Of a DNA stretch of 64,000 nucleotides, positions 1-64,000 are shown in pieces (the first letter of the stretch is position 1; the number at the start of each line of letters is the position of its first letter). The position numbers were made by a program, and so were the translations under genes. The DNA comes from Linderina pennispora (Eukaryota > Kickxellomycota > Kickxellomycetes > Kickxellales > Kickxellaceae): positions 682,001 to 746,000 of the forward strand of contig NW_024468252.1 in the NCBI RefSeq assembly GCF_002104995.1. The letters are read 5' to 3'. A model generated the notes under the pieces. That model was not told the DNA's origin and ran no database searches. It saw nothing but the letters and a program-made list of their open reading frames with translations.

Positions 1-1519
1 GCAGCGATAAGCCGATCAGCTCACCGCCCCGGATCTTCTCGCGCGGCACCTTGGCCGAAACCGCCTGGCGTTCCTTGTCGCTGATGTCGCTGTCGTCAGA
101 GTCACTGTCGTCAGAGTCCAAGCGGGCCGAGAACCGCCACTTGACCTTTCCGTCGGTAGCCGACATGGCCCGTCCAACGTAGCCCAGCCGACGGCGCCGC
201 GCGTACTTCAGGCGCCGCTGCCTCGAAATCTCTGCCTCAATAACGGCGGCTTCTTCGTTCTCTTGCTCTTTGCCGGTTACCTTGGCTGCCTTGTCACCAG
301 TAACACGACGGCGCTTGACCCTCTTGCGGCCAGGCCCACTTGTGCGCAGACGACGCACGCCTGCCAGCTGGGGTGGCTCCTCCATGTCCTCGGACTCGAA
401 CATGTCCTGGTCAGAAAAGTCTTCGGCGGCGTCCTCAACGATCGGCTCCTGCTCGACCACAGGCTCATTGGCTTGGACTACATCGTCCTCACTGTATGCC
501 ATGGCGTTGTTCACCCGTTGGCTCAAGGCAACCCGCTCAGCAACTGCCTTGCGCGACTGCTGCATTTGGATGGCACGTGCCAGGCTCGGAACCGCGGTTT
601 GCCGGCGAGACAGCTCGCGCAGACCCATAGTCCTCTGCATCGCCTCTGCCTTGCGACTGGCAGCACTCGCATGGGCTGGTCGTCTCGTGGGCCGAGCTGA
701 CATGCTATCCATGGTCATAGTTGACACTGGCAGACGGCGCAGGGGCATTGGCATAGCCCTATTCCCCGGCTGCATCTGGGCTGCGCTATCGCTTGCCAGG
801 CCACCCGCGGCTGAGTAGCTGCGGGCATTCTGGACTGGTGTGCTCATCGCATTAATGTTTTCAAGCAGGCGCTGCACATTGCCCCGAGTCGCTCCAGCAG
901 ACATGTTCTGGTAGGAGGAAGCTGGTACCGCAATTAGGCGTGACGAATCCGTCCAGCCTGCTGTATGCCGCCGCAGCCGCAGCGGATGACGCTTCTGCCC
1001 CGGCTCCACAAACCGCAGCTTTGCGATTGTTGGCTTAACGACTGCTACGCGCCGGTCGTATGTAAGCGGCGGTACGTCGTAAGCTCCCCTGGCCAAGTTG
1101 GCGTGGTGGGCCACTGCAGCCGGCTGCTGCGCAGATGTGTCATTGGCCTCTGGTGCCGGCTCCGGTACAACGCTGGGCTCTGCCTGCGTGGTGCCATCCG
1201 TGGCGGATTCAACTACTTCCGCTCGCTCCACCCCAGTAGCGTTTGCGCTGTTCGGTACTGTCTCGCCCTTTGCTGTCTCGACCGCCGATGTGGAACCAGT
1301 TGTGGCCTCTGGTGTAATCGCTGCACCCCACAAGCGCGAAACAAGGCTTTTCATTCCCTTCAAAAACCCTGCTTTTGCTGGAGTCTTGTACGTCTCCTTG
1401 GCCGAGTCGGCCCTGCTGTAGGGCTTCCTCACACGCCCAGCCAGCGCTCGCCGTTGATTACGAGCCGCACCGTGCGGGTGATCTGACGTGTGCAGACCAG
1501 GCGTTGCTGCATTAGACAT
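1..1519 (-). CDS. Nuclear-basket nucleoporin, Nup153/Nup1/Nup60 type (N-terminal part, runs off window)
   Basis: An open frame runs uninterrupted from an ATG at 1519 to the left edge, giving about 506 residues with no stop. Around residues 60-75 is a short amphipathic segment (GFLKGMKSLVSRLWG), of the kind basket nucleoporins use to touch the nuclear membrane. Around residues 205-230 is a segment ending NINAMSTPVQNAR, which resembles the Nup153/Nup1/Nup60 motif in which a RILxxLE-type helix precedes a Ser-Pro-Leu and a basic end. The rest is low-complexity and rich in Arg, Ser and acidic residues (EEP, DSDDSDDSD). FG repeats would lie in the missing C-terminal part. Family assignment is inference from the two motifs and composition. 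Confidence 0.55.
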   Translation of the reverse strand, partial: MSNAATPGLHTSDHPHGAARNQRRALAGRVRKPYSRADSAKETYKTPAKAGFLKGMKSLVSRLWGAAITPEATTGSTSAVETAKGETVPNSANATGVERAEVVESATDGTTQAEPSVVPEPAPEANDTSAQQPAAVAHHANLARGAYDVPPLTYDRRVAVVKPTIAKLRFVEPGQKRHPLRLRRHTAGWTDSSRLIAVPASSYQNMSAGATRGNVQRLLENINAMSTPVQNARSYSAAGGLASDSAAQMQPGNRAMPMPLRRLPVSTMTMDSMSARPTRRPAHASAASRKAEAMQRTMGLRELSRRQTAVPSLARAIQMQQSRKAVAERVALSQRVNNAMAYSEDDVVQANEPVVEQEPIVEDAAEDFSDQDMFESEDMEEPPQLAGVRRLRTSGPGRKRVKRRRVTGDKAAKVTGKEQENEEAAVIEAEISRQRRLKYARRRRLGYVGRAMSATDGKVKWRFSARLDSDDSDSDDSDISDKERQAVSAKVPREKIRGGELIGLSL

Positions 1520-3327
1520 TATTCCCTGCGACGTCGAATTCAATGGGTAGTGGAAATATAGATTTAGAGGGGTAGTGTCAACACAAAAGTAGGTGGCTAC
1601 GAGCTTGCACGAATACTAGCAACCGGCGTTCGTTGAAAAGTGAATAAGAGGATAAAAAGAGGCAAAATTCTTTGTGAAGAGAAGGAACCCAAGCGTCAGC
1701 TCCCAGCAACACCACCAAATGGCCACTGAAAATTTTCTGCTGGATTCAAAATGGCTGCATTGTCTCGTTCGGCAAAGCCCAGATCACTGATCCGCACTAA
1801 TCGACCGATCCAGCGTGATCACTGTCTTGCCGACAACGTAAGCTGGAAACGTGTCAAGCGGGTCTTCGCATCGCTACGTTGGGCGCACTTGGAGCACTGT
1901 CAGGGCTTACCAGTATATACGAGCATACTGGCCAATGCTCGAGCGGTGCAGTTATGGATACGCCAATGGTATATCTCTTTGTTAGCAAGAAAAAAACTGC
2001 TTTGTTACGAGTCCAGCAAGGCGAGCCCCACGGTTCCATGTCTGGATTCAGGTATATCAAGGAAACCCAATGAATAAACCCAATGGTAATTTGGTGGCCA
2101 TAGCGCACTGCTGCCTATTATAATATCTACAAGTAATACGTATGGAAGAATATTGATTCTCACTGAACCCACCAGTTGTGTGGATATATGCTCTCATGTT
2201 GTATTCGAAATAGGGAGTGGGATATTACATATATCTACATGCCGCCATAGTGCTCGAACAGACATATTCATGCTTTACAGTGGCTGGTATATATACGAAA
2301 TTATCTTCCTATGGATCAACCTTCAAAGCATAAGAGGTGAGGAGTGTACCGGTTCCCCAGCAAACTTCTAGTCAAATGATACTCTATCCCTACTGGCCTT
2401 TCACCCATTTGCAAAAAATCATTTACACTTCACCGCTCCAGTGACGAAGAGAAGGTATTCTAGTGCGCCAAGCGAATCGTAGGCGAAGGTGGCCATTGGT
2501 AGCTGCAGTGTAGCAAGTCTCTATTCTCAAAGTCACCACCCTTGGATGATAGAAAGGGTGACTTCTAGCTACTAGCAACACCAGCATATGGCTCATGCTT
2601 TTACAGCATATTTATTTAACCAAGAAATGTTGGCAATAAGTTATTCCTGCTGAGGTGCCAAAGAGATATCAGATTGCCATGGGCAGTCTGGGTGTTTTGA
2701 GGCTTCGCAGGTAAACACAAGACCAGACTCGATATATATAGTGCATTGCTAATTTAGCCAAATGTTGCACTCAGATAAATGTATTGAGGTGATCAGAACA
2801 AGCCCCTTTTCTCTGTGACAGTGAGATGCACCTATAAGACCATAGATCCCACATATAGGGTCATTGGCTCAGTCGATCCTCAACCTCAGTCAATGGTGCG
2901 TCTCTCTTTTCTGACATTCTAGAGAGATGATACAGATCAGATCCCACAGCAAAGTATATGTAAAGGAGCAGGCTGTCTTTGTAGTCCGCCGATGCTCATT
3001 TACAGACAAACACAAAGATTTGCTATGACAATAAGCCCTGCTGCAGCCGGGATCATATCCTCATTTCCACCTCTGTATATGTGCACACTTTCTCTACCTA
3101 AGAGTGGCATCCTCCACTGCTACATCACGTTCACCGCCTCAATCAAGCTGCTCGAGAAGGAGAAGGGAATAGGCACTAGACAATTTCTCATTGTATCTCG
3201 GTTTGATGGTGACAACAGCAGACTCTAGGGCATCGTATGAAATTTCCTGTACAAGACAATTGTGGTTAGGTATGCAGATAGAGCCACTTAAAGTGACAAT
3301 GCTAGCCGCTGGCTGTCTGGAGTTCAA
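1520..3327. other. AT-rich intergenic region, no supported gene
   Basis: About 1.8 kb between the 5' end of the nucleoporin gene and the repeat upstream of TPX2. Only short, overlapping open frames without recognisable motifs occur on either strand. The composition is more AT-rich than the flanking genes, with several TATATA tracts. I see no transposase, RNA gene or conserved protein. Confidence 0.5.
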
Positions 3328-3531
3328 GCCGCCTGGCTTTCCCTCTAAAGCTCTCCTGTGCAGACTCAGGTATTGTGCAGCAGTGTAACCAGGATGCCAG
3401 GTTGCGGCAGGGAGCACCGTGGTGGATATGGCATCTCTGTCTCTTAGCCAGGATCAATTTAATTTGATAATCGGTGATCCGCTCGAAAAATGCACGTAAA
3501 CAGCTTTGACGCGTGGTTCAGCATTTGTTTT
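3328..3531 (+). repeat. Dispersed repeat R1, copy 1 (upstream of TPX2)
   Basis: This ~204-bp stretch recurs in inverted orientation at 15531-15732, with about 90% identity judged by eye. It includes a 39-bp core, around 3460-3500, that is identical in both copies. The copy ends 94 bp before the TPX2 start codon. The second copy ends about 100 bp before the SPT16 start codon in the same orientation relative to its gene. Outside these limits I see no similarity between the two flanks. It could be a solo LTR or MITE fragment, or a duplicated promoter segment. Confidence 0.85.
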
Positions 3532-3625
3532 TGCCTTTCAACTGAGCCACCTTTGACTAGTTCCTTAGCTTCTGTTTTTTTTTTTTTAAATTCGTGTATG
3601 CAAGTGGGGTATCAGCGTTGAAACA

Positions 3626-5489
3626 ATGGACAATAAAACACAGCGGCCTACAGCACGACGGAGCCCAGGCAGCGGGCAGCATACGTCCAAAACTACACCT
3701 AAGAAATCGCCAGTGCGTGGCAAATACAATGGCAAGGCAGCCGACGTGTGGGAGTTCGACGCGCCGCGGTTTTACGACTTTCAGAACACCCGGACACCCG
3801 GCAGGGCAGATAAGTGGTTTGGTAGGTAGCTTTGGCTATTTGAGAGTTGGAGAATGCCAAGGGAAATTGAGCTTGGTCACTAAAGAGCACGCTTATTTTG
3901 TAGATATTTCGCACCCGACGCCAGCAATCAAACCGACAAAAGCGTCGCGCAGCTACTCGAATGATATCTTCTCGCCAGATAGCGTAGACAGCTTCACACC
4001 GAACCGACCATCATTGACTCCATCCCGGGTGATCGAAACGGACGGAAAGCTTCTGTATGACGAGTCGAAGGATAGCCCGGGGCCTGTGGGCGGCGTGGTC
4101 ATCGAGGACGTGCAGTTTTCAGATTCAGACGAGGAGCAGGAGTACGAAAAGTGGAAACAGAGGCAACCGCTGGCGCAGAATATGTCAGAGAGCGACAATG
4201 AAGGGACGGTGGAGCTCGCCAGCATGTATGACCAGGAGCCAGAGAAGCAGAGTAGCATTACAGTGGGGCCCTCTGCTAAACCGCGAGCGTTGAAGGCGAG
4301 GCGGCTGGTGCCGAAGCCCGCGCCAAAGAAGGGATACAAGCCGCTGACGGTTCCGGTTGAGCGAGGGTTTATGCGGCCAACCAAGGGCGCGCAGAGCCGG
4401 CTACTGCAGAAGCAGCACGAGAATCTGGCGCAGCAGGCGGCACTTGAGGCTATTGCACGGGCAAAACGGCGGAGTAGGGTGGAGCAGCCTGGAACACTGA
4501 CGGTTCCTAAGCCATTCCAGTTCCACGAGAACGCACTTAAGGAGGGGGAAGGGGAAAAGCAGGCAGAGTCGAGTCGGGGGACGAAGCGCAAGCAAACCGA
4601 GGAGACAGAGCTGGAGGATCGGCCGCGTCCAAAGGCACTTCGGCCCACGGTGCCCAAGACACCGCAGTTTGCAACATCCCTGCGCGTGCGGCGAGCAGCG
4701 GCGGAGCCGATCAAGACAGCACTGAAGCCCAGCACGGCGAAATCGGCAGCTAGTGCGATTCTTGCACGGCTGTCGCCGCTGCGGCCGACGATCGCCAAGC
4801 CATTTACGTTCCGCAGCGATGCGGTCGTGGAGAAGCACCTGCAGCGGCTGCGGGCGGAGATGGCGAAGCTACGGGCAGAGGAGGAGGCGCGGCGACAGTT
4901 CCAGGCACAGCCGCTACCCGAGTTCCCGACACCGCAGAAGCCGGCGAGGCGAACAGTAGTGCCTTTGCAGGCGTCGCCGTTCAACCTACAGACGGAGGTG
5001 CGTGGGGCGGCGTACCAGCGGCAGCTGCGGGCGCGGCTGGAGGACCTAGAGGAGCGGCAGCGGAAGCGGCGGGAATTCAAAGCGCAGCCAATTCCTGAGT
5101 CGCTGGACCGGCCGTTTGTTCCAGCAACGGTGCCGGCCAAAGTGACGCAGCCCGAGGAGGTGGTTTTGCAGACGGAGGAGCGCAGTGAGGAGCGGCGGGT
5201 GTTTGACGAGGACCGAATGCGGCGCGAGCGAATTCGCGAGGAGGTGCTAGCACGCAAGCGGTTGGAGGACGAGAAGCGGGAGGAGGCGGAAATGCGGCAG
5301 CTGCGGAAGCTGCTGGTGCATAAGCCTGAACCGATCCGGCAGTACCGGCCCACGGTTATCCAGCCGTCGGACCGGCCACTGACGGTGCCCAAGACGCCCA
5401 AGTGGCACGTGCGCAGGCGGCGAACAAGCACGGCCGACAGCGCAACCGACGTAGAGAGCGATGTGGCGCCGGAGAGCCCGCCGCAGTAG
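3626..5489 (+). CDS. TPX2: TPX2 spindle assembly factor (Aurora kinase activator)
   Basis: Exons 3626-3821 and 3904-5489 (intron 3822-3903, GTAGGT...TTGTAG, phase 1) give about 593 aa. TPX2 promotes spindle microtubule assembly and activates Aurora A. The N-terminus has WEFDAPRFYDF followed by a DKWFD motif across the splice junction, matching the Tyr-Asp-Ala-Pro...Phe and Ser-Trp-Phe pattern with which animal TPX2 binds Aurora A. The C-terminal two thirds carry repeated TPX2-family blocks: KPFxF, two FxAQPxPE motifs (FQAQPLPE and FKAQPIPE), PFNLQTEVR and repeated TVPKTPK phrases, separated by Arg/Glu-rich helices. Splicing is needed because the first frame stops after the donor site. Repeat R1 lies just upstream. 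Confidence 0.88.
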
Positions 5490-5531
5490 ACAGTTTTACA
5501 GGAAGATATATTAGAAGTCCCATTGCTTCAG

Positions 5532-6080
5532 TCAAGCTTGCTTGGTGCCGTCTTTGAGCCCGAGGCTGTAGCCGATCATAAAGCCGCGCTGGTAGTCGTC
5601 GCCCAGCTCAAGTGGCTCGTGGAACGGGTTGACCGGGAACAGCTCGCGACGCGTCTTCTTTTGGTTCTCCTGCTCCAGCTGCAGGTTCTCGTACCATTCG
5701 TGCAGCTGACCCGGACTGTCGTCGTATGACTCGCGGACGCGGATCTTTGACCCGTTGAGCGCCGATCCGTCGCCATTGCTGATAGCCTTCTGGACCATGA
5801 GCCCGACTGCCTCAGTCTCATCCTGTGTAGGCGGCGGGAGGATGGGCGGCGTGCCTGGTGTGTATTCGCCTACGTAGAACCGCACAATAGCCTGTTGCAG
5901 CAGGCGGCCGGAAACATGCGATTCGAGTGGGATCACGTCCCAGACGCTGCCGTACTGCTCAAAGTGCTGCTTCAGGTCGGCTGCAGTTGTCTTTAAGGTG
6001 CCGTAGCGGACGTGGACAGAGAGGCTGGCGAGACCGCGTGTACCGAGGCGGTGTACAATTTGTGTTGTCCGGCGAAGCAT
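5532..6080 (-). CDS. Predicted mitochondrial RRM-fold RNA-binding protein, copy A
   Basis: A single-exon ORF of 182 aa. The N-terminus (MLRRTTQIVHRLGTRGLASL) is basic and amphipathic, with no acidic residue, as expected of a mitochondrial presequence. Residues 22-115 resemble an RRM: VHVRYGTL as a weak RNP2-like strand, then DLKQHFEQYGSVWDV, and SKIRVRES as the last strand. The C-terminus has GDDYQRGFMIGYSLGLKDG, a spaced Gly-Tyr/Gly-Phe motif shared with the divergently transcribed neighbour at 6352, so the two look like an ancient duplicated pair. RNA target unknown. The gene is tail-to-tail with TPX2, with 42 bp between stop codons. Confidence 0.7.
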   Translation of the reverse strand: MLRRTTQIVHRLGTRGLASLSVHVRYGTLKTTAADLKQHFEQYGSVWDVIPLESHVSGRLLQQAIVRFYVGEYTPGTPPILPPPTQDETEAVGLMVQKAISNGDGSALNGSKIRVRESYDDSPGQLHEWYENLQLEQENQKKTRRELFPVNPFHEPLELGDDYQRGFMIGYSLGLKDGTKQA

Positions 6081-6312
6081 TGGTAATAAAAAAAGTAAGC
6101 AGGTGAATAGGAAATAATTGGGCCACAGACAGGAGAAGAAGGATTCCAGAGGCTGGCTGGTCTGGTGGGTTCCAGGATCAAGCTGATCTGTTTATCTTTG
6201 GCGCGACTTTTTTTTGAGCTCAGCATAAAGGAGGGCGAAAATTTTCTGCTCACTGCAATCGCCCTAGAAATGCAATCTCGATCCGCTTTGCTTTCTCCCT
6301 CTCCTCTACGCT

Positions 6313-6323
6313 TTTATATATAT
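6313..6323 (+). promoter_or_regulatory. TATA-like element of the 6352 gene
   Basis: TTTATATATAT lies about 30 nt before the start codon of the RRM gene, inside the 271-bp spacer shared by the two divergent RRM genes. With so short a leader it could be a core promoter or part of the 5' UTR. Confidence 0.35.
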
Positions 6324-6351
6324 CTGAATTCCGCACAACCAGACACCAAAA

Positions 6352-6909
6352 ATGTTCGGCTCCACCCTTCGCACTGTCGCCACCACCGCTATGCGCACGC
6401 AGCGCATCCAGACGCGCGGGCTCGCCTCGAGCATCCTGTACGTGACCAACCTGCCCCTGGGTACGACCGAGGAGAAGCTGGCGCCGTTGTTTGAGAAGTA
6501 CGGTCCGGTCTACGAGTACCACTTCCCGCAGGCGCGCAACCAGCAGCCGTACGCGAATGCGTTCATCAAGCTGTACAGCGGCGATCTGCCGTCGACGATC
6601 GAGGAGCTGGCGGCGCTGCCGGCGCCATCGGCCATTGAGGTCAGCGATGTGGCGAAGCGCGGCTCCGACGCCATCGCCGAGCTCAACCAGCAGGACTTTG
6701 GCGGCCGTCCGCTGCGCGTGGGCTTTGCTCACAAGAACATGCCTGATGCGATCCAGTTCCATGCACGTATGACGCTGCGCAAGAGCGCCGACCCCGAGTT
6801 CGCTGCCAACATCAACAAGCGGCAGAACGAGAAGGGCGGCTACTCGGCTGGCTACAAGGACGGCTTCAGGGACGGCCTGGCACAGGCCCAGAAGGACGCC
6901 AGCCAGTAA
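6352..6909 (+). CDS. Predicted mitochondrial RRM-fold RNA-binding protein, copy B
   Basis: A single-exon ORF of 185 aa. A basic presequence-like N-terminus (MFGSTLRTVATTAMRTQRIQTRGLASS) precedes a clear RRM: ILYVTNLPLG as RNP2, then EEKLAPLFEKYGPV, ANAFIKLYSG as a degenerate RNP1, and GRPLRVGFAH as the last strand. The C-terminus GGYSAGYKDGFRDGLAQAQK repeats the Gly-Tyr/Gly-Phe spacing of the divergent neighbour. Relationship to that gene is inferred from shared architecture (presequence, RRM, GY/GF tail) and the head-to-head arrangement. AATAAA at 6929-6934 is a plausible polyadenylation signal. The gene converges on the DnaJ gene, 49 bp away. Confidence 0.75.
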   Translation: MFGSTLRTVATTAMRTQRIQTRGLASSILYVTNLPLGTTEEKLAPLFEKYGPVYEYHFPQARNQQPYANAFIKLYSGDLPSTIEELAALPAPSAIEVSDVAKRGSDAIAELNQQDFGGRPLRVGFAHKNMPDAIQFHARMTLRKSADPEFAANINKRQNEKGGYSAGYKDGFRDGLAQAQKDASQ

Positions 6910-6958
6910 AGACACTTGAGAGTTACGTAATAAAATCATTTATGTGGTCTATCTTTCT

Positions 6959-8160
6959 CTATTGCTGCTGGCACTCGGGCTGCGCGCCAGCGTAGGCGTC
7001 GTAGGCGTCGGCTGCTTCCCCACCGAATGCGTGCCGGTTGGCCCGCACACGTGCCTTGAACTCATCGGTCGAGATGGGCTTGGCTGTGACTGCATCCACT
7101 TCAGCGTCCTTGGCGGGCTCCGGCCAGCGAGTCTTCGGCAGCATGCTGACAAGCTCTGCGCTGGGCTTCCACGCGCGGCCGGGGAACTTGACGCTGAATT
7201 TGACAAACAAATCGCCCGAGTCGCGCGGGCCGCTTAGCCCGCGGCATGCCCTCGTTCTGGATGCAGACCACGTCCCCCGGCTGGATCACGCCCGCATGCG
7301 TGACGTGCAGCCCACGGCCATCGAGGCTGGTGAGCAGCACGCGCGACAGCCCACACAGCGCCTCGGCCAGATCGATCTCCACATTAGCCACCAGGTCGTC
7401 GCCGGACCGCTCAAACACACTATGCGGCTTCTGCTGCAGCACAAACATCAGGTCGGCTGGCTCCTTGCCCGGCTCCTGGTCGCCCTTGCCCTGGAGCAGA
7501 ATCGTCTGCCCGTCAGCCATGCCCCGCTCGATTAAAATCTCCACTGTATCCTTCTCATCCATCACCCGCTCGCCCTTGCACTTGCGGCAGCGGTACTTTT
7601 CTGGGATGATCTTGCCAGAACCATGGCACGCCTGGCACGAAACCTGCTGCTGCGAGATCAGACCCGGCCCGACCTGCCGTGCTGCCACCCTGAAGCCCTT
7701 GCCATCGCACGTGATGCAGTCCCGCAGAACCGACTTCTTGCCGCCCAGGCCCTTGCAGTGCTTGCAGGGCACGGAGCGCACCAGCTTCATGCGCATGCGC
7801 TTGCCCTTGTATAGGTCCTCAAGGCTCACGCCGAGCGGGTGCCGTTCGGCCCGCGGCCCCCGCGGCGGCATATTGAACATTCCGCCCTGGTCGAAGAACT
7901 CGGAGTACATGTCGTTGAATCCGAAACCATCGGCGCCGCCACTGGGCATGCCCATCGGGGCCGTACTGGTCGTACGCTGCGCGCCTGTCTGGGTCACTAA
8001 GGGTTTCGTACGCATGGCTGATCTCCTTGAACTGGTCTGCGCCCTCGGGATTCTTGTCCGGGTGGTACTGCATGGCCAGCTTGCGGTACGCCTTCTTTAT
8101 GTCGCTGTCCGTTGCTGTCGGCTCAACCCCCAGCACGTCGTAGTATGATTGAGAAGACAT
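6959..8160 (-). CDS. Type I (class A) Hsp40/DnaJ co-chaperone, Ydj1-like, with CaaX end
   Basis: A co-chaperone that stimulates Hsp70 ATPase activity. From the ATG at 8160: a J domain (residues 1-70) with the HPD motif (YHPDKNP), a short Gly/Phe linker, a cysteine-rich domain with four CxxCxGxG-type repeats ([32 protein letters not shown]), the C-terminal substrate domain, and a final CQQQ. That end fits a CaaX farnesylation box as in Ydj1 and DNAJA proteins. The frame breaks twice, near 7946-7954 and near 7222-7231. Each is explained by one extra base, and protein homology continues across both. I treat them as sequence errors. About 400 aa when read through. Confidence 0.88.
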
Positions 8161-8468
8161 TGTATATTCTATAAAGTGAAGAGTGAAGGAGAGCTGACTG
8201 GGTCGCAGGAACGGCGCCCATCAATGCAAAAAGCAGCAAAAAGTGTGGAACCAGGATTTCATAATCAAGCATCTGCGATCATCGCCCGCTTCCAGCCAGC
8301 TCCAGCGCGCGCTGCTGCGAACATAGTAGTGTGTTCAAGGTGCCTTCGATTCTTTTAGCCGTCTGAGTTTCAAAAAAGATGTCTGTTCACTAAAACGAAG
8401 AAAGAAAATGATATCTAGGCCGGCAGCATTGCCATCCGCACAAGTAGCGACGCGACAGAGATTGCCGT
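8161..8468. other. Spacer between DnaJ start and COX5 stop
   Basis: 308 bp holding the DnaJ promoter and the COX5 3' end. No ORF or repeat of note. Confidence 0.4.
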
Positions 8469-9223
8469 TTAGTCGTGCTGGACGAAACCCTTGCCAGCGT
8501 AGCCCTCCGACGAGATACCGCTGATGGGGTTCATGTTGGCCTCGCGGGCAATCTCGTTCGAAGCCTCCTGCCACTCCTTGTTCAGCGTGCGCTGCTTGGG
8601 AACTACAGCAACAGAAAGGAACGGTCACATTTAGTGCGGGGTCATAGATACCTGCCGAAACACAGGTGCCGTTACACCCACGTGAAGCCAAAGTGGGAAA
8701 AATCCGGGCTCTTATCAAGTGATGATAGTCATGGCCGACAAAAAATCTCCCCGGCCTGGATCGATGATAATCGAAAGCCGCTGAGAATGAATTATGTACT
8801 TACCCGACGAGCGGACCAGAGACGAGATGGTGAAGCTGACCGCGATGGTGGCGATGACGCCGATGGCCACCTTCATGTTATCTCCCTTCTTGACGTGCGG
8901 GCGGCGGTAGTTGTGCGGGCCGTACGTAGCATAGTAGACTATTGCGAGAGATGTCGTTAGCCAAATGTGCCCCGCTGAATTTGCCCTGATTCACCACCAT
9001 TGCAAAAGTCCTGTCTCTACTTACTGGCCTTCTTGTCCTCAGCGGAAACCTTGGTCCAGTCTCCCTTCATGACCTCGTTGAGCCGCTTGATAACCTGCAC
9101 CTGCTCGGTCTTGGGCAGAGTCGCAAAGGTCTGCTCGGCCTGGGCCAGGACGGGCGCCGAGGCAGTCGACTGGAAGCGACGGCCAGAGAGCTGGGCAGCA
9201 CGGACAGCAGCGTTGCGGAACAT
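8469..9223 (-). CDS. COX5: Cytochrome c oxidase subunit 5 (yeast Cox5/animal COX4 family)
   Basis: Three exons on the minus strand, 9025-9223, 8804-8938 and 8469-8602, with GTAAGT donors and TAG acceptors, both junctions phase 1, giving about 155 aa. This nuclear-encoded subunit of complex IV spans the inner mitochondrial membrane. The N-terminal presequence is MFRNAAVRAAQLSGRRFQS. A matrix part (LPKTEQVQVIKRLNEVMKGDW) follows, then a YYATYGPHNYRRP loop, one hydrophobic helix (VAIGVIATIAVSFTISSLV) and a tail beginning LNKEWQEASNE and continuing NPISGISS, which matches the Cox5 tail NKEWQxxSDEYLK...NPxxGYS. The start is the ATG directly before the presequence. An in-frame extension upstream is AT-rich leader. 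Confidence 0.9.
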
Positions 9224-9946
9224 TTTTGAAAGGAAAGTCTTTTGCGTAAATGAAAAAACGTAGACAAGGAAAAAGAAGGAGCCGAATTGAGAATTCGAAA
9301 AAAAAAACAAAAAAGATTTGAGATTCGGCGTCTGGCTCGATTTTCTTGTTCAGCGATTATAGCGCAAAATCGCCTCTGGGCCCATGCAGCTGGCGATTTC
9401 AGCGCAACTGGGGCCAGACCGGCGCGCTTTGGGCCTCCCCACCCGCTCCCCAGCACATAAGGCCGGAGATAACGATCAGCAGCAGGACGAGATTAGATGG
9501 CGATCCGATCACGGGATTAGGGATTGGGTCACGCCGAATCTGTGCTGACGAATTCTCCCTCCATCAGCCAGACTTTTGACGCCGCCCAAGCGGTATGTTC
9601 GCGGGTTGTAGCGGGTGTGGAGCTGGCTTTGCTGCAGAGGCAAAAGAGCGCTAAAAAAGCCGACAGCCCAAGAATAAGCCCTTTGAACCCCTCGTTGGTC
9701 GCATGCACCTTTCTCTCCCTCCCCTACACTTTTCTCTTGCCAACTTTTTACAGCGCCCTTCTCTTGCCCAAGCTACCACCGTGTCTCCCCACACGTTTTC
9801 ATTGTACAAGGGGTTTCTCGCTCTACTTTCCCACCACGCTTTTTTTTTTCGTTTATTTCTCTGGATTCCTGGAAACAGCATAGGCACGCTCCAAGCACAC
9901 GGACACATACAAAATTACTAATTTGCAACAGTAAAACAGCACCACA
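9224..9946. other. Divergent promoter region of COX5 and UBP3
   Basis: 723 bp between two start codons. It contains pyrimidine-rich tracts (around 9700-9860) typical of fungal promoters next to the UBP3 start. Small ORFs here overlap one another and carry no motif. Confidence 0.4.
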
Positions 9947-12065
9947 ATGCCGGCGAATTGGGCTTCCGTAACAAAGGTATGGTGTCGGATTCAGCCAACT
10001 GTGCCTTGGGGATTTCGCGGCCAGTGCAAATATGACTAATGTGTGCAAGCAATCTATTAGAGTGGAACTACGCAGACTGCCAGCAAGCCCACAGCGGCGC
10101 CAAAAGAGCGGAAGCACCAGCAGCAGAAGACTGCTCCTAGAAACAATTACGCACCCAGCATAGCGGTACCCCAGATCAATCCGGACATTGAGCAGTCGCT
10201 GCTCAAAATCGGCAGGCTCGCAATCAACGTTGCCAAACACCAGCGAGATGTTAAGGTAAGCGAGAAATTTTTACCTGCGCACCAAAATTTTCAACGTGCT
10301 GGATTTTTTGTTGAGCCCACCGCTCCCCCGCTCAGCAGCACGATGACTAACAGCCATACACCGTCATCCTTGCCGTATTATGTAGCTCCCACTCTACATT
10401 CCTGACGATCCAGGTAAGGATTCGGAGCAGATGAGCATTGCTAGCAGAAGCACCCTATGTAGCGCAAGTACAATAACGTCCTCACTTATCTTAATTACCC
10501 TGCTGCATGCATCCGCGTTTACACACAATAGTCTACTGGAAAAATCAGCTGAACCAGCGCCGACTGCGTAAAAAAGCCAGGCGTGACCGCAGCAACGGCA
10601 TTGTCGCGCCACCAGCGGCAGGCACAAAACCGCAGCCCAAATCAGAACAGCAGCCAAAGGAAAGGCCAGTAGATACACCCAACCCGCCCGAGTCCGAGGC
10701 TAAGCCTGCACCAGCGCCCAAACCAAAGCCCAGCAGCTGGGCACAGTTGATAAAAGATGGTCTGCCGCCCCCAGCAGCAACCCCGCAGCCAATGCATCGA
10801 AGCCTGGTACCAACGGTGTAGCAAATACATCAGGCATTGCGGGACAGGGCAGCGGAATGAAGTCTGGAGGATTCAGGTCTCTGGAGGAGGCACTGGAGAA
10901 CTGGGCTGTCGCATTTGACGCGCCGCCGGTCCAGCCGCGCGGGCTAGTTAACACAGGCAACATGTGCTTCATGAACGTGGTCCTGCAGGCCCTGTTGTAC
11001 TGTGCGCCGTTCTACAACATGCTGTGGAGCATCAAGGAGAACGTTGCATTCAGCTTCAACACATCCACACCGTTGCTAGAGGCTCTGATCCAGTACGTGC
11101 ACGAGTTCAAGCGAGATCGCACAGCGCTGGCTCAGCTGGCCAGTGAGCTGGACGAGCCATTTGTCCCCGAGAACGTGTATGAGGCACTGCGGAAAAAGAA
11201 CGTGTTCCAGACCCTGCGTGGGCAGCAGGAGGACGCGCAAGAGTTCATGAGCTATCTTGTCGACGGAATCCACGATGAGCTGGCGTCGATCATGCAGGTG
11301 TACCAGGCAAAGCGGCAGGGTGTTGCGGTGGCTGCCAACGGCGCAAATGTGGCTGCAGACAGCGATGACTGGCTTGAGGTCGGCCACCAGAACAAGGCCA
11401 GCCTCGTACGTGATGGCGGCGCATCAACCAGGACGCCGATATCGCAGATCTTTGGCGGCTCGCTGCGCTCAACCCTGAGCATCCCCGGCGCAGCCCTGGC
11501 TGGAATCAGCAACGGCTCAATCTCCCGCGCGCCGCAGAGCTCGAATCGCGAGCCGTTCCAATGGCTGGCACTGGACATCTCGTCGGACAGCGTCGAGTCG
11601 ATCGAGGACGCCTTTGACGAATTTGTTGCCCCCGAGGTCATTGAGGGCTACATGCCGCTGCCTGGTGGCAGTGCTGTGGATGCCACCAAGCAGGTGCTGC
11701 TCGAGAGCCTGCCACCGGTGCTGATGCTGCACCTGAAGCGCTTTGTGTTCTGTCCAAACGAGGGTGTGCAAAAGGTGCACAAGTTTATCGAGTACCCGGC
11801 CACCCTGACGCTGTCGCCCAAGTGGTTTGCCAAGGGTGCCAACGTGGCAAAGTACCGCAACGCAAAGTACCGCCTGACCGGCGTCGTGTACCACCACGGC
11901 TCGCATGCGTCGGGCGGCCATTACACATGCGACCTGCTCAGGGCCTCGAACGAGTGGCTGCGCTTTGATGACGTTGACATTGACTGTTTGAGCTCAGTCG
12001 ACGATGCACTGGACGAGAAGAAGGACCGCACTGCGTACATTCTGTTCTACACGATTTGCCATTAG
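9947..12065 (+). CDS. UBP3: Ubiquitin-specific protease, Ubp3/USP10 family
   Basis: Four exons: 9947-9976, 10061-10255, 10386-10413 and 10532-12065, with phases 0, 0 and 1 consistent at the junctions. This is a cysteine protease that removes ubiquitin, in yeast together with Bre5. After a Pro/Ala/Lys-rich N-terminal linker the catalytic domain opens with the Cys box GLVNTGNMCFMNVVLQALLY (nucleophile about residue 230). It contains the QQEDAQEF block, and ends with the His box SGGHYTCDLL and the WLRFDD acidic residue. The Cys box spelling is that of the Ubp3/USP10 subfamily. One base appears to be missing in a run of five C near 10769-10773; six C would restore one frame. Converges on SPT16. 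Confidence 0.88.
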
Positions 12066-12244
12066 ACTATTCTCAATTGATGCCCTAGCCTCTATGTCCC
12101 TTATGAACACGTGTATGTAATCATTTGAGCGCATGCTGGTGTCCTAGTCCAGTGCCAATGTCATCCACGGCTGCTGACTTTTTTTTAGGCAGCTGAGATT
12201 TGAAACAGTGAAGAAATACGGGGAAAGATGCTAGATATGCCCGA

Positions 12245-15200
12245 CTATCTTCTGCGGGCGCGCTTTTGCGGGCGCTCATTGTCGCTGTCGCCAGGGACAC
12301 CGCGCTTGTCGTCGTACGCCTTGGCCTTCTTCTCCAGCTCGTCCCAGTCCTCGCCCGACTCCTCGTCCTCATCAACGTCGCTGTCAGAGGCATCGCTTTC
12401 GGTGCCAAAGTCCGACTCTTCCTCCGACGACTCGGACTCGGACTCGTCAAACTCATCCTCAGACACGGTGAACTCGCTCTCCTCCTCCTCGGACGACTCG
12501 CCCTCGGCATCCGAGTCGTGGGCCAGGAACCCCCAGCCGCCGTCCTCGAAGAACCCAGCGGGGTCCTTGTTGACCGTCTTCATGATCTGGGCCCAGTTGA
12601 GGTTGACCGGACCCTCAGTGTAGGCCAGGTTGACAGAGTCCAGCCACTCCTTGACGTTGTCGAGCTGCTTCATCGGCACCGTGTTGACGTGCACAGGCGC
12701 ACGCTTAAAGTCCTTGAACACAAACACCATGTCAAAGTTCTTGAGGCCAAACTGCACGCGCTCCAGGTGCACAATCTCGACGTCGGCCACGGTGATAATG
12801 AAGAAGGGAGTGTCGCTGAGGTGGACCAGGCACTCAACCGTGGGCTGCAGGAACACGTTGGCGCGCGCAGGCACACCGTTGAACCCGACCTCGCGGAACG
12901 GAGTGTCGACCTCGACCTCGTGGTTGCTGGCTTCGGCGATCTTGCTGGCGAATTCCTTGAACTCCTTGTTGAGCTGGCGGCGGCGGCGGCGCTCCTCCTG
13001 CTCGGCCTCAATCTCGTCCTCGTCGCCATAGCGGAAGCGCCGGCGGCGGTTGCCGGTCTCGTCGAACGACGCGTCCGACGCTTCACGGTAGAACTGGATG
13101 TCTTGCATCTTCTTCTTGCCCAGCATGATCGGGTTCTTCAGGTGCACATGGATCAGCACCAGCAGCTCGTTGTCGCACGGCTGGAAGAACAGATGCCGCA
13201 CGTTGTTGAACAGAATGTCGATCGTCGCATTGTTGTGGCGCCCGGTTGACAGGTACCGGAGGCCGTTGTTGTGGATCTCCAGTGCCGATGGGAACCGCTT
13301 GCCATCAACCACCGGCCGCATAAACACATCAGGCAGTCGGATCGGCCGCCGGCCTGTGATCGGCACGAGACGGTCCTGCTGGATGATGTCGGCCATTTGC
13401 GCTTTTTCAGTCTCACGCTTAATCTGGTCGCGCTTCAGCGACTGGATGCTGTGGAATATCTCGGCCATCCGCACCGCGTCGGTCGATCGGAACGTAAGAG
13501 AGCGCACAAACGTCGCCGTCGGGTCGTCAGTGGGCAGGTTTTCCTTCTTGCCCACACCCTGACCCGGCGACACCATGTTCAGGCGCAGGTAGACGTACTC
13601 GCCTTCGTCATTCTTGCTGATGTTCTTCAGCGCCGAGATGTGGAACGGCACCGCCATACCATAGATGGGCAGGACAATTGTGTCGGCGCGCTCATCGACG
13701 ATGATGCGGCAGCTCTGGGCCTCGCGCGGAAGAGCCGTCTCGCGCTTGTAGCTCTCAAACTTCTTGATAACCTGCTTTTCCTCGCCATCGTCGCCCTCAT
13801 CGCCGGCAAAGCGGCGACGGCCGTCAACCAGCAGCTTGGCAATCAGCTCCTTCTGGTGCTCGCGGCGCTTGCGCATGCTGGACTCCTCCTCCTTCTCCTC
13901 GCTGCGGAACTTGGAGGGCAGAATGGCGGAGGTGCGGGTTACTGGCGCACGGCGGCTCGCAGAGCTGCTGGCACTGCTCTTCTCGCGCTTGGCCTCGCTC
14001 TTTGCTGCTGGCGTCGACTCCTCGTCGTTGAAGAAGAACAGCACGTCGTTGGGCTCTTTGCTGCAGACTGTCAGAAACTCGGCCCCCGACTCCTTGACCA
14101 CCACCGTATCGACAAGCTGGTAGGAATAGGTGCGCGACTGGCTGTCCTTCGCCTTAGGGTTGGTCATGTTCTCCAACCCCACGCGTAGAGTGAGGACCAT
14201 GTTGACCTGCACAACCTCGTCGCATGTCGCTGAGATTATGTTGGTACCGTCACACATCTCGATTCCAGTCACAAATCCACAGTTTTTGACAAAGTTGTCT
14301 GCGAGATCGGGCCGGTGCTCACGCACATACGCTACAGCCTGGCTGTAAATAGCACCCATCTTGACACCAGGCTTGACCCAGTCGAGCATCTGCTTCTGCA
14401 AGGTGAGCAAAAGCCCGTAGTTCCTCTCTTGTTCAGGCGTCGGATCCACCAGGAACGTACGCGAGATAGATGCGCTGTACATAAAGTACCGCATGCTCAG
14501 GGTGCACACCACGGTGCCTGCATGCAGCTGCGCTGTATCTGAGGCACCAGACGGCGACAGGTCATAGCGCCCGCCGCTCTGAACCACCGGATCAGTACTC
14601 CATTCGACCATGTCGAGCATCTTCACCTTGGAAAATAGCCGCTTGGACAGCTTGTCGTTGGTCAGCACACCCGTGATCCGCTCTGACATCTTCATGTTGC
14701 TGACCTTCTTCTCTTGATCGAATGTGTTGGCCATGTCCTCGATAAAGAAATCCTGCATCACCGTCGAGCAAATCGATGCAGCTGTCTTTTCATATTGGAG
14801 CTCCCCATCCTCCTTAAGCGCCAGCACGCGCGACAGCCCGTGGCTTACGTCAACCATAGTCATTGAGCCCTTGCTCGGCTCAAATGCTGTGTTCCACTCA
14901 TCGACCAGCTTGCCACTGCTGGTGTCCTTGGCCACCACACCGACATTCGGCCCGGCCTCCTGGATGGTCGCAATCGTTTGATCAAATACCGTCTGGTTCT
15001 TTGCCGCGTCTTTGCCGTGGATGAGAATCTCAATAGGCACGCCGTCTGGCACGCCCTGCAGCGGTTGCAGAATCTTGGCCTTCTTCGGGCTGGCAATGAT
15101 ATACAGCTTGCTCTTCGTGAACAGCATCAGTGTGTTAGGGAACTCGTAGCCCAAGAGCCACATCTGCGTTGCAATCGTCTTTGTGTACGAGTTGGTCTCG

Positions 15201-15430
15201 TCAGACCGCCCCTGAAGCAGCAACACTGTGTCGACATCCGAGCCCTTGCTACCAGCCAGGCCGTTATTCTAACACGCGCCAACAAGACAGTTAGTTCACG
15301 CGTGAAATCCTCTGTTGCTGGCCTGTAGCCTGCTTTTCCACTGATTTCCAACGAAACTCACCTTCCACGAATCTAGCAGGCGCTTTGCGCGGCGGTGAAA
15401 CGCCTTTGTGTCTAGCTCAACCTCGGACAT
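12245..15430 (-). CDS. SPT16: FACT histone chaperone large subunit Spt16
   Basis: Exon 1 15362-15430 (MSEVELDTKAFHRRAKRLLD...) and exon 2 12245-15268 (intron 15269-15361, GTGAGT...TTAG, phase 0) give about 1030 aa, close to yeast Spt16 (1035). Spt16 with Pob3 reorganises nucleosomes during transcription and replication. In order: an aminopeptidase-like N-terminal domain (about residues 1-430) without protease function, a Lys/Glu linker, the dimerisation and middle domains with tandem PH folds (for example LIHVHLKNPIMLGKKKMQDIQFY split over two strands), and a long acidic Ser/Glu/Asp tail ending in a basic PQKRARRR. No frame breaks over 3 kb. Repeat R1 copy 2 lies about 100 bp upstream. Confidence 0.95.
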
Positions 15431-15530
15431 GTTTGTAGCTTACTGGTGGAATATAGAATAGGAAATGGCAATGAGGAAATAGAAGGGAGAAGAAAAGCGA
15501 CTGAGCGCAGCGAATTGTCGGCACCTGGTC

Positions 15531-15732
15531 AAAACAAATGCTGAACGACGCGTCAAAGCCGTCTACGTGCATTTTTCGAGCGGATCACCGATTATCAAAT
15601 TAGATTGACGCTGGCTACGAGAGAGACGCCATGTCCACCACAGTGCTCCCTGCCGCAACCTAGCATCCTAGTTACGCTGCTGCACAATGTCTGAATCTGC
15701 ACAGGCGAGCTTTGGAGGGAAAGCCAAGCGGC
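15531..15732 (-). repeat. Dispersed repeat R1, copy 2 (upstream of SPT16)
   Basis: Reverse-complement match to 3328-3531, about 90% identical by eye, with a shared perfect 39-bp core (around 15560-15600) and a small gap in the middle. Oriented towards SPT16 as copy 1 is towards TPX2. Confidence 0.85.
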
Positions 15733-16873
15733 GTCTGTACTTTGTTTTCCTATCTTCCATTCGCTTCCCTGCATCCTGTCTATATATACACCTCTCACAG
15801 CCAGTTATCCAGCAAAGTACTCCCAAGGATGCTGAGTGTATTCCGAAGACTCAGCGAATGTTTGCAGTACTATCAGCGCCACACACACCACTGATGATTC
15901 GAATGGATGACTGCCCATTATAGCTGTAGCTGCTGCCAGCAAACTACTAGGCATAGCCATTGTCTCATCTGCTGGTATATCAGGCGTGCCGTTGCGCTCG
16001 ATGGACGGTATGAAATAAAGCTATTGTCGATACTGAGCAAGAAAATGCAAAGCGAAGAGGAAGAACGCACGGTGGCCGCAAAAACATGCCTATATAATCT
16101 GTTACCTGGCTGTTGCGACACCTTCAGCGACAAAAGTAACCGTATGTGGCAATGCCTACGATGTGGTCGATTTGTGTGCCCATACATCATTACTAGCTAC
16201 ATCCATCGAGCACGCTGCAGGGTGGGCCACGTTGACGCCAGTCACAGTGTCTTCTGAGCCACCATGGATGATGGCCCTGGGAATAACGGCTTCGGGCATG
16301 CGCCTGTTGATATTGGACCACCAGCATAACCTAACACTACTCTGGGCACACCGAGACTCAAAATTCAGGTGGACTGGCTGTTGTCATCCCAAGCAATCAC
16401 TTGTGATTCCACGGTCACTGTAACCACTATTCCAATGGCCACAACAAAAATGGCCACCAATGTAGCTACAAGAGTCAATACCACTCAAGCTCCTTCCAAA
16501 GATGGCGATAGTTAGCCAGCCATGTTGACATTCGAAGTCCGGAGTCCCCCTGCGCCACCATAGACAAGGCCGAAACGCATATGTACAAAGGCCCAGACAG
16601 ACGACCAGCCTTCCTTCTTCCCCTCAGTCACTTTGAGAAGTTATTTTTTTCCATATATTCTATAACCACTCATTCCCCAAGTTAACAGTCTGGATCTAAC
16701 CATCTATTGTATGAAGCAAGGTCTGAATGCCCATCGCCATACACTTGTCCCGGGACATTGCCATCGGCCATGATGTTAGCATCGATGCCCGCGCCGACCG
16801 GGGCACAACAAACTGAACATCATGATTTATTTCTAGGCATGAAGCCTGAGGCGAAAGGAAAATAATTAGGCTG
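15733..16873. other. Intergenic region, no supported gene
   Basis: About 1.1 kb between repeat R1 copy 2 and the 3' end of the PhnY-like gene. It contains short ORFs with no recognisable motif and a TATATATACA tract near 15780. Possibly decayed mobile DNA, but nothing identifies it. Confidence 0.4.
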
Positions 16874-17672
16874 TTAGACGATTGGAGTTGCAAGGTTGTA
16901 AATCTTGGCACCATCGCTGTAGTCTGCACCGTCGATGCGCTCATACTCAGGAGGGAACCTGACACGCTTGTCCTGGTAGTACTCGTCACGCTTATATCCC
17001 TCGCTGGCTCGGTTGTATGTCATGTAGAGATTAGCACGGTTTGTATCAGACATGTTGTCCGCCGACCGATGTGCAATGTACGATCCAAAAATCAAGATAT
17101 CGCCAGAATTGCACTCAATCGGGACCCATTCATGCTCATCGCACCATTTCCTGCTAATCGACCCGTCCGCCTCCTGCGGCAGCACGCCATCCTTGTGGCT
17201 CCCGGGCACTGCATACAGACACCCATTCTCAATGTACGATCCATCAACAGTGAATAGCACCGTGACATGGTTGACCTGTCCTAGGTGGACAAACGCTGGG
17301 CGCGTCCTGGTGCGCAGGGAATGCCCCGCCGCCGGGGAGCTTGGCGTTGATTTTCTCCTTGAACAAAACGTACGGCTCGCCGGAAAGCTGCTCAAGTATC
17401 GACATGATGCGCGGGCCGGTGACCGTTTCGCGTACAAAGTCGTGGTAAGGGGTGAAATTTTCCGTGCGGCACAGCTGCCGCTCGCCGGTCTTCTTATTGA
17501 CCTCGTAGTAGTTCATCCATTTGCCTGGCGTGTCCGGCCATGACTGGATCTCGCGCACTGAAGAGACAAGCTGAGCGGCCTCGTCCGGTGTGATGAGGTC
17601 GGTGATCTTGAGGAACCCCTGCGAGTGGTATGACGCAAGCTGCTCGGGAGACAGAGTGTATATTGCTGGCAT
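16874..17672 (-). CDS. PhyH-family Fe(II)/2-oxoglutarate dioxygenase, PhnY-like
   Basis: From the ATG at 17672 the protein is about 265 aa once one extra C in a CCC run near 17296-17301 is skipped. The downstream frame continues the same domain to a stop at 16874. The metal-binding facial triad is visible: HxD in AFPAHQDAP, the distal His in YIAHRSADN, and the following Arg (TNRANLYMTYN) that would hold 2-oxoglutarate. Family members hydroxylate small molecules or lipids. Next door, divergently transcribed, is a PhnZ-like diiron oxygenase. In bacteria a PhyH-type enzyme (PhnY) hydroxylates 2-aminoethylphosphonate and PhnZ cleaves the product. By context this gene may be a PhnY or TmpA analogue. 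Family is firm; substrate is inference. Confidence 0.8.
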
Positions 17673-18519
17673 GATGGGTGGATGAGCTAGCGAAAAAAAA
17701 AAGCCTCTTGGTTAGACGAGTCTGCTGCATGTCAGTACAGCTGGGATGCAGCCGGTATTTTATATGGCGGTTCTGGTGGTTTCCTGCCAGCCACATGGCC
17801 GCACTGGCCCGGGGACCTGCATCCCACGCTGCCTGCCACAGCTGCACACTGGTCTGTGATGGATGGCAGTGTTTGTCGCTAACACGAAACCGAACCCTAC
17901 CGAGTCAGGGGGTATGCCAGCGTTGAAGGAATTTTAAAAAAAACATACATTTGTCGATCAGTCTGGCGTGGAACAACCTGGGCCGCCCCGATACCCTCGT
18001 GGTCGCCGATCCTGGAATCTTACAGGCCTGGCATGGGAGAAATATCCTCCCTGCAACCTGGGACAGATTGGGCTCGGTACTTCAAAGCCGGTGAGGGGCT
18101 GCGGCTCACGGCTGTGTCTGCAGCCTTAGTGTAGTCATTTTAGTATTTCAGCGAGCTGCAGCTCGAAGGGGCTGGCCCGGGGCTGATTGGCGCTTAACGT
18201 CATTGAGCACCAGCCTGATATACAGTTGGCATATTCCTGTGCAGACTGTCATCCTCCAGGTGCACACACGTGTGAATGCTAGATGGTAAAACAGAGATCA
18301 TGCACTGGCTCGGTGACAAGATGGACTGGCATGCAAGTGGGGGTGTGAGTCTGCGTCTAATGCGTCTCTTTGTTCCCCTTGTCCGCGACCCTTCGTGTCG
18401 GTGCTGGACTACTGTAAAATAGGATCAGGCCTGCATTCAGGCTCTATGGAATTACACCACTCGACATCTCTCTCCATCGCCGCACGTAAGTTTTTCTAAT
18501 ATCTCTCTATCCCTCAAGC
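17673..18519. promoter_or_regulatory. Shared divergent promoter of the PhnY-like/PhnZ-like pair
   Basis: 847 bp between two start codons, with no ORF of note. It is a bidirectional spacer that could co-regulate both oxygenase genes. Specific operator sites were not recognised. Confidence 0.45.
17757..17764 (-). promoter_or_regulatory. TATA box of the PhnY-like gene
   Basis: TATAAAAT on the minus strand, 85 nt upstream of the start codon at 17672, inside the divergent spacer. Confidence 0.4.
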
Positions 18520-19162
18520 ATGACTACCCTCACGCCCGAAGCCACAGTTGACTCGGTCTTCCAGCTCCTGGAGGCTGGCAGCAAGCAAGGATATATCGGC
18601 GAAAACATCTCGCAGCTCGAGCATGCCCTGCAAGCCGCTCTTCTTGCAGCAACTGCTCGCGCAGACGAAGAAACAATCTTAGCCGCTCTCCTCCACGACA
18701 TCGGCCAGTTCTGCTCCGCCAAGGAACTTCAGCGCATGCTAGTCGAGGACCTTGGGCAGGATGAAATCGATCTGCAAGGCCTCAAGCGGTCCAAAGACGG
18801 GTCGACTAATGTTGGCGTCATGGGGCACGAGAAGCTTGGCGCCGAGTACTTGCGCAAGCTTGGGTTCTCTGAGAAAGTGTGCGAGCTTGTTGAATCCCAC
18901 GTCGTCGGGAAGCGCTATCTCACGGCTGTTGACGAAAAGTACTATGAGGCATTGAGTTCTGCGAGCAAACTGTCACTAAAGTTCCAGGGCGGGCCGTTCT
19001 CGAAAGAGGAGGCGCAGAGGTTTGAAACCGATCCACTTTTTGCCCAGAAGGTGCAGCTGCGCAAGTGGGACGATGCAGCCGAAGCTCGTTGATTACAAGA
19101 CGCCCGACCTTCAGTCGTATCGTGGCATGGCTGTCCAGCACCTCAAGGCGCAACTTGCGTAG
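18520..19162 (+). CDS. HD-domain mixed-valent diiron oxygenase, PhnZ/TmpB-like
   Basis: About 213 aa. The frame reaches a premature TGA at 19092, but one extra base near 19078-19088 explains it: the alternative frame continues KLVDYKTPDLQSY to a TAG at 19160. Bacterial PhnZ oxidatively cleaves 2-amino-1-hydroxyethylphosphonate to glycine and phosphate. The residues PhnZ uses for its two irons (as I recall H34, H58, D59, H80, H104, D161) map to H35, H59, D60, H103, H127 and D184, with matching spacing apart from one ~22-residue insertion before H103. The PhnZ Tyr/Glu pair is also present (Y25 and E28, in YIGENISQLEH). Strong family call; activity on phosphonates is inference supported by the PhnY-like neighbour. 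Confidence 0.82.
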
Positions 19163-19588
19163 AATACAGTGCATCTAGGGAATAAATCCACTGCGACACG
19201 CAGCGAGCAGAGGAATCTATTTTTGGAATGTGCGCTCTGTTCCCTTTGCAGCCTGCATTTCTGCATAGCCAACCCACCACTCGATGTACGTCATACGTGG
19301 AGTTGTTTGAGGATACCAGCACGTGTTGAGCGGGCTATCGGCTTATCCTTTGCTGCCAAAGGTGCCGTTATACCTGCTGGTATATTTAGTATTATCCTGA
19401 AGCGATTTCTAGAAGCGCAATGGTTTCGTCATTAACACCAGCCCGAAGGTTAACTCGGTATATATAAAGCTAGCGGAGATGACTGCTTTGCCATCTAAAC
19501 ACCTAACCTCAACAACACGCTCTCTACCACTACAGCTAGATTCAAGAGATTGCATAGCCTACCTCAACATCCTCGTCACCATTTACCA
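19163..19588. other. Spacer with TATA box upstream of the secreted GGK protein
   Basis: 426 bp. A TATATATAAA at 19459-19468 lies about 120 nt before the next start codon, a good TATA candidate. No other gene seen. Confidence 0.45.
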
Positions 19589-20369
19589 ATGCGTATCGCT
19601 AGTACTGCCGCATTTGCTCTCTTCGCTGGTACAGCTGCTGGCACCTGCCAACCTGGCCCCGGTGCTGACAATGCTATTGCATCTCCTTCCAGCTACCATA
19701 CTGAAAGGCTCAGACGCAATATCCCTGATTTCACTGGCAAAATAGAGGCAGCCTCAGACCAGCGTGGCAAAGGGCCTAATTCTGACTTGGGAGTCGACCT
19801 TGCCAACTCTTTGCTCCACCTTGGCCTTCAGCAAGCTCTCAACAATGCCAACCAGCGCAGTTCAGCGTATGTAGACCCTGGAAACGATAATTCCCACGAC
19901 CAACGCAAACGCAAACGCAAACGCAAAAAGGGCGGCAAGGGCGGCAAGGGTGGCAAGGGTGGCAAGGGTGGCAAGGGTGGCAAGGGTGGCAAGGGTGGCA
20001 AGGGTGGCAAGGGTGGCAAGGGTGGCAAGGGTGGCAAGGGTGGCAAGGGTGGCAAGGGTGGCAAGGGTGGCAAGGGTGGCAAGGGTGGCAAGGGTGGCAA
20101 GGGTGGCAAGGGTGGCAAGGGTGGCAAGGGTGGCAAGGGTGGCAAGGGTGGCAAGGGTGGCAAGGGTGGCAAGGGTGGCAAGGGTGGCAAGGGTGGCAAG
20201 GGTGGCAAGGGTGGCAGTGGTGGCAAAAAACAACAGCGGTGGAAGGGATCGCAAGAACCACAAGGAACTCAAGGAATGGGGTAAAAAGTATGGATCCGAA
20301 CTGGGAGTGGATCTGGTCAAAATGCTAGTTCAGTTTGGAATTGACCAGGCTGGCACCAGTGGCAAGTAG
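19589..20369 (+). CDS. Predicted secreted repeat protein with (Gly-Gly-Lys)31 tract
   Basis: Unknown function. The start at 19589 gives a signal peptide (MRIASTAAFALFAGTAAGTC). Then follow a DNAIASPSS motif (27-35), a basic site LRR (41-43), a DQRGKG motif, a helix (LGVDLANSLLHLGL), a KRKRKRKRKK stretch and 31 GGK units. The annotated frame stops at 20284. Removing one A from the A6 run at 20225-20230 instead opens a tail to 20369 containing YGSELGVDLVKMLVQFGI, a near-copy of the helix before the repeat. That agreement argues the longer version is the real product. It shares N-terminal motifs with the convergent gene at 20613-21032, so the two define a small secreted family. Confidence 0.65.
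19931..20209 (+). repeat. Minisatellite, 9-bp unit (GGTGGCAAG) x 31
   Basis: Exactly 31 contiguous 9-bp units in frame, each encoding Gly-Gly-Lys. Only the first two units use GGC in place of GGT, so the array is almost perfectly homogenised, a sign of recent expansion or gene conversion. Long antisense ORFs here are by-products of the repeat. Confidence 0.97.
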
Positions 20370-20612
20370 CGTATCAGGCATGCAGAGGAACGACCCATGG
20401 CTTTAGGATCTCACGTCCTTATATCTAATCACCCAAGTCGAGAAATACAATGGGCTGGTGGTTTAAAACAACAGTATAATGTCGCATAAAATGCATCTTG
20501 TCATATAGAGCATAGTGGATAAAAGTAGTGTCATGGTGTATTGGTGATGTAATGCTGGGTGTGGTGGAAATACAAAATGTGTTGATGCTAGCCACAGAAT
20601 CTGCTGTTAGGT

Positions 20613-21032
20613 TTAGAACATAATCTCGTGGTTACGGTACTTCCGGGCAAGAGAAGGGTTGCGGCGGAGCCAATCATCCGACGGAGCCACAAAGGCAGCA
20701 GGGCTCCTCTTATTGACACCACCGCGCTGGTTGTACGTATCCTCGTAGTCGTAGTCATCCTCGTAGCCACCGCGCTGATTGGTCTGAACACGCCTGGCCG
20801 GGATGGTGGTGCCCTCAGCTAGATACCCTAGGATGTCAAAAAGCGCGCCATACCCGCGACCACGCTGGTTGTTGGCGCCGTCGTAGCCGTTAAAGTCATA
20901 GTCCAAGTCGAATGACCTGGCTGCCTGGTTGTACGAGGGCTCAAAGATAGCGTTGTCCTCAGGCTCCCCAGCCTGGTTTGCAACAGCAGTGGCTGCGAGG
21001 AAAGCAGTTGCAGTGGCGAATGGAAGACGCAT
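20613..21032 (-). CDS. Small secreted protein with three NQRG motifs
   Basis: Unknown function, 139 aa, single exon. A signal peptide (MRLPFATATAFLAATAVA) is followed by EDNAIFEPS, matching DNAIASPS in the convergent neighbour. Three NQRG motifs occur at about 55, 85 and 101, with acidic/Tyr-rich spacers (YEDDYDYEDTY). Dibasic sites (ARR at 79-81, NKR at 107-109) could be cut by a Kex2-type protease. A helix YGALFDILGYL corresponds to the neighbour's GVDLANSLLHL. No cysteines, so it is not a classical disulfide-rich effector. A TATATAA on the minus strand (21151-21157) lies about 120 nt upstream, the same distance as in the paralogue. Confidence 0.7.
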   Translation of the reverse strand: MRLPFATATAFLAATAVANQAGEPEDNAIFEPSYNQAARSFDLDYDFNGYDGANNQRGRGYGALFDILGYLAEGTTIPARRVQTNQRGGYEDDYDYEDTYNQRGGVNKRSPAAFVAPSDDWLRRNPSLARKYRNHEIMF

Positions 21033-21547
21033 AGTTTAGATGCTGGTGTCGATGCAGATGCAAGTGGTTAAAAAAGTGAAAGCAGGAGGGAAACTGAAAG
21101 ATACAGCTATTGATGATGGTAGGCATTGAGAGGTTGGCAGTGCCAGGGGATTATATACCCATTGTCTTCTAGAACCCAGGATATCTCTAGAGCGCATGCC
21201 ATCATTCAGGGAAACCGATTTAGAAACCAGGAGGCAGCACGCTAGCCGTCAAAAGAAAGTGGCATTTTTAGAATCATCCAGAATTCTTGGCAATGTGTGT
21301 TGATCTCCTCGAGGTATCCCCAATCTCACCAGTTGCATCCATGTTAAACCCGAGTACCGGCATTTGCCAAGCGATAGCCTACGCTCTACAAAGAGAGCCC
21401 ACAGAAAGCCTGTATCCGTAAATACCCCTCGGGGTGTGGAATGGCGAGGAAAGGGGCAGCTTGACCAACTGAAATTATGATAGCCCTCAGCATGGCTGGT
21501 GAAGTAATATTAGCGGCATGCTTATACCGATGGCAAATCAGAAAAAG
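21033..21547. other. Spacer between the NQRG gene promoter and the F-box/LRR gene
   Basis: 515 bp. It contains the minus-strand TATA candidate at 21151-21157 for the NQRG gene and the 3' flank of the F-box/LRR gene. No other ORF or repeat recognised. Confidence 0.45.
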
Positions 21548-23203
21548 CTAAAACCTTCTACAGTCCTCGCACATGCTCAAATCACGTAGGTGCGACACAT
21601 CGTTATTTTGTGCGCCTTCGCTGCACAATATCTGGTCGAATAACTTGGAAACATAGTCCATATGCCTTGAGAAGACGCGCTCGTGTTGCCACCTAAGTAG
21701 AGACGGGAGACGGGCAATAAACCATGCCACGCGCTCGACATACATGGGCTCCAGATCTAGCCATGTTGGCGCTAAGTTTAAAAACTCGAGTGACTTGCTG
21801 ACCGGTGCGAGGCTGTCCTTTATCGATGGGCCTAGCACTGGAGTAGGGCCCAATTCGCGTTTGCTTGCGATATAAACCACGAGCTTTTTGAGCTTCGGCA
21901 GGCCAGAGAGCATGCCGATGATGGACACGCTAAAGGAGGTTCTGGAAATATCAAGCTCTTCCAACATGCTGCATCCGTATGTATCCTGCGGGAGTCTGAT
22001 GATGGATTCAGAGATAAGCACCAGTGTCCTCAGCGGCGATGGGGTTAAGAATATCGGAAGCGCCATGTCCGCGTTTCCAAGCAGTTCTGCATCTTCTGCC
22101 GACATATCCAGCACCAGCGACAGCAGCTTGGGCATCTTTGAGACATCGATACAGCTAGCGTTCAACCCTCTTTTAACTGCAAGGGAATTAAGCTGGTGGA
22201 CAGGGAACATTGACAAAACCGTGAGTGCATCCAGCCTGTGGATGTGGATCTTGAGATCAGAGAGCCTTGGGAACTCTGGCCAGTTCACAGCGCTGGCTTC
22301 CAGAGACTCAAAGGGATCCTGGCCCTCGTAATTAAACAGAATGCTCAAATCCACAAGCTCCGTAAATTCGACTGGGCCGAGGATGCTGTCGTCGAAAAAG
22401 AGATCCTGCAGTGCCTGTTTTCCAATCCGATCGAGCGTTAGCGACTTGAGCGACCGAGCAAAGAATTTAGGGAACACCGTGGTTGTGCTGTGCGGCCCCA
22501 CACCGTACCTGAGCGATGTTAGCGTTTTAGGCAGCAAGTCGATTCCTAGTCCATGGGGGGCATCGGTTTCAAAATCTAGCTCTGTAAGCGATCCAGCCCT
22601 CTCCTTGATGAAGTCCCCAATCAGCGGTTGACCATAAATGCTGTCAAGGTAGACAACATAGCGTATACCACAGACATTGGGCAGCGCATTGAGCAGTTTT
22701 CTGTTCAGGTCGGAAACTGCGCCATCTCGAAATGTCCCTGTCTGTTGCATATCATAGTGGTCGAATATGACTGTCAGATCACGGACTGCAGACCAGTGGG
22801 CATCAAAGAACCCGTACCTTGCCAGTCCGCCTATAATGCTGTCAGGGTCGGCCAGGTTGCCGAGGAATATAGTAAGCGACTTTGTCAAGCTGGTTTGGCC
22901 ATGGGCGATAATAAATGGGATGTTGGAGCATGTCTCCAACGCGATCAACCTATCTGCTGCTGTCCCATCGTCATTCTCGTTGCGGTCAAACAAATCTGGG
23001 CGGTCCTCGTATACATCGAATATGGCATATCGGCAGTACATCTCTGATCCAAGTCGCCTCCAGAGGCGATTGACGCGCAGCAGAGGGAGTACAGACTTGT
23101 ACGATGATATGTTGGTTAACGAGGGGTGGCGAATGGGCGCCAGAAATACCCCAAGTATACGGCGTATCACAACCGATGGGAGGTTTCCTGCGGACATCAG
23201 CAA
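21548..23203 (-). CDS. F-box-like protein with leucine-rich repeats
   Basis: A single-exon ORF of 551 aa. Residues about 8-60 (LPSVVIRRILGVFLAP ... VLPLLRVNRLWRRLGSEMYCR) fit an F-box-like helical hairpin, which would bind Skp1 in an SCF ubiquitin ligase. The rest shows irregular leucine-rich segments such as LPKTLTSLRYGV, LKSLTLDRI, MPKLLSLVLDM, LRTLVLIS, LEELDISRTSF and LPKLKKLVVYI, consistent with an LRR solenoid for substrate recognition. The partner is unknown. The ATG at 23203 is followed by AGNLP, close to the F-box as expected. Such F-box/LRR genes are often expanded in zygomycete-grade fungi. Confidence 0.7.
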   Translation of the reverse strand: MLMSAGNLPSVVIRRILGVFLAPIRHPSLTNISSYKSVLPLLRVNRLWRRLGSEMYCRYAIFDVYEDRPDLFDRNENDDGTAADRLIALETCSNIPFIIAHGQTSLTKSLTIFLGNLADPDSIIGGLARYGFFDAHWSAVRDLTVIFDHYDMQQTGTFRDGAVSDLNRKLLNALPNVCGIRYVVYLDSIYGQPLIGDFIKERAGSLTELDFETDAPHGLGIDLLPKTLTSLRYGVGPHSTTTVFPKFFARSLKSLTLDRIGKQALQDLFFDDSILGPVEFTELVDLSILFNYEGQDPFESLEASAVNWPEFPRLSDLKIHIHRLDALTVLSMFPVHQLNSLAVKRGLNASCIDVSKMPKLLSLVLDMSAEDAELLGNADMALPIFLTPSPLRTLVLISESIIRLPQDTYGCSMLEELDISRTSFSVSIIGMLSGLPKLKKLVVYIASKRELGPTPVLGPSIKDSLAPVSKSLEFLNLAPTWLDLEPMYVERVAWFIARLPSLLRWQHERVFSRHMDYVSKLFDQILCSEGAQNNDVSHLRDLSMCEDCRRF

Positions 23204-23935
23204 TAATATCAGGTGGTGTAAGGGGAGATGGGATTTTCACAACATCAGACACCGGTCGGAGCGTCCTTTTAGGCGGCGGAGCGTCCTTTTAGGCGGTGTC
23301 TGGCGTGAATCTGCAGCGACAGACTTTGTGGGATTTGCCTGAGCATTCGCCAGGCATATACGTGAGCACAATCGCCATCACCGCCGCAACACTGGAGGCA
23401 CATACCGGCCACTACCACCACTACCACCACCAGCGCAGCAGTGCGCGGTTAAATCTGAGCAAACCCTGGCCCCGAATCATCGCAGATTATTTTTCAGGTC
23501 TGATCAAGGCCTGTGGAATTAGGCCTGGGTTCTGGCAGTTTTTTTGGGGCGGAAAGGTCGACTTACGACACTCGGCAAGTGCCATATAAAACTTCAGGCT
23601 CGAAAACCAGCACTGGCCGGCCAACTTTTCTCTTCTCTCTCCCTATTACTACTCTGGAAAAGCTGAGCAAACTTCCACAAACAATTTTATATTATTATTT
23701 CTCTCTAGCCACTCGAGAACCACCCCACCCACACGAGTGTGTCTGTTTTTCTTTCATTCTGTGCTCACCCTAATCACGTTTCCCTCTTTCAATTTATTGC
23801 CTGGCCTCAGTGACCAAAAAATATCAGCTGGTCCACCATCACACGCGCGTGCTCCGCTACAGACTGTTTTTAACCAGCCCTCCCTTCCAACACCCAAACT
23901 CACCAGCGAGGAGAGCGCTCTTGGCTTGAAGGCAA
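23204..23935. other. Divergent spacer between F-box/LRR gene and XPO1
   Basis: 732 bp. It holds the hairpin/direct-repeat structure at 23246-23302, an ACCACCACT-type microsatellite near 23410-23432, and a TATAAA at 23585-23590 that may serve XPO1, whose leader is pyrimidine-rich. Confidence 0.45.
23246..23302. repeat. 20-bp tandem duplication flanked by 9-bp inverted repeats
   Basis: CGGAGCGTCCTTTTAGGCGG occurs twice in tandem (23257-23276 and 23277-23296). The block is bounded by CAGACACCG (23246-23254) and its perfect reverse complement CGGTGTCTG (23294-23302). It lies about 40-100 bp upstream of the F-box/LRR start codon, so it could be an operator or cruciform. Confidence 0.8.
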
Positions 23936-26900
23936 ATGGAGGTAAGCCCCGCGTGGGAGGTCCAATATCTGCATCGTCCGACACTGCGTGTTTTTGTGAC
24001 GACACATTGCTAACATCATTGATAATGTCCGCTTGTAGGCGATTCTTGACTTTAACCGCGACTTTGATGTCCCGCTGTTTGACCGCGTTGTTGACGCGCT
24101 GTTCACCGGCAGAGGCGATGAGGTATGTGTTCCACTTGGTTCTATTTGTGCCAGGGAGAAAATCGCTTTTAGTTGTTTTTGTTGTGACAACAGTTTACAG
24201 CTCAACCCCGGCCCGGCCCAACCCAACCCAACCCTATTCCACCTCCTGGCGATTGTTTTGATTAATAACCCACGGTTTGTGCGTGTAGCAAAAGATGGCC
24301 CAGCAGGTCCTGACCGAGTTCAAGGATCACGAGCTGGCATGGACCCGGGCAGATGGAATTCTGACAGTATCCAGCTCGGTGCAGTCAAAGTTCATTGCGC
24401 TGCAGGTGCTGGACAAGCTCATTCAGACACGGTGGAAGATTCTGCCTGCGGACCAGCGCAACGGCATCAAAAACTTTATTGTTGAAGTGATTCTGAAGAC
24501 AGCATCAACTGAGCAGTCGCTGCGCCAGAACCGGGTGTTCCTGAACAAGATCAATCTCAGTCTTGTCCAGATTCTGAAGCAGGAGTGGCCGCACAACTGG
24601 CCGTCGTTTATCCCAGAGATTGTGCAGACCAGCAGGTCGAACCTGTCGCTGTGCGAAAACAACATGGCGATCCTGAAGCTGCTCAGTGAGGAGGTGTTTG
24701 ACTTTTCGGCCGAGCAGATGACGCAGGCTAAGACGAGGAACCTCAAGCAGCAGATGTGCGGCGAGTTCAGCTCGATCTACACGCTCTGTAACGAGATCCT
24801 GCAGAAGGCAGTGCAGCCCAGCCTGATTAATGCTACGCTGGAGACACTGCTGCGATTCTTGAGCTGGGTCCCGCTCGGATACATCTTTGAGACAGACCTG
24901 ATCGACAACTTGTGCACACGCTTCCTGGGCCCAGAGATTACACGCAGCGTTACAATCAAGTGTCTGACTGAGATCGGCGGCTTGAGCGACGGCAGCGATC
25001 AGTATAACGCGCGCTTTGTGCAGCTGTTTACGATGGCGATTGCGGGCCTGCGCGAGATCATGGGGCCGAACCCGGACATGGCCTCCAGCTGGGATAGCTA
25101 TGGCGACGTTGAGCAGGGCTTTATCCAGAACATGGGCCTGTTCCTGACCAGCTACCTGACCACCCACTTGCGTTTGGTCGAGGCGCAGGTGCAGCGCGAC
25201 GACGTGATTCAGGCTCACCAGTACCTGCTGCTCATCTCCCAGATCGACGAGCGCGAGGTTTTCAAGGTCTGCCTTGAGTACTGGAACATGCTGGTGCGTG
25301 GGCTGTACGAGGACGGCCGTACTTCGTCGTTCAGCGGCTCCAGCGGGCTGCTGAACCTGGGCACCAACAGCAGCAATGGCAACACGGGATCACTTTCGTT
25401 TGAGCTCCGGCGCCAGATGTACTCCAAGATCCTGACCGGCGTGCGCTACGTCATGATCGATCGCATGGCAAGGCCCGAGGAGGTGCTTATTGTTGAGAAC
25501 GATGAGGGCGAGATTGTGCGCGAGTTCATCAAGGAGACAGATACGATCACGCTGTACAAGGCGCAGCGCGAGTGTCTGATCTACCTGACGCACCTGGACT
25601 CGCAGGACATGGAGAAGATCATGGTTGAGAAGCTGAGCAAGCAGATGGACGGCAGCGAGTGGTCGTGGAACAATCTGAACAAGCTGTGCTGGGCCATCGG
25701 CTCGATCTCGGGCTCGATGGGTGAGGACCAGGAGCGGCGGGTGCTGGTGATCATCATCAAGGACCTGCTGAGCCTGTGCGAGCTGAAGCGCGGCAAGGAC
25801 AACAAGGCGGTCGTGGCGTCGAATATTATGTATGTGGTCGGCCAGTACCCGCGGTTCCTGAAGGCGCACTGGAAGTTCCTGAAGACGGTCGCCAACAAGC
25901 TGTTTGAGTTTATGCACGAGCTGCACGAGGGTGTGCGCGACATGGCGTGCGACACGTTTGTGACGATTGCGCAAAAGTGCCGTCGCCACTTTATCGTGAA
26001 CCAGCCCGGCGAGGAGCGTCCATTTGTCGAGGACATCATCCTGAACCAGAACGCGATCACGTCGGATCTCGAGCCGCACCAGGTCAACCGGTTCAGCGAG
26101 GCCGTTGGCTACCTTATCAGCGCCCAGATCAACGCCGAGGCGCAGGCGGAGCTGATCACCGGGCTGATGGAGCCCTCCAATGCCATGTGGGACCAGCTGG
26201 TGACCCGCGCTAGCAGCAACATCAACGAGCTGCGCAACGTGGACCTTGTGAAGCAGCTGGGCAACATCCTGCGCACTAACGTGTCGGCGTGCGGCGCCAT
26301 TGGCAAGGGGTTCATCAACCAGATTGGGCGCATCTACATGGACATGCTGGGCCTGTACAAGGCGGTGTCAGAGCTCATTTCGCAGTCGATTGCGCAGGGC
26401 GGCGAGATTGTGACGCGCCACGCCGACATTCGCGCCATGCGCACGATCAAGAAGGAGACGCTGCGTCTGGTCGACACGTATGTCAAGCACTGCGAGGGCG
26501 AGGTAATGGCGGTCAACACCAACATGGTTCCGCCGCTGCTCGAGGCCGTGCTGGCTGACTATGCGCAGAAACGTGCCGCCTGCCCGCGACGCCGAGGTGC
26601 TGAAGACGATGAACACGATTGTCAACGAGCTGGGCAGTCTGATGACAGACAAGATCCCGATCATCTTTGACTCTCTGTTTGAGAGCACAATGGGCATGAT
26701 CAACCAGGACTTCACCGAGTACCCGGAGCATCGTCTCGCTATCTACCAGCTGCTGCGCACCATCAACCAGAAGTGCTTCAACGCGACGCTGAACCTGCCG
26801 CCGCCACAGTTCCGGTTCATGGTGATGTCGGTGATGTGGGGCTTCAAGCACACGCTGCGCGACATTGCCGACATTGGGCTGACGATTGCCCTGGAGATGG

Positions 26901-27418
26901 TCAACAACTTCAACATCAGCGACCGCAACATCTCGAACGTGTTTTTCCAGACGTACTTTATTGAGCTGCTGAACGAGGTCATTGTTGTGCTGACCGACAA
27001 CGACCACAAGAGCAGCTTCCGGCTCCAGTGCATGGTGCTGGCGCGCATGCTCCACCTGATCGAGTCGAACCAGGTTGCGGCGCCGCTGTTTGACCCGTCG
27101 AACCCCGAGTTTGCCAACATGACCAACAGCCTGTTTGTGCGCCAGTCGCTGGCAGGCCTGCTGACGACGGCGTTCTCCAACCTGACGCAGCGCCAGATCG
27201 AGGTGTTCGTTGAGGGCCTGTTCAAGTTCAACGACGAGTTTGAAAAGTTCCGCACGCATGTGCGCGACTTCCTGATCCAGACAAAGGAGTTCGCCGGCGA
27301 CGTGGCCGACCTGTACCTGGAGGAGACCGAGCGCGAGCTCGAGGCCAAGAGGCAGGAGGAGAAGGAGAAGGCCAAGGCAATTCCGGGCATGATCAAGCCC
27401 AGCGAGATGGAGGAGTAG
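23936..27418 (+). CDS. XPO1: Exportin-1 (Crm1), nuclear export receptor
   Basis: Exon 1 is only ATGGAG (23936-23941); exon 2 is 24039-24122 and exon 3 is 24289-27418. The start MEAILDFNRDFDVPLFDRVVD matches yeast Crm1 (MEGILDFSNDLD). Exportin-1 carries leucine-rich-NES cargo out of the nucleus with Ran-GTP. Recognisable blocks include the N-terminal importin-beta/CRIME part (KFIALQVLDKLIQTRWKILP), the NES-groove region (DGSEWSWNNLNKLCWAIGSISG ... KRGKDNKAVVASNIMYVVGQYPRFLKAHW, read as HEAT repeats) and the Crm1 C-terminus ending IPGMIKPSEMEE. One extra A in the AAA at 26569-26571 breaks the frame; without it the protein reads QNVPPARDAEVL as in yeast. About 1070 aa. Confidence 0.95.
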
Positions 27419-27600
27419 ATGCGGCAGAGCCCAGGCTTCCCGGTCGTTGATCTTGATTCGATTTCCATTTTCTGTGATGAGTAAAATTTTCAAACTTTTT
27501 TTCGCTGGGGAAAGTTGCTGGTGTTGGGATCGCTGAGGGCGCGCGCTTCTTTTATTCCTGCTCAGCAAAATACCCTTCTATTTCAATTCATACAGCAGCA

Positions 27601-28467
27601 ATGGCAACACTCTACAAGACGGCAAAGACAGAATACAAGGACGTCGAGGACCTCATTGAGGAGAAGGACAAGCGCTCAAACATCAAGCAGCGCGTGCTGA
27701 TGGTGGCGAGCCGCGGCGTGACGTTCCGGCACCGGCACCTGATGAACGACCTGGAGGCTCTGCTGCCGCACTCGAAGAAGGAGTCCAAGGTCGAGGCGAA
27801 GCAGGACATGGACGTGCTAAACGAGCTGGCCGAGATCCACAACTGCAACAACGTGTTTTACTTTGAGGCGCGGAAGCACACTGACCTGTATTTGTGGATG
27901 TCGCGCGCTCCGTCGGGCCCGAGCTTCAAGTTCCACGTGCAGAACATCCACACGATGGACGAGCTGAAGATGACGGGCAACTGCCTGAAGGGCTCGCGGC
28001 CGATCCTGTCGTTTGACTCGAACTTTGATTCGCAGCCGCACCTGCAGCTGCTGAAGGAGGTGTTTACACAGACATTTGCTGTGCCGAAGGGCGCGCGCAA
28101 GAGCAAGCCGTTCTTTGACCACGTATACACGTTCAGCATTGTGGACAACCGCGTGTGGTTCCGCAACTTCCAGGTTGTCGAGAAGGACCCGGAGACCGGC
28201 GGCGACATGGGGAAGGACGCGAAGCCGACGCTGGTCGAGATTGGGCCGCGGTTTGTGCTGAATCTGATCCGCATCTTTGAGGGCAGCTTTGGCGGACCGA
28301 CGCTGTACGAAAACCCAAGGTACATTTCGCCGACGGCTGTGCGCTCGGCTGTGCGCAACCAGAAGGCGACCAAGTATGATGCCCACCTGGCAGCCAAGCA
28401 GGAGCGCGAGGCGCGGCTCAAGGAGAACCCGCTGCCGGTGGATCCGCTCAAGGATGTGTTCAACTAG
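27601..28467 (+). CDS. BRX1: Ribosome biogenesis protein Brx1 (Brix domain)
   Basis: An intact single-exon ORF of 288 aa, similar in length to yeast Brx1 (291). The Brix domain spans most of the protein: QRVLMVASRGVTFRHRHLMNDL at the start, NNVFYFEARKHTDLYLWMS, GSRPILSFDSNFD in the middle, then HVYTFSIVDNRVWFRNFQ and FVLNLIRIFEGSFGGPTLYENP near the end. It works in the nucleolus in 60S subunit assembly, in yeast with Ebp2. Tandem with and 182 bp downstream of XPO1. Confidence 0.93.
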   Translation: MATLYKTAKTEYKDVEDLIEEKDKRSNIKQRVLMVASRGVTFRHRHLMNDLEALLPHSKKESKVEAKQDMDVLNELAEIHNCNNVFYFEARKHTDLYLWMSRAPSGPSFKFHVQNIHTMDELKMTGNCLKGSRPILSFDSNFDSQPHLQLLKEVFTQTFAVPKGARKSKPFFDHVYTFSIVDNRVWFRNFQVVEKDPETGGDMGKDAKPTLVEIGPRFVLNLIRIFEGSFGGPTLYENPRYISPTAVRSAVRNQKATKYDAHLAAKQEREARLKENPLPVDPLKDVFN

Positions 28468-28621
28468 GCGCTTCTACAATATATCGGTTCACCGAGCCTA
28501 GAGGGTATGTGGGAGGCAATGTTGGTTAAAAGATAGTGAATGTTGAGGGAAAAAGTACACTTAGAATTGGAAGTTTGAGAAAAGTAGAAAATAGGACATT
28601 GGGAAAAGGCGGTCCTCCGCT

Positions 28622-30376
28622 CTAGATGGTGGGCTTTGAGAAGCGGCGAAGACGGCGGGCCGGCGGGATCGGGCTGGCTGTGGCGCTACTGCCATTGGCG
28701 ACAGCGTTGATGTTATGCGCCAGCGCAGCACCATTGTGTGCCAGCGCAGCACCATTGTGTGCCAGCACGCTGGGGTTGAACACCGACGGGATAGGTGGCA
28801 TCGCGTTGCTGTGCGCACTGGCTGCGGCAAACATCTTTCCACGGTTATAGTGCGACGCCCCGCTGACGGTGTTGCGGCGGGCCAGGCCGCTGCCTCCGCT
28901 GATCGTGCGGCGACGGCTCAGGGTGCCAGCAGGCGAGCCGGTGATGTCAGCCATCTTGCTGTCGGGGTTGAAGTACCTCATGTCCGATGCCTCAAAATGG
29001 TACTGCTTGGCATGCACGAGCTCGTTGGTGCGCAGGTCCTCGAGTGCCTGCTTGGCGAGTCCGGGGCTGGTGAACCAGGCAATGGCACGGTTGCGGTTGA
29101 ACCACTTGATGCGCACAATGTTGTCGTCGCGCTTGTATGCAACAAAAAGCCTCTGCAGATCCGTGGTCTCGAGCGGGCACGGGAAGTCGTGCAGCTCGAT
29201 GGTGACCTCGGGGCGGTACTTGTAGCGGATGTGCTCCTCGTCGAAGGCTGGGTACGGCGAACCGGTCTCAGACTGGTTGACCGAGGCCGTGGCAGACGTG
29301 GCGTTGGACCGCGGATGGTCGTACTTTTTGTTGAAGTCAGCGAGATCGCTGGGCTGGAACACATAGTGCTTGGCTTTGGCCAGCTGGCTGGTGCTCAGAT
29401 CGTCCAGCACACGGCGGGCTATATGGGGCGGGATTTAAAAATAGGCATGGTATAAAAATAGGAACGGAAAAAACTGCGCATGCAGCAAGAAAGTCGCTTG
29501 GTTGTCTCTCGGGCGCACGTCATAGCAGCCAAGACTAGTTAGTCCTGGAACAAGCACGACAATCGGCAAGAATCACCAGAAGCTAAAAATAACCTCTGGC
29601 AATTTCCTGTTGCAGAAGATACCTGGAAAAACATGAGGGCGGCTGTTGTCGGCGGGCCATTGAGGGCAGAGGCGAGGCACTATTGTCGTCTTCGGTCCCA
29701 AGCACCGACAATGGGACGGTTTCTGCTCCCCACACTCAACCAGCAAACGCCGTCCTGTCTCATCGCCTAAAGCAGACGGCTGACAGCCACAACAACAAAG
29801 CGCCAGAGACCAAGGCCAACAATACGAATAAAAAAGCACTCATCTCATGCACCTGGGAAATCAGCAATAGTGAATGAAGAGTAGGACACATACCTGTCTC
29901 TGCGCGGCGGAAAACAGCGAGGGCGCGGGTGTCGTTGAGCCACTTGATGCGGTATCCGCCGCGCTCGCAGCGGTGGTGCTGGTAGGGCTCGAGCATCTGG
30001 TTCAGGTCGGCAGTCTCAAAGTCCGACGAGAAGCTGTGCAGCTCAATGGTCTTGTCTATCGGATACTTGCGCTTCACTGTGTCTTCGGTCCACGCCGAGT
30101 GCTCCTTGGTGCTCATGCTCAGGCTGCGGAACCGCCGCAGCGTCGAGTTTTTCTGCTCCTCCAAGTCTAAGCAAACAACGGGCATTAATGGCAGTGTCGG
30201 TGCAGTAAATGTGTCGCTTTTGTAAGCAGTACGTTACCATCGCCCGCGCTCGGGAATCTCAGGAACGCCTCTTGCGCGACCAGCGGCTTGGTGGCCAGGG
30301 CTGCACTCAGGGCGTCGCGAATCTGCGCATGCTGCTCGGGAGTCGTCGTATCAGCGGTCTTTGCGTTGGGATCCAT
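28622..30376 (-). CDS. R3HCC1/R3HCC1L-like protein with two RRM-like domains
   Basis: Exons 30238-30376, 29894-30166 and 28622-29418 join in phase 1 at both junctions (intron 2 is 475 nt, long for this window), giving about 401 aa. Two similar domains are visible. One has IELHSFSSDFETADLNQML followed by GYRIKWLNDTRALAVF. The second has IELHDFPCPLETTDLQRLF followed by IVRIKWFNRNRAIAWF and an SPGLAKQALEDL helix. The pattern (hydrophobic-ELHDFP, helix, IKWxDDxxAxxxF) is that of the C-terminal domain of animal R3HCC1/R3HCC1L. No R3H motif is seen. The C-terminus is Arg/Ser-rich, with a duplicated AHNGAAL heptad. Function unknown; RNA binding is plausible. Confidence 0.6.
28719..28760. repeat. 21-bp tandem duplication in coding sequence
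   Basis: Two exact 21-bp units (28719-28739 and 28740-28760) plus the first bases of a third. In the minus-strand protein they give the heptad AHNGAAL twice. Confidence 0.9.
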
Positions 30377-31419
30377 GGGGGGGGCAGCTGGTGTCGGGTA
30401 GGCGTGTTTGCAATTGGGCCGAAAGGGCAGTGGTACACTGTGCAAATGGCAAGAAGGGGAAGTGAGGAGGAAATATACAGGAGGACAAAAAACCTGGACG
30501 GTTAAGGAGAAAAAGGGTTAAACAGAGCTCAGCAGGGGTCCAGCCGCTTTATACGCTTGCGGATCATTCGGGCTGTTTTTGCACTGAGACACATACACGC
30601 CTGCCGCCCCCTCTTCCGCAAATGCACCGCCTGGTACGCCAGTCACCCGACATGGGGTTTTTTGCTGGGATCCTCGGCTTCGACAATTAGCAGGCAGTTC
30701 CTGATTGCCGTTTGATATATCACCGGCAGCGATTAATTCCACGCAGTATTCAATCGCCCACATATCGGCCCTCCCACGGCTTGGAGCTGCTTGGCAGCAG
30801 CGCTGTTGCAGGTGCGATCCTGAAGCTCTATCGAAGGCGTGAATGCCTGCTGAGTAGACAGGTCATACCGGCCGTGGCGAGAATCAGCCGAAGATTTCCG
30901 GGGCGCTCTGCGTGGAGTTGGGTCACCCTTTTCACTTGGGCATGGTGCGAAGAGAAAAACGTCAAGGAGCGACCGTACACGTGCTTCATCGAGTGCTGTA
31001 GACGGGCTCCCAGAGTTAACACCTCCCTCGCAAAACGGGCAATAGTTTTTGCCCTCCTCTTTAGCCAGAGGGAAGCAGACACCTAGCAGGTGTTTCCTTT
31101 TTTCTTCTTCCCTACGCTCCTCACTTTTTGTCGCCTTATCTTTCTAGACCACTCTGTTTCTGGTATTTTTCGTTTCTTTGGTCTCCCTTTCCACGCTGCG
31201 GTACCCGTTATTTGCTGCATTCCTGAAGGGCCATTCTTTCCGTTTGCCGGCAGCTCAGCGCGACTACCTTAGCTCCCGCAAGCACAGATATCACGCAGCG
31301 AAGCCCTAGTCACAGGGTTGCTCACAATATACCAGCGCAAGAGCAAGCCAAGAGGCAGGCCTGTTTTACCCACATCCGCATCCTCCTACAAATAACATTA
31401 TTTACACTTTACGAGCGCA
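30377..31419. other. Divergent spacer, R3HCC1-like gene to PHO81
   Basis: About 1.04 kb between start codons. It has a pyrimidine-rich stretch (around 31085-31190) typical of promoters leading into the PHO81 leader. Short ORFs on both strands show no motif. Confidence 0.4.
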
Positions 31420-34400
31420 ATGAAGGTAAGTAGCGCGTCGCATTCCGGGGAAGGGGGCGCATTCCGCCGCAGAGAAGACGCAGCACCAGCTAAAATGCCA
31501 TTCCCGCTCATAGTTCGGCAAGCATATTCAGGCGCAGACCATCCCTGAGTGGGCAGCGCACTATATGAGCTACAAGTCCCTGAAAAAGATCATCAACGAG
31601 CTCACAGCACCACTGACGCCCGGGGTGAGCCAGTCCGAGGCAGCCAAGCAGCGGCTGAACACGGTCAAGGCGGCATTCTTCTTCCAGCTGGACCGTGAGC
31701 TCGAAAAAGTCAACCTGTTCTACCTGCAAAAGGAGGCGGACTACAAGGTGCGGCTCAAGTCGCTCATTGACAAGCAGCGATCACTGAGATCACGCGGCCC
31801 ACGCAATCGCACGGCAACTATCCGGGCACTGCGCGAGGCATTCCTGCAGTCGCGACACGATCTAGACAAGCTGCAGAACTTTGTCGAGATCAATGGCACG
31901 GGGTTCAGAAAGATCCTGAAAAAGTGGGACAAGCGGTCAAAGTCGTCGACAAAGGAGCTGTATCTGGCGCGCCAGGTCGAGGTCCAGCCGTGCTTCAACC
32001 AGGATGTGATTGCCGAACTCTCGGACACAGTGACGCAGTGTCTGAGTGAGCTCGAGAATGCACTGGAGGAAACCGAGCTGATGGCGCCCACGGCGCTGCC
32101 GACGCAGCTCGATCTGATCTCGTCGCCGTCGCTCCGGGCATCACTGAACCTCACATTCTCACATGCCACCTCCATAATTGGTTCTACAGCACCCGCGCCA
32201 CCGTCGATTGGCGAAACATATGGCGAGGATATGGTGCCGGATAATGCGCCTGCATCTGTTACAGCTGGCGCTGGTGACAGCGGGCTGCAAGGATTCGGGC
32301 TGCCTCGCAGCGTGCAAGTCGATCGGATGGAGGCTGAGCTTTTCCACGCCATTTCACAGGAATCCAACATAGCTGCTGTCGAGATCCTGGAGCTGTACAA
32401 GCTGCAGCGGCGCGACGAGCAGCGCGCCTGTGTCACCAGGGTGCTGTGGCGTGCGTGTGCGGAGCTCAAGAACCAGGCTACACACCAGCAGCTCATCGAC
32501 ACGGGTCTTGCAGATTTGCGCTCGGCCGACGACATCAATGAGCGCACGCTGGCACACGAAGCTGCAATCCACGGATCACTGGCAATTCTGAAGGCGGCGA
32601 TCGAAGCAGGCTGCAGTGTGGACGACCCAGATTACTACGACCGGCGACCAGTGCACTACGCGGCGATCAACGGGCACGCCGATTGCGTCGCGCATCTGAT
32701 CTCGCAAAAGTGCGATGCCGGGTCAATTGATGACGATGGCAACTACCCGTTCAACTATGCAATTATCAACGGCGACGAGCAGTGCGCCCGGCTGTTGCTC
32801 GACTATGACAGGGAGACCGCCTACGGCACCCCCGACCACCCAATGCTTATTCTGGCGTGCCAGATGGGCCGCGAGACAATCGTGGTAATGCTACTGGAGG
32901 CAGGGGTTGAGATTGCATCCAACGCACAGGGTGTTCATCCAGCTCACGTCACAGCACGTGCTGGGTTTGCCAGCATCCTCAAACTCCTGCTGTCGCACGG
33001 TGCATCGGTAGACGTGGTCGACAAGGACCTGGGGTGGACGCCGGTGTTCTACGCAGCGAGCGAGGGCAACACCGCATGCATTCGCCTGCTGCTTGAAGCC
33101 GGCTGTGACCTGGACATCGAGGACGAAGCAGCACGGTTGCCGCTGTACTATGCTGCTAATGAGGGCCACATGGAGTGTGTCGATCTGCTGCTCGAAGCGG
33201 CCAAAGCAAAGCAGGAAGCAAGCGCCGAGGCGGCTGGTGACGTCGACGTGCAGTCCCAGCTGACTGGAAAGATGGGTGGCGTGCTGCTCAGCGGATCGCC
33301 CGCGCAGAGCCAGCAGCCCCAGGCGGATGCAGGCATGGCGGCTCAGCCGAAGGAATCGGCAATCGCCGATGCACCCATGCCTATGGATCTCGATCTGGAT
33401 CTCGACGGAATCCCGTCGCTGGCGCTGCCGCCGCCGCTGATTCCGTTCCGTATATACGGACACAACTTTCTGGGCAAGCGCACGCGAATCCAGATACGCA
33501 TGCATACGCATCGTGCAGCCGGCGGCCCGCCCATTGCTTTCAGCGACGACCGCGATATGATCTCGCTCAAGCTCGTGGTTATAGCCAAGCCCGACGCCGG
33601 CATGGTGCCGCACACTGTCATGCTGCCACTCGAGACTCCGTCGACGACGTTTGGATTCCAGACTGACGACCCGAGCCAGTTCCGCTTAGAGTTCCAGCTG
33701 TACCCGAGCTTTGGCCTTCAGCCTATGGGCAAGGCCATTGCGCTGCCCAGCCTGTTTGCCAGCTCGTCGGCTGGAATAGCACGGCTGCCGCTGCTGGACC
33801 GGTATTTGAAGCTGGTGGCCGAGGTGTCGTTTGAATTCTTGGCAATCCGGCCGTTTGAAGGCGCGCAGCTGCAAATTGGCGGCAAGGTCGAGACGTACTG
33901 GAAGTCGACTAACCCCGCGCCAAGACCGAATCCTAGCCTGACTCCGACAGTGGGGCTGTCGCCACGCCTAAACACTATTACCACACCAGGTGCAACTGTA
34001 GCCAGCGCGTTGATTGGGTCGCCGCACTCTGTCGCCGAGTCAGTAGGACCCAGCGGACAGAGTGATGCTGGCATGTCGCTGGTAGTCTCGTCATCGCTGG
34101 CGCCCGAGCACGTGTGTGTCCAGGTGCAGGTGTGCATGGACGGAGTTCCGGTTGTCTGCCCGCGCGAGACCATCCAGACCGGCGGCGACTCGAGTATTTC
34201 CGTGCGGGTGTGCGATCTCCGGCACACCGAGTTTGTGCGGATGATCAAGCAAGCCGGCACCAAGCCCACCGGCGACTCGTCGGCGTCGGCATGGCACAGC
34301 TACATCCGGGACGCTGGGTTCACGCTACGCGAGGTGCTTGAGATGCTGCCGATCCGGCTCGGCCTTAGCATCCAGGTCATGTACAGCACGAACCAAAAGC

Positions 34401-34993
34401 CAGGCAATGCAATCTCCAGCGGCTTGCGGTTCGGCGGCTGCGACGTCAACGACTACATTGACTCGATCCTGAAGACCGTCTACGACGACTCGCACAAGCG
34501 GGCGCGCACGCAGCCGCCTGCACCCAATGCGAGCGCCAGCATTCTCGAGCGGGTCGCCAACGACCTGTACCGCAAGGATACGGGCCAGCGCAACATCATC
34601 CTCTGCTCGTACAGCTCGCAGGTGTGCATGGCCCTGAATTGGAAGCAGCCCAACTACGCCGTGTTCATTCTGACGTCTGGGCGGCACCCACTGGACCCAG
34701 CCACGGTGGATGCGCCGAGCCTCAACGCGCGGCCCCAGCACCTGTCGCTGAAGGAGTCGGTCAGATTCGCCTGCGACAACAACCTGCTCGGCATCATGTG
34801 CGATGCCGCGCTACTGACGCGGGTCCCGTCGCTGATTGCCAGTGTCAAGAACAATGGACTGTTCTTGATATCGTTTGGCGCCAACAACGGTGACGAGCAG
34901 ATGTGCGCTCAGCAGAAGACGCATGGCGTCGACGCCATCATGTACCACGGCGTGATCAAGTACGAGGCCGAGCATGCCGAGTATGCCATTTGA
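31420..34993 (+). CDS. PHO81: Pho81-type phosphate-sensing CDK inhibitor (SPX-ankyrin-GDPD)
   Basis: Exon 1 is just ATGAAG (31420-31425) and exon 2 is 31514-34993; the junction restores MKFGKHIQAQTIPEWAAHYM, the classic SPX start. About 1161 aa, like yeast Pho81 (1178). The SPX domain (about 1-190) binds inositol pyrophosphates. Ankyrin repeats run about 337-565 (for example DRRPVHYAAINGHADCVAHLI and GWTPVFYAASEGNTACIRLLL). A beta-rich middle follows, then a GDPD-like domain (about 935-1161) that appears catalytically degenerate, as in Pho81. In yeast it inhibits the Pho80-Pho85 kinase under phosphate starvation. No frame breaks. Confidence 0.92.
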
Positions 34994-36260
34994 GCCAGCT
35001 TAGAACCCAGTATACCTTTACTTTCACACAAGATTTTATAATAGTCCAAAAGTGTCCGGCCGTCCGCCAGAGCGTTGTTGATTGAGGGGATTCATCCTCT
35101 TTTGAGCCTCACAGCGAGTATGCGTGGCACGCTCTGTAAACTCAACAAACAGTACTCTCTTTTGGTCGACGAGCTCAGATCCCAAGGTGACAAATACATG
35201 TCTTAAAAGCATTCGAAATATCGGTCCCAGAACCTTAGTTCTATCAAAGCACCATTCATGTCAGTTCGCATTTTGTAGATGCAGTAATGTAATAAACAAA
35301 CCACCCAGCTTCCACATCCTCGGCGCTTGGACTTGGAACCATGAGCTTAAGTCTATGGGGTGATAACGGGCTGTCTGCACGGCCCGCAATCGGTCTCATT
35401 AGTTTATGAGAGTGCTCAAAAAAAGGAACCATTGGCTTGCTGGCCAATACATATCCTACATATAGAAGTTGCCCTTCCTGTGTCATCCATCTTTTCTAAT
35501 ACCTCACCCCTTCTACACATTCCGACTTCCGTACAACCCCCTCCCTTACATTCCGTTATTTAATCTTCGTGGCTGCCAGCCATGGGATACCTCGGTGCGG
35601 GGCTCGACTCGGTGATGTGCATCAGCAGCCACTCGATGGATATATCTGACTATGCAAGAATCGCCTGCTCTGGGCACTGGGATGAAACACTGCTTTTGCT
35701 CTGCAACCTTCTGCGATAAACATCGTTATTCCATACCTACAGGCTGGTTCCATCGGGCTCTCTTTGTGGGCACATACCTCCTGCTGTGCCAGACAGGCAA
35801 GGCTCTTGCATGGTTTTACCACTGATCCTGCCCCCGATGGCTCTGCTGCCACCCAGACTGCAAGCAGTCCCCTAAACAAGATGCTAACAAATGTATTTTT
35901 TTTAAGTCTTCTGGGCGGCTACTGTGTTAGCCATAGGCTGCGAAGCCCTGTGACAGACTCCCTGCAGCACTATCGGCTGTCTAAACCATACTGACTAGCC
36001 GAGTTTGCATCGCAAACGGCATAAGTCTGGCACATGGGTTATTGAAAACCGCTGCGGTGTTGACAGCGCCAATGCTGTTTAGGTTCGATGTGCGTGCTCC
36101 TGAGCCGGCTCGGCTTGCACGAGTCACCTGCCATTGTGTACCGCTGTGCTTTTTTATTTTATTTATTTTTTTCAATTTGTGCCGAAATCGCGCGTCTGCA
36201 AACTTTGCTTCTGCTCACATTCAATAATTCAAAATCACATCACAGCTCTGAAAATACAGC
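34994..36260. other. Intergenic region between PHO81 and NDC1, no supported gene
   Basis: 1267 bp, AT-rich, with short ORFs lacking motifs. TTTATTTTATTTATTTTTTTC near 36150-36175 is a T-rich tract just upstream of NDC1, likely promoter. I see no RNA gene or repeat. Confidence 0.45.
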
Positions 36261-38045
36261 ATGGCGCACGGAACTGTGCTCAACACAGGTATTGCGTCCG
36301 TCAATTTCGCATCGCTTGGTGATTCAGTTCTCCGGCAGCGCACAGTACGCGCAATGGTATACGAGCTGGCACTGGCGTATGGAATCGCAGTGCTAGCAAA
36401 TATCAACCTTAGACACGGCATATGGTGCCTTCTATACGCAATGTTTTCATCAGGCACGTTCCTGTATACCATCCTTGCATACGTTGTTGGGCTCGGTGTG
36501 TTGACGCTGCATTCGATGCTGTGCTATGTGGAGCGCGTGCCCGGGAATGGTGGGTTTGCGCGGCTTCAGCGGCTGCTACGGAGCCCGGAGCGGACATTGC
36601 TGGTGATGCTCTGGTACATGTTTTCTGCGAATATCATGTTGTTTGCGCACCGGGTGGTGATGGGCGGCAGTGTGTCGAGGATGTGGCTGTATCCCGAGGG
36701 CTTCTACGGGGCGCCGCAGCTGAATCCGGCATGGCTAGCGTCGGGGGCTCTGGCGACAGCGAGTGGACTGGCATATGCGGTGCATATGATGGCTGACGAG
36801 CGTCTGCAGCTGTCGTTCCCGATGATTGAGCAAGGGCGCGTGTACGCATTCAAGGATCGCATCCCCGAGAGCTTTCTGAAGGTGGTCCGGTTTGCGCGGC
36901 GCTCGATTGCTTGGTTCTGGCCCGTGTACTTTGTGACTGGCTGGATGGTTTACCGCGGGGCGTGCGCGGTGATTGGACGTATTATGCGCACATCGTCGTA
37001 TGCGGTCGGCAACCCGCTGCTCAGCCCCAGCGCTATCGGGTTCTGGCTGTACAGCGGCACGCTGACGGTGCTCGTATGGGAGCTGACCCACCAGCTGTAT
37101 GAGGTTATCACCACGCAGCCGACGCGCATTAACGAGATGAGCCGTGATTCTAACATGTGCCTGGTCAATGGGCTGAAGCACACTGGTAACCCGCTGGTCC
37201 AGCATCTGGCATTCCAGGAGCTGTATCGCCTGGCGATGTTCCGTCCAGCACAGCGGGCAGAGCTGCTGACGGACATTGATCGTAGCTCAGGCTCAATGTG
37301 GTCGCAGGTCTCCAAGGAGTGTCTGGCAGTTGTTGAAACGGCGCGAGCGCAGCTGGCAGCACAGAATGCCGATGTGGCCAAGCCCAAGGTGGATGCTGTC
37401 AAGCCCAAGGCAACGACCACGGCACTGAGCAGCGGCAATGCGCCGATGGGCGACATTCTGCGGCGTGGCGGACGCCCAAAACCAGAGGAGCCGCAGCTGC
37501 AGCCGCCTCTCCCGTCTGGACTGATTGGCGGGTACAACGTGCCGCCCAAGGCCACGTCGTTGGACCTGTTTGGCCCCGAGGCCCAGGGATTCGAAAAGTA
37601 CGTGCTGACGAAGCTGCGCGACATGCTGGTGCAGTCGCCGCTTGGAACCAAGCTGCTGGCGCGCACGCCGCAGGCCAGCTCATTGGCGGTGTTTGGCAAC
37701 TTCCAGCAGCAGGTGTGGGCTGTGCGCTCCGTGATGCGGTTGGTTGAGGCGTCGCTGACCGAGGACTCGTACGGCGTGGTGCAGGGCGACCTGCCTGGCA
37801 TTCTGGCGACGATACTAGGGTACCTGTCGGAGCTTGAGCGCTGCGTGAGCCAGAGGCAGGGACCGGCAGTGGTCCGGGGTGAGTTTGTCGTGCAGGCGAC
37901 CGAGCGCCAGGCGCATGCCATGATCCAGGTACTGCGCAACGTCCTGTACGCCTTTGTCGTTTCGTTCTACGACTACCTGGCGTCGCTGAAGCTGACCCCC
38001 GAGGTCGCACAGCAGCTCCAAGCCTTTGTAAACTTCCAAGCCTGA
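36261..38045 (+). CDS. NDC1: Ndc1 transmembrane nucleoporin
   Basis: A single-exon ORF of 594 aa. Ndc1 anchors the nuclear pore (and in yeast the spindle pole body) in the nuclear envelope. The N-terminal half has about six hydrophobic segments (for example GIAVLANINL, GTFLYTILAYVVGLGVLTLH, TLLVMLWYMFSANIMLFAH, FWPVYFVTGWMVY, IGFWLYSGTLTVLVWELTHQ). The cytosolic half holds the family block GLKHTGNPLVQHLAFQELYR ... RAELLTDIDRSSGSMWSQVSKECLAVV. A Lys/Pro/Ala linker separates it from a C-terminal helical region. AATAAA at 38051-38056 is the likely poly(A) signal. Confidence 0.88.
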   Translation: MAHGTVLNTGIASVNFASLGDSVLRQRTVRAMVYELALAYGIAVLANINLRHGIWCLLYAMFSSGTFLYTILAYVVGLGVLTLHSMLCYVERVPGNGGFARLQRLLRSPERTLLVMLWYMFSANIMLFAHRVVMGGSVSRMWLYPEGFYGAPQLNPAWLASGALATASGLAYAVHMMADERLQLSFPMIEQGRVYAFKDRIPESFLKVVRFARRSIAWFWPVYFVTGWMVYRGACAVIGRIMRTSSYAVGNPLLSPSAIGFWLYSGTLTVLVWELTHQLYEVITTQPTRINEMSRDSNMCLVNGLKHTGNPLVQHLAFQELYRLAMFRPAQRAELLTDIDRSSGSMWSQVSKECLAVVETARAQLAAQNADVAKPKVDAVKPKATTTALSSGNAPMGDILRRGGRPKPEEPQLQPPLPSGLIGGYNVPPKATSLDLFGPEAQGFEKYVLTKLRDMLVQSPLGTKLLARTPQASSLAVFGNFQQQVWAVRSVMRLVEASLTEDSYGVVQGDLPGILATILGYLSELERCVSQRQGPAVVRGEFVVQATERQAHAMIQVLRNVLYAFVVSFYDYLASLKLTPEVAQQLQAFVNFQA

Positions 38046-38399
38046 ATGGCAATAAATCCCAATTGCCCTTGTGACCAATCGAGTGCAACAAGCCAGCTGA
38101 AGCGGGAGAGTTGACCAAAGGGGCTATTTAGAGCGGTCAAAATGCCACCGTGCATTCTTGCTTTTCTCCTCCCTGAGCCTTCTTTTCTTCTTTTCTCCAC
38201 TCATTCCACGCTTCCTATTGCAACACTAGTCACACGTTTGGCAGCAAAGCATATCCTGCCCCAGCACTACTCCTCTATTGCTTGGCACAAACCTCCCAGA
38301 GCGGGCTCCTCCCCCAGCACCAGCCAGGGGTTCTCATTCACTCAGTTCCTTTTCACACAACACACGGCTTCTTCTCGGAGAAAAAGGCGGAATTTGCTA
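38046..38399. other. Spacer NDC1 to gp78-like gene
   Basis: 354 bp holding the NDC1 3' flank and a pyrimidine-rich promoter-like tract (38160-38220). No gene seen. Confidence 0.45.
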
Positions 38400-40149
38400 A
38401 TGTCCCGAATGCTGCTTATCGACACATCATACGCGGCCCTATCGGTAGCTGCGCTCGTCGGGCTGTTCTTCAGCACGGCGCCGCGGCGGTCCCTGGACGA
38501 GTTTTCGCGAAAATGTACTGTTATCCCAGACCACTCGCCAAACAGGCGCAACAGACTTTATTTGGCAGTATACTGACGGAACACCGCCCTCTTTTGTTGA
38601 CATAGGCCACATGGATATCTCGCAGGCACGCAATGGTGATATAGCGTACCGCGACCAGTTCACAGTCAAGTACTATTCGCCGGATCTCTGGTGCAATGTC
38701 AGCTGGCTGCTGGTAGCATTGCTCTCGAACAAATGGCGGATGCTGGTAGGTTAAGCCATGTGGAGGTCGCCAGCCTTTAGTTTCCCCGAGTTGCAAACCC
38801 CCGCTGCTCTCACACTAGCAGCCCTGTGCAGCTACACTGGGTCAGGGGATAGGGAGGGACTTGTCCTGCATGCGAAGGCAGGCATGGGCCTGGCATTGGT
38901 CATGTGCTTGCATGTATTCACAGATGCGTTCTTAGCGCTAACAGTTTCACACGGCTGGTACGTGCATGGTGTATGTATCGCTGTAGGGCCTGGTAAACGC
39001 TTTGGTGGCAACGGCGTCGCTAGCACGCAAGCTTCTGGTGCAGTTTATATTCGGGAGGCTGACACTCAATGACGCCCATGTAAGTTGGTTGCACGGCTAC
39101 CACTGGCTAAATGCGAGGGTATCCTGTGTGGTGTATACACGCTGCATGCAAGGAACGCGTTCAATATTACTAATGTACTGATGCGCATTGATATGTGCAC
39201 ATTGTGTCATACATTCCAGACCGGTATTCAGCATGCTAACTGCCAATGAATTACACTGTAGCATTCGTACGATCGTATACTAAACTTTGTGCTATTCAAG
39301 GTGGTGTCGGTGCGCGCGACATTGGACGCAGACTGGGAGGATCTGGCCATATGGACCATCGCCTACTGCTGTTTTGGCGCACTGTACCTGATCGGCGGGC
39401 TTGCGCGGGACCACCTTGAGCACCTGCGCCTGTCGCCTGCACAGCCTGGGATCCGGTGGGGATTTGTTGGTCTGATGGCGATGCTGATGGTCCTGGCAAC
39501 GGTCTTGGCGGGCGTGTGCTGGACAGTGCTGCGGCCGCTGTTTGGGATCCTGTTTATCGAGGCTCTGACAATCCTGTTTGATGTTGGTCAGACCCTGGTA
39601 AAATATCTGGCGTATGCATGGGACAGCGACAGCACCGAGTCGTGGGAGGCACGGTCGGACGCAGTGCTTGTGTGCGAGTTCAGCACTGACATCTGCATCC
39701 TGCTGCTGACGCTCCTGCACTACACGCACATTCTGGTGATCAACGGCATCACGCTGAACATTGTCAGCGTCCTGGTGTTCCTGAATATCCGCAGCATCGC
39801 CAGCAAGCTGCTGCGCAAGGTGCGCAAGCTGGTTGCATTCTGGCGTGCCGTGGAGAGTATGCGGTGCAGGTTCCCGGACGCCAGCAAGGAGGATATCATT
39901 AGGTTCAACGACAGATGCTCGATCTGCAGAGAAGTGCTGCTGACGGCCAAGAAGCTGCCGTGCGACCACCTGTTCCATAGGTCGTGCCTGAGGTCGTGGC
40001 TCGTCAGGCATCTGTCGTGTCCGACATGCAGAGTCGCGCTGTCCGAGGGCGACATTGGGCAGTGGGCTGCAGTCAGCACCCAGGCATCGCCGGATGCGTC
40101 CGAGCACGGGTCAGACATGATATTTGCGGCTGCCACTACGTCACAGTAA
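38400..40149 (+). CDS. gp78/AMFR-like membrane RING E3 ubiquitin ligase
   Basis: Exons 38400-38514, 38606-38745, 38987-39079 and 39262-40149 join with matching phases (1, 0, 0), giving about 411 aa. Several hydrophobic segments (LSVAALVGLFFST, WCNVSWLLVALLS, WTIAYCCFGALYLIGGL, GFVGLMAMLMVLATVLAGVCW, ICILLLTLLHYTHIL) place it in a membrane, by homology the ER. The RING-H2 finger at about 335-372 begins CSICREVLL and runs through LPCDHLFHRSCLRSWL to SCPTC, almost the spelling of animal gp78. An N-terminal neighbour phrase (FPDASKEDIIRFND) also matches. The CUE and E2-binding regions of animal gp78 are not seen; the protein ends about 40 residues after the RING. Role in ER-associated degradation is inferred. 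Confidence 0.82.
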
Positions 40150-40359
40150 GAGCACGCCGCTGTTTGGCTGCATATCACTCCATGTGCGCTATCACACATC
40201 GCACTAGCCCTTTCCCACCCTACGCCTAGCCCATATCGCTGGCACATCTTATCACTCTATCCACCTCAATGTACAAGTAATTCACACGTATCATAGGCCA
40301 CAGACGTTGGTGATGGTTGCTTCTAGAAATGACAAGAGGAATATAGGCACTTTTGTTTT

Positions 40360-41118
40360 CTACGCGTTGCCAAGCTTAGCCTCGGCCTCCTTGACCGCGT
40401 CGCGCTTGCGGTCCATCTGGTCCATCCACGACTGCAGTAGGCGCACAGCCTGCCGCCGCCGCTGCCTCGCCTTGTCCGCCTCGGGCGGGCACTCGACGCA
40501 ATCCACCTTTAACAAACTCTGCATCAGCGTCTCGTTAATGAACAGGTACGAGTCATGCAGCTTTTTCTTCTCCGCCGCGCGGATCTCGGCCATCGCCTCG
40601 CCGTGCTCCGAATTCTCGTGCACAGTCGACAGGAACTGATCGATGAACAGTTGTGCGTCGGCCAGATACGCCTGCATGCGTGACAGCAGCAGGTCCGATG
40701 CCTCGTTGGTGATGTGGTCGATCTTGTGGATCAGCGCGTTTTCTTCGCGCTCCTCTGCTGTCACCGGCGCGCTCTTCTCGCTGCCGTGCTTGCGACCCAG
40801 CATCTTCATCGTGGCCCCTGTGTATACGCCATAGCGCCCCAGCGTCACATTATCCTCCTTCAGGGTAGCTACAAGGATCAGGAACAAGATAGCGTTTTAA
40901 GCGGAATCCCATGCACATGCAACTGGCGCGTGGGACTGGATGTTGTTTGCAGACTTACCTCCGCTGAAGATAATCTTCATGCTGTTGACCGGCACGCCGG
41001 TGACTTCGCGGCACACCTCCTTGAACTGACCCAGCGTGGTATCTTGCAGATCGTTCTCTTCGTATTTGAGCAGGTAGCGCTCACGGCCCCATTGCAGGAC
41101 CAGGGGCGGCGCAGTCAT
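40360..41118 (-). CDS. BAG1-type Hsp70 nucleotide exchange factor (UBL + BAG domains)
   Basis: Exons 40959-41118 and 40360-40868 (GTAAGT...TTGTAG, phase 1) give about 222 aa. The N-terminal ubiquitin-like domain spans the splice site: LVLQWGRERYLLKYEENDL ... SMKIIFSGA then TLKEDNVTLGRYGVYTGATMKMLG. The C-terminal helices (NALIHKIDHITNEASDLLLS ... ETLMQSLLKVDCVECPPEADKARQRRR, read as separate helices) fit a BAG domain, including the Arg-rich end that contacts the Hsp70 ATPase. The start at 41118 is chosen because UBL homology begins at once; an in-frame upstream ATG would add a non-homologous Ser/Phe-rich leader. Pairs functionally with Hsp70, like the DnaJ at 7-8 kb. Confidence 0.85.
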
Positions 41119-41622
41119 TTTGTCTTCTGGGGCTGTCAATGTGCGAAAAGATGGGCAGCGGGACAGAATTCGTCCAAGCAGGACGAGTGGCAGTGCGTAA
41201 TCGACCGAAATGGTTAACACGAACGTAGCAGAAAAGAAAGGTTGCCTCTTCCTTTTCCCTCTCAAAAAATCGCAGGTGAGTCTCCTTCGGCTCAAAGAAT
41301 TGGAAGAAAACGGTTGTGCGAAAAAGGCGAAGAGAAAAAGGGTCGGTGGACGCCGATGAGTGTTAATAACTGAGGGCTTCAGAAGCTTGTAAAAATGTGG
41401 AAAAGAGCTGGAAAAACTCTGTTGCCCGCAAACATTCGATCCTAGTTGCCATTGGCCCGCAAACTGGAACCGCAGCGCAGAGGCTCCCCAGGGCATCCGA
41501 AAAATGCGGGTTGGTCCGGCTCGCAAGAAGCTGAGCAATTAGCCCTGGCAGCAGTCGGGTTTGATCACGGCGGTCCTCTGCTTCGTCTCTGCTTTTTCAT
41601 CTTTATCGCCACCTGATTCATT
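41119..41622. other. Divergent promoter of BAG1-like and acylaminoacyl-peptidase genes
   Basis: 504 bp between start codons. Short ORFs only, no motif or repeat recognised. Confidence 0.4.
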
Positions 41623-44045
41623 ATGCTGCGACCCCTGGTCCGACGCTTCCCAGCAGTAGCCCGTTCCCACACACCGCGCGTGCTTTGCGCGCCTTTTGCC
41701 TCTGTTTTCCGCACTATTCCAGTACTCGCAAGAAGCACCAGAATGTACACCGTTCCTACCTCACCCATCCATCGACAACAAGCAACCCATATCGCCGCCA
41801 GCGCCGGGCGCCAAGCCGCGCAATAGCACTGCCGCCGTGGAGTTTGTCAGGCATGTGCGCGAGACGTTCGAGGACGCCTACAGGCATGCATCAGTGACGT
41901 CAGCAACTCTGCTACACAGCAGCAGTCATCCCAGCGTGGTGACACTCGAGTACTCGACGTCGCAGCGCGACTTTGCACGCAGCACCAAGCGGCGGGCTGA
42001 ACACGTTTCAGTGCTCAGCGTATCAGGCGCCGGCGTCACCTGTGCTGGCAAAGAGCTCGCCGACGGACTCGGCAACGGCAGTAGCAAGATCTCGGTCGCC
42101 GCACGATCCCTCCCTGCACGTAGTGTTGCGCAAGGATGACAAGGCGCGGTATGTTGAGGTCTGGCGAGACGAGGCGCTTGTGAAGACCATTAGCGTGGGC
42201 GACACGCATGGCAACTTTTACAGCGACTCGACATTTGGCGGGATTGCGTGGTCGCCAGACAGGAACACGGTGGTGTATGCAGCCGAGCAGCCTGAGTTTG
42301 CTGCTGCCAAGGAAGACGATGGCGTCATTGATGACGATATTGCTGGTGGGATCAGCGATGACCTCACCGGCGCCGTTGCTGGCGTTGCTGATCCGCGCCG
42401 CTATGCCCTCGACAGTGACTGGGGAGAGACATTTAATGGCAAGCGCCCGCCCGTGCTGGTCACCATTGACATCGCCAAGGCATCGATCAGGGCTATCCCT
42501 AGCATAGAGAATGTGTCGCCAGGCCAGGTGCAGTTCTTGCCAGAGCAGCACGATGGCGCTCGGCGCATTGTGTTCACCGGATACAAGCACGACGTGCGCA
42601 AGCACGGAATCGTGTACTGCCAGAACCGCCCGACGGCCCTGTTTATCAGCGACTTGGATGGAGCTAACGTCGACAAGATCGCAGAGGGCTCAGTCAGGTC
42701 ACCGCGTGTCACGCCCTCTGGAAAGGGCATTGTGTATATCTGTACGCCGCTGGGTGGGCCACATGCTGCGACGTCAGAGCTCTGCATGTATGACTTTGCT
42801 TCAAAGCTGACAACCCCGCTGGTGCCGATTATCAACCGACCACTAGACAAAGCGCAGACCATCAATGGAACGCAGCTTCCTGAAGGGTTTGTTGGGCTCT
42901 ACATTGACCAGCTGCCGCTCGACCCATGGGCAAATCCAGAACATACCGATGGCCGTGACGTGATGGTCTTTGCGTCGACATGGCGCAGCACACAGGCAGT
43001 ACTCTCGCTCGATGTGCAAAATCGGAAGCTTACTCGCCACTCACCTGTGGATGGAACCGCCAGCTACTCCGTCATAAGTGTCAGTGGGGATCTAGTTGTC
43101 GGCACGAAATCAACACCCGCACAACCCGCCGCGCTGGTGCTTGGTCGGGTATCCCAGCCAACGGACGCTGCTCAAACTGCGATCCAATGGCACGACATCG
43201 GCAAGCCGCATGACACTGGGCTGGAGTGGAGCATCATCCCTGGAGATCGCGATTCGTGTGAGAGCATCTTTGTGCACCCAGCCAAGCATTCATCGGCCAC
43301 TCGGTACTTCTGGACCGACGATAAGCCTGGGTCCCGCCCGCTGGTTGTGCAACCGCACGGTGGACCGCATTCAACGTACACGCTTGACTTCTCCCCCACT
43401 GCCGCAGCACTCGCCCAGCTCGGATTCGGCGTGCTGCTAGTCAACTTTACCGGATCGCTTGGGTTCGGCCAGGACGCCGTGCTGGCGCAGATCGGACAGT
43501 GCGACACCCTCTCGCTGAATGAGATTCAGCATGCTGCGCGAGCTGTGCAATGCTCCGGCGGCGGCGATCCAGCATCTACCGTGTACGTTGGTGGGTCGTA
43601 TTCTGGCTACACAGGCGCACTTTTGGCAGGTACAGCTCCGGGGTTCTATCGCGGTATCGCCTTGCGCAACCCGGTGATCAGCATCGGTGAGAACGCCGCC
43701 ATGACCGATATCCCTGACTGGTGCTGGGCTGAGCTCGGACTTGAGTATGATTTTGCCAACCCGCCCGAGATCACCCCGCAAGCGTTTGCCAAGATGTGGG
43801 ATGCTTCGCCGTCGCGGTTTGTCGACAAGGTTGTTGACCCCATGCTGTTGCTGCTGGGTGCGTCTGATCGCCGTGTGCCACACCAGCAGTCGCTCAACTA
43901 CTATTATCGTCTGAAGGCAGCAGCCAAGGCCGACGTGCAGTGCAAGATTTACCCGGATGTTGGGCATCCGCTGGACACGATCGAGGCTGAGCGCGACTCG
44001 TTTGTGAGCATCGCGCGATTCTTTGCAAAGTCACTTGGCAAGTAG
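41623..44045 (+). CDS. Acylaminoacyl peptidase (APEH), prolyl-oligopeptidase family S9
   Basis: A serine peptidase that releases N-acylated amino acids from peptides. From an ATG at 41623 the protein is about 807 aa if two single extra bases are skipped (near 41764-41776 and about 42060-42110). Both lie in the poorly conserved N-terminal part, so exact sites are uncertain. A beta-propeller (for example GGIAWSPDRNTVVYAAEQ, ENVSPGQVQFL) precedes the alpha/beta-hydrolase: PHGGPHSTY, the GSLGFGQD loop, nucleophile Ser in VGGSYSGY, Asp in LLGASDRRVP and His in DVGHPLD. The first 40 residues (MLRPLVRRFPAVARSH...) are basic and presequence-like. A second ATG at 41743 would omit them, so dual targeting is possible. 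Confidence 0.88.
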
Positions 44046-44273
44046 CATTTTTATATTTGAAGCCAATATATCATCTCACCCGTGATAGACATAGGGTATA
44101 TCATGGATTGTTGAGATATTACTAGAAATACTCTGCTCGCGATGCGAGCTCGGCTGCTAGTCAGCATGGGTTGACACGTCGATAAGAGCATCACGGCGAA
44201 CCGGTCATTTGAACGTGTCGGATGGTTGCTGGTGCAATATCGATCATGGACATCTTCCATCTTGGTGGCTTGC
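44046..44273 (-). other. Structured 3' flank of the Fanzor gene, candidate guide-RNA region
   Basis: 228 bp between the stop codons of APEH and Fanzor. On the Fanzor strand this is the position just 3' of the ORF, where TnpB and Fanzor guide (omega/f) RNAs usually lie. A perfect 6-bp hairpin with a 3-nt loop occurs at 44135-44149 (GCTCGC-GAT-GCGAGC), and GACACGT (44173-44179) pairs perfectly with ACGTGTC (44213-44219). The part nearest 44046 must also hold the APEH 3' UTR. Candidate only; no expression evidence. Confidence 0.3.
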
Positions 44274-46745
44274 TCAGCGCAGGCGCTTCAGCGCTGGCTC
44301 GCTGCTGCTGGCAACAGAATCGCCTGCTGCTGCTGCACGCCTCTTGCGCGGCCTCTTTGTTGCCGGAGTGGTGCCAGAAGTATCAGCAGCAATGGTCGTA
44401 GAACGATAGAATTGTTCAGGAATACTGCCTGAATCACAGAGTGGCTGGAAAATGAGTCTGAAGTTTAGAACTGCTGCGAGATCGCGGTTCAAGAGCCGAG
44501 ACGAATAGGCCCGCCTGTATTGTGCCATGGCCCGCCTACATGACTCGCTTGTACAGCGGAGAAGGCCATGGCACTTCACAGTTGGGTTCTTCGATCTCTG
44601 GTAGGGCCGCGGACTGGGAACATGCCGGAATGTCTGCAGCGACTTTTCGCAGCAGAATGGGCACATCGACGATGTCCGGAATTCGTCAACCAGATATACT
44701 TCAAAGCCATGGTGCTTGAACTTGTCGCGCCATCCCTTGCCACGAATTGGCGCATGGTATCGGGCCATCGGCGCACTCCAATTGCCCATGATCAGCACTG
44801 GATCTGGACCGAACCTGCTCCGGAGTTTTGCGGCAATCCTGTGGTCTGCACGGTCCTGGTTCATGAATGAATCAAGACATAGCTTGCGGTGAAGCGGGTA
44901 CACCTTGGGACTGGTCCCGACACCCGGATGGGCCTTCCAGCGCCTCTGGTGCTGCTTGTTTGACTTAGTGAGCTGCTGCTCTGGTAACCTTCGCGCTGTC
45001 ATCATGTTGGCATAAAACGGTGCTAGGACACACCGCACAGATGCACGGGCAGCAACGTAGGCACGGAATTTTGCTGGGCTAAGGGTCCGGCAGCAGTGCT
45101 TGGAAAGCTCTGCCTCTGCTCTGCGGACAGCATCTTCTGGGACTTGATCCTTTATACCCCGACAAATCCTGCCATAGTGGCGCAGCTTGAGCTCCTTATT
45201 GCGCTGCTGCCGTGTGTAGCGGTAGAGCATCTTTTCACCCTCTTTCCCATTGCTGCTATTTTCGTGCATCATATACAGTAAATCGCCCCGACCTGGATCG
45301 ATGAATACACAGCGGCCTTTCAGATTCTGCAGCTCTGGCTGTGGAATCTGGTGGATATAGCGACAGTCAGCTATAGTATTGCCTCCCACAGCACCACCTC
45401 CTGCAGCATCGCCTGTAGCATCGCCTCCTGCAGCACCAGCCTTAGGTACCTTGTCTTGCAACAAAATGCATATCGTTATACCATCTGTTGTTGCCATTCC
45501 GTGGAATTTTCTATCACCATGCGCCTTAAATGGCTTTGATGTTAAATCTGCAACCCGGCCCCACACATCCCACACAGATTGTGTGATCCCTTGGGCCAGG
45601 TCGTGTGCACAGACTGGGGGTGCTGGTGCATATGCATTGTCAAGTGCTGCAACAGTGTCTGCTGCTGCCGCCGATGCACCAGCAAGCGAATCAGCCGCTA
45701 CTGCTGCAGTTGCTGTGCTGGCCTCTGTTTCATCTGATGGCATCTTTGCTGCTTCGTGTGCAGCCTTCTTGGCCAATTTTACGCCCTTTTCTGCTGCTTT
45801 CCTTGCCTCTGTTGCTGCCCTCTTTGCTGCATTGATCTCTGTAACCTGCTCGTATGCTTTCGAAATAAACACCTGCTTGATTATTTGCTTGTCTAAGTGC
45901 ACATGGCCTGGGATCCATGATGTCCGCAGAGGCAAGCATTGGGGAGGAGACTTGCCGAGCTGCTCATTCTCGATAAGCTGGCATAGGCGAATGTATGCAC
46001 ACAGATGCTTAAGTGGATTTACCTTGGCATCATAGTATCGGCTGTCTTTGGCGAATCTGTACTTGGCATCATAGGCATTAAGGACTGGTGCCAGCTTGTT
46101 GTAGATTGCAAGCATCGGTGGGGTGAGCACACTGAGATCAGGGTGCCTAGAGGCAACTGCCTGGCGGAGCTTCTGTGCAGGTGCAAAAATACACACTTGA
46201 CATGCATTATTGAACTCGGCCTTAGACACATTGCCCATTGTACTGTGCAGTGTGTTTTTGCGGCTGCGAATATCAACCAATTTGGCCAGAATCCGCTGTA
46301 GGCAACTGCCATAGTGCAACACAATGTTGTTCTTGTATGCTGTCATCAGCTCGGTATCCACGTATGTCGCTACCTGATTCATTTTGCGTATGCCATGTAG
46401 CTCGATATCGCTAGTATGTAATAGATAATCATAAATATGGTATCTAACTACATCACCGAAATCTGCACTCGACAGTTCTGACTTCTCCTTCCGGTTAACG
46501 AAATCCTCGGCAGACATGGCTGTCTTTGCCTTCAGATTGTGATAAATAAATAAATGAATTGAACGAAAGAATCCCTTTTTCACAAGTATTGAAGGGTCAA
46601 AAGCATCATCATCAGCTAGTTGATGGAGTAATATACATCGTGCAAGCATGTATGTATGCTCTTTGATGATATTGACGCTGTGTACAAATTGCTCTAGGCG
46701 GGGTAACATAGAATCACGGAAGCCAATACCACCGAGTGACATCAT
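44274..46745 (-). CDS. Fanzor, TnpB-related RNA-guided endonuclease family protein
   Basis: An intact intronless ORF of 823 aa. The N-terminal helical part is followed by the family phrase LPLRTSWIPGHVHLD (about 271-285), an Ala/Lys-rich insertion (about 300-375) and the RuvC-like nuclease. RuvC-I is FIDPGR (D483). At the usual RuvC-II position the acidic residue is absent (LIMGNWSAP, 651-659), while a downstream Glu is present in VDEFRTS (E688), the rearranged catalytic site described for Fanzors. A zinc ribbon follows (CPFC 695-698, then C725, C731, C736) and RuvC-III is NRDLAAVLNF (D755). A basic KRPRKRR (797-803) can act as a nuclear localisation signal. The catalytic residues look complete. 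An in-frame TAG lies just upstream of the first ATG. Biological role and target are unknown. Confidence 0.92.
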   Translation of the reverse strand: MMSLGGIGFRDSMLPRLEQFVHSVNIIKEHTYMLARCILLHQLADDDAFDPSILVKKGFFRSIHLFIYHNLKAKTAMSAEDFVNRKEKSELSSADFGDVVRYHIYDYLLHTSDIELHGIRKMNQVATYVDTELMTAYKNNIVLHYGSCLQRILAKLVDIRSRKNTLHSTMGNVSKAEFNNACQVCIFAPAQKLRQAVASRHPDLSVLTPPMLAIYNKLAPVLNAYDAKYRFAKDSRYYDAKVNPLKHLCAYIRLCQLIENEQLGKSPPQCLPLRTSWIPGHVHLDKQIIKQVFISKAYEQVTEINAAKRAATEARKAAEKGVKLAKKAAHEAAKMPSDETEASTATAAVAADSLAGASAAAADTVAALDNAYAPAPPVCAHDLAQGITQSVWDVWGRVADLTSKPFKAHGDRKFHGMATTDGITICILLQDKVPKAGAAGGDATGDAAGGGAVGGNTIADCRYIHQIPQPELQNLKGRCVFIDPGRGDLLYMMHENSSNGKEGEKMLYRYTRQQRNKELKLRHYGRICRGIKDQVPEDAVRRAEAELSKHCCRTLSPAKFRAYVAARASVRCVLAPFYANMMTARRLPEQQLTKSNKQHQRRWKAHPGVGTSPKVYPLHRKLCLDSFMNQDRADHRIAAKLRSRFGPDPVLIMGNWSAPMARYHAPIRGKGWRDKFKHHGFEVYLVDEFRTSSMCPFCCEKSLQTFRHVPSPRPYQRSKNPTVKCHGLLRCTSESCRRAMAQYRRAYSSRLLNRDLAAVLNFRLIFQPLCDSGSIPEQFYRSTTIAADTSGTTPATKRPRKRRAAAAGDSVASSSEPALKRLR

Positions 46746-46796
46746 TCGCTACACCTCTTCGATTTCTGAAGATCTGGTGTTCATTAAGATACATGG

Positions 46797-47323
46797 AACA
46801 CATCCGCAACATAAGGGAGAACAGACCAGGACGTCTACCTAACGGGCAGTTCAAGCTCAAGGACTGTTTTGGAGACGATGTGCGCGATGGCGAGCAATTT
46901 CGACTGATCTTTTATTTTTATGACGACCATTCATGCTACAGAGGCGAAGATCGAAATGATAACAATGAGCCAGAGTATGCCGAGCTCGAAATGCCCAGCA
47001 GAGAAACCGTTCTATTCGTTAATGGCGGCTCCATCTTCACCAGCGAGACCATCGGCGACATTGTATATCTCAAGTACAATGAACACTACCTCTACTGCTC
47101 GGAAGATGGCGGATGGCAGATAAAACTGATGCCTGAGCTTCCTGAAGAGAATGAGCGACTGCATTTGCAATATGACAGAAAAATGCTCACCTTTTCGCGG
47201 TGGAACAAAATTGGATGTCTCCATGTGAGCTGGTACCGCCATACCGGTGACGTGTATTTTCTGAAAGACAATGTGATAGACCCTTATGATGAGTGCTTAA
47301 CACTTGAATTGGTAAAAATCTAA
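46797..47323 (+). pseudogene. 5'-truncated paralogue of the 53208-54341 gene
   Basis: An open frame whose last ~175 residues align with the C-terminal half of the gene at 53208: EHIRNIREN against EYIRKCAKQ, then RLPNGQFKLKD against RLPDGQFKLKD, SIFTSETIGDIVYLKY against SIFTSETIDDIVYIKF, and PELPEENERLHLQ against PELPEKEERLHLQ. The ~200-residue N-terminal half is absent. Upstream sequence from about 46790 back to the Fanzor start has no similarity to the paralogue. The remaining frame is open, so loss is recent or the fragment is still used. Function of the family unknown. Confidence 0.7.
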
Positions 47324-47697
47324 GGCAGTTAGTCGTAGTCAGTATAATAAACAGCATTTTTATACATTTCGAATGATGCTTTGAAAGTGAGCAAGCCGTA
47401 GAAATGTAGTGGGAATTGGAGAAAGCCGCTTGATATAGGACGGTGCTGGGTGATTAGTGAATACCGAGTCTGATATCGACTACGTACAAGCTCTATGTTT
47501 GAGATGGTTTGCCATTCCAGCGGTGTTGACAATGAACTGCAACTAAAAGTCACCTAGCGAGCACATGTATCTTAAAAGCTATTCAGCAAGCCGAGATGTT
47601 GACCAAGCAATCCCTCTTGGGATTAGCTGGACCGGTAACAATAAATGAGACTGCAGGAATCGCGACCGGTACCCCTTCAGAGTTGGACCTGCGCAGG
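47324..47697. other. Spacer between truncated paralogue and P450 remnant
   Basis: 374 bp, AT-rich, no gene seen. Gene-B-like 3' flanking sequence would be expected here by comparison with 54342-54529 but is found at 48486 instead. Confidence 0.45.
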
Positions 47698-48472
47698 TCA
47701 TATGCGGCATCTGCCGGCAGTGCAGTCATACTTTTGCAGGATATCAGCTAGAACCGAGTAGATCTGCATCCACGCCAGGTTTCTTCCGATACACACACGG
47801 ACGCCAGAGCTAAAGGCAAGAATATCCCTCATGCGCACCTCAGCGTTCTCGCCCAGGAATCTCTCTAGATCAAAGGCATCTGGGTTTGGCCATGTACGCG
47901 GATTGCGATGGCAAGCGTCAATCGACACGCAGATCTGGGTGCGGCTGGGAATAAATTTCCCCTGGGTGGTGCCTCCATCCCACGGAGCACTGCGCGGCAG
48001 CATGTCCAATACAGCAGGATTTAGACGCATGGACTCGTAGACACCGGCGGTCAGATAGGGCAATTTTACTTATGCTCTGCATACGGAATCAGGCGGGAAA
48101 TCCCTGGAAACGCAGTTCGGATCTCGCTAGTGACGCGTTAGTGAACGCACGGGTGGTGCAGGAGGTTAATGAGCGTCCAGGTCAGCATGTTTCTGGTGGT
48201 GTCAGTGCCAGCTGTAAAGCAGGTGCCCTGGGTCCCATCTACATGAACATGGCCATTCCGTCTAACGCATATAATGCCGATGGTGACTACTAGCCGTTTA
48301 TTGAGCGCAATATTCCAGTGGTGGTCTGATCTTGGTGTCGTTCCCCAAAGTCAGGCACACTCTGGACAACAGTACTGATGCTCTGGACAAGGAAATCATT
48401 GAGGGCTTGGGTATGGTCATGCATTCTTTCGTGGCAAGTTACTTGCAGTTGCAGATTTGACTCTGAGGACAA
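47698..48472 (-). pseudogene. Cytochrome P450 remnant (C-terminal half, disrupted)
   Basis: Read on the minus strand, pieces of a P450 appear in order but in different frames: the I-helix oxygen-binding motif FTAGTDTTRNMLTW (near 48190-48230), TSEIRTAFPGISRLIPYAEHK, the K-helix ExxR in VYESMRLNP, FDLERFLGE and the haem loop FSSGVRVCIGRN with its cysteine. Between them are an in-frame TAA (around 48140) and a frame break with another TAA (around 48064-48072). The N-terminal half, with the membrane anchor, is missing. Unlike the single-base breaks in housekeeping genes, the combination of stop, shift and truncation supports true decay. Substrate unknown. Confidence 0.85.
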
Positions 48473-48485
48473 AATAAAGGTACCT

Positions 48486-48657
48486 GTTAACCTTCAGAGA
48501 ATACGGTAGTTATGAGCTTTATGGAATGAATAAATGGAAATTTCGCTGAGGAGAAAAAAGGGAGGATGGGGCCGTTCCGGCCCACAAAGTTTATACAGGT
48601 GGGGATTTGGATCTGCACATGGTGGCGAAGGGCATGGGGTTGCCCGAATGTCAACAG
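48486..48657 (+). repeat. Direct repeat R2, copy 1
   Basis: 172 bp matching 54359-54529 at about 89% identity by eye, same orientation. Copy 2 begins 17 bp after the stop codon of the intact 53208 gene, so this copy looks like the 3' flank of a related gene, now separated from the truncated paralogue by the P450 remnant. Confidence 0.88.
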
Positions 48658-49762
48658 TACCAAGATCATCAGCAACTGCAGAGGAGCAGGAGCTGGTCTA
48701 CCAGACCACTGGTGTTGTGCCTACCTTGTCTGACATATCCATCTTTGTGTCGTTTCTGTTTGCGGTACTTCTTTATGCCAGGGTGCATGCGCTGCTGGCT
48801 GTGTATTCCAGGTGCTAGGAGAGCTGGCCTTCTTTTAGGCCACAATATAGTGTTTGCATTTGTCAGTTGCGTCATTTCCGCTACATTGCTGTTGCCCAGA
48901 ACAAGCACTGAGGCAATATTGCCCAGGGTGGAGACAATGGATTTGCAGTATATGAGGGGGCGGAGCTGGTCACAGGGAGACGCACATTCAAGGGAGGTGC
49001 CACTTCCCTGTGTCCCAGCGGACTGAGCAGGGAAAAATCGCTCACCTGCATCATGTGGATCGTTTGGCGAGAGGCACACGCATTCTGCGCTGAGCAAACC
49101 GGCGGCGAAAACCGCTCAACTTCAGGATCTGCAGGCGCTCGGTGCGGATTCCATGCTTTCTGTTGGTGGGCAATAATGGCTCAATTCCTTCTGGCAGCAC
49201 AGACTCCAGAAACCAGGGACCTGTGCATGCCTGGCTTTGCAACATCACAATGGTGCCATTTAGCAAGCCATTCACACAGCATACTTGCAAACCCGCTATA
49301 TATACGGACGGGTAGTCCCAGCATCCAACATCATCTCCACTACACATACTTTGTATTTCCTCATTCACCAGCCCGTCCTTACACGGTGGCTTCTACTTGT
49401 ATATTCACAGCAGCACTACCCAAAAAATCATCGCGGTCGCCGTATATTCCCTACGCACCTGCCCTATTGACCATTCGGCAACACCCACTATTCGTCCGCC
49501 TTGCTTCCTGTCTAATCGAAACGGCGCAGCAATTGTACGCACGCCACTCTTCTGTGCTTATCTCTAAAAAAAAACTCTACCCCAGACTGCGCTCCTCGAC
49601 GAGAGTATTCGACGCAGCTGTCTATAAATCACCCAAGGCTTCCTTCCATCCAGACTAGCCGAGGTGCAAGGGCTTTGCCTATTTCTGCAGATCTACTGCT
49701 TTCAACAGCAACTACACCGACTATTGTACCTTACATACACCCCCGCTACAACCCACTCCACC
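48658..49762. other. Intergenic region upstream of CCC2
   Basis: About 1.1 kb. It includes a TATATATAC at 49297-49305 and short ORFs on both strands with no recognisable motif. The last ~400 bp are C/T-rich and likely promoter and leader of CCC2. Confidence 0.4.
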
Positions 49763-52387
49763 ATGTCACTCAATTCAGACAAGCAGACTATCGACTTCCG
49801 CTACAGCATCAGCAGCAGCACTGCGGCTCCAGACTCGGTGGACCATCATGCCGAGACACAGCCCGAGACAGAAACAGTGCTGAGCGTCACTGGCATGACA
49901 TGCGCGTCGTGCGTCAACAGCATTGAAGGGCACATTGGCAGCTTTGACGGCGCCGTCAGCATCAGCGTCGATCTGATGACAGCACAGGCGACAGTGCGAC
50001 ACTACACACACGCCTTGCCCGTCGCCGACCTCTGCACAGCCATCGAGGACATGGGTTATGATGCAGCCGTGCTGAGCACCAAGACACTGGCTCCTGTCAG
50101 CGATGCCACGAAGGCTGACGCCAAGGCGATCCTCGGCGAGAGCGCAGTCGAGTCGTGGTTCAATGTCGAGGGCATGACGTGCGGGTCGTGCGTGGCGACC
50201 ATCACATCTCTGCTCAATGACCTGCCGGGCGTGGAGGCTGCCGATGTGCAGCTTCTCACAGCACAGGCGATGGTCAAGCACATTCCGCGCGAGATTGGCG
50301 TGCGCGAGATTGCCGATGCCCTGACGGATGCCGGGTATCCAGCGACGCCGCTGGACGGGGCAGACTCGAGCAGCGCAGCTGATCCGTCGACAATGGCCCT
50401 GCGGAACCTCGAGAAGCACCGGAGGCAGGCCATGCTGCGCTTCCTGTGGTCGCTGGTGTTTGCCATCCCCATGCTCATCATCTCCATGATCATTGACATG
50501 GCGCTGCCGTCGTCGAACCCTGTGGCAAAGGCATTCCACCGCAAGGTGTTCCAGAAGTACTCGGTCTCGGTCATCTGCACCTTCTTCATCGCCACAGCCA
50601 CGCAGTTCACGCTCGGCCTGTTCTTCTACAAGCACGCATACAAGTCGCTGGTGCGTGCCAAGACTGCCAACATGGATGTGCTGATTGCGCTGGGCACCAC
50701 CGCCGCCTACGCTGGCTCGATAATCAGCGTGGCCTTGCAGCAGGGCGCTGGCGAGCAGTTCTTTGAAACCGCTGTGTTCCTGATGACGTTTGTGTTCCTC
50801 GGCCGCTGGCTCGAGGCAATCGCCAAGGGCCGCACTGTCGGCGCTGTCGAGGCCCTGGTGAAGATGCAGCCCGACGACGCCCTGCTGGTCAAGCCCGGAG
50901 CCAAGGACGGTGCCGACGACTTTGCCACGATCAGCTCGCGCCAGATCCAGCTCGGCGACCTGCTGCAAGTCAACAACGGCATGCGCGTGCCGTGCGATGG
51001 TGTGATCGTCCGCGGCAACACCGAGATCGACGAGTCGCTGCTGACTGGCGAGTCGCTGCCGGTGGCCAAGGGCGAGGGGTCGGCAGTGACCGGCGGCACG
51101 CTGAACCTGTCGCAGTCGGTGCGGATGCGCGCAACAGCCATCAACGAGTCGTCGACACTGGCGCGGATCGTCAAGCTGGTGCGGGACGCGCAGTCGAGCA
51201 AGCCGCAGATCCAGGAGGTTGCCGACCGGGTGGCCAACCGGTTTGTGCCGCTGGTCGTCCTGGCGTCGGTGCTGGTGTTCTTTGTCTGGCTCATCATCGG
51301 TGCCACGGGGAATATCAAGGCCGACTGGCTGGCGTCGAAGCTCATGGGCGGACTGGGCGGCAAGCTCTCGCACACCGACAGCATGGGACATATGGACGAT
51401 GCACCGCCGATGAAGTACCCGATCTTTGCGCTCCTCAATGCCATCAGCGTGCTGGTCATTGCGTGTCCGTGCGCGCTGGGACTGGCCGCGCCGACAGCGA
51501 TCATGGTTGGCACGGGGCTGGCCGCTCGCATGGGCATTCTGGTCAAGGGCGGCGGCGCTACAATGGAGGCTGCGAGCAAGATCGACATCGTCGCATTCGA
51601 CAAGACCGGCACCCTGACCATTGGCAAGCCCGCAGTCTCGGACCACTTTATCGAGCAGTCGCGCGCTGAGGCCATTTCGGGCTGGCTCTATGCACACATT
51701 GTCGAGATCGAGTCGCTGAGCAGCCATCCGCTGGCCGCTGCCATTTGTGCGTATATCCGCGAGCACACGCAGTCGGGCTCGGTGCGTGCGCAGCTGCTTG
51801 AGCACCAGGAGCTGCCTGGCCGCGGCATGCAGGCGACTGTCGAGCTCCCAGCAGAGATTGCCCACGCGCTTGGCTGGACTGGAGTTACCACTGCCCATCT
51901 GCTTGTTGGCAAGGAGGCGTGGGCCAAGGAGGAGGGCTGCCTGATGGACGTCCCCATGGACATACGCGCGCAGTGGACCTCCAGTGGCTACACATCGGTT
52001 GCTGTTGCATTGGTGCCAATTGGCCGCAGCATGCGCGGCAAGGTCGTCGCAGCCTTTGCGCTGTCCGACCAGGTGCGTCCGGAGTCGCGCGAGGTTGTGC
52101 GCCAGCTGAAGCGTCGCGGAATCGAGGTCTGGATGATCTCTGGCGACCAGCAGGCGGCGGCCAATGCCATTGCAGCACAGCTCGGTATCGACCATGTCAT
52201 GGCCGGCGTTCTGCCCGATCAGAAGTCCGAGACCATCCGCACGCTGCAGCGCCGTGGCAAGTCGGCCGATGATGCGAGCGAGACCGACTTCAAGGAGGGG
52301 CAGTCTGTGAAGCCTACGTCGTCAGTTGCTGCTCGCCTGTTTGGTCGCCTGAGGGGACCACAGAAGCGCCCGTTTGCCAAGGTCGCC

Positions 52388-52425
<38 letters not shown>

Positions 52426-52750
52426 GCAGGCTGATATCGGAATTGCTGTGGGGTCAGGCACGGCTGCTGCTATGGAGACGGCGCCGGCGCTGCTGATGCG
52501 GCCGACGCTGCTCTCGCTGCTGACACTGCTCGACCTGTCCCGCATTGTGTTCCGCCGCGTCAAGCTCAACTTTGTGTGGGCGTCCATGTACAATGTCGTG
52601 TGCATTCCGATCGCAGCAGGCATCCTGTACCCAGCTATCAACCGCGGACTGCCACCAGTTATCGCTGGACTCCTGATGATTGCCAGCAGCCTGACGGTCA
52701 TGATGAGCAGCCTGTCGCTGAAGCTCTTCCGCGAACCAAAATACAACTGA
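49763..52750 (+). CDS. CCC2: Copper-transporting P1B-type ATPase (Ccc2/ATP7 family)
   Basis: About 995 aa from the ATG at 49763; the in-frame extension upstream is leader-like. Ccc2 pumps Cu(I) into the trans-Golgi for cuproenzymes, receiving it from Atx1. Two N-terminal metal-binding HMA domains show GMTCASC (residue 44) and GMTCGSC (137). Membrane helices follow, then the actuator motif LTGES (about 427), the transmembrane copper motif CPC (C568), the phosphorylation site DKTGT (D613), SSHP in the nucleotide-binding domain, and GDGINDAPAL (878). All catalytic motifs are intact, with no frame breaks. Confidence 0.95.
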
Positions 52751-53207
52751 AAATATCTTTATTATTTATCATGCTAGTTAATGTATTCCATTGCTTTTTG
52801 CTTTTTGCTTTTTGCTTTTTGCTTTGGGCTGGCCTGTGGTTAGAAATGGCCTTTCCAGTGCCCTGGGACTTCTTGTTGCCCCTGCACCCCATGCACTTCT
52901 TGTCGTCCACACCCGTGTCGCCCTGCCAGAAGGCATTGCCGCCACCGGCTCTCTTCACGACCTGACCGCCGCGCCCAGCACACGCCAGCCAAATCGATAT
53001 TCACAGCGTTTGGCAGCGTTTGGAGTGGAGAAAGTCCGAGTGCTTTAGAGGATAGGATTTGCATCCCCAACCATTCACCTGAAATGCCTCACACTGAGCC
53101 TCCTGTTTTTGCGCAGCCACTGGCCTGGATTTTGGCTATAAAGGTCCGCAGCATCTGGAGTCTCTCTCATTTACCTCACCCCCATCTCCTTTCTCTGTTT
53201 TGGAAAC
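52751..53207. other. Spacer CCC2 to the 53208 gene, with microsatellite and TATA box
   Basis: 457 bp. It contains a 7-bp microsatellite at 52792-52826 and a TATAAA at 53137-53142, 66 nt before the next start codon. Confidence 0.5.
52792..52826. repeat. Microsatellite, 7-bp unit (TGCTTTT) x ~5
   Basis: TGCTTTT repeated about five times, 40 nt after the CCC2 stop codon. Confidence 0.9.
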
Positions 53208-54341
53208 ATGCCACCTCACTGGAGTATCCGCGCCTACGTCCCGAAGCATGTCAACCGGGACAGCATTGTCAAGTGCTTCGCCGACAAGAACACCGAGTTC
53301 ATCGATGTGGCGACCGAGCAGGAGGCTGTTGACCTCGAGGCGGCTAACAAGGACCCGTTCTTAGTCTTTGAAGAGGACCACTTTATCGTCCACAACTCAC
53401 CCGAAGGAACGGTCAAGTGCAGCTACTGGTCCAGGAACTGTATTACTCAGCTGGTCCACCCAAACTACGCAGGCATCTGGAATAGATGCACTCGCGAGCA
53501 GGATGGATTGAAGACAGCTACAAACCCGGCAGTTATCTATTTCGTCCCGACCGGCTCTTCCATTGATCCCCCTAGTGAGCCAGTTGAAATCAGCAGCGTT
53601 CTGGTTTACTACGACAATATCGATCTCGGGGATTTCGTGCAGACTGTTAAAAGAATGGTCTGCTGTTTCCAAGGGTTGTTTGTCGTGGCATATGACAACA
53701 AGTTCAAGTGTGTTGAGGCGGAGGATACCGACAACAGCATGGATGTCAGTGTGGATCGTATAGGCAATTTCCTCTTAAAAGCTTGGAATAAGCCAGAGTA
53801 TATTAGAAAGTGCGCTAAGCAAGCACATTTTCTGAAGGAGCATGGTCTCAAGCGTCTACCTGACGGACAGTTTAAACTCAAAGACTATCTCGGTAACGAA
53901 GTTGTTAATGGCGAGCGGTTTCGGCTGACCAGAGATATCAATAGATATCATTCGTACTACGCGGACGAGAATCGGCATGATGAGGAACCAAACTATTCAG
54001 GAATGGACATGTCAGATGGCTTTCTGATGATGTACCCAGGTGATGACTCGATCTTTACCAGCGAGACAATCGACGACATTGTCTATATCAAATTCGATAA
54101 CCAGTATCTCTACTGCCAGGAAGGTAGTGATTTTGAGATAGAGCTTACACCAGAGCTCCCAGAGAAGGAAGAGCGGCTGCATTTGCAGCACGACGGCAGC
54201 ACACTGATCCTGGCCCGCTGGGATATGTCTGGATATGCTATTGAGGATTGGCTTGATCACAGAGGATACATAAACTTCGAATATTCGGATTCACGGTGGA
54301 AATGGGTCGATCCATTAGATCTCCATCTTGTCAAGTTATAA
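53208..54341 (+). CDS. Uncharacterised protein, family with the truncated copy at 46.8 kb
   Basis: A 377-aa single-exon ORF that I do not recognise. No signal peptide or membrane segment. It has two apparent halves: residues 1-205 (HWSIRAYVPKHVNRDSIVKC at the start, cysteine-containing and beta-rich) and 215-377, the part conserved in the 46797-47323 fragment (PDGQFKLKDYLGN, SIFTSETIDDIVYIKF, PELPEKEERLHLQ). Acidic and aromatic residues are frequent (Asp/Tyr/Trp). A TATAAA 66 nt upstream and the intact frame suggest it is expressed. The conserved C-terminal half with alternating hydrophobics could be a beta-sheet domain, but no fold is assigned. Direct repeat R2 follows the stop codon. Confidence 0.6.
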   Translation: MPPHWSIRAYVPKHVNRDSIVKCFADKNTEFIDVATEQEAVDLEAANKDPFLVFEEDHFIVHNSPEGTVKCSYWSRNCITQLVHPNYAGIWNRCTREQDGLKTATNPAVIYFVPTGSSIDPPSEPVEISSVLVYYDNIDLGDFVQTVKRMVCCFQGLFVVAYDNKFKCVEAEDTDNSMDVSVDRIGNFLLKAWNKPEYIRKCAKQAHFLKEHGLKRLPDGQFKLKDYLGNEVVNGERFRLTRDINRYHSYYADENRHDEEPNYSGMDMSDGFLMMYPGDDSIFTSETIDDIVYIKFDNQYLYCQEGSDFEIELTPELPEKEERLHLQHDGSTLILARWDMSGYAIEDWLDHRGYINFEYSDSRWKWVDPLDLHLVKL

Positions 54342-54358
54342 AGTAGTTAGTTGCTTTT

Positions 54359-54529
54359 GTTAACCTTCAGAGAGTCCAGTAGTTATGAGCTTTATGGAAT
54401 GAATAAAATGGAAAATTTGCTGAGGAGAAAAAGGGAGGATGGGGCTGTTCTGGCCCACAAAGTTAATACAGGTGGGATTTGGATCTGCACATGGTGACGG
54501 AGGGCATAGAGTTGCCCGAATGTCAACAG
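54359..54529 (+). repeat. Direct repeat R2, copy 2 (3' flank of the 53208 gene)
   Basis: 171 bp matching 48486-48657; similarity stops sharply after GAATGTCAACAG in both copies. It starts 17 bp after the stop codon, so it probably includes the 3' UTR and polyadenylation region (GGAATGAATAAAATGG). Confidence 0.88.
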
Positions 54530-54635
54530 CTTTATGTGAGCAATTTCCTTGTCGGTGTGGTTATGAATACATGCGTGGGCTTTGATATTGGAAGTGTATT
54601 AATAATCAATTTAGCGCTTGTAGAAATAAAAAAAT

Positions 54636-56480
54636 TTATGCAAAGGCACCATATCCCGACACCGGCACCGCAAACGTCTCGCTCTGTACAGCCGGCCGGC
54701 CGGCCTCCGAGCTCCGACGATGAGAGATCGTGTGGCCATACGGTCTTCTGCGGCTGAACCCAAAGGCCACGCCGACCTCAACCACTGGGTAGTTAAAATC
54801 GCCTTCGACCGTCCGTGCATCATTGTACAATGCGTCGTCGCTCAACATCTCGCGCTCACCCAGATCCATCGATAGCACCGCCAGGTCGGCGCCCGCCGGT
54901 GGCGGCCCAGACACCAAGCGCGTGCGCTCGTCCGGCTGTCTCATAGCTGCACGCTGCACGCGGCGGCTCTCATGCGTCGCCCTGGAGTGAGTATGCATTG
55001 AGCTGCCAATGTACTCGATCGATGCGCGCATTGCCCCGGCAGTCGACGCGCCATGGAGTAGTCGCGCGCGCGTCTTGCCAGCGCCACCTGCCGCAAAGGC
55101 CACCGCCCGGTGGTCGACGGGTTCCACCGGCAGCCAGTACGTCTTTTTGCCGCCCTGCGTATACCGCATGCCAGCCCGTAGCCGCCGCTCCTTGATCGCG
55201 CCCCCCGACGACGACGAATTGCCGCCATGGATGGCAGCAGTTGACTGCTCCGCCAGCTGCTGGTCCACAGCCTGCAGGACCGCGCTGGGCTCCATTGCCG
55301 AATCGCCTAGAGGGGCGCCAGAGTTGCCCAAGCTCAGTGACGAGCTCGACGAGTGCAGTGAGGACTCGGGAAGCGTCAGCGGCGTGCTGGCGACCGTACC
55401 AATGCGATCAGCCTCGTGCGAATTCCCTGGTGTCGACAGCGATGTGGACGACGAGTGTCTGCCCAGAATGCTGCTGAGCGTGCGCTTACGCTGCGGCGCC
55501 GGCAGCGGTGTCTGGGTGTCGAGCTGGTCGACAGGCACAATCGGGTCAAAGTACCGGTATGTGTACTGGTGTCCCGACCAGGCGCTCTTGGCATCCACAA
55601 ACACGTCCTTCAGGCCCAGCGCATCGCGCACAGCGTGGAATAGGCGCACGCGCCCGGCCAGGTGGAACACCGGCACATAGTCGTGGTACGAGAACGACAG
55701 CCAGTGACCCAGCGCGCCGCCCACCATCTCCAGGCAGATCAGCCAGCTCTGCAGAAACGTTGCGATGTGGTCAGCCGACAGCTCGGGTGTGTCGTGAATC
55801 AGCCCTAGTGCCACCAGGATCGATATGCCAAGCCCCTGCCAGTACGAGAAAAACACGATTGCCTTGATGCACAGAAACTTGGGCAGCGGCGTCCACTGCG
55901 CCAGGTGGTCCTTGGTCGCCATGTAGAACACCACCAGGCAGTACAGCGATAGCGACACACTCGCATTGTACACCAGCTGCGTCCACATGTACCCGCTCGC
56001 CAGCCCCCAGCTGCCCTCGCGGTACACGCCCGTCGACCGCATCAACATTGTCGCCGCTGCCAGGATCGGCTTCACCACCACATACTGTAGAATGCCCCGC
56101 TTCAGAAACAAGTAGTCGTACGGGTCGCTCAGGTCTAGGTCCCGCCGCACCAGCGACGCTGGCCAGAACAGCGGCGTCGGGTCGCTGTCATGCATCACCA
56201 GCAGGAACGCCCGCTCGCCGCCAAAGTACGATATCAACAGGCTCACAAAACAGTATATCACAAAGGCCTCATACACGTCGCGCAGCGCGTCCAGGTAGTA
56301 TGCCGACTCGACGGATATCAGGCTCCCCCATGCCGTCAGTGCATACACGGGCACCATGACGATTATCCGCACAACCCACCGCTGCAGGTTCGGCTGGCTG
56401 TAGTGTTTGCAGTGGGACCAGACCGCCCACAGAGACATTAGCGTTGCTGTCCAGCTGCACAGTCCTGCTAGCCATACCAT
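54636..56480 (-). CDS. TMEM184/organic solute transporter alpha (OST-alpha, DUF300) family protein
   Basis: A single-exon ORF of 614 aa. About seven hydrophobic segments fill the first ~300 residues (for example LCSWTATLMSLWAVW, VVRIIVMVPVYALTAWGSLI, VYEAFVIYCFVSLLISYFGG, LVYNASVSLSLYCLVVFYM, GLGISILVALGLI). Family phrases include LQRWVVRIIVMVPVYA, ESAYYLDALRDVYEAFVIYC, the WPASLVRRDLDL loop and FLCIKAIVFFSYWQG. The C-terminal half is a cytosolic Ser-rich tail. Fungal and plant relatives act at vacuole or tonoplast membranes; the transported substrate is uncertain. Convergent with the 53208 gene. Confidence 0.85.
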   Translation of the reverse strand: MVWLAGLCSWTATLMSLWAVWSHCKHYSQPNLQRWVVRIIVMVPVYALTAWGSLISVESAYYLDALRDVYEAFVIYCFVSLLISYFGGERAFLLVMHDSDPTPLFWPASLVRRDLDLSDPYDYLFLKRGILQYVVVKPILAAATMLMRSTGVYREGSWGLASGYMWTQLVYNASVSLSLYCLVVFYMATKDHLAQWTPLPKFLCIKAIVFFSYWQGLGISILVALGLIHDTPELSADHIATFLQSWLICLEMVGGALGHWLSFSYHDYVPVFHLAGRVRLFHAVRDALGLKDVFVDAKSAWSGHQYTYRYFDPIVPVDQLDTQTPLPAPQRKRTLSSILGRHSSSTSLSTPGNSHEADRIGTVASTPLTLPESSLHSSSSSLSLGNSGAPLGDSAMEPSAVLQAVDQQLAEQSTAAIHGGNSSSSGGAIKERRLRAGMRYTQGGKKTYWLPVEPVDHRAVAFAAGGAGKTRARLLHGASTAGAMRASIEYIGSSMHTHSRATHESRRVQRAAMRQPDERTRLVSGPPPAGADLAVLSMDLGEREMLSDDALYNDARTVEGDFNYPVVEVGVAFGFSRRRPYGHTISHRRSSEAGRPAVQSETFAVPVSGYGAFA

Positions 56481-56835
56481 TCCTTTGGACTAGCCAACCG
56501 TCAACCATTTTCGAGAAAAAGAGTGTAAAATTGACAGGCGGCTTCGTCGAATGCAGAAAAATAAGGTGGGTTGTGAATAACAAGACCTAAAAAAAAAAGC
56601 GCAACTACCAGTTGGTCATGGGAAGAAAAAACCACAGTAGACGATGAGAGTCTAAACCGTGGCAGTTAAGCCCACGATTGTGCTTTCTGGAGTCGATTGA
56701 CTTGGCGACAGAGAAAGCCAGTGCCTTCTGCGGGAGGGTAAGAATAGCCATGTTCGAAGTGACATCAAAAATACCAAAGCTCCATGAAATAGTGCCCTCC
56801 GCACAGCGCAGCTCTCGCCAGGACCAGCTCAAAAA
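56481..56835. other. Spacer between QTRT2 stop and OST-alpha start
   Basis: 355 bp with the OST-alpha promoter and QTRT2 3' flank. No other gene seen. Confidence 0.4.
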
Positions 56836-58146
56836 TCAGTCGTCGGCATTGGCAATCTCCTCGTTGTGCCGCTTGCGCTGGATCTTTGGTTGTCGGCGAG
56901 TTGGCCTGTGAGGCCAGCAGCTCGAGCTCATCGAACGCGCGCTTGACGCCCTTGGCACCAGCCGCCTCCCCAGCCATGCACCCGTAGTGGTCAAGGAACT
57001 TTTCCGCGCACTGCTCAAAGTCGCCACTCGCCAGGCTCTGGCGCACCGCCTCGAAGAACCGGTTGTAGCAGTGCATGTTGTGGATCTGCAGCAGCACCGT
57101 GGCCAGCATCTCCTTGGTCATCAGCAGATGGTGCACGTATGCGCGGTGGTGGCTCCGGCAGGCAAAGCACGTGCAGCCAGTCCACCAGCGGGCCGAAATC
57201 GTCAAACATCGACTGCTGCCACAGGTCGACGTGCGAGCCGCCCTGCGCTGTCCGCGCCAAACACATACGTCGAGGCAAACCCCTGCTCGGTGACCGCGTA
57301 CGGGTAACTCGAGTCAAACACGTCGATGCCCAGCCGGATCGCCTGCAATACCTGGTCGGGCGAGCTGACGCCCACCATATACCGCGGTTTCGCCGGCTCC
57401 AGTGTCGCAAGCGAGTGCCGCACGAGCGCCAGCTTCTCGCCAAACGGCTACCGCCAGGCACGTCTCGTTGAACGCATAGCCCGAGATCCCATCGACAGTC
57501 GCTAGCTTGGCCGCGAACCGGTCGCGCAGCTCAGGTGCTCAATGAGCCCATGACTGGGGCGAACAGGGCCGAGCCCGTGATCTCCCTCACGCAGTCGTCC
57601 AGCCACCGGCCCGATCCGCTCCACCGACTTTGCGATCCGCTTGCCCTTGGTTGCGCTGGGCTCCGGCTCCTCCACGTAATCCGCCAGCGCCACATACACA
57701 TCCGGCTTGAGCTGGTTCACCAGCTTGACAAACATCTCCGGCGTCACCCGCTTTGTGCCGCCCTCCGAGTCCACGCCTAGGAACTTGTTCGTCGCCTTCG
57801 CTGTGCGTCTTGTGACTGTCGGATCAAGCGCATCCAGCAGCAGCAGTTCACTGCGGTCCATATGCACGAACCTGTGCAGGCCCTCCGAGTACTTGCCGAC
57901 GGCCGGGAAGTCGCGCTCCAAAAAATCCTCCAGTTGCACGCGCGATGCTGCCGACAGTGCAGTGACCTCGCGCTCGACCTCGCGCACCATGTGCGGCTGC
58001 AGACCACGTCGCGTGTACTTGAGGAACCCAGGCGTTGCAATGGAAATTGTGTCGGTGGGGCTGCGCTCCAGGTGTAGTGTGCCGGTGCGTGGGCCGTGGC
58101 GGCTGGCAGCCTCAGCAGCCATTGACAGTTCAAAACGCAGGCTCAT
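56836..58146 (-). CDS. QTRT2: Queuine tRNA-ribosyltransferase accessory subunit 2 (QTRT2/QTRTD1)
   Basis: About 434 aa from the ATG at 58146 if six single extra bases are skipped (near 57610-57612, 57531-57535, 57442-57444, 57241-57252, 57176-57182 and 56885-56887). QTRT2 pairs with QTRT1 to insert queuine at the tRNA wobble position. Matching pieces run in order: TPGFLKYTRRGLQPHM, the KSVERI helix, a GYAFNETCLAVAV block, RYMVGVSSPDQVLQAIRLGI, DVFDSSYPYAVTEQG, the zinc motif CTCFACRSHHRAYVHHLL and LLQIHNMHCYNRFFEAVRQ. Three breaks lie in homopolymers and every one is a single surplus base, so errors are likelier than a pseudogene. The spelling of these blocks follows QTRT2 more closely than catalytic QTRT1. 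Confidence 0.82.
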
Positions 58147-58573
58147 TCTGTGTGCGGTTTTTGCTGCTGAATGCAGGTGCATTAAGAAGAAAAAAGACAA
58201 AAGGGCAGAAATGAAAAAGTGTGGAAACGAGAAGCAAACCGCTCAAAAATTTTTAAGGGTTCAAGAAGCCACACATGGAGGATTAAAAAACACGTCGGAA
58301 GAAGCGTGACCGATCCAAACTTTTTTTTTTTTCATCGCTACACCCAAAAAATAAAAGCTATAGCCTCGCCCTGCTCTGATCCACAGGAGGTCTGGAGCCC
58401 TGGTTGAACCTCAGACCTACGGGAGAACAGCTCTGGTAGAAAAAGGGATCTGGATCTGCCTGGGCGCTTCGGTCACTGTACGAAATAACGAAAAAAAAGA
58501 ACATCCTACAAACTGCTACGGTCGACATGGACTGCTACAGCTGCCCGCACGATCTAGAATAGCCGAGCACCTC
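58147..58573. other. Spacer between COX12 stop and QTRT2 start
   Basis: 427 bp with a poly-T tract (58320-58332). Nothing gene-like; a tRNA was considered and not found. Confidence 0.4.
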
Positions 58574-58903
58574 TTATTTGGTGGAGAAGGGCAGACGGCC
58601 CTCGTCCTTCAGGGTGTCCCAGTGCTCAATCTACAAGAGTCAAACAAAAAAGTCAGAATTAGAGTGGATTTGCTCCGTAGCTAGCCTCACACCATGTGCT
58701 GGGAAATAGAGACCACTTACCCACTCGTTCGGGCACAGCGCGTTGTATGCCTTGAGGAACTGCTTGCACGGGGCAAAGTCCTCACCCTTGGCCTCGACGC
58801 AGCGGGTGTAATCGAAGTAATTCTGCCAGCAGCGCTTGGTCTGGTTGACGTTCGGGAAGCGCGCGTCGAACTTGGGGGTGTCAAGCTTAATTTCCTCAGA
58901 CAT
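58574..58903 (-). CDS. COX12: Cytochrome c oxidase subunit Cox12/COX6B
   Basis: Exons 58721-58903 and 58574-58630 (GTAAGT...TTGTAG, phase 0) give 79 aa, near yeast Cox12 (83). An intermembrane-space subunit of complex IV. The twin cysteine motifs CWQNYFDYTRC (CX9C) and CKQFLKAYNALC (CX10C) form the two disulfides that fold it after Mia40 import. The second exon supplies the conserved tail IEHWDTLKDEGRLPF. Second complex IV subunit in this window, divergent from VPS35. Confidence 0.93.
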
Positions 58904-59223
58904 GATTTCAAAAAAGGCTTTTAAAAATGGAAGAGAGAAGGGGGATTGGTACGAAATTCAAAGAGATCTATAGAGACAAAGGTTTCAAGGGCCGCACCGA
59001 GGCCATATCTTAATTATCGACCATCTGGGCTTGGGGAGGAAAAGGTCTTATCGGTCGCCCAAGCAGTCCTCGGATCAGACGGTTAATCACGCACGTGATT
59101 TTCAATCGGGCGGTGCGCTGTGCGGCTCAGAAGACCCACGTCAGCAGCGCCAAGCGCACTCTAGCTCTTGGTACATTATATTTTTAATCGGCACACGCAT
59201 ACTACATTTTCCTCTCATCAACC
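58904..59223. other. Divergent promoter of COX12 and VPS35
   Basis: 320 bp between start codons; includes a TATATTTTTAAT near 59176-59187. No ORF. Confidence 0.4.
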
Positions 59224-62200
59224 ATGAACCATGCGTTTCTGGGCACCAAGGACGAGCAGTCCAAGCTGCTCGACGATGCAATGCAGGCGGTCAAGGTGCA
59301 GGCGTTCCAAATGAAGCGCTGCGTGGACAATGACCGGCTGCTGGATGGGCTCAAGCACTGCTCGACAATGCTGAATGAGCTGCGGACGTCGTCGCTGACA
59401 CCCAAGAACTACTACGAGCTGTATCTGGCAACGTTTGATGCGCTGCAGTATCTGACAGGGGCGCTGCGCGAGGCGCACCAGTCAGGCAAGAACCACCTGG
59501 CGGACCTGTATGAGCTGGTGCAGTACGCAGGCAACATCGTGCCGCGGCTGTACCTGATGATCACTATTGGGTCAGCGTACATGAGCCTAGGGCAGGCAGA
59601 CGGAGAGGAGAGCGTGCCGGTGCGCGAAATCATGCTGGACATGCTGGAGATGGCACGCGGCGTGCAGCACCCGACGCGCGGCCTATTCCTGCGGTACTAC
59701 CTTGAGCCAGATGACTAAGGACTATCTGCCGCTGAATGCACATGACGAAGCAGACGAGGGAGCAGGCAGCTTGGAGGACTCGACGCATTTTATCCTGACG
59801 AACTTTGTGGAAATGAACAAGTTGTGGGTGCGGCTGCAGCACCAGGGGCTGAGCCGCGATCGCGAGAAGCGCGAGGCGGAGAGGCGTGATTTGCGCACGC
59901 TGGTGGGGTCGAACCTGCTGCGGCTGGCGGGGCTTGAGGGCATTGAGCGGCGGCAGTACGAGCAGGATATTTTGCCGCGGCTGCTGAACCAGGTGGTGTC
60001 GTGCAGAGACACGCTGGCGCAGGAGTACTTGATGGAGGCGCTGGTCCAGGCGTTCAGCGACGAGTGGCACCTGGCGACTATTGGGCAGCTCATGGAGGCG
60101 ATTAGTGCGCTGGGACCGAAGGTCAGCATCAAGACTATAGTTATTCCGCTGGTGGACCGGATTTCGGTGTATGCGGCACGCAGCCGGGAGGAGCGCGATA
60201 AGATTGAGGCAGAAAAGGCGAAGGAAGAGGAAGCCGCTGCCAAGGCCGATGGGGAGACAAAGACTGAAGGCGTTGCTATCCAAGACAGAGCAGGAGGAGG
60301 AAGTAGAGCCTGTCAAGGACGAGCAGGATGAGGAGGCCAAGTCAGAAGAGTCGGGCAAATCGGACAAGTCGGACGAAGAGCAAGAGGACGCGCCAAAGAG
60401 CGACACCAACTCCGAGGTAGAGGAGCTAGCCGATGATCAGAAAGTCAACGGAGCCAAAGCCCGATGGAAAGCGACGACGACACAAAGGCGCTCACAGACA
60501 AGGTCAACGAGCTCTCGGTGGAGGTGGCTGAGGAGGCAGCGGCTGAGGAGGCAGAAGAGGAAGAGCCAAGTAGCCCGACGGGCTCACAGGTCCTGGCAGA
60601 CTCAGCGTCATTTGAGACTCTATTCGACTCGTTCTGGGACCACGTCAGCGGACTGATCGAGGCGCGGCCGGACCTAGCGCTACATGATGGCGTGGCAATC
60701 TGCGCGTCGATGCTGCGCCTGTCGCTGGCATGCAAGCCGCTGTCGACGCAGCCGGTGGACAGCGTGCTGGCGTTTGTGCGTGAGCAGCTCAAGACCAGCG
60801 ATGTGTCACCGGGCGCACTCACACCGGCCACAGCCAACCAGCTCCTGGCGCTGCTGCTGAGCCCGCTGCGTGCCTATGCCAGCCCACTGCGGGTGCTGGA
60901 GCTGGCCAACTACGGGCCTTTGTTGGAGTCGCAGGACTGAGCGTACGCGGCGCAGCGTGGCAGTGGCTCTCCTGACCGGCGATTCTGCAGCGCGGCACAG
61001 TGATGACTACGGCGGACGAGGTGGACGGGATCACGCGGCTGTGCAGCCAGCTCATTGCGCGGGCGGGGGCTGGCTCAGGCAGTGGCGATCCATCATATGC
61101 CGAATCGCCTGTGGACGAGGAGGACGTGGCGGAGGAGCAGGGCCTGCTGGCGCGGCTGGTGCACCTGGTCCGCGGGCCTGACGCGCTGTCGCAGCTGGCG
61201 CTGCTGACGATTGCGCGCGATGCACTGTCGCAGGGCGGGGATCTGATCCAGTACACGTATCCGGCAGTGATCGCAGGGGCGACGCGGCTGCTGGGGCCGT
61301 TTGCGGCGATGAAGAGCTCGGCAGGGGCGGACGGGCACGACGAATGGCTGCGGCGGGTGCGGCAGCTGTGCCGGTTCATCCAGGCCACGGGCAGTGCGCT
61401 GGTGGAGCGGGCGGCCACAGCGCAGGCCAGCGAGTCGGCCCTACGGCTGTTTGTGATGGCAGCGCAGGCGGCGGCCACGGCCAGTGCGTTCCGCGGCGAG
61501 GCGGCGCTGGAGGAGGCAGCCTACGAGTTCTTTGTGCAGGCATTCACCATCTACGAGCAGCACGTGACTGAGAGCCGCGCGCAGAGCCAGGCGCTGGTGC
61601 TGATTGTGGGAGCGCTGCATGCGACGCGCAACCTGACGGCCGAGAACTACGACACTCTGGCAGCCAAGTGTGCCCAGCACGGAGCGCGGCTGCTGCGGCG
61701 CCCGGACCAGGCGCATGTCGCGTGCGCGTGTGCGCATCTATGGTGGAAGGCGCTGCCTGACTCGGAGCTGATTGCTCCGCCGGCGCCGCCGGGCGTCGAC
61801 GATGCTGCGTTTGAGCGCGAGCACGAGCATCACGTGGCCGCCGAGCGCGCGGCAGTGGAGCAGCACAACAACGGTGATAAGGCGCTGGCGCAGCTGCAGC
61901 GCGCGCTGAAGGTGGCCGGTGCCTGTCTGGACCCGGTGGTGTCGGTGCTGCTGTTTGTCGAGCTGCTGAACCAGTGCGTGATGCTGTACGAGCGCCGGTG
62001 CCCGGCCGTGACGCCGCGCTATGTCAACGATCTAGTTGATCTGATCCGCGCGTCGATTGCCAACATCGAGGCCTTCGATGCTGCCGCCCCCGAGCCCACG
62101 CGCGCTGTGGCCGGCAGCGAGCAGGCGGCTGCCGATGCTGACGCGCTGTATGTGCCCGACGGGCCAATGAGTGCCTTTGTGCTGGACTACTTCCGCCGCA

Positions 62201-62328
62201 CCCTAGCATACATCCAGGGCCGCAAGCTGCTGGCTGCGTCGGCTGCATACCTGCCAGACTTTTCGGCAATCCACTGCGAGTTCGAGCCAGAGGAGCCCGA
62301 GCAGACTGACAGCCTGGCGTTCTACTGA
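59224..62328 (+). CDS. VPS35: Retromer core subunit Vps35
   Basis: Scaffold of the retromer, which recycles receptors from endosomes to the Golgi. The N-terminus ([20 protein letters not shown]) and the [13 protein letters not shown] and [16 protein letters not shown] blocks match the Vps26-binding part. [21 protein letters not shown] and [19 protein letters not shown] follow, and the C-terminal HEAT part ([20 protein letters not shown]) would bind Vps29. The frame breaks about five times (near 59702, 60255-60275, 60440-60463, 60936-60940 and 60976-60982). Four are one extra base; the one near 60440-60463 would be one base lost or two gained. An acidic/Lys-rich low-complexity insert (about 60190-60590) separates the two halves. 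About 1030 aa read through, longer than animal VPS35 (796). Confidence 0.9.
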
Positions 62329-62390
62329 GTACAGGCTGCCTCCTCGCTGCAGTTTTTTCTTTCTCGCTTAAACACAGCTTTAATATGATC

Positions 62391-64000
62391 CTACTTTTTA
62401 CCATAGAACTGGCGCTTGAACAGCGAGTGGTGCTCGGTCGGCTCGGCGTTGCGACGCGCGCCCGGCCCACGCCGCCCAGACTCCATATACGCCATGGAGT
62501 CGGCTCCCGAGAGACTACGCAGCGACCCAGCCGTGCGCTTGGCTATAGCGCGCTTGCGTGCAGCGGCGCCGGTGATGTCGAGGTCGGGTGGCAGCTCCTC
62601 GTCGATGCTGGCCTCGGTCTCGGCTGCCATCTTGACGGAATGCAGCAGCTTCTTCTGCTCCTCGACATCGCCATACACAAGGCCCTTGCAGTCCTCCATG
62701 CCCTCGAGCTCGGTGATGACCTTGAACGAATACCCCTGGTCGATCAAAAACTGCTGGCGCTTGGTCGAGTAGTACATCTCCTGCGTGTCCTTGCTGACCA
62801 GCGAGTAGAAGAACGCATTGAATCCCTCGTCATTCCGTCGCTTAGCGCGCAGAATGCGGCCCAGGCGCTGTGCCTCCTGCCGACGCGAGCCGTAGTGCGA
62901 TGAGACCTGGATCAGACACGTGGCCTCAGGCAGGTCGATCGACGTGTCGCCAACCTTGGACAGGAAGATGGTGCTGAGATTCGGGTTGTGCTGGAACTGG
63001 TTGAGAATCGCAATGCGCTCCTGCTGCGGCGTGCCGCCGTAGATGAACGGCAGCTTGAGCGTCTCTGCGTACATGCGCAGAGCAAACACGTTGTCGACAA
63101 ACACGATGATCTTGTCGCCGCGGCCCTCGTGGAATTTAATCAGGTACTGGCACGCGCGGAACTTGTTCGGGTTCATGACATACAGGAGCAGGCGCTTGCG
63201 CGAGGTCTCCTCAAGGTACGCCTTGTAGAACTCGGACGTCATCTCGCACCACACCTCGGCGCACTGCACCGTGGCAATGTGGCCCTTGTTGGCCAGGTCC
63301 ATCCAGTTGGCCTCGTACAGCTTGGGGCCGATCAGGAAATTAAGATCGTCGATTTTGTCGTCTTCGCGGACCAGCGTGGCCGTCAGCCCAAGCTTCGAGT
63401 GTGCGGCAATCTGCGTCACCACACGCCGGAACATGGCCGCCGGCACCACGTGCACCTCGTCTAGCAGCAGCAGCCCCCACTCGCGGCTGTTGAGGAAGTC
63501 CATCATTTTCTGCGCCTCATACGACCGCTTGCGCATGTTGGCCACCATCGAGAACGTCGAGATCACAATACCCGCGTCGCCCTGGAACCGCTCCTTCTGG
63601 TCCGACGTGAACACTGCGATCTGGTCCTCGCGGATCGTCGACCACTGCAGGAACTGCTGCTTCCACTGCACCACCGACACCGACGACGTGCATAGGCACA
63701 GGATGCTTTTCTTGACTGTGCATGCTGCCGTGATGCCCACCAGCGTCTTGCCTGCCCCGCACGGCAGCACAATGATGCCCGAGCGCGCCCGCCCATTGCC
63801 AAACATTTTGCTCAGGACTCTTTTCCTGGTACGGCCGGATGCTGGTCACCGGCTTCAGGTCAATGTTGAGGTTCGGGTTGAGCGTGTCGTTGCGGAAATC
63901 GTACTCTTCCAGCATCGGGTAGTCCATTTCATTGCACCGCTTCTTGACACTCTCCACCTGCGAGTTGGCGATTTCGAATGCATGCACAAAATTCTCCTGC
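62391..64000 (-). CDS. SSL2: TFIIH helicase Ssl2/XPB (C-terminal part, runs off window)
   Basis: The 3' two thirds of the TFIIH DNA translocase that opens promoters and acts in nucleotide excision repair. From the edge: a [21 protein letters not shown] block, [40 protein letters not shown] (one extra C at about 63815-63816 breaks the frame within it), Walker [11 protein letters not shown], the DEVH box [11 protein letters not shown], the RED motif LVREDD, motif [11 protein letters not shown] and motif [15 protein letters not shown]. The C-terminus ends with [10 protein letters not shown]. Convergent with VPS35, 62 bp between stops. N-terminal region lies outside the window. Confidence 0.94.

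Follow-up and report, generated by a model that had tools for sequence, protein, structure and literature searches.

The window, the whole 64,000-nucleotide stretch of DNA analysed here, carries a Fanzor1 gene which has lost its 5′ part and keeps its catalytic residues, and which belongs to a family with Helitron ends in common with a RepHel Helitron and standing in tandem with it at several sites. It is probably best explained as a defective, 5′-truncated copy of a multi-copy Fanzor1-bearing Helitron, within a working model in which RepHel mobilises the elements and open copies supply a Fanzor ribonucleoprotein (RNP). By itself, the window gene would be a dead member of an enzyme family already described, and its own family is the more informative. 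The host is Kickxellales-like by protein similarity; the exportin encoded in the window shares 79% identity with Martensiomyces and 69-76% with the Coemansia proteins among the 120 matches listed. Feature coordinates are collected in Table 1.

Table 1. Features of the window element, with the evidence for each.
Feature	Position	Strand	Evidence
5′-truncated Helitron-borne Fanzor1 element	44122..46739	-	sharp boundaries common to 29 other loci; left boundary internal to complete copies
Fanzor1 CDS, full-length codon 13 to stop	44274..46739	-	phmmer to PpFz1 and SpuFz1; fold match; family alignment
ATG-ATG start of the ORF call, host sequence outside the element	46740..46745	-	missing in 25/25 other loci; present in host paralogs C35 and C152
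Ala/Lys-rich insertion, residues 296-391, modelled helical hairpin	45573..45860	-	alignment and predicted structure
RuvC-I Asp, residue 483, DPG motif	45297..45299	-	D in 64/64 rows; aligned to SpuFz1 D383
RuvC-II alternative Glu, residue 688	44682..44684	-	E in 62/64 rows; aligned to SpuFz1 E541
Zinc ribbon C695/C698/C731/C736	44538..44663	-	Cys in 61, 63, 62 and 60 of 64 rows respectively
RuvC-III Asp, residue 755	44481..44483	-	D in 57/64, N in 4/64 rows; aligned to SpuFz1 D606
Candidate omega-RNA scaffold, comprising stem 1 (arms at 44213-44219 and 44173-44179) and the Helitron 3′ hairpin (44135-44149)	44135..44219	-	inverted repeats in sequence
Helitron 3′ terminus CTAG (44122-44125), then host TA (44120-44121)	44120..44125	-	CTAG/CTGG end at 117 exact places, TA next in 115

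The 823-residue open reading frame at 44274-46745 on the minus strand was found as the original prediction had described it, with the catalytic residues D483, E688 and D755, the four cysteines of a zinc ribbon and a basic C-terminus. Similarity to the solved Fanzor1 proteins, in both sequence and fold, was well above that to Cas12 or TnpB, and the predicted structure aligned with solved Fanzors across 592 residues, which bears only indirectly on whether D483, E688 and D755 would come together; the protein is therefore a Fanzor1 and does not fall outside the TnpB/Fanzor clan, to which it had been correctly assigned. In the relevant passages of PMC10711439, Fanzor1 is defined by a RuvC D-E-D, a DPG motif and a glutamate six residues before the zinc finger, and the window protein has D483-P-G485, E688 six residues before C695, and D755. 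The glutamate at 688, like the lack of any glutamate within residues 651-659, had been rightly noticed, but its reading as a replacement of the usual residue did not hold, this being the ordinary Fanzor arrangement according to section 23 of that paper. Conservation (Table 1) was scored in 64 aligned sequences, namely the window protein and 63 of 106 relatives obtained by a protein search with residues 462-781 as the query. Within the family itself, represented by 30 rows (29 loci, L024 being dropped, and one composite), 29 rows retain D483, 28 retain E688 and all 30 retain D755. Four Coemansia relatives (P0001, P0004, P0041 and P0045) have asparagine at the third catalytic position, as does GtFz1, where that residue is active and preferred as given in part of PMC11423790.

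The gene had also been called intact, which is at odds with the other copies. The window element corresponds to positions 647 to ~3324 of a complete copy of ~3.3 kb, and the first 646 bp of the element with codons 1-12 are missing. Amongst the 26 loci reaching window position 46739, all 25 others extend upstream in homology and the window copy alone stops. The full-length protein starts with M(N/D)IT...TSLGG, 12 codons ahead of the first family codon in the window, and lysine occupies full-length residue 11 in all 11 rows that reach it (two family copies and nine relatives; in this 14-row alignment two relatives and the window protein stop short of it). The two ATG codons come from the antisense strand of a host segment (46737-48213) that recurs at 92% identity at two places, C35 and C152, where it is part of a longer gene. 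A search of the window for the rest of the missing 646 bp returned only a 56-bp, 77% match at 35016-35071; this stretch (35013-35071; 56-59 bp) resembles the Helitron/Fanzor left end at 77-80% identity, lacks the remainder of the element and is perhaps an old Helitron end.

There is about an even chance that a later deletion joined the element to the host gene, as against insertion of an already truncated element. In the host paralogs the gene runs on past the point of junction, the junction has a TGA microhomology and no target duplication is visible at the window copy, whereas Chlamydomonas Fanzor Helitrons are commonly 5′-truncated as described in section 8 of PMC3627910. Both routes fit the best explanation. 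That 46740-47400 might be a captured gene forming part of the element is weakened by the C35 and C152 copies, which run across the junction as the longer host gene. The 1.48-kb host segment contains an ORF (46793-47323) with no Pfam match and a C-terminal fragment of a cytochrome P450, and its copies at C35 and C152 adjoin other truncated Fanzor ends. Elsewhere in the window, ~840 bp (48661-49501) match, at 98% identity, the region downstream of L017, a further Fanzor copy of this contig.

Canonical Helitrons have a 5′ TC and a 3′ hairpin followed by CTRR, and insert at A|T without target duplication. The family shows the same ends and insertion sites, of which only the 3′ end is retained in the window copy. 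This Helitron setting is not recognisable from the window by itself. The left end, TCTTTACCT..., starts with TC, and the right end consists of the hairpin GCTCGCATCGCGAGC, 9 nt and then CTAG, replaced by CTGG in a few copies. No match to the reversed right-end pattern was found as a control for the 117 right ends. Exact left ends numbered 73 (control 0) and were preceded by A in 59, a count inflated through TCTTTA repeats; five of the 14 left ends without the A are RepHel junctions. Neither inverted repeats at the element ends nor target duplications were seen, and an element with inverted repeats was set aside as a candidate. A retroposon, with the TCTTTA repeats as its opposite-strand tail, was likewise discarded, given the lack of visible target duplications and a 5′ end in common with a RepHel Helitron. 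The number of TCTTTA repeats upstream of the 5′ end varies in L011, L021, L024, L027 and L030. All four of the short-spacing end pairs that were fetched proved to be internally deleted derivatives keeping both ends. Deletion derivatives (L052, L053, L054, L055 and C112, the last comprising L031 and L039) lack the RuvC half and have their breakpoint near element position 2809-2812, and the common breakpoint suggests one deleted form that spread.

Thirteen Helitron_like_N matches were found in the genome, and a RepHel-encoding partner with matching ends was located outside the window. In the one RepHel Helitron that was read, the first 79 bp are 97.5% identical to the Fanzor element and the 3′ end has a similar hairpin and CTAG; its Rep and PIF1 domains lie in two ORFs, with a stop in the Rep match. 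The RepHel 3′ motif GAGACTGCTAG occurred 22 times (control 10), and 16 of these occurrences fall into eight pairs whose two members are inverted relative to each other and 72 bp apart; RepHel 3′ ends were counted from these pairs alone. At all eight the Fanzor left end followed directly, in five cases exactly, whereas in three the match left out the initial 3-4 bases of the element. Five of the six composite 3′ flanks sought were read, and all differ; the five 5′ flanks read are of four kinds, one of them common to two loci. The differing flanks favour movement of the RepHel-Fanzor composite as one unit. With a Fanzor1 joined to a RepHel that shares its 5′ end, in several differing flanks, the transposase partner of this Fanzor1 can therefore be named. 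Among the open-licence papers listed by the literature searches, none mentions a RepHel-Fanzor composite, or a Fanzor from Kickxellales, in its title or abstract.

It seems unlikely that the Fanzor element is a pure hitchhiker, moved in trans through its RepHel ends with a nuclease that has no role in transposition, and that the tandems are the result of chance or of a preference for inserting beside RepHel ends. Solo elements do exist, as do internally deleted derivatives in which the two ends are retained, and Helitrons are known to insert in tandem, a recognised behaviour. Against this, however, the junction is present at every paired RepHel 3′ end and is base-exact at five, the composites occupy sites with different flanks, and the open copies show purifying selection, as follows.

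At least 90 matching stretches in the genome were grouped by hand into at least 55 loci (the best 55 of 571 candidates), and 30 were fetched for detailed comparison. A full-length open frame (860-876 aa) was present in eight of 31 sequences (the 30 loci and one composite), including L019, L022 and L027. dN/dS lay between 0.26 and 0.42 in all 21 pairs of seven open copies, the eighth (L027) being outside the set, and by this measure the open copies are under purifying selection. The private changes of the window copy comprise 20 nonsynonymous, 8 synonymous and no stops; the ratio of 2.5 compares with a neutral expectation of 2.13-2.70, according to how transitions are weighted (binomial p=1.0 for both weights that were tried), in an analysis from which rows L015 and L016 were dropped and in which private changes are too sparse in many open copies to allow a contrast. 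These substitutions are consistent with neutral drift. The value of 0.41 for the window copy over all changes relative to majority codons is expected if selection preceded truncation.

The suggestion that the copy may be active is thus unsupported, and the unbroken frame on which it leaned counts for little, since 28 private changes accumulated neutrally predict fewer than one new stop (a stop weight of ~0.08-0.12 per synonymous change, with eight synonymous changes). By alignment the window copy is a 5′-truncated, drifting Fanzor1 copy, which probably no longer works since the left end, the 5′ region of the element and the first 12 residues of the protein are all missing. That it is instead an intact, active Fanzor using the ATG-ATG and working without those residues is very improbable: the frame is open and the D-E-D residues, zinc ribbon and right end are all complete, but the missing part includes the invariant Lys11, the private substitutions are neutral and the start codons are antisense host sequence.

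Under the preferred explanation, the RepHel protein would mobilise the composite in cis and solo Fanzor elements in trans, and open copies would produce the Fanzor RNP. Its omega RNA would be encoded in the final ~100 nt of the element and would continue into the host flank as guide. The RNP would cleave the corresponding empty site next to an ATA (ATN-type) TAM formed by the host A and TA, repair of which could copy the element back in, while the occupied right junction, reading GTA, would be spared. The inverted repeats of the candidate scaffold are conserved across 29 copies (29 right ends of ~117 aligned) and the flank beyond is variable. The candidate has a 7-bp first stem and a terminal hairpin; three Fanzor1 omega RNAs likewise have a 7-bp first stem in the part of PMC11423790 that describes them. 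In folding energy it did no better than shuffled sequences (z -0.58, or -1.61 when the flank is included), a double change was seen in only 2 of the 41 pairs predicted, and Rfam gave no match over 43900-47400. Given this energy and the few double changes, the RNA, TAM and homing steps are ones that we infer.

The TAM of PpFz1 is ATN (PMC11423790, section 3, part 1), and the element's target in the host is A|TA and its occupied right junction G|TA. Sixteen joined flank pairs were surveyed for empty sites, with the best 40 of 49 candidates scored. One spanning paralogous empty site (L020/C193) has ATA before the would-be protospacer, with two guide mismatches and a few extra junction bases; a second paralogous site (L028/C16) has AAA instead of ATA and 102 extra bases, and two further matches that were opened, L012/C80 and L018/C166, are filled copies. 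The AAA site with its extra bases, the scaffold energy, the few double changes, the inflated A count at left ends and the split RepHel domains with their stop count against the best explanation. Since Helitrons are usually thought to copy and not to excise, cutting of empty sites is less obviously useful. It is nevertheless conceivable, if doubtful, that this is a composite rolling-circle transposon with its own RNA-guided nuclease: the A|TA site would be the TAM, CTAG would swap the TAM's A for G and shield occupied sites, the 3′ hairpin would be the omega-RNA scaffold, and the nuclease would make a copy-and-paste Helitron a homing element converting empty alleles, with at least 100 dispersed right ends giving guides. 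Among studied Fanzors, the closest has a published TAM that agrees with the insertion site of the Helitron, so that one can test directly why such a rolling-circle element should keep an RNA-guided nuclease.

That closest protein is PpFz1 (Parasitella parasitica Fanzor1, PDB 9cf0-9cf3), the best match in sequence and fold, which has the same DPG and alternative glutamate and whose ATN TAM fits the A|TA target; its FRI domain of ~112 residues, which binds cyclophilin (described, like the TAM, in PMC11423790), is absent from the window protein, where 38 residues align in its place. Chlamydomonas CRe-1, CRe-2 and CRe-3 are likewise Fanzor1 genes within Helitrons, their 5′ end matching an autonomous Helitron, and as here 5′ truncation is common and 3′ ends are kept (PMC3627910, section 8). 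As portrayed in the passages of that paper on them, however, they are Helitron2 elements inserting after TTTT, with genes of 5 or 10 exons, and are described as non-autonomous, whereas the present element has TC/CTAG ends, A|TA sites, a single-exon Fanzor frame and, in composites, RepHel directly upstream; section 9 gives Helitron2 a 5′-terminal hairpin and asymmetric terminal inverted repeats. SpuFz1/Spu-1 of Spizellomyces, in the relevant parts of PMC10432273 and PMC3627910, resembles the present family in its many copies, open and broken genes, ORF-less relatives and conserved 3′ region, and its TAM CATA, which covers both CA and TA where the element inserts, is a further likeness; its terminal inverted repeats of ~30 bp and its putative duplication of TA have no counterpart here. 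IS607-type TnpB and Fanzor2 share the RuvC with DPG and alternative glutamate common to the lineage (PMC10711439, in part), but are borne by serine-recombinase elements, the partner here being a RepHel Helitron.

The Ala/Lys-rich insertion is as unusual as had been remarked, with 102 residues between positions 290 and 392 compared with 16 in PpFz1, which has no such hairpin of ~100 residues; among the 64 aligned sequences the median for this interval is 16 and the second-longest 65. It was modelled as two long helices (286-334 and 340-371 in the predicted structure), and the fold matches to this helical hairpin are unrelated proteins.
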